Assembly (NCBI GenBank): GCA_008080945.1 | Contig: VMDH01000027.1 | Coordinates: forward strand, 1 to 51,557 | DNA length: 51,557 nt | Reading direction: 5' to 3' | Source of the DNA: Gammaproteobacteria bacterium | GTDB lineage: Bacteria > Pseudomonadota > Gammaproteobacteria > Magnimaribacterales > D2472 | Shown: piece by piece, positions 1 to 51,557 of the stretch | How positions within the stretch are numbered: the first letter of the stretch is position 1 | How the letters are laid out: every line of letters starts with the position of its first letter | Position numbers and translations under genes: made by a program | Notes under the pieces: model-generated | Databases searched by the model: none | Told to the model about the DNA's origin: nothing | Seen by the model: only the letters and a program-made list of their open reading frames with translations

Positions 1-693
1 AAGTTTGGAGAGTTGCAAGGCCATCCTCACATCAATAATCCCAATATTAAGCATCCAAAGATTTTTGAGTTGGCCGCATCATCTGGAGGGATTGCAGATG
101 AGTGGCATACTGACCTAACCTTCCAAGAGCAACCCGCGCTTTTATCGATCCTACATATGGTAGAAGTTCCATCCGTTGGAGGGGATACTATGTGGACCGA
201 TTTAGTTGCTGCCTTTAAGGCATTATCAAAACCCATTCAGGACATGTGCATCGGACTTTCAGCCTTGCACGACGCTGCGCCTCATTTGCATCCTGAAAAA
301 ATGACTATACATCCCGTAGTTAGAAAACATCCGGATACCAATGAACCAGTGCTCTACGTTAATGAGCACTTTACTAGGAGAATAGTCGAGCTTGGGCACG
401 AGGAAAGTGAGCATCTCTTAAGTTTCCTAACTTCGTGGGTTCAAAAACCTGAGTTTTTAGTCAGATATAAGTGGCAAAAGAATACTATTGCCATGTGGGA
501 TAACCGAGCTACCCAACATTATGTAGTCAATAATTTTGAGGGCGAAAGAATTATTCAAAGAGTTACAGTAACAGGAGATAAGGTCGAGCCGTTTGGTAAA
601 TTGGACTACGATGCTTGGAATGCTGAGGGAAAGTTTTCTGCTAAAAGCAGATACGATTTCCAGTTAATGGGTTACTTAGATTCTCAAAAATAG
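1..693 (+). CDS. TauD/TfdA-family 2-oxoglutarate/Fe(II) dioxygenase, 5'-truncated by the window edge
   Basis: Open frame continues to base 1 (KFGELQGHPH...). HTD iron-binding motif (EWHTDLTF), SVGGDTMWTDL, TQHYVVNNF and GERIIQRVTVTGD are typical of the TauD/TfdA family. Confidence 0.9.
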   Translation, partial: KFGELQGHPHINNPNIKHPKIFELAASSGGIADEWHTDLTFQEQPALLSILHMVEVPSVGGDTMWTDLVAAFKALSKPIQDMCIGLSALHDAAPHLHPEKMTIHPVVRKHPDTNEPVLYVNEHFTRRIVELGHEESEHLLSFLTSWVQKPEFLVRYKWQKNTIAMWDNRATQHYVVNNFEGERIIQRVTVTGDKVEPFGKLDYDAWNAEGKFSAKSRYDFQLMGYLDSQK

Positions 694-791
694 AATAATC
701 GTAGTATGAATATATTGCCCACTAGCAATTCTTTTCTATCTCCTTAATATAACTTCAGTCGTAATTAGAAAATTTAATTTAAGGATAAAGC

Positions 792-2090
792 ATGATTCAA
801 TCCTCCTTCACTCTTCCCTGCGGACAAACTATTAAAAATAGGGTCTGCAAAGCTGCCATGACCGAAAGAATTGCTAAAGGCGATAACCTTGCGCATCAAG
901 GACACATCAATTTATACAACACTTGGGCAGATGGTGATGTAGGTATTTTGTTAACTGGGAATGTTCAAGTTGATCGTCGCAACATCGAAGGCCCTGCCAA
1001 TGTAGTGATTGATCAATCAAATTATCATCTGCAAATGGACACTCTCAAACAATGGGCTGCGGCAGGAACCAAGGACAATACTCAGCTGTGGATGCAAATT
1101 TCGCACGCTGGCAGACAAACTCCTGGTGAAATTAATTCCACCCCACAGGCTCCTTCAGATATTGGATTAAAAATTCCTGGCAGAAATTTTGGTAAACCTA
1201 AGCCCATGACTGAGGAGGAAATTCTAGAACTTATTGATCGCTTTGTTTTTACAGCAACTGTGGCAAGAGATGCTGGATTTACAGGAGTTCAATTCCATTC
1301 CGCTCATGGTTATCTGCTATCAGAGTTTTTATCTCCTGATATTAATACTAGAACAGATGCCTGGGGAGGTTCTTTAGAGAATAGAACTAGGATTCATTTA
1401 GAAATCATTAAAAAATGCAGAGAGGTGGTGGGTTCAGATTTCCCAATTTCCATCAAATTAAATTCTGCGGATTTTCAAAAAGGTGGTTTTTCTGCTGAAG
1501 AAAGTATTCAAGTAGCAAAAATGTTTGAACAAGCAGGAGTTGATTTATTAGAAATATCTGGGGGCACCTACGAACAGCCTAAATTAATTGGTGCTGATAA
1601 CATCAGTATCAATCCTGATAGAAGTGAAGTTAGAAAAGATAGTACTATCGCTAGAGAGGCTTATTTCTTAGATTACGCTGCAAATATAAGAGCAGCTGTG
1701 GAAATGCCGTTGATGGTAACAGGCGGCTTTCGAACTCGAGAAGGGATGCAAAAAGCATTGGAGAGCGGAATCTGCCAGGTTGTGGGCATTGGCAGACCCA
1801 TGTGTGCAGACCCTCATTGTATGAAGAAGTTATTCAGTGGAGAAATCGATTCTCTTCCAAGCTTTGAAAAAACTCTCTCTCTAGGTCCTTGGATATTTTC
1901 TCCTAACAGTCCTTTTACGCTCATTCAGGCAATTAATGCTTTTGGAGCAATGGCTTGGTTTTATCAACAAATTAAAGAAATGTCTGCAGGAAGAATGCCA
2001 GATTTGGACAAAAAGCTTTTACAAGCATTTTTGGCTGACACTAAAGCTGACAAACTAGCAGTGCAAGATTATCTAAACCATCAAAGTTAG
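792..2090 (+). CDS. NADH:flavin oxidoreductase / Old Yellow Enzyme family protein
   Basis: OYE-like TIM barrel motifs: QISHAGRQ, FTGVQFHSAHGYLLSEFLSPDINTRTDAWGGSLENRTR, GIGRPMCADP. Confidence 0.9.
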   Translation: MIQSSFTLPCGQTIKNRVCKAAMTERIAKGDNLAHQGHINLYNTWADGDVGILLTGNVQVDRRNIEGPANVVIDQSNYHLQMDTLKQWAAAGTKDNTQLWMQISHAGRQTPGEINSTPQAPSDIGLKIPGRNFGKPKPMTEEEILELIDRFVFTATVARDAGFTGVQFHSAHGYLLSEFLSPDINTRTDAWGGSLENRTRIHLEIIKKCREVVGSDFPISIKLNSADFQKGGFSAEESIQVAKMFEQAGVDLLEISGGTYEQPKLIGADNISINPDRSEVRKDSTIAREAYFLDYAANIRAAVEMPLMVTGGFRTREGMQKALESGICQVVGIGRPMCADPHCMKKLFSGEIDSLPSFEKTLSLGPWIFSPNSPFTLIQAINAFGAMAWFYQQIKEMSAGRMPDLDKKLLQAFLADTKADKLAVQDYLNHQS

Positions 2091-2093
2091 CAA

Positions 2094-2834
2094 ATGACCG
2101 AATTAGAGATCATTGTTATTTTCTCATTGATCTCTTTCATTACTTCTTTCATCACATCGGTTGCAAGTGTTGGAGGCGGGATGATTATGCTCGCTAGTTT
2201 GGGGCAGTTTTTTTCTCCGAGCGTTTTAATTCCATTGCATGCATTGATCCAAGTTTCCAATAACTTGTCACGCGCTTATTTGTTCAGAAAACATATTATT
2301 GTTGGACTATTTAAAACAGTCGCTATTGGAAGCGCTATAGGCTCAGTTCTAGGAGTTTTATTTTTTTCTTTAGTTCCTGAAGAAATCATACTTGCATTAA
2401 TTGGCATATTTATTCTCTGGATGCTTTTTTTTAAAGCTTCCTTGAAAGCTGTCACCAATAATCTTTCCGATGCCTTTTGTGGTGTTCTTGCAGCTGCTGT
2501 TGGAATGGTCGTAGGTGCAAATGGGCCCGTAGTTTCCGCCTTTTTAGCTACCAAAGATATGGATTCTAAAGAGCTGATTGCTACTCATGGCGCCATTATG
2601 GTTTGCCAGCACTTATTTAAAATTATTGCCTTTATAACTGTTTTCCAATTCTTACTAGTAGATTTCCTATTATTAATAGTGTGCACCACGCTGACAGGAT
2701 TTTTGGGAGCCTGGGTTGCAAGATCGTTCTTAGACAAGATTCCTCAAAAAGTTTTTGATCTTGGTTTAAAAACTCTCTTATTTGCTTTGGCAGTCACTAT
2801 GATTATTAGAGGCGCTGGACTAGAACTCATTTAA
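2094..2834 (+). CDS. TauE/SafE-family membrane permease (sulfite exporter family)
   Basis: Multi-TM protein with two-repeat TauE/SafE pattern (SVGGGMI..., GANGPVVSAFL). Starts 3 nt after the previous stop. Confidence 0.8.
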   Translation: MTELEIIVIFSLISFITSFITSVASVGGGMIMLASLGQFFSPSVLIPLHALIQVSNNLSRAYLFRKHIIVGLFKTVAIGSAIGSVLGVLFFSLVPEEIILALIGIFILWMLFFKASLKAVTNNLSDAFCGVLAAAVGMVVGANGPVVSAFLATKDMDSKELIATHGAIMVCQHLFKIIAFITVFQFLLVDFLLLIVCTTLTGFLGAWVARSFLDKIPQKVFDLGLKTLLFALAVTMIIRGAGLELI

Positions 2835-2840
2835 ATATAT

Positions 2841-3734
2841 TTATTTTCTAAAAGTATCTTTAAAAATATCTAGTAAAAGCATTACATTCTCATGGCCTGC
2901 ATAATTTTCTCTACAGATTAAAGCAATCTCTCTATGTGGACCGGGCTCATTGAGATGAGAAATATATAAATTTTTCTGATTACTTACTAAATCTTTAAGA
3001 GCCATTTGTGGAATAAGGGTTGTCCCCATTTTTCCTTTCACCAGTTGTATAAGAGTGTTCAGACTAGAAGCTTTTAATGAGTAACTTGTTTTGGAGGTTA
3101 TATTGCAGGCATCTAAGATATGATCTTTTAGACAATGTCCGTCTGCGAGGAGCATAAGCTTTGCATCCTCAAGCTCGGCTGCTTTAATTTCTGCCTTACC
3201 TGCATTGATATCTTTAGCATGAGAAACCCAGTAGAAATCTTCTTCCCAGAATTTATAACATTTTAGTTCACGAGTATCGTAGGGCAGGGCAAGTATTGCT
3301 ATATCTAGCTCCCCATCACTTACTTTCTGGACCAAGCTATTAGATTGGCTCTCTTCAATTTTGAGATTAATGGCTGGCAATTTTTTTTCTATCTTTGGTA
3401 GCATCAAAGGAAGAAAGTAAGGGCTGACAGTAGGAATGATCCCAAGAGAAATTGGCTGAGCATTAGAATAGCTTTGGGCTAAGTCATTGATACTATTGAC
3501 CTCTATTTTAATTAATTTTGCTTTTGCTAATATTTCTTTACCCAGGGTAGTGACAAGCACTTTTTTATTAGTTCGTTCAAAGATTTGGACGCCTAAGTGA
3601 CTTTCCAACTCAGTGATTGCGTTGCTTAGGGTTGAGGGAGAGATGAAGCACTCATCTGCAGCTTTCTTGAAGTGTAAATTTTTAGCAACCGCTAGAGCGT
3701 AGTCAATTTGTTTTAATGTAATCATATTGGCCAT
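2841..3734 (-). CDS. oxyR: LysR-family regulator, OxyR-like hydrogen peroxide sensor
   Basis: N-terminal LysR HTH. The regulatory domain has GHCLKDHILDAC, matching the spacing of the OxyR redox cysteine pair (GHCLRDQAMGFC in E. coli). Divergent from katG. Confidence 0.88.
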   Translation of the reverse strand: MANMITLKQIDYALAVAKNLHFKKAADECFISPSTLSNAITELESHLGVQIFERTNKKVLVTTLGKEILAKAKLIKIEVNSINDLAQSYSNAQPISLGIIPTVSPYFLPLMLPKIEKKLPAINLKIEESQSNSLVQKVSDGELDIAILALPYDTRELKCYKFWEEDFYWVSHAKDINAGKAEIKAAELEDAKLMLLADGHCLKDHILDACNITSKTSYSLKASSLNTLIQLVKGKMGTTLIPQMALKDLVSNQKNLYISHLNEPGPHREIALICRENYAGHENVMLLLDIFKDTFRK

Positions 3735-3777
3735 TTTATCATTGATAAAATCGAATATAACATTCTAAATTATTATA

Positions 3778-5975
<2,198 letters not shown>

Positions 5976-5998
5976 AAACTAAAGTTTCTAACTTTTAT

Positions 5999-6027
5999 AT
6001 AAGGGCCCATCTGGGCCCTTATTTTTT
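5999..6027 (+). terminator. Rho-independent terminator after katG
   Basis: ATAAGGGCCC-ATCT-GGGCCCTTAT perfect 10-bp stem, 4-nt loop, followed by a T run. Confidence 0.9.
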
Positions 6028-6068
6028 GCCAACTTTGATGAAATGACATTGTCTTGTATTATGCAATT

Positions 6069-6548
6069 ATGAAGATCGCAATTTATCCTGGTTCATTTGA
6101 TCCGCTGACATTTGGTCATATAGATATTCTTGAGAGAGCAGCATCTCTATTTGATAAAGTGATTGTCGGAGTTGCAGAGAGCAAAGCAAAGAAACCTCTT
6201 TTCACAGTTGATGAGAGGCTGGCCTTGATTGATGAAATGTTTGCAGATAATGACAAGATTGAAAGTTTAGGCTATTCAGAAAAGCTCACCGTAGATCTTG
6301 CTAGAGAAAATAATGCTATTGCCATCATAAGAGGGTTGAGAGCTGTTGCTGATTTTGAGTATGAATTTCAGTTAGCAACTATGAATAGATCTCTTGCACC
6401 GGATATTGAAAGTATATTCTTTACACCTAAAGATACTTTAATTTATGTTTCTTCAAGCTTGGTAAAAGAGATCGCACAATTCGGAGGCGATGTTACCCGA
6501 TTTGTTCCCAAGCATGTCGTTAGCGCCTTAGAGAAGAAATTTACCTAA
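6069..6548 (+). CDS. coaD: Phosphopantetheine adenylyltransferase
   Basis: MKIAIYPGSFDPLTFGHIDILERA... IIRGLRAVADFEYEFQLATMNR...ETIFF-like region. Start taken at the internal ATG (6069) rather than the ORF-track TTG. Confidence 0.96.
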   Translation: MKIAIYPGSFDPLTFGHIDILERAASLFDKVIVGVAESKAKKPLFTVDERLALIDEMFADNDKIESLGYSEKLTVDLARENNAIAIIRGLRAVADFEYEFQLATMNRSLAPDIESIFFTPKDTLIYVSSSLVKEIAQFGGDVTRFVPKHVVSALEKKFT

Positions 6549-7356
6549 GTTTTTGGCATTTGTTGCATAGAAAGCTTGCTCTTTGCCCAACCACTATTCT
6601 ACTAATTGAGTTTGCACAGTTAGGACAAGGCTGATTATCATTTCCATAAACTTTGAGCTTAATTTTAAAATACCCTTTATTACCTTCTGGACTATAAAAG
6701 TCCTTTAATGTGGTGCCCCCCAAGGCTATGGCTTTCTTTAATACTTGTTTAATGGCTTTCACTAGTTTATCTATCTCAGTATTTTTTAACTTATTGCCTG
6801 ATGTCATCGGATGAACATTTGAGATAAACAGAGCTTCATTAGCATAAATATTCCCAACGCCAACAACCACGTGTTGGTTCATGATTAAATTTTTAATGGC
6901 TGCATTAGATTTAGAGATTTTTTCTTGTAAGTAGCTTGCACTAAAATTAGTTGATAAAGGTTCTGGACCAAGTTGTCTATCAAAATCTCTATAGGCTTCT
7001 TTGCTTAAGATTTTAAAATAACCAAACTTCCGAGTATCGTTAAATACGATGCTCTTGTCTTGGAAATGAAAGACTATATGGTCATGTTTTTCTATCCTAT
7101 TGCTGCTTGCTTCTTGGATGCGTAATGTCCCGGTCATACCTAAATGCAACAAATGAAAGAAATCTGAAAATTCTAGGACAATACATTTTGCTCTCCTAAA
7201 TATCTTTTCAACTACAAGGTTCTCTAATGCATGAATATTTTTAGTATCTAATTTCCAACGTAAGTGGGGGTTGGTAACTGAAATATTTTTTAGGATCTTG
7301 CCTTCAAAACCCTTTAAAGCTCTAACAGAAGTTTCTACTTCTGGAAGCTCAGGCAT
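6541..7356 (-). CDS. mutM: Formamidopyrimidine-DNA glycosylase
   Basis: MPELPEVET N-terminus and C-terminal zinc finger CPNC...CNKCQ. Confidence 0.97.
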   Translation of the reverse strand: MPELPEVETSVRALKGFEGKILKNISVTNPHLRWKLDTKNIHALENLVVEKIFRRAKCIVLEFSDFFHLLHLGMTGTLRIQEASSNRIEKHDHIVFHFQDKSIVFNDTRKFGYFKILSKEAYRDFDRQLGPEPLSTNFSASYLQEKISKSNAAIKNLIMNQHVVVGVGNIYANEALFISNVHPMTSGNKLKNTEIDKLVKAIKQVLKKAIALGGTTLKDFYSPEGNKGYFKIKLKVYGNDNQPCPNCANSISRIVVGQRASFLCNKCQKLR

Positions 7357-8687
7357 TATCCTAGAAGATTGTTTATTTCTACAAGATTTTGGGGTTGCAA
7401 GGTTCCTGCAGCTAAGTGAAGTCTGAGGATAGATAACAAATAATCATACTTAGCATTGGCAAGGTTCTTTTCTGCAGAATAAAGGCTTTTTTCTGCTTGC
7501 AAAAGGTCCACAATATTTCTGGTGCCAACCTCGTAACCTACTCTGGTTGCCTCTAAGGCAGTGGTCGCTGAAATGACTGCTTGTTTTTGGGCTTTGAGAT
7601 TAGCCACCAATGTGACCACGTTTGAATACTGGGATCTAGTTTCTTGGATTACAGATCTTTCTGCAAACACGGCATCTTGTTCTGCTTGATTAAAACTTGC
7701 GTAGGCTTGTTTTCTTCTGGAATTAACAGCTCCACCTTGAAATATCGGAACGCTCCATTGCAATGCATAATTTTCTCTTTGTGTGACATCTGGAACTGTT
7801 ATTTGGAAGCTCCCTGTATTTAGCCCATCAAAGGAATATTGATTTGTTTCAGATTCTGATTTACTGGCAACAATATCTATTTTGGGTAAGTGATTGGAAG
7901 CTGCGCCGCGTGCTGCATTTTTTGCTGCTAACTTTCGCATTTGTGCTGCTTGGAGTCTAAAATTATTTTCCAGAGCTTTGCTGACCCATTCATCCTTATC
8001 TGCGGGCACTGGATTTTGGACATTTAACTCATTAACTAAACCATCAATAGAGAAAATCTCTCTACCAACAATGGCATTCAATGCCTCTCTGGCAGTATAG
8101 ATTGCTCCCTCAGCTCTTATTTTTGCTGCAAGGCTTAAATCATATGCCAGTTGAGCTTCTTGGACCTCTGTTACTGCAGATAAGCCAACTTCATATCTTT
8201 GTTTAGTTTGTTCTAGTTGCCTTTGTATGGCTTTTTCTTCTGACAATGCTGCACTTAAGTTATCTATAGAACGTAATACATTAAAGTAGGCCTCAGCTGT
8301 TCTTACAATTAGGGACTGCTGATTAAAGGCAAAATCTGCTTCAGATGCATCGGTTAAAAGTTTAGAGCGCTTATACCCAAACCATGTATCTAGTCGAAAA
8401 AGTGGTTGAGATAGTCTGGCCTGCGAAGAAAAATTATTGTATTCGTTTTGCAAGACATCATCTTCGTAGTATTCGTTCCAATTTGTTTGTCCTGAAAGTT
8501 GGATATTAGGAAGTAATTGAGCCCTGCCTTGAACTGCTATTTCTTTGTCAGCAAGGAATGAGTACTCAGCAGCTTTATACTGAGCATCATTTTCTAATGC
8601 TTCGTTATAGATATCTAGCAGGTTTTCAGCATGCAGACTGCTGACCAGAGAAAATAAGAATAGAAATTTTAACGACTGTATTTTCAA
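7356..8687 (-). CDS. tolC: TolC-family outer membrane efflux channel
   Basis: Signal peptide, internal structural repeats typical of TolC (AEAYFNVLRSIDNLSAA..., GTRNIVDLLQAEKSLYSAEKNLANAKYDY). Confidence 0.92.
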   Translation of the reverse strand: MKIQSLKFLFLFSLVSSLHAENLLDIYNEALENDAQYKAAEYSFLADKEIAVQGRAQLLPNIQLSGQTNWNEYYEDDVLQNEYNNFSSQARLSQPLFRLDTWFGYKRSKLLTDASEADFAFNQQSLIVRTAEAYFNVLRSIDNLSAALSEEKAIQRQLEQTKQRYEVGLSAVTEVQEAQLAYDLSLAAKIRAEGAIYTAREALNAIVGREIFSIDGLVNELNVQNPVPADKDEWVSKALENNFRLQAAQMRKLAAKNAARGAASNHLPKIDIVASKSESETNQYSFDGLNTGSFQITVPDVTQRENYALQWSVPIFQGGAVNSRRKQAYASFNQAEQDAVFAERSVIQETRSQYSNVVTLVANLKAQKQAVISATTALEATRVGYEVGTRNIVDLLQAEKSLYSAEKNLANAKYDYLLSILRLHLAAGTLQPQNLVEINNLLG

Positions 8688-8830
8688 ACAATTACACCTT
8701 AGTTAACTGAAAAAATATCACTAATACCATGTTAAACGATAACAGGATTGAACTAAATAAAACCAGTTCTTTATTTTTAGTAGACAATTTTTTGCTGATA
8801 AAGTTTTTCATATTTGATCCAAAGATGAGC

Positions 8831-8858
8831 ATCATATCTTAAATGTTTACACTGTCAA
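8831..8858 (-). promoter_or_regulatory. Candidate tolC-mutM promoter
   Basis: On the minus strand: TTGACA (8858-8853), 16-bp spacer, TATGAT (8836-8831), upstream of the tolC start at 8687. Confidence 0.6.
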
Positions 8859-8861
8859 CAT
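8843..8861. promoter_or_regulatory. 19-bp inverted-repeat operator candidate over the tolC -35 region
   Basis: ATGTTTACA-C-TGTCAACAT. One mismatch between half-sites. 18/19 identical to the reverse complement of the element at 46280-46298. Confidence 0.7.
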
Positions 8862-8933
8862 CTGAATACAAACTTTACCCTTTTTAAATAGATAAATAGC
8901 CAATAGTAAGATCAAGAATGAGCTATAATTTGA

Positions 8934-10609
<1,676 letters not shown>

Positions 10610-10610
<1 letters not shown>

Positions 10611-12502
10611 TGGCAGCTGGAAACTACGATTCAAAATCTATTGAGGTTTTATCAGGGCTAGATCCGGTCAGAAAAAGACCGGGGATGTACACCGATACAT
10701 CAACTCCCAATCATTTGGTCCAAGAGGTTCTAGATAACTCAGTTGATGAAGCCTTAGCAGGCCATTGTTCCACTATAAAAATTAATCTTTTTAAGGATGG
10801 ATCCATAGAGGTTTCTGATGACGGCAGAGGCATGCCCACTGACATCCACCCTGAGCATCAAGTGTCAGGGGTGGAACTAATATTGTGCAAATTACATGCA
10901 GGAGCAAAATTTTCTGGAGAAGACTATAACTTTTCAGGCGGCTTACATGGTGTTGGGGTATCGGTAGTTAACGCGCTATCCAAAAGCCTTATAGTCACTG
11001 TAAAAAGAAATGCACAGGAACTTCAGATGGAGTTTGCTGGTGGTGAAAAAACCAAAGATTTAGTTGAAATTGGAACAGTTGGAGCGAGAAATACTGGAAC
11101 AAAAATATTATTTATTCCTGATGAGCAGTACTTTGAATCAACCAAGTTAAAAATAGCTGCTTTAAAGCATCTTCTTAAGGCCAAAGCAGTGCTATGCCCA
11201 GGTCTCAAGATCCAGTTCTTTGATGAACAGAAAGGTGAGAAAATTGAATGGGAATTTGAAAATGGTTTGGCTTCTTACTTAGCTGAATCTGAAGAATCAG
11301 ATAGCTTTCTTTTAAAAGAATCTGTGCATTGCTCCAAATTGGATAAAGAGAGCGGTCTAGATTTTATTATCAATTGGTCAGACACCAGTGTGAAAAATCC
11401 TATCAATGAAACTTACGTAAATCTAATTCCAACTGCCCAAGGCGGATCGCACCTGAGTGGGTTTAAAGCAGGCTTGCTTGATGCCTTAAAAGAATTTTGT
11501 GAATTTAGGAATTTGTTACCTAAGGGAGTCAAGTTAACCTCTGATGATACGATTGCAAATGCAAGCTTTGTAGTTTCATCTAAGCTAAAGAATCCTCAAT
11601 TTGCAGGACAAACTAAAGAACGTTTGGACTCGAAAGATCATCAATCTTTTGTTTCTGCAAGCGCTAAAGATTTCTTCAGCATTTGGTTGAATAAACACAC
11701 GGAAGAAGGAGAGTTAATTGCAGGCATTGCGATTAAGGCTGCTCAATCTAGATCTAAGGACTCCAAACAAGTTGAACGAAAAAAAGCTTATCAGGGGCCT
11801 GCCTTACCAGGAAAATTAGCAGACTGTAATAGCAATGAGTTAGATAAAACGGAATTGTTTTTAGTGGAGGGTGATTCTGCAGGAGGCTCTGCAAAGCAAG
11901 CAAGGGAGAGATCATTCCAAGCCATCATGCCTCTGAGAGGTAAAATCCTAAACACATGGGATCTTGAGAGCGATGAAATTTTGAAATCCCAAGAAATTAA
12001 AGATTTGGCCACTGCCATTGGGGTCAATCCAGGAAGCAACGAAATCAATAATCTACGCTATGGAAAAATATGCATCTTGGCTGATGCCGATTCAGATGGA
12101 TTGCATATCGCTACGCTTTTATGCGCTTTATTTTTAAGGCACTATCGCCCTTTGGTGGAAGCAGGACGCATTTATGTAGCTATGCCACCGCTTTATAGAA
12201 TAGATTGCGGTAAAGAAAAATTTTATGCACTGGACGAAAAAGAAAAGGATAGCCTGATTGATGAATTCAAGAAGAAGCAGGGCAAACCAAAAATAGATAT
12301 TCAGAGATTTAAAGGCCTTGGCGAGATGAACCCTAATCAACTTAGAGAAACTGTCATGGATAAAGCTACCCGAAGACTTGTGCAATTAACGATACAAGCC
12401 AAAGATAATGTTAATTCAACTATGGACTTACTTTTATCCAAAAAAAGAGCATCCGATAGGAAAACTTGGCTTGAGAAAAAAGGAAAAATAGCAACCCTGT
12501 GA
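10610..12502 (+). CDS. parE: DNA topoisomerase IV subunit B
   Basis: GHKL ATPase ([19 protein letters not shown]), Toprim ([23 protein letters not shown]); 630 aa and followed by parC. Confidence 0.95.
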
Positions 12503-12503
12503 T

Positions 12504-14756
12504 ATGAGTGATAAAAGCTTAGAGAGTATTAGCCTAAAGGATTACGCTGAAGAGTCCTATCTGAATTATTCAATGTATGTAATTCTCGATCGGGCGCTGC
12601 CTCATTTAGGTGATGGAATGAAGCCCGTGCAAAGGCGTATTCTTTATGCCATGAGTGAGCTTGGCTTAAATGCAGCCTCAAAATACAAAAAGTCAGCCAG
12701 AACAGTGGGAGATGTGATTGGTAAATTCCATCCTCACGGAGATAGTGCAGCTTATGAGGCAATGGTGCTAATGGCTCAGAACTTTTCTTTTAGATATCCC
12801 TTGGTAGATGGTCAAGGAAATTGGGGTACTCAAGATGATCCAAAATCTTTTGCCGCAATGCGTTATACCGAATCGAAACTTACAAGCTTTGCTAATCTTT
12901 TGCTAGATGAATTAAAGCTTGGCACAGTAGATTGGCAACTCAATTTTGATGGTTCGCTACTTGAACCAAAAATATTGCCTGCAAAGATACCAAGTATCCT
13001 CCTCAATGGAACAACTGGCATTGCCGTGGGTATGGCAACAGACATCCCATCTCATAATTTATCCGAAGTCATTGATGCCTTAATGTATTTGTTAGATAAC
13101 CCCAAAGCATCGGTTAAAGATTTAATGAAGTTCATTAAAGGTCCAGACTTTAGCAACCATTCTCCAATCATAGCCTCACAAGAAGAGTTGCTCGAAATGT
13201 ATGAAACGGGCAGGGGTGGTTTCAAAATGAGGGCTGCATGGGAAAAAGAAGGCACGGATATTATTATCGGCGCTCTGCCATACCAAACCTCTGGTGCAAA
13301 AGTCTTAGAGCAAGTTGCAGATCAGATGAATAAAAAGAAGGTTCCTATGATTGTTGATATTCGCGATGAAGGCGATCATGAATATCCCACTAGGATAGTA
13401 ATATCACTTAAATCTAACCGTGTTGATGCAGAAGAGGTGATGAACCATCTTTATGCAACCACTGATCTTCAGAAAAATTTTCGAGCAAATTTCAATGTTA
13501 TCAATCTTGAGGGTTCTCCAAAAGTTTATGCCCTTAATGAATTACTCAAAGAGTGGTTGCAGTTTAGGCAAACCACTGTTTTGCGTAAATTGGAGCACAG
13601 ACTAGACCAAGTAGCTGACAGATTGCATATCTTAGAGGGACTGCTGTTAGTTTTTGCCGATATTGACGAAGTTATAAAAATTATTAGAAACAGCGATGAG
13701 CCAAAAAAGGATCTTATTAAGAGATTTAAGATTTCAGAAATCCAAGCTACTGCAATTCTTGAAATAAGATTAAGACAGTTGGCAAAGCTAGAAGAAATTA
13801 AATTAAAAGAAGAACAAGCCACTCTTTCTGCAGAATTTGATGAGCTTGAAAAAATAATTAAATCTAAAGCAAAGCTTAAAAATTACATTAAAAGTGAACT
13901 GAAAGAAATTCTGTCTGATTTTGGCGATGCTAGATGCTCTCCTATCGAATCAGAATCTCAAGCAAAAGCTTTTTCAGAGGAAGATATTTTAACTTCTGAA
14001 CCCATTACTGTTGTGCTCTCAAAAGCTGGATGGATCAGAGCTGCTAAAGGTCATGATATCGATGCAACATCGCTTAACTACAGGGGCGAGGATTCTTTGC
14101 AGGACTTTGCTAGAGGTAAAAATAATCAACAAAGTATATTTTTTGCCAGTAATGGGAAAAGCTTTTCACTTGCAGCCCATACTCTTCCTTCGGCGCGCGG
14201 CCTCGGTGAACCCTTAACCGGTAAAGTGAATTTAGATTCAGGGGAGAGCTTTGTTGCAACCACTATTGGCAAAGACGAAGATAAATTCTTAATTGCCAGC
14301 GATGCTGGTTATGGCTTTATTGCCCAATTGTCTGATGCTATCAGTGGCACCAAAAGCGGCAAAAATTTCATGAAGTTATCCAAGGGATCTTCTGTCTTAG
14401 GGGTGCGCTCCATAAAAAATCATCATACTTATATAGCAGCCATTTCAAATATTGGCAGAATGCTCATCTTTGGAATTGAAGAGCTGCCTCAACTTAGTAA
14501 AGGTAAAGGCAATAAAATCATAAACATACCCACACCCAAATTTGAATCTGGTGAAGAAAAAATGGTTGCAGTGTGTTTGTTAGGTGATATTTCGGAGCTT
14601 CGAATACACAGCGGAAAACAATTCATGAAAGTTGGTATAAAAGATTTGGAAAATTACTTTGCTGCAAGAGCCAAAAGAGGACTTATGCTTCCTCAGGGTT
14701 ACAGAAAAGTAGATGCCTTAGAAGAAGTAGTAATTAATCAAGAAGCTTCAGAATAG
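12504..14756 (+). CDS. parC: DNA topoisomerase IV subunit A
   Basis: [38 protein letters not shown] active-site region. 750 aa and adjacent to parE. Confidence 0.95.
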
Positions 14757-15933
14757 ATTTCTTAAGCCTAGCTAAACCTTCATCAATCACCTTATCTTCA
14801 ATGATAAGGCTGGGTGCAATCCTGATCGTATTATTGTTAGCTTTTAAGATCATCAATCTATTTGCGTAGGCTTCCTTCATGAGATTATCCAAGTTAAGTT
14901 TTGCCTGAACTTTAAGTTTGCATCCTATCCATAGGCCTGCGGATCTTATCTCGTCAAAACAATTTAATTCCTTATTGATAGCAGTTAATCCTTTAAGAAA
15001 TCTTTGTTCTTTTTTCTGAACGCCATTAAGAACAGATTTTTTTGAGATCTTATTGATAACCTCGTGGGCAACTGCGCATGCAAGTGGGTTGCCTCCATAG
15101 GTTGAACCATGAGCACCTGGTTGCATATATTTACCCACTCTTTCTGTAGTTAGCATTGCGCCAATTGGCATGCCATTACCCAATGCTTTAGCTGAGCACA
15201 CAATATCTGGTTGTATTTTATATTTCTCATGGGCAAACAAATAACCAGTTCTCCCAACACCGGATTGAACCTCATCGATAATAATGAGAGCTTTATGTTT
15301 TTTGCATAATTTTTTTATCGCGTTAACAAAATTTTGTTTGGCCGGAATAATTCCTGCTTCCCCTTGAACAAGCTCAAGAATAACCGCAGCAGTTTTATCA
15401 TTGATACATTTCTCAAGACCTTCTATTTGGTTGTATGGATGTTGGGTAATACCTTTTGGAAGAGGCTCAAAACCTTCAGTCATTCTTTTGGAGCCGTTGA
15501 GAGCAATGGTAAGGAGAGTTCTGCCGTGAAAAGCATCATCGAAGGCAACGATGTTTGATTTGCCTTTACCAAATTCGCTGTAAGCAAATTTTCTTGCAGT
15601 TTTTACAGCGGCTTCTACAGCTTCTGCACCTGAATTTGAAAGAAAGACTTTTTCAGCAAAAGTCTTTTGGCATAAAATTTTAGCCAGTTTTATAGCTGGC
15701 TCGGTGGTGAGGTAGTTGGAAAGATGCCACAATTTTTTTGACTGGCTATTGAGAATTCTTACCAGCTCAGGATGACAGTGACCCAATGAAGAAACTGCAA
15801 TACCAGATGCAAAATCTAAGTATTTGTGGTTTTTTTGATCCCAAATGAAGGAACCTTTACCTCTTGTTGGTATAAAATCTCCAGGGTTGTAAACTGGAAG
15901 AAAATATTTCGTAAATTCATTTCTTGTAACCAT
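14734..15933 (-). CDS. argD: Acetylornithine/succinyldiaminopimelate-type class III aminotransferase
   Basis: [53 protein letters not shown]. Start taken at MVTRNEF (15933); ORF track gives 15948. Confidence 0.88.
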
Positions 15934-15934
15934 C

Positions 15935-16426
15935 TTGATAGACCTCAAAGAACTTTCTCAGAACAATTATCGCATAGAATTAAAACCAAACTATTCTCTT
16001 GTTGGGTTTCCAAGAGTACTTTTTTTTGCAGTACTTATCACTACTTGTCTAAGTATCGCAGCTTTCTTCTGGTACCTTGGCGCAAAATTAATTTTACCTT
16101 TTGCAGGATTGGAGCTTGCGCTAGTAGGACTTGGATTTTATTTGAATTTTAGGTGGAGTTCGCAAAGAGAAATCATTTTGATAAATCCTAACAAGGTCAG
16201 AATTGAAAAGGGGAGAGTGTTTAAAGATTTTTCTTATGAAGAATATCGCTCTTTTGCTCGATTTCAATCCAAGATTAAATCTAATGGTGATATGGAATTA
16301 TTCTTAAGTTCAAAGGGACAAAGTATTGGGATTGGATCTTTTTTAGTGCAAGAGGAGCTGCTAGAGCTAAAAGAGCATTTAACCAAACTAGTAGCAGAGT
16401 TAAACCTTTTACCTCCAGGCGGGTAA
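15935..16426 (+). CDS. DUF2244-like membrane protein
   Basis: Two TM segments followed by WSSQREIILINPNKVRIEKG..., resembling DUF2244. Only a TTG start is available near the N-terminus. Confidence 0.6.
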   Translation: MIDLKELSQNNYRIELKPNYSLVGFPRVLFFAVLITTCLSIAAFFWYLGAKLILPFAGLELALVGLGFYLNFRWSSQREIILINPNKVRIEKGRVFKDFSYEEYRSFARFQSKIKSNGDMELFLSSKGQSIGIGSFLVQEELLELKEHLTKLVAELNLLPPGG

Positions 16427-17653
16427 TTTCTTCTTGACCATGACAGACTTGGGCTGTTGATAGAATTTATTTTGCTTAATCGATTGATTTTCACCAGCGA
16501 TCAGTGGCCTAAAATATTTTTTTCCCCGCTCGGTAATTCCAAAGCCATCTTTGGTTATAAACGATTTGGGAAGAGTCTTTTCAACATTTGCTATTTGCTT
16601 TAATGGAGCTGGCTCTACTTTCCATTTATAAGGATGATCTTGCACTCTTTTAATAACAGGCATCACAGATGATTTCCCCTGCACTGCATATCTCACAGCT
16701 TCTCTGCCTACTTTAATAGCTTGCTTTCGATCAGTTTCAGAAGCCAGGTGACTAGCACTTCTTTGAAGATAATCTGCCACTGCCCAATGATTTTTTAATT
16801 TTATTTTGCTGGTAACTAAGTTGGCTAAATATGGAGCAACCCCACCCAATTGACTATGCCCAAAAGCATCTTTTAGGCCGCTTTCACTTACAAAATTACC
16901 GGATGCATTTTTTATGCCTTCTGAGGCAACAATTACACAAAACCCTTTTTGAGCAACAACTTCTTTGACTCTTCTAAGGAACTGGGTTTGTTTGAATGGA
17001 ACTTCAGGAAGCAGTATGAGGTCCGGTGCTTGAGGATAGCTTTCTTGAGCAATGGAGCTAGATGCAGCAATCCAGCCAGCATGTCTTCCCATAACCTCTA
17101 GGATAAATACTTTGGTTGAGGTTTCTGCCATGGATTCAACGTCCAGGGCTGCTTCAATCGTTGAGGTTACAACATACTTTGCAACCGATCCAAAACCAGG
17201 ACAATTATCTGTGATGGCCAAGTCATTATCGACTGTCTTGGGAATAGCTATACAAGAGAGTGGATAACCTAACGTTTTGCTTATCTGCGATACTTTGTAT
17301 GCTGTATCTGCAGAGTCATTCCCTCCGTTATAAAAGAAGTAACCAATGTTATGTGCTTTGAATACTTCAACAAGTCTTAGGTACTCTTTTTTACTAGCCT
17401 CAAAATCTTTCAGTTTATATCTGCAGGAGCCGAATACTCCTCCGGGCCTAAATTGCAAACTAGTAATAAATGCTTTGCTTTCTTTTGAGGTGTCTATCAG
17501 ATTTTCTCTAAGTGCACCTAAAATACCATTCTTACCAGCGTATATTTTTCCTATCTGGCTGCTTTTACTTGCCTCATCTATGACTCCATATGCGGTGGCA
17601 TTGATTACCGAAGTAACTCCACCGGATTGAGCATAGAAAGCATTTTTTTTCAT
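16409..17653 (-). CDS. 6-phosphofructokinase, PPi-dependent type
   Basis: QSGGVTSVINATAYGV, YNGGNDSADTA, PKTVDNDLAITDNCPGFGSVAKY, MGRHAGWIAA. The D after GGN and K in PKTVDND fit PPi-PFKs. Confidence 0.88.
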   Translation of the reverse strand: MKKNAFYAQSGGVTSVINATAYGVIDEASKSSQIGKIYAGKNGILGALRENLIDTSKESKAFITSLQFRPGGVFGSCRYKLKDFEASKKEYLRLVEVFKAHNIGYFFYNGGNDSADTAYKVSQISKTLGYPLSCIAIPKTVDNDLAITDNCPGFGSVAKYVVTSTIEAALDVESMAETSTKVFILEVMGRHAGWIAASSSIAQESYPQAPDLILLPEVPFKQTQFLRRVKEVVAQKGFCVIVASEGIKNASGNFVSESGLKDAFGHSQLGGVAPYLANLVTSKIKLKNHWAVADYLQRSASHLASETDRKQAIKVGREAVRYAVQGKSSVMPVIKRVQDHPYKWKVEPAPLKQIANVEKTLPKSFITKDGFGITERGKKYFRPLIAGENQSIKQNKFYQQPKSVMVKKKLPAWR

Positions 17654-17708
17654 GACTTTATTTATTGCTAATTTTCATCTATGTTAGCAGGAAGGATATA
17701 TAAAGAAA

Positions 17709-19004
17709 GTGAAGATTCATATCTTAGGTATTTGCGGCACATTCATGGGTGGCCTTGCCAGGATCTTGATTCAAGAAGGCCATACTATTACTGGGTCTGA
17801 CAAAGCATTTTATCCTCCCATGTCAGATCAATTGCAAGAGCTTAAGATAGAAGTTTTTGAGGGTTATGAGGGTGATCTTCCGGCTGCCGATCTTTATGTA
17901 ATAGGCAATGCGCTCTCTCGAGGTAACCCCTGGGTTGAGGAAATCCTAAGAAATCATTATCCCTATACTTCGGGACCAGAAATCCTTGGCTCTATTTTAA
18001 AGAAAAGGAGAGTTATCGCAGTTGCTGGAACTCATGGTAAGACCAGTACAAGTTATATGATCAAACACATACTCTCTTTTAATAATATGCCTGTAGATTA
18101 TTTAATTGGAGGAATAAGTAGCTCTTCAGGACATTCTGCAGACAATCAAAATGCTGAAATATTTGTAATAGAGGCAGATGAATATGATTCAGCCTTTTTT
18201 GATAAACGCTCCAAGTTTGTTCACTATCATCCTGATATTTTTGTAATCAATAATATTGAATTTGATCATGCAGACATCTTTGATTCCATAGATGATATTA
18301 AAAAACAGTTTCACCATGCGGTAAGAATAGTTCCAAGCAATGGCTTCATTGTTTATCAAAAAGAAGATTTGAATATTAAAGATTTGCTGGAATTAGGCTC
18401 CTGGTCAAATACAGTTCCTGTTAACGACCCTAGCTCCATTGATTTATCAAGCGATGAAGCAATTATCACAATTCAAGAAGAAGAATTTGCCACGAGTGAG
18501 TTCCCATTTGTTGGTAGACACAATTTTCTAAATGCCATGATGGCTATGCAGGCAGCTAAGCTGGTTGGAGTAAGCTACAAACAATCATTTGAAGCATTGA
18601 AGCAATTTGGAGGAGTCAAAAGGCGCTTAGAGATTGTGCATAAAAGCCCAACCCATATCATTTACGATGATTTTGCGCATCATCCAACTGCAATTAGGGC
18701 AACTACTCAGGCCTTGTTAAAAAAACATCACAATAAAAAAATTGGAGCTATCATTGAGCTTGCCTCAAATACAATGTCTTCGGGATATCACGATCAAAAT
18801 CTCTTAGATGCACCCGTTGGACTGCATGAAATTTTTTGGATAGATCCCAACAACGTTCTAGAAACAGAGAAAGCATTTCCAACGATAGAAATCGCAACCA
18901 AGGAATTGAAAAAAATAATTATGGCACTAGATATAGTTGTAATCATGACAAATAAAAATAGCAAATTGATTAAAGATTCTCTCCTAGAGGCATTTGATGC
19001 TTAA
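17709..19004 (+). CDS. mpl: UDP-N-acetylmuramate:L-alanyl-gamma-D-glutamyl-meso-diaminopimelate ligase (murein peptide ligase)
   Basis: Mur ligase with VAGTHGKTSTSYMI, EADEYDSAFFDKRSKFVHYHPDIFVINNIEFDHADIF. GTG start. Confidence 0.93.
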   Translation: MKIHILGICGTFMGGLARILIQEGHTITGSDKAFYPPMSDQLQELKIEVFEGYEGDLPAADLYVIGNALSRGNPWVEEILRNHYPYTSGPEILGSILKKRRVIAVAGTHGKTSTSYMIKHILSFNNMPVDYLIGGISSSSGHSADNQNAEIFVIEADEYDSAFFDKRSKFVHYHPDIFVINNIEFDHADIFDSIDDIKKQFHHAVRIVPSNGFIVYQKEDLNIKDLLELGSWSNTVPVNDPSSIDLSSDEAIITIQEEEFATSEFPFVGRHNFLNAMMAMQAAKLVGVSYKQSFEALKQFGGVKRRLEIVHKSPTHIIYDDFAHHPTAIRATTQALLKKHHNKKIGAIIELASNTMSSGYHDQNLLDAPVGLHEIFWIDPNNVLETEKAFPTIEIATKELKKIIMALDIVVIMTNKNSKLIKDSLLEAFDA

Positions 19005-19587
19005 GTCGCTTCCCATATTTCCTTTAGGCATTGTTGTTTTGCCAGGCAATATCCAGTCTCTTCAAATTTTTGAACCTAGATATATTGAAATGGTTAAAGA
19101 ATGCATGAAAACTAATTCTGGTTTTGTCATTGTCCTTCAAAAGGATGCTATGGATGATCAACTTTCTATTTCTGACCAAGGTACATATGTTGAGATTATT
19201 GATTTTAATACTTTGCCTAATGGTCTACTTGGAATTACTGTTAAGGGCATGCATCGAACCAAAATTAAGACTATGGAGCAAAGGCAATCAGGGCTCAATA
19301 TTGGAAAGGTAGAAAATATTCAAGATCCTGAAGTTGATGATCAAGCCTTGCTAGCAAAGTATCCTGACTTATTACAGATTCTTTCTCAACTGAAACAACA
19401 TCCCCAAATAAGATCTATGCCTCTTGAAATAAACTTAGACTCAGCAGATTCTGTAAGTTATCACTTGGCAGGATTGATACCTCTTGCACCCAAAGATAAG
19501 CAAAAGATACTCGAAGCTTTTGATGCAGGGCAGAGACTTAATTTTTTATCAAAGTACTTTGATCAAATCGCAGGCAGTAAAAACTAA
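18997..19587 (+). CDS. Stand-alone LON substrate-binding domain protein
   Basis: LPIFPLGIVVLPGNIQSLQIFEPRYIEMVKEC is the Lon N-terminal domain pattern. No AAA+ or protease domain. Confidence 0.85.
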   Translation: MLKSLPIFPLGIVVLPGNIQSLQIFEPRYIEMVKECMKTNSGFVIVLQKDAMDDQLSISDQGTYVEIIDFNTLPNGLLGITVKGMHRTKIKTMEQRQSGLNIGKVENIQDPEVDDQALLAKYPDLLQILSQLKQHPQIRSMPLEINLDSADSVSYHLAGLIPLAPKDKQKILEAFDAGQRLNFLSKYFDQIAGSKN

Positions 19588-20585
19588 AGTTTTAGCATTT
19601 GTTTGCCGAAATTTTCTCCGGTAAATAACCTATTTAGAGTTTGCGGACAATTTTCTAAGCCTTCTTGAATGTCCTCAAGATGTTTAATTTTTCCTTCCAT
19701 TACCAAGCCTGCAAGTTTTTCTACTGCCTCCTGAGATTTGGGTAAGTAATCAAGCACTAAAAAGCCTTGCATGGTAGCCCTTTGCACAACTAGATTCAGA
19801 ATATTCCTAGGACCTGGTTGAGGCTCTGTTGCGTTATAGCCAGATATCCCTCCGCAAAGCATAACTCTTGCATTGATATTAATGAGAAATAACACGGTTT
19901 CTAAAAGGGGACCCCCAACATTATCAAAATAAATATCTATTCCATTGGGAGCAGCTTTAAATAGCTCTTCATGGACATTGCTATTTTTATAATCTATGAC
20001 GGTATCTAACCCGCAATCCTTAAGCCAATTACACTTTTCTGCTCCTCCTGCGATCCCGATTACATGACAACCAGCTTCCTTTGCTAACTGGGCTGCTACA
20101 GATCCTGTGGCTCCTGCAGCACCTGATACAAGCACTACTTCTCCAGCTTTTGGTTTTGCAAGCTCTAGTAGTCCGTAGTAGGCGGTAATCCCAGTTGTTC
20201 CTAGGACATTTAGCATGGTTGGTATAGGAAGCAATTCAGGAATGAGTCTAAATCTATCTTCTTCTTTGGCATCGGTAATCAGATGGGTTTGCCAGCCAAC
20301 CATTCCAAATATTAAATCGCCTTCTTTATATTTAGGGTTTTTGCTTTCTAATACTCTACCCATCCCACCAGCTCTGACTACTTCATCTATTTGCACGGGC
20401 GGCAAGTATCCTGGTAAATCTGTCAGCCACATTCTTTGCGTAGGATCAAATGACAGATATTCATTTTTAATGAGGATCTCACCTTCCTGAATTTCGCCCA
20501 ATTCCTCGGTAATGAGTTCAAAGTCACTATCTTTTACTAAACCCTCGGGCCTATTTTTTAAAATCCATTTCTTATTAGTTGTCAT
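19584..20585 (-). CDS. NADP-dependent medium-chain oxidoreductase (CurA/leukotriene B4 dehydrogenase-like)
   Basis: LSFDPTQRMWLTD, VVLVSGAAGATGSVAAQLAKEAGCHVIGIAGG, GIDIYFDNVGG. Confidence 0.9.
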   Translation of the reverse strand: MTTNKKWILKNRPEGLVKDSDFELITEELGEIQEGEILIKNEYLSFDPTQRMWLTDLPGYLPPVQIDEVVRAGGMGRVLESKNPKYKEGDLIFGMVGWQTHLITDAKEEDRFRLIPELLPIPTMLNVLGTTGITAYYGLLELAKPKAGEVVLVSGAAGATGSVAAQLAKEAGCHVIGIAGGAEKCNWLKDCGLDTVIDYKNSNVHEELFKAAPNGIDIYFDNVGGPLLETVLFLININARVMLCGGISGYNATEPQPGPRNILNLVVQRATMQGFLVLDYLPKSQEAVEKLAGLVMEGKIKHLEDIQEGLENCPQTLNRLFTGENFGKQMLKL

Positions 20586-21144
20586 TTCTCTCCCTTAAAA
20601 ATTTTATTAAAAACCAAATTGTAAATACGAGTATAAATAAATAAATCGACACATAAATTATTTGCTGATATTTTTCACCAACTTCGCTTGTGTAGACGCC
20701 TGCATAATAGCTAGGAATGCTTGCTACCAAGGCCCACACAAGTGTTCCGACTGATGTTGCAAGGATATATTTATATTTTGGGTAATTCGTCATAGCAGCA
20801 ATTAAGGGAAGCAAGCCCCTAATGGGACCAAAGCTTTTTCCAAACACAATGCCAAATACTCCATATTTATTCATTGCCCAGGTCGTCTTTTCCTGCGCAT
20901 TCTTAAGCTTAAGATTATTAAGGTCGATTCTTTTATAAATAAATTTCGCAAGCGCCCAGCTAGATAGGTCGCCAATCATTCCCCCAATAAAAATCATTAT
21001 GAGCACATATGAAATTGGAACACCAGCTATGCCTGCTGCCATGACTGCAGCCCATAAAGGACCCATGCCTGGAAGAAAAATACCTACAATCATTGCGCAT
21101 TCCAATATTGCAAAGCCAAAAATAATTAATAGATTTATTTCCAT
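20575..21144 (-). CDS. DedA/SNARE-associated family membrane protein
   Basis: GIFLPGMGPLWAAVMAA, GDLSSWALAKF, GKSFGPIRGLLPLIAAMTNY. Confidence 0.82.
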   Translation of the reverse strand: MEINLLIIFGFAILECAMIVGIFLPGMGPLWAAVMAAGIAGVPISYVLIMIFIGGMIGDLSSWALAKFIYKRIDLNNLKLKNAQEKTTWAMNKYGVFGIVFGKSFGPIRGLLPLIAAMTNYPKYKYILATSVGTLVWALVASIPSYYAGVYTSEVGEKYQQIIYVSIYLFILVFTIWFLIKFLRERNDN

Positions 21145-21211
21145 AAGTTTTATATTCTAAGTAGAAATCAAATGCTTAGATTTCTCAAGTTTATCACCCA
21201 ATTATCCAGCT

Positions 21212-21541
21212 ATGGCAACTGAAAAAAATACCCTCAAAATCTGTCTTTCTGCATTAGAAGATTTAAAAGCTCAAGATATTCGCAGTCTCGATATTAGCAA
21301 AACATCTAACTTTGCAGATTGGCTAATAGTTGCAACTGCTACTTCTAATACTCATGCTAAGGCTGTATCTGATAAGGTCATCGAAGCTATTAAAGAGAAT
21401 AACCAATCCATTATGGGGATTGAGGGAAAAGAAAATGCTGAATGGGTTTTGATAGATGGAGGAGAGGTGGTCGTCAACATTATGCTGTCAGAAACCAGAG
21501 AATTCTATGACTTGGAAGGTTTATGGGGAGCATATTCTTAG
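21212..21541 (+). CDS. rsfS: Ribosomal silencing factor
   Basis: ALEDLKAQDIRSLDISKTSNFADWLIVATATSNTHAKAV... and WVLIDGGEVVVNIM. Upstream of rlmH. Confidence 0.95.
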   Translation: MATEKNTLKICLSALEDLKAQDIRSLDISKTSNFADWLIVATATSNTHAKAVSDKVIEAIKENNQSIMGIEGKENAEWVLIDGGEVVVNIMLSETREFYDLEGLWGAYS

Positions 21542-21544
21542 AAT

Positions 21545-22012
21545 ATGCACTTTAGGATTATCTCCATCCATAATAAATCTCAAACCTGGGAAAAAGAAGC
21601 GCTCGCTCAATACGTAAAGCAATTAGGTCCCGCTCATTCAATCAATTTTATAGATATTGCTTGCAAGCATCCTCAAAATGCAACAACAGAACAAATTCAA
21701 TTGAATGAGAGTAAGTCTATTCTCAATAAATTAAATTATGATGCTCTCACTATTGCTTGGGATGGGAGGAGAGGTAAAACAATATCATCAGAGGGCTTGG
21801 CTGAATTTTTTTCTAGTTCTGAGCTCATCACATCAAGTATGGATTTCATTATTGGTGGCTCACATGGGTTGGCAAAGGCATTATTGGATCAAGTAGATCA
21901 TATTTTTTCTGCCTCAAGCCTCACTTTTCCTCATCGATTATTTAAAATAATCTTGGTCGAACAAATTTTTAGAGCAATAAAAATTTTAGAAAATCATCCT
22001 TACCATAAATAA
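21545..22012 (+). CDS. rlmH: 23S rRNA (pseudouridine1915-N3)-methyltransferase
   Basis: WDGRRGKTISSEGLAEF, DFIIGGSHG, FPHRLFKIILVEQIFRA, SPOUT fold pattern. Confidence 0.93.
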   Translation: MHFRIISIHNKSQTWEKEALAQYVKQLGPAHSINFIDIACKHPQNATTEQIQLNESKSILNKLNYDALTIAWDGRRGKTISSEGLAEFFSSSELITSSMDFIIGGSHGLAKALLDQVDHIFSASSLTFPHRLFKIILVEQIFRAIKILENHPYHK

Positions 22013-22014
22013 CC

Positions 22015-23835
22015 GTGCAGTTTGAAGAAAGGCAAAAAGAAAGAAATAGCTTCTCCAATAGGGCACTCGTTTCTTTTATTATTTTTACAGTTTTATTTCT
22101 TGCAGTCTTAGGTAGAATTTTTTATCTCCAAATTACTACCAACGAGACCTATCTAACAGCTGCAGAAAGCAATAGGACCTATACCGTTCCTGTACAAAGT
22201 CTTAGGGGCAAAATATTGGATAGAAACGGTAACGTGTTGGTTGGCAACAAAGCAACATTCGACCTGATTACAATCCCAGCAAAAATAGAAAATTTAGATG
22301 CATTCTTGGCAAACATTGCTGAATTTTTACCTATCTCAGATAAAGATCTAGAAACCTATAAAAAACTTTTTAATTCCAAGGCTATTTATAATAGAGAACT
22401 TGTCTTGCTTAAAGATCTAACCCAAGCACAAATTGCCTCATTTGAAGTACGTTCTTTTAGATTTCCAGGTGCCTTTGTTGGAAAAAGATACAGAAGAATA
22501 AGCGAGTATCCTGAGTTATTTTCTCATGCTCTCGGTTACACCAGCAGAGCCTCTGCCACTATTGCAAGTCTGCCAGGAATACCATCTAGGAATTGGAGAG
22601 ATGCAGAATTTGTCTATGCCTCAGGTTTAATAAGTGGTCAGCTTGGGCTAGAAAAAATCTATGATGACAGTTTATCTGGAAGTTATGGAAAGAAAATATA
22701 TGAAATTGATGCCAGGGGCAGACTTTATAATTTAATTAAATTTGAGGACGGTGCTCCAGGAGAGGACTTGTACACGTCTCTAGATCTTTTAGCTCAACAA
22801 GCTGCCCATGAAGCTATCGATGGCAAGAGGGGAGCAGTAGTTGCAATTCATCTTCCTACTGGGAGTCTAAATGTACTTTACAGTTCACCTAGTTTTTCTA
22901 TTAATGATTTTGCAAACGGCATTGATCAACAATCTTTTGATGCAATTATTCAAGATACTAATAAACCTTTATTTAATAGAGCTTTGAAGGGCAGGTATCC
23001 TCCAGCTTCATCTATCAAGCCAGCCATAGCACTTTATGGATTAAATGCCAATCTAACTTCTTGGGAGAGAACTATAGAGGATCCCGGGTTTTTTATATTG
23101 CCCGAGGATGGAAGAGTTTACAGAGGCTGGAGAGAAGGAGGTCATGGGTCTGTTGATTTAACTAAAGCTATTGTTCAAAGTTCAAATACGTATTTTTTTG
23201 ATTTAGCCTATCAATCTGATATTAATCAGCTAACAACTCATCTTGGAAATATGGGTTTTGGGAAGTCTTTGTGCATTGATTGTTTTGATGAAGATCCTGG
23301 GCTATTACCAACCCCTGAGTGGAAATATGCCCAATATAATCGAGGATGGTTTACTGGCGATACCGTCAATATGGGCGTTGGCCAAGGTTATATATTAGCC
23401 ACTCCCATTCAATTAGCTTACTACGCATCTTTGCTTGCAAATAAAGGCACGGCTAGGCTTCCTCACTTTGGCTCTGAGCCATCTCCAGAAATTGCAGCAA
23501 TTGAAACTTCAAATTTTAATTGGTCAAAATTACACAAAGCGCTTGAATTAGTTGTAGAGGGTCCATCGGGGACTGCAAGAAGGCTGAGTGAGCTCAAACC
23601 TTTTAAGGTTGCTGCCAAGACAGGAACTGCAGAACTTGTCAGTTTAGATTCTAAAGAAGCATATGCAGAGATAAGATCAGATGTTCTTCAAAGAGATCAT
23701 GCCATCATCATTGCATTTGGCCCCATTCCAAATCCAGAATATGCTGTAAGCGTAGTAATTGAAAATGGTGAAAGTGGCGGTTTAGTTGCTGGTCCTGTTG
23801 CAGTTGAAGTGCTTAAAAAATTAATTGAGAAATGA
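22015..23835 (+). CDS. mrdA: Penicillin-binding protein 2
   Basis: RGKILDRNGNVLVGN, PPASSIKPAIALYGL (SxxK), SSNTYFF (SxN), KTGTAE. GTG start. Confidence 0.95.
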   Translation: MQFEERQKERNSFSNRALVSFIIFTVLFLAVLGRIFYLQITTNETYLTAAESNRTYTVPVQSLRGKILDRNGNVLVGNKATFDLITIPAKIENLDAFLANIAEFLPISDKDLETYKKLFNSKAIYNRELVLLKDLTQAQIASFEVRSFRFPGAFVGKRYRRISEYPELFSHALGYTSRASATIASLPGIPSRNWRDAEFVYASGLISGQLGLEKIYDDSLSGSYGKKIYEIDARGRLYNLIKFEDGAPGEDLYTSLDLLAQQAAHEAIDGKRGAVVAIHLPTGSLNVLYSSPSFSINDFANGIDQQSFDAIIQDTNKPLFNRALKGRYPPASSIKPAIALYGLNANLTSWERTIEDPGFFILPEDGRVYRGWREGGHGSVDLTKAIVQSSNTYFFDLAYQSDINQLTTHLGNMGFGKSLCIDCFDEDPGLLPTPEWKYAQYNRGWFTGDTVNMGVGQGYILATPIQLAYYASLLANKGTARLPHFGSEPSPEIAAIETSNFNWSKLHKALELVVEGPSGTARRLSELKPFKVAAKTGTAELVSLDSKEAYAEIRSDVLQRDHAIIIAFGPIPNPEYAVSVVIENGESGGLVAGPVAVEVLKKLIEK

Positions 23836-24911
23836 AATTTAGAATTTACGGAGATTGGATAATCACATTATGCATCTTAATGTTAACCATATTTGGCTTG
23901 TTTTTTCTTTATAGTGCATCGGATGGAAATACAGACACTGTTATAAAACAGCTAGCATTTATTATTTTGGGCTTTATATTATTTTTCTTAATTGCTCAAC
24001 TGGATCCTGAAAACTTTCGTCGTCTTGCCTATTTTTCTTTAGCCGCATCATTTTTGTTGATGCTTATTACAGCGTTGTTTGGGCCTGAAATTAATGGAGC
24101 GCAAAGATGGATTCGTATCGCGGGACTTTCGTTTCAATCTTCAGAATTGTTTAAGATTTCTTTGCCTTTGACCATGGCAACTTTCTTACAATTTAAAAAA
24201 TTACCGATCAGCATGAAAGATACTTTCTTTTGTTTGTTTATTATTGGCATATCAGCTTTAACAGTTGTCATTCAGCCAGATTTAGGAACTTCCCTCTTGG
24301 TAGCACTTTCAGGATTATTCGTACTATTTTTGGCAGGATTAAGCTGGTCATTTATTGGAGTTACTTGCGGTTTATTAATAATCGCTTCTCCATTTATTTG
24401 GAATAATCTCTTGAGACCATTTCAAAAAGAAAGAATTTTAACTCTCTTTAACCCTGAGTCAGATCCCTTTGGATCAGGTTGGAATATTATTCAATCAAGA
24501 ATAGCCATCGGAAGTGGAGGAATCTCTGGAAAGGGTTACGGAGAGGGTTCTCAAACTCATTTTAATTTTCTACCAGAAACTGAAACAGATTTTATTTTTG
24601 CTGTTGCCGCTGAGGAATTTGGCTTTATTGGAGTTCTGATAATTCTCAGTCTATTTCTTATACTAAGCTTGAGAACGCTTTATTTTGCCTTGAATGCAAG
24701 GGATAGGTTTTGTAGGTTGGTTGTTGGGGGGCTGTTGCTCACTTTTTTATTTAACTTATTGGTAAATATAAGCATGGTAATTGGGTTGATACCTGTAGTA
24801 GGCATGCCTCTTCCCTTCTTGAGCAAGGGAGGGTCTTCCATGATCACATTGTTTATATTATTTGGGATTATAATGTCTATTGGAACCCATAAAACCTTGA
24901 TGCAAAGATAA
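23832..24911 (+). CDS. rodA: Rod shape-determining SEDS protein RodA
   Basis: NGAQRWI, QPDLGTSLLV, NPESDPFGSGWNIIQSRIAIGSGG, LPETETDFIFAVAAEEFGF. Confidence 0.95.
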   Translation: MKFRIYGDWIITLCILMLTIFGLFFLYSASDGNTDTVIKQLAFIILGFILFFLIAQLDPENFRRLAYFSLAASFLLMLITALFGPEINGAQRWIRIAGLSFQSSELFKISLPLTMATFLQFKKLPISMKDTFFCLFIIGISALTVVIQPDLGTSLLVALSGLFVLFLAGLSWSFIGVTCGLLIIASPFIWNNLLRPFQKERILTLFNPESDPFGSGWNIIQSRIAIGSGGISGKGYGEGSQTHFNFLPETETDFIFAVAAEEFGFIGVLIILSLFLILSLRTLYFALNARDRFCRLVVGGLLLTFLFNLLVNISMVIGLIPVVGMPLPFLSKGGSSMITLFILFGIIMSIGTHKTLMQR

Positions 24912-24915
24912 GCCA

Positions 24916-25884
24916 GTGAAGAAAAAACAATTCCTTATCATTTTATATCTTCTCAGCATTCATCCTGTGTTTTCTCTTGAATTAGATAATCCTGAAATAG
25001 ATGAATTTATAAATTACATGCACCAACAGCATGGTCTCGAGATTGATTATGTTACATCCGTTCTTAACGCTGCGGAGTACCAGCAATCAATTATTGATGC
25101 TATCTCATCTCCTGCTGAATTTACTTGGACTTGGGAAAAATACCGCAATTTATTTATTGAGGGAAGAAGAATTAATAATGGCAAGATCTTCTTAAATAAA
25201 CATAAAGCAGTATTTGATAGAGCTGAATCAGAATACGGTGTTCCTAAAGAAGTAGTGGCAGCGATTCTTGGGGTAGAAACAAGATACGGCAAAATTATGG
25301 GCAAATATAAAGTTATTGATGCCCTGGCTACTCTGGGTTTTTACTATCCTAGAAGACAAAAATTTTTTCGCAGTGAATTAGAAGAATTCCTTCTTTTAGT
25401 AAATGAGAACGAATTAGCATTAAATGAGATCAAAGGCTCCTATGCAGGAGCAATGGGCTTTGGCCAATTTATTTCCAGCAGCTATAGAAATTTTGCGGTA
25501 GATTTTGATAATGACGGCAGAGCAGATTTACTTAATTCACCAGAGGATGCCATTGGCAGTATTGCAAACTACTTAGTTAAGAATGGCTGGGTGAGGGGCT
25601 TGCCTATTTTATGGAATATAGAAAATAATTTTCTTAATCAAGATGACATTGGTTTCAACAAAGTCGGAACAAAGCTTTCACGCAATACCCTGAGAAAACA
25701 TATCTCAGAAACCCAAAATTTCTTGGGAAATAAATTTATGTTACTTGAATACGAAATCGATGGAGTGCAAAATTACTATGTTGGTTCAGAAAATTTTATT
25801 TCTATAACTACTTATAATCGAAGCCATTTTTATGCAAAGGTAGTTCAAGAACTTGCCACAAAATTAGGATACTCAGATGCTTAG
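24916..25884 (+). CDS. mltB: Lytic murein transglycosylase B
   Basis: Signal peptide, AAILGVETRYGK catalytic Glu motif, GSYAGAMGFGQFISSSYRNFAVDFDNDGRADL. Confidence 0.92.
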   Translation: MKKKQFLIILYLLSIHPVFSLELDNPEIDEFINYMHQQHGLEIDYVTSVLNAAEYQQSIIDAISSPAEFTWTWEKYRNLFIEGRRINNGKIFLNKHKAVFDRAESEYGVPKEVVAAILGVETRYGKIMGKYKVIDALATLGFYYPRRQKFFRSELEEFLLLVNENELALNEIKGSYAGAMGFGQFISSSYRNFAVDFDNDGRADLLNSPEDAIGSIANYLVKNGWVRGLPILWNIENNFLNQDDIGFNKVGTKLSRNTLRKHISETQNFLGNKFMLLEYEIDGVQNYYVGSENFISITTYNRSHFYAKVVQELATKLGYSDA

Positions 25885-27025
25885 ACTCTCATTAACTGCT
25901 CTTTTACTTTTTACTAGTTTTTATTCAAATGCTCAAAACCTTCTTCCAAGGCCACCTCAAATAAATGTAACCAGTTATATTTTAGTAGAGCCTGTTACTG
26001 GAAAAGTTTTAGCTGAGTTCAATGCAGACGATCAGATAGAGCCAGCAAGTATGACCAAAGTAATGACCGGTTATATAGCAGCCGATCAATTACATCGCAA
26101 TCTTGTTAGAGCAGACGATGAAGTACTAATTAGCACCAAGGCTTGGAAGATGGAAGGCTCTAGAATGTTTATTGAAGCTGGAAAGAGGGTAAGTTTTGAA
26201 GATCTTTTGAAGGGCGTTGTAATTCAATCTGGTAACGATGCTTCGGTTGCTATAGCAGAATATCTAGGAGGCACTGAAGAAGGATTTGTAGATATTATGA
26301 ATGCTTATGCGCAAAGCCTAGGATTGAATAATACTCTTTTTGAAAACTCCACAGGTTTACCTTCCTCTAATCACTTTTCTTCTGCTAGAGATTTATCAAT
26401 TATTTCAGCCAATTTAATTAATAATTTTCCTGAGCACTATGCTCTTTATAAAGAAAAGAGTTTTACTTTTAATGATATCAGGCAGCTAAATAGAAATAGG
26501 TTGCTTTGGCGAGATGATTCGGTAGACGGCATCAAAACTGGACACACAGAATCTGCTGGCTTTTGTTTAATAAGCTCGGCGGCAAGAGGATCCATGCGCT
26601 TGATTGCAGTGGTTGCAGGTGCCAACTCAGAAGATGAAAGGTTTAATGCGTCTCAAAGATTGCTTGAGTATGGATTTAGATTTTTTGTTACTCAAAACCT
26701 TCTTGAAAGCAATGAGGAAGTAAGGTCTGCTGATGTTTGGGGTGGTAAAAAGGATAATGTCTCTCTTGGTCTTGCAAAAGATTTAATTGTTACTGTGCCA
26801 AGAGCAGAACTTCCCAGTCTTAAGATTGATTATACTTTTAATAATAATATTGAAGCTCCAATTTCCAAGGGCGATATTTTAGGGAGTCTTTCAGTAAAAT
26901 CAGGGGATACTGTGATTGCTAATGCCAATCTAGTTGCTTTGGAAGAAGTAGAGCCCAAAGGATTTTTTGGCAGACTTATCTCAAAAATCATTATGTGGTT
27001 TTTGAACCTTTTTAATCTGGGGTAG
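25877..27025 (+). CDS. dacA: D-alanyl-D-alanine carboxypeptidase (PBP5/6 type)
   Basis: SMTKVMTGYIA (SxxK), SGNDASVAIAE (SxN), KTGHTESAGFC (KTG). Confidence 0.93.
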   Translation: MLRLSLTALLLFTSFYSNAQNLLPRPPQINVTSYILVEPVTGKVLAEFNADDQIEPASMTKVMTGYIAADQLHRNLVRADDEVLISTKAWKMEGSRMFIEAGKRVSFEDLLKGVVIQSGNDASVAIAEYLGGTEEGFVDIMNAYAQSLGLNNTLFENSTGLPSSNHFSSARDLSIISANLINNFPEHYALYKEKSFTFNDIRQLNRNRLLWRDDSVDGIKTGHTESAGFCLISSAARGSMRLIAVVAGANSEDERFNASQRLLEYGFRFFVTQNLLESNEEVRSADVWGGKKDNVSLGLAKDLIVTVPRAELPSLKIDYTFNNNIEAPISKGDILGSLSVKSGDTVIANANLVALEEVEPKGFFGRLISKIIMWFLNLFNLG

Positions 27026-27858
27026 TGGAAAGCTTATTGGGCGTTTTTAATGGGGAGTTTCTTCCTGTTAATGACATCAAAATCTCACCAATGTCACGAG
27101 CTTATACCTTTGCTGATGCTGTCTATGAAGTTGTTCCTTACATCAAAGGAAAAGCTATTGCTCTTGATCTGCACTTAAATAGGCTTAGGAGAAGTTGTGA
27201 AGCCATCCAATTAAATGTGGATATCAGCATTGTTGAAAAAGAAATCCAAGAATTAGCTTACCAGGTTTTAATGAATGATAATGGTTATATTTATTATCAA
27301 CTTTCCAGAGGAACTGATGCTGTTAGAAATCACCTTTATGCTAATGATCTCACTCCTGAGTCATTTGGCTATGCCACTCTAATAGGAAAGTCCAATAATC
27401 AGCAAATAGCAAAGATAGTGTCTGATATTCGCTGGGGAAGGTGCGATATTAAATCCACTGCTTTGCTTGCAAATGTAATGCTTATGAACCAAGCAAGTAT
27501 AGAAGGCTGCAATGAAATCATAATGCATAGAGATGGTTATATTACCGAGGCAGGATCCAGTAATATCTTTATTGTAAAAGATACCAAAATTCTCACTCCG
27601 CCAAAAGATTCTCGTATCCTTGCAGGCATAACCAGAGAGTTGTTATTACAGAACTTTTCGCAGTCTTTTAATATTTTAGAAGAGCCTTGTCATTTAGATC
27701 TTTTGACTGAAGCGGATGTTGTTTTCTTAACAAGTTCTACCAAAGGCATGCTCGTAATAGATGAAATTCAAAACAATGCTTACAGCTTTAATCAAAATAA
27801 TGACCTATTTACTCAGCTAAGGGCAGCATTTAATAATTTTTTAGAGACAGCTTTCTAA
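27025..27858 (+). CDS. Class IV aminotransferase, D-amino acid transaminase-like
   Basis: SPMSRAYTFADAVYEVV, ITEAGSSNIFIV, ILAGITRELLL. GTG start overlapping the dacA stop. Confidence 0.87.
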   Translation: MESLLGVFNGEFLPVNDIKISPMSRAYTFADAVYEVVPYIKGKAIALDLHLNRLRRSCEAIQLNVDISIVEKEIQELAYQVLMNDNGYIYYQLSRGTDAVRNHLYANDLTPESFGYATLIGKSNNQQIAKIVSDIRWGRCDIKSTALLANVMLMNQASIEGCNEIIMHRDGYITEAGSSNIFIVKDTKILTPPKDSRILAGITRELLLQNFSQSFNILEEPCHLDLLTEADVVFLTSSTKGMLVIDEIQNNAYSFNQNNDLFTQLRAAFNNFLETAF

Positions 27859-28815
27859 TTCTAAAAATATATCTTCAATAGCAATCCAATTATTCTTTTG
27901 TGACGCCCCTTTATTGGCTTTATCAACTATATGGGTTCTATCCAAGAAAGAATTAATTTTCTCTTGAGAAATATTTGCAAACAAAGCTCGATAAAGAGGT
28001 AATTTATTTGACCAAATTTTTAATTTTGCAATCTCTTTATTTAGATTTTTAGGATTCCCTTTAATTATTGAGCCCACTATAAATACTCTGTTTGCAATCC
28101 AGGTAATTGGAATAATTTCTTCAGGATGAAGGTTTTTTAACTTAGATAAATGTAAGAAAAGTTTTTTAAAATCCTGAGCCAATATAAGATCCTCGATAGC
28201 AAAAATGTCTATGTTGGAGCTGAAGTTTGTTTCTATTTCTTGATTGCTGCTATTGAGCTTGAGTAATTTAAGGATTTGAACTGCATTATCTTCGCTTTGG
28301 AGATTCCCTTCGTGATTCATAAAAATTTCTTTGCCATGGGTTGCCAATAATTCTTTTTCTAGGAAAGAAAGTTTCTTTTTTAATCTGATCTTTTCTTCAT
28401 AAGTATTCAGCTTTCCACAATTGATCTTCAAAAGGTATGGCTGCTTTAGCCAAGATTTGTTCTTCGGAAGTGATGCAGCGGTTTCTAGAATGATGCGGGC
28501 ATTGTTGAAGCTAGCCTCGGTAAGACTATCTAAAAATGAATTTAATGTTTCTGGAAACCTGCCTTCTAGATGTTGGATGATAAGAAGAATTTTATCTCCA
28601 AATAAAGAGCCACCAGATGAAGAGCTGATGAACTCCTCAAGCCTATCGAACTCCTCATTTTGAACAACATTAATTTTAAAATCTGCCAACTCATTAATTT
28701 CTTGTTTAAGTAAATCTTTTATTTCATTTCTTAGCTGGATTTCAGTTCCATGCAACACAAAGAGATGCTTTCCTATTGCTTGTTCAGGAGTAAATTTTTG
28801 ATAGTTAATATCCAA
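27841..28815 (-). CDS. holA: DNA polymerase III delta subunit
   Basis: FVLHGTEIQLRNEIKDLL, SGGSLFGDKILLIIQ, C-terminal YRALFANISQEKINSFLDRTHIVDKANKG; adjacent to lptE-like gene. Confidence 0.85.
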   Translation of the reverse strand: MDINYQKFTPEQAIGKHLFVLHGTEIQLRNEIKDLLKQEINELADFKINVVQNEEFDRLEEFISSSSGGSLFGDKILLIIQHLEGRFPETLNSFLDSLTEASFNNARIILETAASLPKNKSWLKQPYLLKINCGKLNTYEEKIRLKKKLSFLEKELLATHGKEIFMNHEGNLQSEDNAVQILKLLKLNSSNQEIETNFSSNIDIFAIEDLILAQDFKKLFLHLSKLKNLHPEEIIPITWIANRVFIVGSIIKGNPKNLNKEIAKLKIWSNKLPLYRALFANISQEKINSFLDRTHIVDKANKGASQKNNWIAIEDIFLELESCL

Positions 28816-28816
28816 T

Positions 28817-29269
28817 TTATTTGCTTACTAAATTAAGATAAATTTTATCTAAGATTTCACGGTGCATTAAATCTTCGAAATCTCTTTCCAGCTGAGTATT
28901 TGCAACTGGATTGAATTGTGAAATAGGAATGCTCCTTTGAGAAATTACATTAAAGGATTTTAGTACCTCATTCTCTCTATTTTTTAAAATCACTGATGCT
29001 TCAATTTTTATGTATGCCTGATTAGGCTTTACTGAATTACTAGAATACGAAAAATTTTTAGGTTTATCTTGAATACTTATTTGCAGAATATTTTCGCTGG
29101 TAGGAGAAACTACAAAAAGTCTTTTTAAATATTGAGAGTTTTGTATGGAAATGTCTTTAGAAAATTCAATTTTCTGCACGGGTATTCTAGATAAATCGGT
29201 ATGCTGGAAGTTTGCACACGAACAAATAACTACAAAAGTAATAAAAAGAAGTAGATTACTGCGCAACAT
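28817..29269 (-). CDS. lptE: LPS-assembly lipoprotein LptE-like
   Basis: Lipoprotein signal (MLRSNLLLFITFVVICSCANF), size and position between leuS region and holA. Start refined to the internal ATG (29269). Confidence 0.7.
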   Translation of the reverse strand: MLRSNLLLFITFVVICSCANFQHTDLSRIPVQKIEFSKDISIQNSQYLKRLFVVSPTSENILQISIQDKPKNFSYSSNSVKPNQAYIKIEASVILKNRENEVLKSFNVISQRSIPISQFNPVANTQLERDFEDLMHREILDKIYLNLVSK

Positions 29270-30380
29270 CAAAGAGATCCTTAAATCCAGAAGGGTCATG
29301 CCTCCCCACAGGTAGATTCTCTAGAGTACCAAAACCAGAATTTTCACCAAGTCTCGCTTTAGCAATTTGATGGACATGAAAGAAGGTAAAATCTTCAGGA
29401 TTAATAGATTCTAGATCCCAGACCTCATACCCAAAAGCTTCTTCGCCTTTCCAGATTCCATGGCCCCACTCAGGATGTTGATAGCCAATTCCTTTGCAAT
29501 AAAATTTAGGACCAAGAGTCTCTAGCTCAATACAAACTTCGCTTCCATTCTTGTCTTTTCCTAGGATCTTAGCTGCTTTCGACCATCTAGTTCCTTTTTG
29601 CCAAGTGACATGATGGGAAACATCATGAAGATCTTCAGATATAGCATCCTTGTCTTCAAAAGAGGAGTTGGAAAATAACGAAGTTTTGTGAGCAGAAATT
29701 TGAGTAGGTATACCATCTCGATCTTGAAAGGTTCCAAATAAAGTTGCAAAAGAGTCAAAATGAATGGGTGCCCAACACCAATACACTCCTGGCTCGTGAT
29801 AAGAAGAAGGTGGTGCACCCATTTCTGGCTCTCCAACAGGTCTAACTCCCCATGATTTATCTCTTGTCCCGAATATTTCATTGAGATTCAAAGCATGGCC
29901 ATCTATGCTGACATTGCCTGTCCATCTTCCCAGTTGAGTGAATCTGTGAGTATTTAAAATGATTCTGTTATCTTGCTTAAGGATTGATTGAGGTTCTAGT
30001 AGCGAGGCTGATCTTGCTGAAAAAGTTAGGTCGCAGCTTATAGGGTGATCATTATTTGCAATAGTGAACTGTATGCTTCTCATTGGCTCTTTAACACTTA
30101 ATTCAAGCGGTCCAATCTTCATAGGCATTCTTTGAGGATTAATGCGTGAGCTAGCATGAAAGGAATGTTGCTTGCCATCTACAGAAATACTGAAATGGGC
30201 ATCCATGATTTGTCTATTTGGATAAAAACCAAAGCCAATTCCAAACATAAGCTTTTGTTCTGGGCAAAATCCATTGAACCAGTAGCGCTCATAAAAATTT
30301 CTCTCTGGGCTAACAGGATTTAAGATTGGCTCGCTAGTCTGGTGAATAGGGTAGTCATCAAAAGGACTTAGAATTTGCAT
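29256..30380 (-). CDS. Uncharacterised protein with possible DUF7064/lipocalin-like (AttH/carotenoid hydratase-type) beta fold
   Basis: 374 aa. ERYWFNGFCPEQKLMFGIGFGFYPNRQIMDAHFSISVDG, LNEIFGTRDKSWGVRPVGEPE. Family assignment tentative. Confidence 0.5.
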   Translation of the reverse strand: MQILSPFDDYPIHQTSEPILNPVSPERNFYERYWFNGFCPEQKLMFGIGFGFYPNRQIMDAHFSISVDGKQHSFHASSRINPQRMPMKIGPLELSVKEPMRSIQFTIANNDHPISCDLTFSARSASLLEPQSILKQDNRIILNTHRFTQLGRWTGNVSIDGHALNLNEIFGTRDKSWGVRPVGEPEMGAPPSSYHEPGVYWCWAPIHFDSFATLFGTFQDRDGIPTQISAHKTSLFSNSSFEDKDAISEDLHDVSHHVTWQKGTRWSKAAKILGKDKNGSEVCIELETLGPKFYCKGIGYQHPEWGHGIWKGEEAFGYEVWDLESINPEDFTFFHVHQIAKARLGENSGFGTLENLPVGRHDPSGFKDLFDVAQ

Positions 30381-30383
30381 AGA

Positions 30384-32945
30384 TTATTTCACAACCAAGT
30401 TAATTAATTTATTTTCTATATAGATTACTTTAACAAGATTTTTTGAATCAACAAATTTTGCTACGTTCTCATGCTTCAAGGCGAGTGGTTCTATATCTTG
30501 TTGCTTTAAGCCCGTCTTGCAAATCATTTTCCCTCTCACTTTTCCATTTACCTGGATAACAACTTCTGCCTCATCAAGGGTTAATAGGCTCTTTTTTAAT
30601 TCAGGCCATGAGAGGTTAAGCTTTTCATACTCTTTATCTTCAAATTTGCTCAATAATTCTAAAGTTACGTGAGGAATAAAAGGATGCAGCATTAACAATA
30701 CATATCTTATGAGCTCTTGAAATACAAATTGCTCATCTTCAGATGCATCCGGTGATTTAAAATTTTCTGGTATTGCATTGATTAATTCCATGATTGCAGC
30801 AATTGGTGTGTTGTAGGAGCCTCGCTCGCTTAAATCATGGGTTACTTTTTCAAGTGTTTTGTGGGTTTTATAGCGGAGCTCTTTTGCTTCTTTTTCAAGT
30901 TGTTTGGGCTCAGAAATATCTTTAGATTTTACTGAGACAATAAGATTCCACAGTCTTTTAATAAATCTTGCTGCACCTTCAATGGAGCTATCTGACCATT
31001 CTAAAGATTGTTCAGCAGGAGCTGCAAACATTGTATATAACCTAATAGTGTCGGCTCCATATTGTTGCATTAACTCTTCAGGATCAACTCCATTAAGTTT
31101 AGATTTGCTCATTTTGGACATACCATCTTTGACTACTGGATACCCATCTTTTGTAATAGGTCCATTGTCAGATTCTGAAATGTCAGATTTATTTACCCAA
31201 ACCGGATTGCCATCATCATTTAAGTAGTAATAGGCATCTGCTAAAACCATTCCCTGTGTTAGGAGTTTTGTGAAAGGCTCACTGTTTTCAATTAACCCAG
31301 CTTCCCGTAGTAACTTATTAAAAAATCTTGCATAAAGTAAGTGCAAAATAGCATGCTCTATACCTCCAATGTATTGATCTACTGGAAGCCAATATTTAGA
31401 TTCTTCAGAGAGCATGGCATCTTCACTTGGTCCTGCAAACCTTGCAAAGTACCAAGAACTTTCAAAGAAAGTATCAAAGGTATCTGTTTCACGTTCGGCT
31501 GGTTTGCTGCATTTTGGGCAAGTGGTTTCCTTCCAATCAGGAAAGCTATTCAAGTTAAGTCCCCGAGTGCTAATATTTTCAATTTTTGGAAGCTCTACAG
31601 GAAGATCAGATTCTGGAACCGTTACAATTCCACAGTCCTCACAATGGATCACTGGAATAGGGCATCCCCAATATCTCTGTCTTGAAATACCCCAATCTCT
31701 AAGTTTGAAGTTTGTTTCTACTTTGCCATTAGCATTTGCGTTTAAAATTTTACTAATTTCATCAAAGGCATTTTCAAAGTCTAATCCATCAAATTTTTCA
31801 CTGTTTATCAGAACCCCTTTTTCTTCAAATGCCGAACGTGAGATATCAATATCTTTAGATTCATCAGCAATAACTTGAGTAATTTTTAGGTTATATTTTG
31901 AAGCAAATTCCCAGTCTCTTTGATCGTGTCCTGGGACACACATAACTGCTCCTTCACCGTAATCCATCAAAATAAAGTTAGCTATCCATATGGGTAAAAG
32001 TTCTTTAGTGATAGGGTGGATAGCTCTTAACCCGGTATCAATCCCTTCTTTTTCTAGCTTTGCCAAAGAGGCAGCAGTCTTATCAAGGTTTTTTTGTGAG
32101 TCTATAAATGCAGCAATTGCAGGATTCTCTTTTGCTAGCTTCAGAGAAATTGGATGCTCGGGAGCCAGTGCACAATAGGTTGCTCCAAAGATAGTATCCG
32201 GTCGGGTGGTAAATACTCTAAAGCTTTCTTTATGCTCAGATATATTGAAATCAAAAGAGACCCCATTAGATTTGCCAATCCAATTTTCCTGCATTAGTTT
32301 TACTTGTGATGGCCAATGAGTTAAATCATCAAGGCTATCAAGTAAGTCATTGCAGTAATCCGTTATTTTAAGAAAGTATTGATCGATTTTTCTTTTTTCA
32401 ACAACGGCTCCTGATCTCCAGCCTTTACCATCTATTACTTGTTCATTTGCAAGCACGGTCTCATCTACAGGATCCCAATTTACTTCTGATTCTTTTCTAT
32501 AAACCAAACCCTTTTCAAAAAGCTGTGTAAAAAACCATTGCTCCCATTTAAAATAATTTGGATCAGAGGTATTTATCTCTCTATCCCAATCATAACCAAA
32601 GCCAAGTTTTTTGAATTGGTCCTTCATGTGGGAAATATTTTTTTCTGTCCACACATTAGGGGCGACATTATTTTCTATGGCAGCATTCTCTGCTGGTAGT
32701 CCAAATGCATCCCATCCCATAGGTTGAAGGACATTAAAACCATGCATGCGCTTAAATCTAGATAAGACATCCCCAATCGTGTAATTTCTTACATGCCCCA
32801 TATGTAATTTCCCGGAAGGATAGGGAAACATAGAAAGGCAGTAATATTTAGGCGAGCTATTGGGTTGAACTATATTAATCTGACTTTGCTCCCAAAAAGC
32901 TTGCGAGGATTTTTCTATTTCTTGAGGGTTGTATTCCTCAGTCAT
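30384..32945 (-). CDS. leuS: Leucyl-tRNA synthetase
   Basis: FPYPSGKLHMGHVRNYTIGDV, editing domain TTRPDTIFGATY, KMSKSKLNGVDPEEL. Confidence 0.98.
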   Translation of the reverse strand: MTEEYNPQEIEKSSQAFWEQSQINIVQPNSSPKYYCLSMFPYPSGKLHMGHVRNYTIGDVLSRFKRMHGFNVLQPMGWDAFGLPAENAAIENNVAPNVWTEKNISHMKDQFKKLGFGYDWDREINTSDPNYFKWEQWFFTQLFEKGLVYRKESEVNWDPVDETVLANEQVIDGKGWRSGAVVEKRKIDQYFLKITDYCNDLLDSLDDLTHWPSQVKLMQENWIGKSNGVSFDFNISEHKESFRVFTTRPDTIFGATYCALAPEHPISLKLAKENPAIAAFIDSQKNLDKTAASLAKLEKEGIDTGLRAIHPITKELLPIWIANFILMDYGEGAVMCVPGHDQRDWEFASKYNLKITQVIADESKDIDISRSAFEEKGVLINSEKFDGLDFENAFDEISKILNANANGKVETNFKLRDWGISRQRYWGCPIPVIHCEDCGIVTVPESDLPVELPKIENISTRGLNLNSFPDWKETTCPKCSKPAERETDTFDTFFESSWYFARFAGPSEDAMLSEESKYWLPVDQYIGGIEHAILHLLYARFFNKLLREAGLIENSEPFTKLLTQGMVLADAYYYLNDDGNPVWVNKSDISESDNGPITKDGYPVVKDGMSKMSKSKLNGVDPEELMQQYGADTIRLYTMFAAPAEQSLEWSDSSIEGAARFIKRLWNLIVSVKSKDISEPKQLEKEAKELRYKTHKTLEKVTHDLSERGSYNTPIAAIMELINAIPENFKSPDASEDEQFVFQELIRYVLLMLHPFIPHVTLELLSKFEDKEYEKLNLSWPELKKSLLTLDEAEVVIQVNGKVRGKMICKTGLKQQDIEPLALKHENVAKFVDSKNLVKVIYIENKLINLVVK

Positions 32946-34293
32946 TGTTAAACTGCTTCATGAAGATATTTTCAAGATAATTGATGTCATGTTGGTTGTT
33001 GCAAAATACTTCATCTTCCATCAACAATAAATGCAGAGAATGATTGGTTTTTATCCCCTCTACAAAAAATTCATCGAGTGCATTTTTCATCCGTTTTATA
33101 CATGAAGACCTTTTATTAGTAGCTGTAATTATTTTTGCTAACAGAGAATCATAGTAGGGCGGGACTTTGTATCCAGAATAGATATGAGAATCAAAACGCA
33201 CACCAAAGCCCCCCGGAGGATGCATCTTTGTTATTAATCCAGGAGAGGGAACGAATGTAAAAGGATCTTCTGCATTAATTCTACATTCCATAGCATGACC
33301 CTTGAACGTTATGTTTGTTTGGTTCAATGTTATATCTAAATTGAGGGCTACTTTTAGTTGGGCTTTTACAAGGTCAAACATGGTTATCATCTCTGTAACC
33401 GGATGCTCTACTTGAATCCTTGTATTCATCTCAATAAAGAAGAACTCTTTATCTTTATAAAGAAACTCTATTGTACCAGCTCCCTCATATTTTAATTTTT
33501 TGCATAATTTCACGCAGGCATTTAAGACTAAATCAAGCGCATTTTCATCGATATCAATCGCTGGTGCTTCCTCAATGATTTTTTGATGACGTCGTTGTAG
33601 ACTGCAGTCTCTTGTACCTAAATGAATTGCTTCTCCTTTTCCATCTCCAAATACTTGGACTTCTATGTGTCTAGGATTTTCGATATATTTTTCTAAATAC
33701 AGTGTGTCATTTCCAAATGCATTCATTGCCTCTTGTTTTGTAATATTTATTCCATCAATAAATTCCTTAAAATTACGGGCAACTCTCATACCTCTGCCAC
33801 CACCTCCAGCAGTTGCTTTTATCATGATGGGGAAGCCAATCTTATTAGTAATTTTTAATAAATCTTCTTCGCTATCAGGTAGCGCATCTTTATAACCAGG
33901 AACAGTTGGAATTCCAGAATCTTCAGCAATAGTCTTAGCAGTGATTTTATCACCCATTTGTTTAATAACTTTCGAAGATGGACCAATGAATTTAAACCCA
34001 CTTACCTCACACTGTTCTGCAAATTCATAATCTTCTGCTAAGAATCCATAACCCGGATAGATAGCATCGGTGTTAGTTACTTCAGCAGCCGATAAGATAG
34101 AGGGCACATTCAGATAGCTTTCTAGCGGGCTAGCAGGACCAATACAAACAGTTTCATCAGCAAACCGAAGGTGTTTTAGATCCACGTCGCCATCAGAGTG
34201 AACAGCTACTGTTTTTAAACCTAGCTCTTTACAGGCTCTTAAAGCACGAAGTGCAATTTCGCCTCTATTGGCAATCAAGACTTTATGCGACAT
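32938..34293 (-). CDS. accC: Acetyl-CoA carboxylase biotin carboxylase subunit
   Basis: KVLIANRGEIALRALRACKELG, KATAGGGGRGMR, EMNTRIQVEHPVTE. Confidence 0.98.
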   Translation of the reverse strand: MSHKVLIANRGEIALRALRACKELGLKTVAVHSDGDVDLKHLRFADETVCIGPASPLESYLNVPSILSAAEVTNTDAIYPGYGFLAEDYEFAEQCEVSGFKFIGPSSKVIKQMGDKITAKTIAEDSGIPTVPGYKDALPDSEEDLLKITNKIGFPIMIKATAGGGGRGMRVARNFKEFIDGINITKQEAMNAFGNDTLYLEKYIENPRHIEVQVFGDGKGEAIHLGTRDCSLQRRHQKIIEEAPAIDIDENALDLVLNACVKLCKKLKYEGAGTIEFLYKDKEFFFIEMNTRIQVEHPVTEMITMFDLVKAQLKVALNLDITLNQTNITFKGHAMECRINAEDPFTFVPSPGLITKMHPPGGFGVRFDSHIYSGYKVPPYYDSLLAKIITATNKRSSCIKRMKNALDEFFVEGIKTNHSLHLLLMEDEVFCNNQHDINYLENIFMKQFNND

Positions 34294-34736
34294 TAATCAA
34301 TAACTATTAAGATTTGGCCAAATTCTACCGGTGCTGCATCGTCAACTTCAATAGATTTAACGGTGCCTGAGAAATCAGATTTAATTTCATTCATCATTTT
34401 CATGGCTTCAACAATGCAAACAACATCGCCAGCTTTTACTTTATCCCCGATTTCAACAAATGCTGGTTTGTTGGGAGCCGGCTTCCTGTAGAAGGTTCCC
34501 ACAATTGGAGAGATAATATTGTTCCCTGATATAGATTGAGGCATTTCCTCAGCGGCTTCTGCAGCAGGAGAAGGATTAGCTTGTGTTGATGCTTGAACTG
34601 GAGCCTGAACTTGATAGTGCTCAATACTTCCTCCTCTAGCAATTCTTACCGACTCTTCACCTTCTTTAACTTCAATTTCTCTTAAATCAGACTCTTGAAG
34701 CATTTCAATTAGTTTTTTTATTTTTCTTATATCCAT
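34293..34736 (-). CDS. accB: Acetyl-CoA carboxylase biotin carboxyl carrier protein
   Basis: VEAMKMMNEI biotinylation motif and Ala/Pro-rich linker, adjacent to accC. Confidence 0.97.
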   Translation of the reverse strand: MDIRKIKKLIEMLQESDLREIEVKEGEESVRIARGGSIEHYQVQAPVQASTQANPSPAAEAAEEMPQSISGNNIISPIVGTFYRKPAPNKPAFVEIGDKVKAGDVVCIVEAMKMMNEIKSDFSGTVKSIEVDDAAPVEFGQILIVID

Positions 34737-34739
34737 TTC

Positions 34740-35165
34740 TTATCCTTTAATTCCATCTCTTATTGCCAATTCATAACCATGCGATCCACAACCACTAATT
34801 ACGCCAACTGCAATGTCAGAAAAATAAGATTTTTTTCTAAAATCTTCACGAGCAAAGACATTTGAAATATGTACTTCGTAAAAGGGAATAGCAACCGCAA
34901 GCATAGCATCTCTGATGGCAATGCTAGTGTGAGTAAATGCTCCAGGATTAAAAATAATTACATTAAACTCTCCCAGAGCTGATTGAACTTTATTTACAAT
35001 TTCATGTTCAGCGTTGCTTTGAAAGAATTCATAATCAAAATCAAGCTCATTAGAAAGTTTTTGTATATTTGCTTCAATATCTTGTAGACTTTCTTTGCCA
35101 TAAACACCTGGCTCTCTTACGCCTAGCATGTTTAGATTAGGACCATTTAATATTAAAATTTTCAT
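34740..35165 (-). CDS. aroQ: 3-dehydroquinate dehydratase, type II
   Basis: ILNGPNLNMLGVREPGVYG, NPGAFTHTSIAIRDA, EVHISNVFAREDFR. Confidence 0.97.
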   Translation of the reverse strand: MKILILNGPNLNMLGVREPGVYGKESLQDIEANIQKLSNELDFDYEFFQSNAEHEIVNKVQSALGEFNVIIFNPGAFTHTSIAIRDAMLAVAIPFYEVHISNVFAREDFRKKSYFSDIAVGVISGCGSHGYELAIRDGIKG

Positions 35166-35206
35166 TTCGAGGATTTTATCTGCTTTTTAGAAGAATTTAA
35201 ACGAAT

Positions 35207-35647
35207 TTAGGTGATTTCTTTTGAAATGATTGGATAACAATAAGTATCTTTCTTGCATCCCTGATAGTTAATTGTAAGTTTCTTGTTTTCATCGGTATTT
35301 TTAACTGGCAAATCAATTCTTAAATAATCCTTTGCTACACTTGTTTTGCCAAAAAATAAATCATCAATAACTAAGACATCGCCCTTTGTGATCTCGAACT
35401 CTATCTTCTCTTGTTGTTCATTTAGTACTTCAATGCTGTTTATATATAGAAAGTGATTTGCAGCAATTTCCCAAGAAATTTCAACCAGACTGTCTTGATG
35501 AAAAAAACTTACTTTAAATGCTTCATCCTCTTTAAGAGGGCTATAATTATTGTCACCAAATATAGATGCATTACCAATATTTGACACAAGGCATATATAA
35601 GCGATGACCAAGCTTTTTATGTTGAACTGCTTTGAAAAGTAAATCAC
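35207..35647 (-). CDS. Stand-alone DsbD N-terminal (alpha) domain protein
   Basis: Signal peptide then DsbD-alpha-like domain ending NYQGCKKDTYCYPI, same Cys-x5-Cys spacing as DsbD-alpha. No TM or thioredoxin domain follows. GTG start. Confidence 0.75.
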   Translation of the reverse strand: MIYFSKQFNIKSLVIAYICLVSNIGNASIFGDNNYSPLKEDEAFKVSFFHQDSLVEISWEIAANHFLYINSIEVLNEQQEKIEFEITKGDVLVIDDLFFGKTSVAKDYLRIDLPVKNTDENKKLTINYQGCKKDTYCYPIISKEIT

Positions 35648-35688
35648 GTAAGAAGTTTACATGAATAAGCAAAGGCGGACGATACTCA

Positions 35689-36702
35689 GTGATTAATACT
35701 CTTTATACAATATTCTGCAAAACTCCAAACTGGCTGCTAAAGCTTTTTGTGTTTAAAAAACCTTCACTCATAAACGGACAAGTTTTGGATTTAAAATCTT
35801 CTATCATCATTAACTTCATTACAAAACAACTCCCAATGCTAAGCGAGGATACAAATATTGATAGCGCCAGGATTCAAAGGGAAGCTATTAAATTACAGTT
35901 ATCAAATAAACCAATATGTACAGTAAATTTTAAAGATGAATTTTTGGCTACTTCAGAGTCTGAGGTTTTATTACGAGAATATGTTCCTGATAATCTTGAG
36001 TACCAAAAATGCATGCTCTTCTTTCATGGAGGCGGTCATGTATTTGGAGGTAAAGAAACGCATCATGATTTTTTAATGTATTTTGCTTCGCTGTTAAAAA
36101 TTAAGGTCTATGCCCTTGATTATAGACTCGCACCTGAATTCCCATTTCCTGCGGATATTGAGGATGCAGAAATGGCCCTGAACTATTTGCACACAGAAAA
36201 ATCAATTCCAGTTGAAGATTTAGTTTTATGCGGTGATAGTGCTGGTGCAGGCGTGTCGGCAGGATTGACCGCGAGTTTAATTCTTAATAACAAACCCTAT
36301 CCAAGCCTTCAGTGCTTAATTTATCCAATGCTTGATCCAAGCTGCTCAAGTAAGACAATGCAAGATTATGCCGAAGGATACTATCTTACAGAGAAATCGA
36401 TGAAATTCTTTTGGGATAAATATTCTTCAAAAAGAGAAGATCACCAAGATCCTCGGTTCAATTTAATGCTCAGCGCCAAAGCTTTGGATAGCTATCCAAA
36501 GACACATATTGTAACTGCAGGATTTGATCCGCTTTGTGGCGAAGCAGAAGACTTTGCACTAGGTTTGTATAATAAAGGATTTGATATTACTCAATCCCAT
36601 TATCCCAATATGTTCCATGCTTTTATCAATTTTAATAAAATCCCTGCATGTGATATTGCATTAAAAGATTTAGCTGCATCCATTAGAGGTTGGTATGAGT
36701 AA
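35689..36702 (+). CDS. Alpha/beta hydrolase, hormone-sensitive lipase type
   Basis: FFHGGGHVFGG oxyanion motif, CGDSAGAGVSAGL nucleophile elbow, GFDPLCGEAEDF. GTG start. Confidence 0.9.
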   Translation: MINTLYTIFCKTPNWLLKLFVFKKPSLINGQVLDLKSSIIINFITKQLPMLSEDTNIDSARIQREAIKLQLSNKPICTVNFKDEFLATSESEVLLREYVPDNLEYQKCMLFFHGGGHVFGGKETHHDFLMYFASLLKIKVYALDYRLAPEFPFPADIEDAEMALNYLHTEKSIPVEDLVLCGDSAGAGVSAGLTASLILNNKPYPSLQCLIYPMLDPSCSSKTMQDYAEGYYLTEKSMKFFWDKYSSKREDHQDPRFNLMLSAKALDSYPKTHIVTAGFDPLCGEAEDFALGLYNKGFDITQSHYPNMFHAFINFNKIPACDIALKDLAASIRGWYE

Positions 36703-38293
36703 TTTACTTTCGATAAAAGATTTAACCATTCAATTCAAAACCAAGGAAGGCTTATTTACAGCTGTTGATAATATTTCTTTTGATTTGGAGGAAAATCAGA
36801 TCTTAGGATTAGTGGGAGAATCGGGTTCAGGTAAATCAGTAACAGCCATGTCCATTTGCCAACTCCTTCCAAAACATAGCACTACTATTTCAACATGCTC
36901 TTCTATCGAATTTAACGGCAGAAATTTGCTAGAACTAAGCTCTGCATCCATGCAGAAGATCAGAGGGAATGAGATTTGCATGATTTTCCAGGAGCCCATG
37001 ACCTCTTTAAATCCCTTTCATAAAGTTGGAGATCAGATTGCAGAAGCTATTTTGATTCATCAAGATCTCTCAAAAAAAGAAGCAAAAGATGAAGCCTTGC
37101 GCTTATTAAGGCTGGTTGAGATTCCTTCCGCAGAAGATAAATATCTTTCTTATCCTTTTGAACTATCTGGCGGGCAGCGTCAGAGGGTTATGATTGCTAT
37201 GGCATTAGCTAACAAGCCTAAACTCTTAATTGCAGATGAACCTACGACAGCATTAGATGTGACAATTCAAGCACAAATTTTAGATTTAATGAGCAGGTTG
37301 AAAGATGAAGTAAATGCATCCATTTTATTTATTACACATGATCTTGGATTGGTAAGGAAATTTAGTAATAAATTAGTTGTCATGCAAAATGGCAAGATTG
37401 TTGAGCAAGGTCTCACTGAAAATATCTTTGAGAATCCCCAACATGCTTATACTCTCAAGTTAATCAATTCAGAGCCATCACCCAAAGTTAAATCAATAGA
37501 GAGTGCTCAGCCTTTGTTGGAGGTTTCTAATCTAAGCGTTCATTATGATGTGCCTGGTAAATCATTTTTTAGCAAAGACAAATTTATTGCAGTAAATAAT
37601 GTTTCTTTTAAGTTAGAAGCAAAGAAAACCATTGGTGTGGTTGGAGAGTCTGGTTCTGGCAAATCAACTCTTGGTAAGGCAATTGTGAATCTATTACCAT
37701 ATAGTGGTGAGATCCTCTACCAAGGGCAAGATATTAGTTCCTTGAGTCCAAAAGAATTTAAGAAGCTTCGAAAAGATATTCAGATTATATTTCAAGATCC
37801 ATTTGGCTCGTTATCTCCCAGGATGACTGTTGGAGAAATTATTAAAGAGGGGATTAATATCCATTATCAAAATACTAAAGCAGAAAATAATGAGTTGGTA
37901 GATCATGCCATGGAAAAGGTTAGCCTTAATCCTAGGGATAAAAATAAATATCCCCACGAATTCTCAGGAGGTCAAAGACAGAGAATTGCAATAGCCCGAT
38001 CCATAATTTTGCAACCAAAATTATTAGTACTTGATGAGCCAACCTCTGCCTTAGATAGATCTATCCAAATTCAAGTATTGGATTTATTAAAGGACTTACA
38101 AACCGAGCTTGGGTTAACATATATTTTTATCAGTCATGATCTCAGAGTTATCAGATCTATTTCTGATGAAATTATTGTCATGAAAGATGGAAATATAATT
38201 GAGGCAGGTGATGCTCGTGATGTGTTTGAATCTCCTCAAAAACAATATACACAAGATCTAATGCAGGCCGCAGTTAGGTATTCAACTATTTAA
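36695..38293 (+). CDS. ABC transporter with two fused ATP-binding domains (oligopeptide/dipeptide type, YejF/GsiA-like)
   Basis: Two Walker A (GESGSGKS) and two signature motifs ([18 protein letters not shown]). Confidence 0.93.
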
Positions 38294-38294
38294 A

Positions 38295-39953
38295 ATGAGC
38301 AATAGGAAGTTTTCTAGTAAATTGGTCGATGGGCCTCATCAGGCAGCCTCCCGATCTATGCTTAGAGGGGTTGGGCTAACCGATGAAGATTTTAAAAAAC
38401 CCCTAGTAGGCATTGCTTCTATGGGCGCACAAGTTACACCATGCAATATGCATATTAATGGCCTTGCTGACATTGTTAATAAATCATTAGTCAAAGAAAA
38501 TCTCAAAGGAATGCTGTTCAACACTATTACTGTCTCAGATGGAATTTCAATGGGTACTACCGGAATGAAATACTCTCTTGTATCTCGAGAAGTCATTGCC
38601 GATTCCATTGAGACTGTTGTTGGTTGCCTGGGGTACGACGGAGTAATCACGATTGGTGGATGTGATAAGAATATGCCTGGTGCAATTATTGCCTTAGCAA
38701 GACTGAACCGTCCTGGTATCTTCATATATGGTGGATCCATTAGACCCAGTGAGCAAAATACAGATTACGTTACCGTATGCGAAAAAACTGGTGAATTTGC
38801 CAAAGGTAGTATTTCAGAGGAAGAGCTTATTGCTATAGAAAAGATTTCGGTCAAAGGGCCAGGCTCTTGTGGTGGAATGTATACAGCAAATACCATGGCT
38901 TCTGCGATCGAAGCCATGGGCATGTCACTTCCGGGTAGTAGCAGCCAGGATGCATTATCAGATGATAAAAAATATGACTGTGAGAAAGCAGCTAATGCTA
39001 TTAAAAATTTAATAGAAATGGATCTGAAACCTCGAGATATCATGACTAAAGAAGCCTTTGAAAATGCTATAACCACTGTCATAGCGTTGGGTGGCTCAAC
39101 AAACGCAGTGTTGCATTTAATCGCCATGGCTAAGGCAGCAAGTGTTGAGCTAAGTCTGGATGATTTTTCTCGAATAGGTGCCAACGTTCCAGTCATTGCT
39201 GACATTAAACCTTTTGGCAAGCATTATATGTCTGAGCTAAATCAAAGAGGGGGCATCCAGCCTTTAATGAAGTTGCTCTTAGATAAGGGAATGCTTCATG
39301 GAGATTGCCTTACTGTCACTGGTAAAACTCTTTCACAAAATTTACATGCTGTTGATAAGCAAGATCAGCAGCCTCTCATTAGAAGTTTTGATAATCCCAT
39401 CAAAAGCAGCAGTCATTTGCGAATACTTTATGGCAACTTGGCACCTGAAGGTGCAGTAGCAAAAATTACGGGTGCAGAAGGAACAAAGTTCAAAGGTAAA
39501 GCTAGAGTTTTTAATTCTGAAGAAGAGGGAAATGCTGCGATTCTTAATAAGACTATTGAAGCAGGGGATGTAGTTGTTATCAGATATGAGGGGCCAAAAG
39601 GTGGACCAGGTATGAGAGAGATGCTGAAACCAACCTCAGCAATTATGGGGCAGGGTCTTGGAGATAAAGTTGCCTTCATTACAGATGGAAGATTTTCTGG
39701 AGGAACTCATGGTTTTGTAGTTGGCCATATCTCCCCTGAAGCTGAGGATGGAGGACCAATTGCATTAATCGAAGATGGAGATAGTATTGAAATTGATGCA
39801 GAATCCAATACCATCAACATCCTAATTGATGAAATAACAATGAAACAAAGAAAAGATAATTGGATTAGACCTAATAAAGAGGAGCCAACCGGTGTGCTAG
39901 CAAAATATAAGAAATTAGTAACATCTGCCTCATTGGGCGCAACCACAGACTGA
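38295..39953 (+). CDS. ilvD: Dihydroxy-acid dehydratase
   Basis: [60 protein letters not shown]. Confidence 0.97.
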
Positions 39954-39954
39954 T

Positions 39955-40953
39955 ATGGCATCAAACAGGACATTCCCAAATACAAGAATGAGAAGGTTGA
40001 GACAGTCAAAATCTGTCATCAATCTTGTCCAAGAATCGCATCTATCAACCAATGATTTAATCCAACCTTTATTTTTAGCAGATCAAAAGGATGAGGCTAT
40101 CGAGATTCCATCATTGCCTTCAGTCTATCGTTTTAATGAGACCGGATTGATGAAGGAAATTGAAAATTTATTAAAGCATGGTATTAATGCTGTTGCCTTA
40201 TTTCCGTCAATTGAAACGGGGTTAAAAGACTCTAAGGGAAGTTATGCTTTTAGCGAAGAGAATTTTCTTTACAAATCTTTAATGAAAATCAAACAGGAAT
40301 TTCCTGATTTAGTAACTATTGCTGATGTTGCTTTAGATCCTTATACAGATCATGGTCATGATGGGTTGCTTAAAGATGGAAAAGTGCTGAATGATGAAAC
40401 GATTGAGGCTCTTATTACCCAATCCCTTTGTTTGACTGAGGCAGGAGCTACTGTACTTGCACCATCTGACATGATGGATGGAAGAATAGGCGCTATAAGA
40501 CAGGCGTTAGAAAGCAATAATTTTAAAGAGACACTTATATTGTCATATGCTGCAAAATTCTGCTCTAAATTTTATGGTCCTTTTAGGGATGCAGTGGGCT
40601 CTAAATCTCAATTAGGCAATCAAGATAAATCATCTTATCAAATCAATCCGGCCAATCTTAACGAAGCCTTAGAGGAAGTAGCCTTGGATATCAACGAGGG
40701 CGCAGATATGGTCATGGTGAAACCTGGGATGCCTTACTTGGATGTGGTTTCAAAGGTCAAAGATACTTTTAAAGTTCCTACCTTTGTTTATCAAGTGAGT
40801 GGAGAGTATGCCATGCTCATAGCAGCTATACAGAAGGGCTGGCTTCCCAATGAGGTTATGCTAGAATCTCTTCAAAGTTTTAAACGCGCTGGTGCAGATG
40901 CAATTCTGTCATACGCATCCAAATCAATAGCACAGGAGTTATTACATGAGTAA
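39955..40953 (+). CDS. hemB: Delta-aminolevulinic acid dehydratase (porphobilinogen synthase)
   Basis: TRMRRLR, DVALDPYTDHGHDGLL, APSDMMDGRIGAIRQAL, MVKPGMPYLDVV. Confidence 0.97.
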   Translation: MASNRTFPNTRMRRLRQSKSVINLVQESHLSTNDLIQPLFLADQKDEAIEIPSLPSVYRFNETGLMKEIENLLKHGINAVALFPSIETGLKDSKGSYAFSEENFLYKSLMKIKQEFPDLVTIADVALDPYTDHGHDGLLKDGKVLNDETIEALITQSLCLTEAGATVLAPSDMMDGRIGAIRQALESNNFKETLILSYAAKFCSKFYGPFRDAVGSKSQLGNQDKSSYQINPANLNEALEEVALDINEGADMVMVKPGMPYLDVVSKVKDTFKVPTFVYQVSGEYAMLIAAIQKGWLPNEVMLESLQSFKRAGADAILSYASKSIAQELLHE

Positions 40954-41269
40954 AGTCATTGAAGTTGATCAGAATAATTTTGAAACCGAGGTCATCCAAA
41001 GCGAAGTTCCTGTCCTAGTGGATTTTTGGGCTACCTGGTGTGGTCCCTGCAAACAAGTGGCGCCAGTAGTTGAAGATATTGCAAATGAAAAAGACGGTGC
41101 TATTAAAGTTTGTAAGATTGATGTAGATCAAAATCGAGATATCGCTGTGCAATATGGAGTAAGATCTATACCAACACTAGCTATATTTAAGGCTGGGGAA
41201 GTTGCTGGAATTCAAATCGGAGCATTAGATAAATCTCAGCTTACTGCTTTTGTTGACAGCGAAATTTAG
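40946..41269 (+). CDS. trxA: Thioredoxin
   Basis: VDFWATWCGPCKQVAP, RSIPTLAIFKAG. Directly upstream of rho. Confidence 0.97.
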   Translation: MSKVIEVDQNNFETEVIQSEVPVLVDFWATWCGPCKQVAPVVEDIANEKDGAIKVCKIDVDQNRDIAVQYGVRSIPTLAIFKAGEVAGIQIGALDKSQLTAFVDSEI

Positions 41270-41270
41270 C

Positions 41271-41300
41271 TTTACATTAGGCTTATAAAGACATTATCAT
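41271..41300 (+). promoter_or_regulatory. Candidate rho promoter
   Basis: TTTACA (41271-41276), 18-bp spacer, TATCAT (41295-41300), in the only sizeable gap between trxA and rho. Confidence 0.35.
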
Positions 41301-41362
41301 AGTTACGTCTCTTTCTAAGAGCGTTCAATAAATTACAAAAAAATTTCCAGGGGTTTAAATAA

Positions 41363-42640
41363 ATGGATCTATTTGAGATGAAAACCACAAGCATTAATGA
41401 GCTTGTAGATATGGCTACATCAATGGGTATTGAGGATGTCGGACGCCTCAAAAAGCAAGATATTATTTTCAGAATCGTAAAACAAAAGGCATCTGAAGGT
41501 GAGGATGTATTTGGAGGAGGTGTCCTAGAAATTTTAAATGATGGCTTTGGTTTTTTGAGATCTCCGGAAGGCTCATACTGCGCTGGACCAGACGATATTT
41601 ATGTTTCTCCAAGCCAAGTGAGAAAGTTTGGTCTCAGAAAGGGAGATCATGTAACTGGAAAGATTAGGCCTCCTAAACAAGAAAAGGAAAGATATTTTGC
41701 GCTTTTAGAAGTTGATGCCATCAACGGCGAGACCCCAGAGCAAGCTAAAAATAAAATTCTTTTCGAAAATTTAACTCCTCTTTTCCCGAATAAACGTTTG
41801 GTTCTTGAACAAGGCTCAGGCTCAAACGAGGATTTATCTTCAAGGATTATTGATCTAACCGCACCTATTGGAAAAGGACAGAGAGGGTTGATTGTTTCAC
41901 CTCCAAAAGCAGGTAAAACACTTATGCTTCAAAGCATTGCTCACTCTATTACTAAAAATAATCCTGAGGCAGAACTTATTGTCTTATTAATTGATGAGAG
42001 ACCCGAGGAGGTTACTGACATGATGAGAACTGTCAGAGGAGAAGTTGTTGCTAGTACCTTTGATGAGCCTCCTTCTAGACATGTTCAGGTCGCAGACATG
42101 GTTATAGAAAAGGCAAAAAGAATGGTAGAGCACAAAAAGGATGTTGTTATTTTGCTCGACTCAATTACTCGTCTAGGAAGAGCTTACAATGCAGTGGCCC
42201 CAGCTTCAGGAAAAATATTATCTGGAGGAGTTGACTCTAATGCTCTTGAAAGACCAAAGAGATTCTTTGGTGCTGCTAGAAATCTTGAAGAGGGCGGAAG
42301 TCTTACAATTCTGGCTACAGCTTTAATAGATACAGGTTCAAAAATGGATGAAGTTATTTATGAAGAGTTTAAAGGTACTGGAAATATGGAAATCCATTTA
42401 GAAAGGAAAATTGCTGAAAAAAGAATCTATCCTGCAATTAATATTAGGAGATCAGGTACTAGAAGAGACGATCTTTTAACTACAGATGAAGAGCTTCAAA
42501 GAATGCTTATTTTGAGAAAAATCCTAGATGAAATGGAAGATACGCAAGCAATTGAATTCCTAATTGAAAGGCTTAAGTCAACCAAGACCAACGATGAGTT
42601 TTTTGCTGCCATGAAGGGTGGCGGTAACGGAAAAAAATAA
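41363..42640 (+). CDS. rho: Transcription termination factor Rho
   Basis: FGDGVLEIL-like N-domain ([18 protein letters not shown]), PPKAGKT Walker [34 protein letters not shown]. Confidence 0.99.
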
Positions 42641-42641
42641 G

Positions 42642-43340
42642 TTACTGGGTTTCATTTAGCATGTCTTCATATGTTGGAGATTTTGCTACGAGAGTTTTTC
42701 CGCATTTTTTTGAATCTACATAATCTGCAATTCGTTGAGAAGCACAAATCCAAACAAAGTTTCTATCATTTAGATTTTCAAAATTCTGTTCAATTAATTT
42801 GAAAGTAGCCAAATTAAAAATTAAGAGCACGCTATTTTTCGGCAAACTTTTAAGTTTACCGATGTTGTACTCAAGAGGATTCATATTGTATGCCTCTAGT
42901 TTGGGAAGAATCTTATTAAAATGGCGCTCCAATAAGTTTTCATTATTAGTCCCGCAAACAAGCAAAATATTTTTCATCCCGTGTTTTGTAAGCAATTCAA
43001 ACATTCCTTTTGAATTAAACTCTTCGGGCATAAATGCTTCCAAACCATGTTCTTTTAGCTCATTCTTTGTTGCAGGCCCAATGGCAAATATTGAAGACTT
43101 TATATCAGCAATTTCCATAAAGTCTTGAATCTTTCTGAGACCATATTTACAAGCCGAGCTGCTCGTAAAGACAATACCATCGAATGATTCAATCTTAGTT
43201 AAATGTTCTATCTCCTCCTGAGAGAGTGCTTCCCTAATACTAATTTCTGTTAATGGGATATTCGTAAGCTCAATTTGATTTGATTGAGCAAAATAATTTA
43301 AGTCACGCGACAATTTTTCTGGTCTGGTATTAACGATCAT
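42642..43340 (-). CDS. hemD: Uroporphyrinogen-III synthase
   Basis: Overlaps hemC end. FDGIVFTSSSACKYGLRKI, FAIGPATKNELKEHG. Confidence 0.85.
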   Translation of the reverse strand: MIVNTRPEKLSRDLNYFAQSNQIELTNIPLTEISIREALSQEEIEHLTKIESFDGIVFTSSSACKYGLRKIQDFMEIADIKSSIFAIGPATKNELKEHGLEAFMPEEFNSKGMFELLTKHGMKNILLVCGTNNENLLERHFNKILPKLEAYNMNPLEYNIGKLKSLPKNSVLLIFNLATFKLIEQNFENLNDRNFVWICASQRIADYVDSKKCGKTLVAKSPTYEDMLNETQ

Positions 43341-44229
43341 AGATTATTTTTTGTTTACCAGTTGCATAAAGCATATCAATTTCTTTTTCTAACCAGTTCT
43401 CAAAATCTGAGGTAGACAGCTTAATGGAATTTGAGACTTCTTGAGATCCATCTAAGCTTAATAATTGATAGGAAAATAAGACTTGATCATGTTCAATTTT
43501 ACAATAGCACCCAATTGGAGAATTACAGTCTCCCTGCATACTTGCAACAAATCTTCTTTCGATTTTTGTTTCTTCAAATGTATCTTTACAGTTAATGCTG
43601 CTCAAAATTTCTTCTACATCATAGGTAAAATTTGATTTAAGCACTTCAATTCCTATAGCTCCTTGGCTTGCAGAAGGCAGCATTTCAGAAACTTCTAAAA
43701 GATGGCCTGTATGTTGTATGCCCAGTCTCTTAATTGCAGCGCTTGCAATCATAATTCCATCTAGCGACTGTTTGGATATAGCCTCAATTCTAGTATTAAT
43801 ATTCCCTCTAATTGGGGCTATTGTATGGGCAGGGTTTTTATTTAGTAGTTGCGCTTTTCTTCTTGGGGAAGACGACCCTATTGTCATAGCTTTGTCATTG
43901 AGTGACGCTCCTTCCTTTGATAGAAAAACTTCTCTAGGATCTTCTCTTTTAAGGGTAGCTGCTATAACAAATTCATCGCTTAGTTCAGCTGGAACATCCT
44001 TCAGGCTATGCACAGCAATATCCGCTTGTTCAGTTTTTAAGGCATTTTCTAAACTGCCAATAAATAATCCTTTGCCACCATGGTCTTCTAAAGGCCCTTT
44101 AACCTCGTCTCCCTCTGAAGTCATTGGAACTAATATGCAATGAATGTCTTTTGAGTTGCTTTCAATCAATTCTTTAACTAAGTTAGCCTGATATAGAGCA
44201 AGCGGAGATCTTCGGGTCGCAATTTTCAT
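43330..44229 (-). CDS. hemC: Porphobilinogen deaminase
   Basis: ATRRSPLALYQANLVKELI, SLKDVPAEL, GSSSPRRKAQLL, RGNINTRI, QGDCNSPIGCYC. Confidence 0.97.
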   Translation of the reverse strand: MKIATRRSPLALYQANLVKELIESNSKDIHCILVPMTSEGDEVKGPLEDHGGKGLFIGSLENALKTEQADIAVHSLKDVPAELSDEFVIAATLKREDPREVFLSKEGASLNDKAMTIGSSSPRRKAQLLNKNPAHTIAPIRGNINTRIEAISKQSLDGIMIASAAIKRLGIQHTGHLLEVSEMLPSASQGAIGIEVLKSNFTYDVEEILSSINCKDTFEETKIERRFVASMQGDCNSPIGCYCKIEHDQVLFSYQLLSLDGSQEVSNSIKLSTSDFENWLEKEIDMLYATGKQKIIYDR

Positions 44230-44786
44230 TTATTTAGTTCTAGTAAGTAACTATACACTTGTCCTGTTTTTTGATGCTTAATGAGACAAAATGGGGATAT
44301 TTCTTCATCACTCAATTTCTTGTCATGTTCGTAGTAGATGAGCCCATTTTCACTCAGCAGTTTTTGTTTCTCTATAAGGGATAATGCTTCCTTATTAAGG
44401 TTTGTATCAAAAGGGGCATCAAGAAAAATAATGTCATATTTCTCTCTATTGCTTTTAAGATACTTCAAGCTATCCATAGCCACTATTTGAGTTTTCTTGT
44501 CTAAATCAAGTTGCTTGATTAGGGCATTAATAGCTTGTAACAAATGCTTATCTCTATCAACAAAAATTATTTCTTTAGCGCCTCTAGACAGTGCCTCAAA
44601 TCCTAAGTTTCCAGTACCAGCAAATAAATCTAAGCACCTAGAATCTTTGATATGTAATTGAAGCCAGTTAAATAAAGTCTCTTTAGTTCTCTGTGGGGTA
44701 GGTCTCAAGAGTTCAGATGGGCTAAAGGATATTTTCAAGCCTTTAAAGGTGCCGCTAATTACTCTCAATTTTGCTTTTTGTGCCAC
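44226..44786 (-). CDS. rsmD: 16S rRNA (guanine966-N2)-methyltransferase
   Basis: RVISGTFKGLKI, RPTPQRTKETLFNWL, LDLFAGTGNLGFEALSRGA, IIFLDAPF. GTG start. Confidence 0.94.
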   Translation of the reverse strand: MAQKAKLRVISGTFKGLKISFSPSELLRPTPQRTKETLFNWLQLHIKDSRCLDLFAGTGNLGFEALSRGAKEIIFVDRDKHLLQAINALIKQLDLDKKTQIVAMDSLKYLKSNREKYDIIFLDAPFDTNLNKEALSLIEKQKLLSENGLIYYEHDKKLSDEEISPFCLIKHQKTGQVYSYLLELNK

Positions 44787-44795
44787 AATATACTT

Positions 44796-45257
44796 ATGAA
44801 TATTAAAGATTTTTTAGAGTCCATGAGGAATCTTGCTGCCTCTGTAAGTATAGTCTCTGCTCAAGATCAGCAAAAGAAAAATTTTGCTATGACGGTAAGC
44901 TCTCTTACATCACTATCGATGGATCCTCCTGCCATTTTAGTATGCGTTAATAAAGAGGCTTCCATTCATAGCGTTCTTAAAGAGGGTGCAAGTTTCGCTG
45001 TTAATATTCTTACTAAAGCTCATACAGAAATTGCTAATGTATGTAGCTCTAAAGAAAAAGAAGACCAGAGATTTAATTTTGAACAATGGGTTTTAGATAA
45101 TCCTCCCATCATTCAAGATGCGCAAGCAATTATATTTTGTGAGGTCGATAAATTGGTAGATTATCATACGCATTCAATTGTGATTGGAAGTGTAAAAGGG
45201 GTTAAGAATAAAGAGGGTTTTAATACCCTGATGTATGCAAACGGAGGATATATTTAA
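44796..45257 (+). CDS. Flavin reductase-like FMN-binding domain protein
   Basis: MRNLAASVSIVSAQDQQKKNFAMTVSSLTSLSMDPPAILVCVNKEASIHSVLKEGASFAVNIL. Start refined to 44796. Confidence 0.88.
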   Translation: MNIKDFLESMRNLAASVSIVSAQDQQKKNFAMTVSSLTSLSMDPPAILVCVNKEASIHSVLKEGASFAVNILTKAHTEIANVCSSKEKEDQRFNFEQWVLDNPPIIQDAQAIIFCEVDKLVDYHTHSIVIGSVKGVKNKEGFNTLMYANGGYI

Positions 45258-45655
45258 TGAAAATTAAATTACTCTTATTTTTAAATGTGTTCTTTCTCTC
45301 AGAAGCAGCATTAGCAAACTCACCAAAGGTTTATTTCATAGAACCAGCTAATGGAGCCTTTGTCCAAGAGACATTCAAGGTAAAATTTGGTCTTGAAAAT
45401 TTTGGGGTTGCACCAGCAGGTTACGATATTCCCAATACAGGCCATCATCATCTTTTAATAGACACAACTCTTACCGATCTAAAATCACCAATTCCAGCAG
45501 ATTCCAAGCATATTCATTTTGGGAAAGGGCAAACGGAATCATTGATAACTCTAGAAAAAGGAGAGCATCAATTGACCTTAGTCATGGGGAATTTTGCGCA
45601 TATCCCACACGATTCACCAATTATTTCAGAGACTATAACTGTAATTGTGAAATAA
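45257..45655 (+). CDS. DUF4399-like secreted protein
   Basis: Signal peptide and VYFIEPANGAFVQETFKVKFGLENFGVAPAG...GHHHLLIDT; HxxHDSPxISxTIxxxV ending. Confidence 0.75.
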   Translation: MKIKLLLFLNVFFLSEAALANSPKVYFIEPANGAFVQETFKVKFGLENFGVAPAGYDIPNTGHHHLLIDTTLTDLKSPIPADSKHIHFGKGQTESLITLEKGEHQLTLVMGNFAHIPHDSPIISETITVIVK

Positions 45656-45666
45656 GAATTTAGAAT

Positions 45667-46275
45667 CTAGTCTAAAAAACTGCCTAGGAAGGCATCAAGA
45701 TCTTCATTAATCTTGTCCATAACTTTTATAGCAGTGCTTGATCCAGATTCTCTGGCTTTATCAGGGATAGATTTCCTTTTATTTAGGATCATGACTAGGC
45801 CATGAGCCATTGCCCATTGCTGCATACCTTTCAGTTCAGTTTGCTCTTCATTAAGATTAAAGGCCCTGGCTATGATTTTTTTTAGAGTTTGAAAACAGGT
45901 TTCAGCGGCTTCTTCTAAGCCAGAGAATTCTGAAAAATCTTTGATACTATCGCTAAACATAAGATTATAGGTATTAAGATTATTCAATCCAAATTCTATA
46001 TATGTTCTACCAGATGCTATATGCCGCTCTCTTTCAGAGTTAAATTCACCATCTAGAACTTTTAGAAGATCCTTGGTTAGATTCTTAAAACCTTCTTCGG
46101 CTATACAAGCAAGTAATTCTTGTTTGGTTGCAAAGTGCCGATAGGGAGCAGTTTGGGAAACCTTTGCTTTTTTTGCCAGGCCGCGAAGAGAAAGAGCATC
46201 TGCTCCTTCATTCTCGCAGGTCTCACAAGCACAATCTAGCAGTACTTGTTTGAGGTTTCCGTGGTGATATTTCAT
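45667..46275 (-). CDS. TetR/AcrR-family transcriptional regulator
   Basis: N-terminal HTH (ALSLRGLAKKAKVSQTAPYRHFATKQELLACIAEEGF). Divergent from RND pump genes. Confidence 0.93.
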   Translation of the reverse strand: MKYHHGNLKQVLLDCACETCENEGADALSLRGLAKKAKVSQTAPYRHFATKQELLACIAEEGFKNLTKDLLKVLDGEFNSERERHIASGRTYIEFGLNNLNTYNLMFSDSIKDFSEFSGLEEAAETCFQTLKKIIARAFNLNEEQTELKGMQQWAMAHGLVMILNKRKSIPDKARESGSSTAIKVMDKINEDLDAFLGSFLD

Positions 46276-46279
46276 AATA

Positions 46280-46298
46280 ATGTTGACACTGTAAACAT
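46280..46298. promoter_or_regulatory. 19-bp inverted-repeat operator candidate (site 1) between tetR and the RND operon
   Basis: ATGTTGACA-C-TGTAAACAT, near-perfect inverted repeat; begins 5 bp from the tetR start codon. Confidence 0.75.
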
Positions 46299-46310
46299 TT
46301 AATATAATAT
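46283..46310 (+). promoter_or_regulatory. Candidate RND operon promoter
   Basis: TTGACA (46283-46288), 16-bp spacer, TAATAT (46305-46310), same layout as the tolC element. Confidence 0.5.
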
Positions 46311-46327
46311 GTTTACACTGAGTACAT
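46309..46327. promoter_or_regulatory. Second operator candidate (site 2), degenerate right half
   Basis: ATGTTTACA-C-TGAGTACAT, 16/19 identical to the tolC-upstream element ATGTTTACACTGTCAACAT. Confidence 0.5.
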
Positions 46328-46356
46328 TATACTTAAATAATATTAAAAATCCTTAA

Positions 46357-47379
46357 ATGAAAAGTTTATTACACACTCAACAATTCCTATCCATTTTTTT
46401 GTTAGCTAGCACCGCTATTTTTACAAATTCATTAAAGGCTTTACCAAGTTCGTTAGAGCTCTTAAATTTAAGCATCCAAGATAGTTATACCGTATCCAGG
46501 AGAATTTCTGGAAGAATGTTGCCTAAAAATCAATCCATGCTGTCTTTTGAAATTCAGGGAAGAATATTGTCTTTTCCTGCAGATATTGGAGATGCTGTAA
46601 AAGCTGGCGATGTTCTTGCATCACTAGATGCCAGCGAAATCCAGGCCAACTTTAATCAAGCTAAGGCCCAGCAAAAATTAACTAGCTTGGCTTTAGATAG
46701 ATTTAAGGATCTCAAGGAGGATGGCTTTGTATCTTCACAAGAATTGGACAGAGCTTTGGCTGAGTATGATATTGCTAGCTCTCAAGTAGAGTTTTTCTCT
46801 GTTAAATTACGTCAGTCTCAACTTATTGCTCCTTTTGATGGATTAGTGCAGCAAAGATTTTATGATCCTGGTTCAATGGTTAACCCAATGCAGCCGGTTC
46901 TTGAGCTGATTGATTCTAAGGGAGTTGAGGGGCATATTTCAGTGCCGCAAAAGTATCTAGCGTTGCTAGAGATTGGTGCAAGCTATGCATTTGATATTTC
47001 CGGTAAAACCATTAATGCAACCTTAGAACGACTTGCGCCTATGACAAATGTTGGTTCTGGGAATAGGCTGGCAATTTTTTCTTTTCCACAATTTATTGCT
47101 CCCGGGGAGGTAGTAAACCTTCTGCTTAAAACTCAAATCAAAACTATTGGAGCATGGGTTCCCCTAAGTGCACTTTCTCAAGGCAATCAAGGGCTATGGA
47201 ATATTTATACCCTTGTTGATAATCAAGATGGCAGTAAATCTGTTGCAAGAGAAATAGTTTCTTTGGAATACACAGACGGCACTTATGCCTTCATTTCAGG
47301 AACTATAAAGAGCGGGGATCAAGTTATCACTGGGGGAGCATCCAAGGTTATTGAGGGACAACGCTTCCTTAATCAATGA
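46357..47379 (+). CDS. RND efflux periplasmic adaptor (membrane fusion protein)
   Basis: GRILSFPADIGDAVKAGDVLASLDASEIQANFNQAKAQ, IAPFDGLVQQRFYDPGSMVNPMQPVLELI. Confidence 0.92.
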   Translation: MKSLLHTQQFLSIFLLASTAIFTNSLKALPSSLELLNLSIQDSYTVSRRISGRMLPKNQSMLSFEIQGRILSFPADIGDAVKAGDVLASLDASEIQANFNQAKAQQKLTSLALDRFKDLKEDGFVSSQELDRALAEYDIASSQVEFFSVKLRQSQLIAPFDGLVQQRFYDPGSMVNPMQPVLELIDSKGVEGHISVPQKYLALLEIGASYAFDISGKTINATLERLAPMTNVGSGNRLAIFSFPQFIAPGEVVNLLLKTQIKTIGAWVPLSALSQGNQGLWNIYTLVDNQDGSKSVAREIVSLEYTDGTYAFISGTIKSGDQVITGGASKVIEGQRFLNQ

Positions 47380-50300
47380 AATTTTTAGACCTGCTTATTG
47401 ATCGTCCTAGAGTTTTTGCTTTGCTCTTGGCTTTTATATGTTTGGCTGGTTTTCTATCGCTAAATACTCTCCCAAGACAAGAAAATCCTGAGCTAGCCCA
47501 ACGCTGGTCAACAGTTCAATCCGTCTATCGGGGAGCATCACCCATTAGAATTAATACGCAGGTCTTAGATCCACTTGAGGCAAAACTTAGAGAAGTTCAA
47601 GAGATTAAAGAGATCCAGTCCGTTGCATCGGAAGGTTTTGCATCCACTGCAATTGAATTAAAGGATACTGTAGACCCAGAGCTTATTGAGCAAGTATGGT
47701 CGGAAGTACAAGATAAAATTGATCAGGCAAAATTCTTACTTCCTGCCGAAGTGGATCCCCAATTAATCAGATCCAGTGGTCCGCCAACCACATTGCTTTA
47801 TGCAATCAACTGGAATGGAGAGGGAGAAACCCCAATCATTTTATTATCACGAGTTGCAGAAGATCTAAAGAACAGACTGGCATATAGCGGTGCAACGGAT
47901 AAAACTTTTCTATACGGGGCTGCTAATGAAGAGGTGATTATTTCAATCGACAGCCAAAAGTTATCTTTGCTTGACTTAACCTTTACAGAGATAGCCAACA
48001 TTTTAAATTCATTTGATAACAAAAAACCCATCGGGATCAATACCTCTGGCTCATCCCAGATCTTAATAAAATCTCAAGATAATTTGGAATCATTGGACGA
48101 GATAAAGCAAATTCCAATCAAGACCATCTCAGGCTCCGAAATAATTAGACTTGAAGATATCGCATCATCTATTCAGCTCTTGCCTCAAACTCCATCTGAA
48201 GAAATTATCTTACATAATGGTAAGAGATCTGTTTTAGTTGATATTAGGGGTGCCTTTCGTCAGCGCATGGATTCTTATGCATCTCTTATAGAAGATACTG
48301 TTGAAGATTTTCGCTCAACGACCCCTCCAGAGATCAGTATTGTGAAAATCTACAATGAATCTCTCTTTTTAGAGAATAAATTCACAGACCTCTCGGTAAG
48401 CATATTTTTTGCTACTAACATTGTAATTTTGCTGAGTTATTTATTGCTGGGTCTGCGCTCAGCTTTAATTGTAGGGATCACGCTGCCTTTAACAATTTTT
48501 TTAGTTTTATTTGGATGCAAGGTCATTGGTTTGCCATTGCATCAAACATCCATGACTGGAATTATTATTGCGCTTGGTTTGTTGATTGATAACTCAATTA
48601 TTATGGTTGAGGATTATAAATTCAGAAGAAAATCTGGACATCCTCCTAGGGCATCTGCGCATCTGAGTTTGCAGCATCTTTGGATACCATTAGCAGCCGC
48701 TACTGCCACAACCGCATTTGCTTTCTTCCCCATAGTAGCTGGGAAGGGGCCCAGTGCAGAATTTGTCGGAGGCATGGGTATTACAGTTATCTTATCAATT
48801 ACTGCTTCATTCTTTCTTGCTTTATTTGTTGTTCCAGTCTTTCTTAATCTCATTGAAAAGGTATCTTTTTTTCAAGGCAAAGATCTTTTCAGTGAGGGAT
48901 ACTCCAATCCTGATTTAACCAATGCTTACCGAAACTTTCTCCAATGGTCTTTCAGTAAACCAAAAAGAGCAATTCTGATAGCATTCGTATTGCCAGGGCT
49001 TGGGTTTCTTGCATTCCCTTTTTTAAAACAAGATTTCTTTCCTGAGCTTGATAGGCCTATGTTTAAAGTTCTGGTTGAGCTTCCTGAAAATACTTCTGCG
49101 GAGGGTTCTGAGCAACGCCTGAAAGAACTCTCAAAAGATATTAATGAAACTCTTGGACTTGAAGTCCAGGATGAAGTTTGGTTCGTTGGCAGAAAAATGC
49201 CAAGAGTTTTATACAACGTTATTGGTGGTGATTCTCCCTTGGGATCCAATAATGTTGCCGAAGGTTTTTTTATGGTTAAGAGCTACACGGCTATGATGGA
49301 AAGAATTCCAAGTCTTGGAAGAGAGCTTGCTAAAAATAATCCTGACTTAAAAGTTATTACGGATAAGTTCGATTCAGGTCCCCCAGTCTTTGCAAGCATT
49401 GAATATAGGATTCTTGGCGATGATATTGAAATCTTAAGAGAGCTTGGTCAACAGTTTGAGTTGATTCTTTCAGATGCACCAGATGTTTTTTTAACGAAGT
49501 CAGATTTGTCTGCGATCACCACAAATTTTGAGTTTTCGTTTAATAATGAAAATATCAGCTTAAGCCCCATTGATGGATCGCTCATATTAAACGAATTATC
49601 TATCTCAAATGAGGGCCGCTATGTTGGAACCTTAATTCAAGGATCCAAAGAGATTCCAATAAAAATATTGAGTAATCAAAGCTCTAATCCTATTCAAGGC
49701 ATAGAGGATCTATCATTTCCAGGCTTATCCGAAACCCAAAATATTTCCTCTTTTGGCGATTTTAAAGTTACTAGCAGACCTAATTTCATAAACCGATTTC
49801 AAGGTATAAAGCAAAACGGAGTGAGGGCATGGATTTGGCCTGATAAGCTTGCCTCAGATACTGAAAAAATAATTCAAGAAGCTGTTACAAATTTTAGCAA
49901 TGATTTGCCTGAGGGCTATCAATTGGTATTGTCAGGAGAGGCTGATGCTCGTTCAAGATCTCAATCTAATTTATTCTCAACAGCTTTTTTATTTATTATT
50001 TTGATTATTGTATCTTTGGTTGCTGCATTGAATTCATTTAGGCAGGCCGGATTAATTTTAAGTGTAGCTATCTTATGCGTTGGCTTAGCTTTTGTTGGTC
50101 TAACAATCGGGCAAGCTAATTTTGGTTTCATTGGTCTAGTTGGAGCAGTAGGCTTAATTGGTCTTTCTATTAATGATTCAATTGTCGTGCTGTCTCACAT
50201 TAAAGAAGCAAACCAAAATAATAATCTGGACTTGAATGGTTTAGTTGAAGTAGTAATCCGTTCTACTCGACATGTTCTAACCACTACAGTGACAACTCTG

Positions 50301-50450
50301 GGAGGTTTTTTACCTCTTTTAATAACTAGCATCTTCTTTCAGCCGCTTGCATGGGCGATGAGTGGTGGAATTTTTGGAGCAACAATTATTGCCCTTCTTT
50401 ATATTCCTGGAGCTTATGTAGCATCTAAAGGACTCCATAAAACAGTCTAA
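47376..50450 (+). CDS. RND-family efflux permease
   Basis: 1024 aa. TM4 region GIIIALGLLIDNSIIMVEDYKFRRKSGHPPRAS; duplicated RND architecture and GLIGLSINDSIVVLSHIKEA in TM10. Confidence 0.95.
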   Translation: MKFLDLLIDRPRVFALLLAFICLAGFLSLNTLPRQENPELAQRWSTVQSVYRGASPIRINTQVLDPLEAKLREVQEIKEIQSVASEGFASTAIELKDTVDPELIEQVWSEVQDKIDQAKFLLPAEVDPQLIRSSGPPTTLLYAINWNGEGETPIILLSRVAEDLKNRLAYSGATDKTFLYGAANEEVIISIDSQKLSLLDLTFTEIANILNSFDNKKPIGINTSGSSQILIKSQDNLESLDEIKQIPIKTISGSEIIRLEDIASSIQLLPQTPSEEIILHNGKRSVLVDIRGAFRQRMDSYASLIEDTVEDFRSTTPPEISIVKIYNESLFLENKFTDLSVSIFFATNIVILLSYLLLGLRSALIVGITLPLTIFLVLFGCKVIGLPLHQTSMTGIIIALGLLIDNSIIMVEDYKFRRKSGHPPRASAHLSLQHLWIPLAAATATTAFAFFPIVAGKGPSAEFVGGMGITVILSITASFFLALFVVPVFLNLIEKVSFFQGKDLFSEGYSNPDLTNAYRNFLQWSFSKPKRAILIAFVLPGLGFLAFPFLKQDFFPELDRPMFKVLVELPENTSAEGSEQRLKELSKDINETLGLEVQDEVWFVGRKMPRVLYNVIGGDSPLGSNNVAEGFFMVKSYTAMMERIPSLGRELAKNNPDLKVITDKFDSGPPVFASIEYRILGDDIEILRELGQQFELILSDAPDVFLTKSDLSAITTNFEFSFNNENISLSPIDGSLILNELSISNEGRYVGTLIQGSKEIPIKILSNQSSNPIQGIEDLSFPGLSETQNISSFGDFKVTSRPNFINRFQGIKQNGVRAWIWPDKLASDTEKIIQEAVTNFSNDLPEGYQLVLSGEADARSRSQSNLFSTAFLFIILIIVSLVAALNSFRQAGLILSVAILCVGLAFVGLTIGQANFGFIGLVGAVGLIGLSINDSIVVLSHIKEANQNNNLDLNGLVEVVIRSTRHVLTTTVTTLGGFLPLLITSIFFQPLAWAMSGGIFGATIIALLYIPGAYVASKGLHKTV

Positions 50451-50452
50451 AT

Positions 50453-50481
50453 CCTTGATTACTTAATTAAAGTAAGTAAGG
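50453..50481 (+). other. Imperfect AT-rich hairpin after the RND permease gene
   Basis: CCTTGATTACTT-AATTA-AAGTAAGTAAGG, 10 of 12 stem positions pair; no T tract follows. Confidence 0.3.
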
Positions 50482-50505
50482 ATAAGAAATACATTGGAGA
50501 AAATA

Positions 50506-50928
50506 ATGAAATTTAAAGTTTTACTTTCAACTTCTTTTTTAGCATTAAGTTTTAATCTGCTTGCATTTAATGTAACTGGAGATAGCTTTAAGTCTAAATT
50601 TGAAATTACATCCATTACTGTTGGAGCTGATCACAGCACTATTAATGCAACTAGTGCAGCTGCAGGTCAGTACGGAAAGGTATATTTATCCTATACATTA
50701 ACCTCAAACGATACTGCAAGAAATCAGGGTACTTTTGAAGGACATGGAAGAGGAATCAGTCCAGAAGGCGACTTAGCTGCAGGAGTGCTCAAAGGCGTTT
50801 GGACAAGAGACGGAAAAGTAATTTCAATCAAGTCTTTAGATGATGTCACTGACGGAGTTAACTACATGCAGGGCGAGATTGATTTAATTTCAGGCGAGAT
50901 CAATATTGAAGTCTTCAAGGTAGACTGA
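50506..50928 (+). CDS. Small secreted protein of unknown function
   Basis: Signal peptide (MKFKVLLSTSFLALSFNLLA) and beta-rich body (GQYGKVYLSYTLTSN...GTFEGHGRGISPEGDLAAGVLKGVWTRDGK). Confidence 0.7.
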   Translation: MKFKVLLSTSFLALSFNLLAFNVTGDSFKSKFEITSITVGADHSTINATSAAAGQYGKVYLSYTLTSNDTARNQGTFEGHGRGISPEGDLAAGVLKGVWTRDGKVISIKSLDDVTDGVNYMQGEIDLISGEINIEVFKVD

Positions 50929-50940
50929 GGGAATATAGCT

Positions 50941-51291
50941 ATGATTTCTATTGAAGCTAAAAATTTTGATAACCCTGATGAAGTTAATGAAAACTTCAAT
51001 AATGCAAAAATCGAATCTGTGAACATCAGAGGGCAGAGAGTAAATAAACTTACTTTGCAGCCTGCATGGAAATGGTCTGTAGATGTTCAACCCAACATTG
51101 GTACTGATTCATGTCAGGCAAGCCATCTTGGCTTAATGGTATCTGGTGCAATTTGTTGTGTGCATGATGATGGAACAGAGGTCACTTATAAGGCAGGAGA
51201 TGCATATTCTATTGCGCCAGGTCATGATGCATGGGTTGTCAGTGATGAGGTGGCTGTCGCCTACGAGTTTGCTGGAATGTGGGGTGAGTAA
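50941..51291 (+). CDS. Small cupin-domain protein
   Basis: KWSVDVQPNIGTDSCQASHLGLMVSGAICCVHDDGTEVTYKAGDAYSIAPGHDAWVVSDE, cupin-like motif. Confidence 0.7.
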   Translation: MISIEAKNFDNPDEVNENFNNAKIESVNIRGQRVNKLTLQPAWKWSVDVQPNIGTDSCQASHLGLMVSGAICCVHDDGTEVTYKAGDAYSIAPGHDAWVVSDEVAVAYEFAGMWGE

Positions 51292-51297
51292 AACTCT

Positions 51298-51557
51298 TTA
51301 GGATTTTGGAGCTGGGGTATTTTCTCTGCCAAACGGCCAGAAAGAGAACCCTTGCTCCTCTTCTTTTCTGGAAGGAGAAATATTAAAGTTCTCTGCGATT
51401 ATTAAATCGATATCCTTTTCAAGCTCTAGATAGTCGAGCTCTCTATAGCAAGTCTTCAAAATTTGCAGGGCTCTTAAGTTTTCACTGGAATTGGGTATGT
51501 TCTCAATAACATACTTTGCCCTTCTGATCGCAGCTACATATGCACCTCTTCTTACAT
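51298..51557 (-). CDS. bamD: Outer membrane assembly lipoprotein BamD, C-terminal part (5' end outside window)
   Basis: My translation of the minus strand to the TAA at 51300-51298: ...VRRGAYVAAIRRAKYVIENIPNSSENLRALQILKTCYRELDYLELEKDIDLIIAENFNISPSRKEEEQGFSFWPFGRENTPAPKS. The RGAYVA...R...Y.I..YP-like...AL..L...Y..L pattern matches BamD C-terminus. Not in ORF track. Confidence 0.75.
   Translation of the reverse strand, partial: VRRGAYVAAIRRAKYVIENIPNSSENLRALQILKTCYRELDYLELEKDIDLIIAENFNISPSRKEEEQGFSFWPFGRENTPAPKS

Follow-up and report, generated by a model that had tools for sequence, protein, structure and literature searches.

A putative TetR-family regulon joining an RND efflux pump with a separately located tolC in SAR86 bacteria

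Related systems

Repressors of the AcrR, MtrR and TtgR type act locally on RND pumps, and classically their operator is local and not common to tolC. The SAR86 locus described here resembles them in its adjacent, divergent tetR, in the operator over the pump promoter and, presumably, in autoregulation, but it differs in that the operator is also present at tolC. TetR-family control of a pump together with a separate tolC is already known. The TetR-family regulator AtrR (VCA0767) of Vibrio cholerae has a negative effect on vexRAB and on the separate tolC, seen in mutant RNA-seq and RT-qPCR (PMC10805010). It is there the second regulator, the pump-linked VexR being an activator of vexRAB, and the text of that paper was found to hold no operator or binding data for AtrR (PMC10805010). 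Common to both cases are TetR-family proteins and an RND operon with a separately located tolC as shared channel, repression in SAR86 being our interpretation, whereas in SAR86 the pump-adjacent TetR itself appears to have an operator common to tolC and to a diiron-protein gene.

SAR92/Porticoccaceae-type bacteria have a homologous TetR (36–39% identity to the one considered here) with the same tandem operators between tetR and a divergent RND adaptor gene, and tolC directly downstream of tetR on the same strand (loci L343, L345 and L347). In SAR86, by contrast, tolC is tens of kilobases off with an operator of its own.

Little work has been done on the regulators of SAR86, a group abundant in the surface ocean; a literature search found no report of such a regulator from it. 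Judged by its sequences, the system appears to be a small, well-supported regulon of broadly familiar type. What is new is a pump-linked TetR with a sequence-defined operator kept across a major marine clade, and its diiron and PAN/rhodanese targets. A conserved operator read from genomes gives in this way a defined regulon and EMSA-ready probes, and is a route to asking which compound streamlined SAR86 cells must expel.

The pump locus

The window, by which is meant the whole stretch of DNA analysed (51,557 nucleotides), is part of a 0.89 Mb, 70% complete genome of the SAR86 family. The genome's place in the SAR86 cluster is shown by the nearest named relatives of its TetR, most of which are SAR86 records. 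The order at the pump locus is tetR (45667–46275, minus strand), then the divergent genes for an RND periplasmic adaptor (46357–47379, plus; RND_mfp, TIGR01730) and an RND permease (47376–50450, plus; ACR_tran, PF00873, E 1.1e-113). The locus was said in an earlier note on this DNA to have no channel gene of its own, and this holds as far as the contig end. In the window's genome, which has two full RND permeases and one fragment, tolC encodes the only OEP-family protein detected; a single one was likewise detected in the other genome of the genus.

The TetR protein, the only match of its kind in its own genome, has the N-terminal helix-turn-helix (PF00440, 36.8 bits against a cut-off of 24) and a ligand-binding C-terminal domain (PF13305, TetR_C_33, 32.4 against 26.8 bits). 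It is neither AcrR nor MtrR proper, scoring far below the cut-offs of both NCBIfam models (22.5 against 271 bits and 25.1 against 280 bits, respectively). Its setting is that of a local RND repressor: tetR is divergent from the adaptor gene with operators between them, and this is kept across the family.

The first operator, O1, TGTTGACACTGTAAACA (46281–46297, plus), is kept in all genera and contains the −35 of the predicted pump promoter, TTGACA-16-TAATAT (46283–46310, plus; a consensus match only, 10/12). The second, O2, TGTTTACACTGAGTACA (46310–46326, plus), comes 29 bp after O1 and lies at the 3′ edge of the predicted −10. The site at 46281–46297 had been noticed earlier and stands, though not as a single one, since O2 makes of it a tandem pair, the sole tandem autoregulatory copy of the motif in this genome.

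The operator at tolC

The gene tolC (7356–8687, minus) matches the OEP (PF02321), TIGR01844 and TolC models and starts with TTG, seven bases 3′ of an AAGGTG. Its end is overlapped by a mutM-like gene (6541–7356, minus), which on ORF adjacency is probably co-transcribed with it. The tolC operator, TGTTGACAGTGTAAACA in the tolC direction (8844–8860, minus), overlaps the −35 of the predicted promoter TTGACA-16-TATGAT (8831–8858, minus; again a consensus match only, 11/12), the −35 being within it. The two sequences on which the earlier note based its comparison of tolC and pump are exactly where and on the strands it had them: the first 23 positions differ by one base (G/C at position 10), and at both loci TTGACA is in the inverted repeat, 16 bp ahead of a −10-like hexamer (8858–8831 minus, 46283–46310 plus). 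In the window's own genus (g1) the operator lies over the −35, some 150 bp ahead of the start codon, a layout like that at the pump promoter. The long tolC 5′ leader (8688–8830) of this genus was not seen in other genera, and an Rfam search of 8500–9100 gave no riboswitch, the sole match being far below gathering.

In other genera a few tens of bases at most separate the operator from the tolC start. In many of them it follows a TATAAT-like hexamer, or a TTGACA at promoter-like distance, which would put it over the −10 or the transcription start. The −35-covering layout is specific to the window's genus; the predicted control of tolC through the operator is more widespread.

The operator is a 17-bp near-palindrome with consensus TGTTTACA-N-TGTAAACA, present at tolC and at tetR/RND. 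The stretch common to both is TGTTGACA-N-TGTAAACA followed by TTTAA, and the palindrome type ascribed to the proposed TetR is TGTTKACA-N-TGYNNACA. Pattern searches of the genome (892,612 bases) found exactly two copies of the 22-mer TGTTGACASTGTAAACATTTAA and one extra match at up to three mismatches, at which its reversed control gave none. Rather than many scattered matches, the scan gave four equally good sites at three loci (the weaker O2 counted), all intergenic, the third locus being immediately 5′ of a gene for an AurF-like diiron protein. On a position matrix trained on family tetR/RND sites alone, with tolC sites left out, the tolC site scores 27.0, as does O1, and O2 scores 17.0. The best remaining sequence in the window reaches 11.6. 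A degenerate pattern, TGTNNACANNGTNNACA, gave at one mismatch 18 matches against 13 for its control, near background outside the real sites, so the stricter motif alone was used. Across the family the reversed control pattern has 0–1 matches on each strand of a genome, where the motif itself has up to 7; some near-consensus singletons (L221–L223, L225, L226) are in or beside unrelated genes and were taken as chance.

Conservation within the family

Family sites were scored as match counts to the consensus, with tolC starts in relatives taken from alignments; the genomes are mostly incomplete, which makes absences weak evidence. TetR orthologues are present in 97 of 108 family genomes. At the tetR/RND loci of all ten genera, 73 of 74 have at least one operator matching 12/16 or more; 72 have two, typically 27–33 bp apart in the gap between tetR and the adaptor gene, which is divergent from tetR at nearly all 74. 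The tetR-proximal operator usually holds TTGACA, with the second just downstream.

At tolC, 70 genomes were compared; the predicted operator of the proposed regulator matches at 13/16 or more in the promoter region of 49 of them, from nine genera: g1 2/2, g2 1/1, g3 0/10, g4 3/3, g5 19/21, g6 4/4, g7 1/7, g8 1/1, g9 7/10 and g10 11/11. Sites are kept in relatives, then, at both tolC and tetR/RND. The two weaker g5 sites at tolC, and two of those in g9, are intermediate; one from each genus (G031, G065) has a matrix score of 17, against a shuffle maximum below 10. A good tolC site is absent from all ten g3 and six of seven g7 genomes, with the tetR/RND operators kept in those examined, so co-regulation is not universal. 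Across genera the co-variation in sequence of tolC and RND operators is no more than suggestive (permutation p = 0.055); g9 and g10 have TGT/TGC half-site variants. In one genome (G046:C1:426698-427072) the tetR match has four in-frame stops, with both operators and the tolC site kept; a recent pseudogene or an assembly error is possible.

The earlier description of tolC as unlinked is right in that it is a transcription unit separate from tetR/RND. It is, however, syntenic with tetR, 37 kb off in the window, and a distance of about 30–37 kb is kept in many genera (for example in G042, G055, G063, G065 and G082). This synteny is among the features to which that note did not extend, with O2, the AurF-like and PAN/rhodanese targets and the adjacency of tetR and tolC in SAR92.

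Outside the family

Genera g11, g12 and g13 are from another family of the order. The tandem tetR operators are kept in g13, where tolC has no site; in g12 no TetR was detected, and the five genomes examined have no tolC site. In g11 (L234, L235, L243, L244, L246–L248) tolC has a TGTTTACAGTGTCAACT site matching at 14/16. At the loci checked in g11 the TetR homologue has no RND adaptor gene next to it, and in two genomes TetR was not matched at threshold, so another regulator may read the site there. SAR86 may either have split an ancestral tetR–tolC pair or have gained the tolC operator separately, the operator having been retained after tolC and the pump locus came apart, or gained despite it.

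Proposed regulation and alternatives

Very probably TetR binds these operators and represses the pump, itself, the sole TolC found and the diiron gene, with a ligand releasing it. Ligand-free TetR would occupy O1 and O2, holding down pump and tetR, and the single operators at tolC and at the AurF-like gene. A toxic or hydrophobic ligand would free it, and adaptor, permease and outer-membrane channel would rise together. Operator sequences, their positions over predicted core promoters, their conservation and the gene content are what is directly seen. Placement over core promoters, with a tandem copy at tetR itself, points to repression with autoregulation, relieved by ligand; binding of TetR to DNA, repression and its degree, and release by ligand are what we infer. 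Co-repression of pump and tolC by TetR, as first proposed in the earlier note, is favoured by the rarity of the operator, by its conservation and by the single TolC, with TetR binding the predicted step. A proposed pump-specific repressor would in that case have control of the one channel that the genome was found to encode. As one TolC has to serve at least two RND permeases, to shut tolC off fully would be costly. Since it has one operator against two at the pump, and is the sole channel found for two full permeases, tolC is probably less tightly repressed than the pump, a basal level being kept.

It is unlikely, though of the alternatives this fares best, that the tolC operator is real but read by a different TetR-like regulator, a paralogue or a member of another family, with a shared motif. 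The g11 tolC site, with its lack of a clear pump-linked TetR, and a g5 genome (G036) with three TetR matches are in its favour. Against it, the window's genome has a single match to its TetR and the only tandem autoregulatory copy of the motif is at that gene, genomes in which TetR was not detected mostly lack a tolC site, and tolC adjoins the same tetR in SAR92-type relatives. One g9 genome (G080), for instance, has neither a detected TetR nor a tolC site; G030 has the site with TetR not found, in a genome 59% complete.

That TetR instead activates its targets, or activates as well as represses, is distinctly improbable. Some TetR-family proteins do activate, VexR of V. cholerae among them (PMC10805010), but in the targets examined the operators overlap the −35, the −10 or the likely transcription start, which favours repression.

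More improbable still is service of the site to thiC rather than tolC. The operator is in the tolC promoter region, as was said earlier, but tolC is not its sole neighbour: the intergenic region is common to the divergent thiC (8943), whose start is 82 bp from the operator in the window's genome. The promoter through the site points to tolC, however, and thiC adjoins tolC only in g1, g2, most of g7 and one g5 genome, yet the site stays at tolC in most genera, where thiC is not the neighbour, and so tracks tolC.

A chance sigma-70 promoter resembling the RND promoter is hardly credible, even in an AT-rich genome and with a TTGACA common to many promoters, since dinucleotide shuffling of the tolC upstream sequence, done 400 times, never reaches the score (maximum 9.6), exact copies of the 22-mer genome-wide are only two, and retention across nine genera already contradicts it.

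With repression of pump and tolC by the window's TetR the preferred reading, other genes carrying the operator can be considered.

Further candidate targets

The operator upstream of the AurF-like (PF11583) diiron gene, TGTTTACACCGTAAACA (G000:C5:5796-5812), comes right after a TATAAT-like hexamer. This gene bears an operator in g1, g4, g5, g7, g10 and part of g9; a paralogue 59% identical in the window's genome (G000:C4:28764) has none under the stricter pattern. In g4 and g5 the operator also marks the gene of a small secreted protein (PAN-like in g4) as a candidate target; a rhodanese-domain gene adjoins it or is divergent from it. A search for the PAN-like gene in g1, itself of little weight, gave no match.

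We offer only tentatively the reading that TetR rules a compact detoxify-and-export regulon, in which RND pump, sole TolC found, AurF-like protein and, in some genera, PAN-like protein would answer to one marine compound that is sensed. The AurF-like diiron protein is possibly an oxygenase modifying that same compound.

At the secreted-protein promoters of g4 and g5 (L209–L220, L224, L228) the operator is often paired. Genes for a patatin-like and a TonB-receptor-like protein follow the PAN-like/rhodanese locus in g4, where one genome has two such operator loci.
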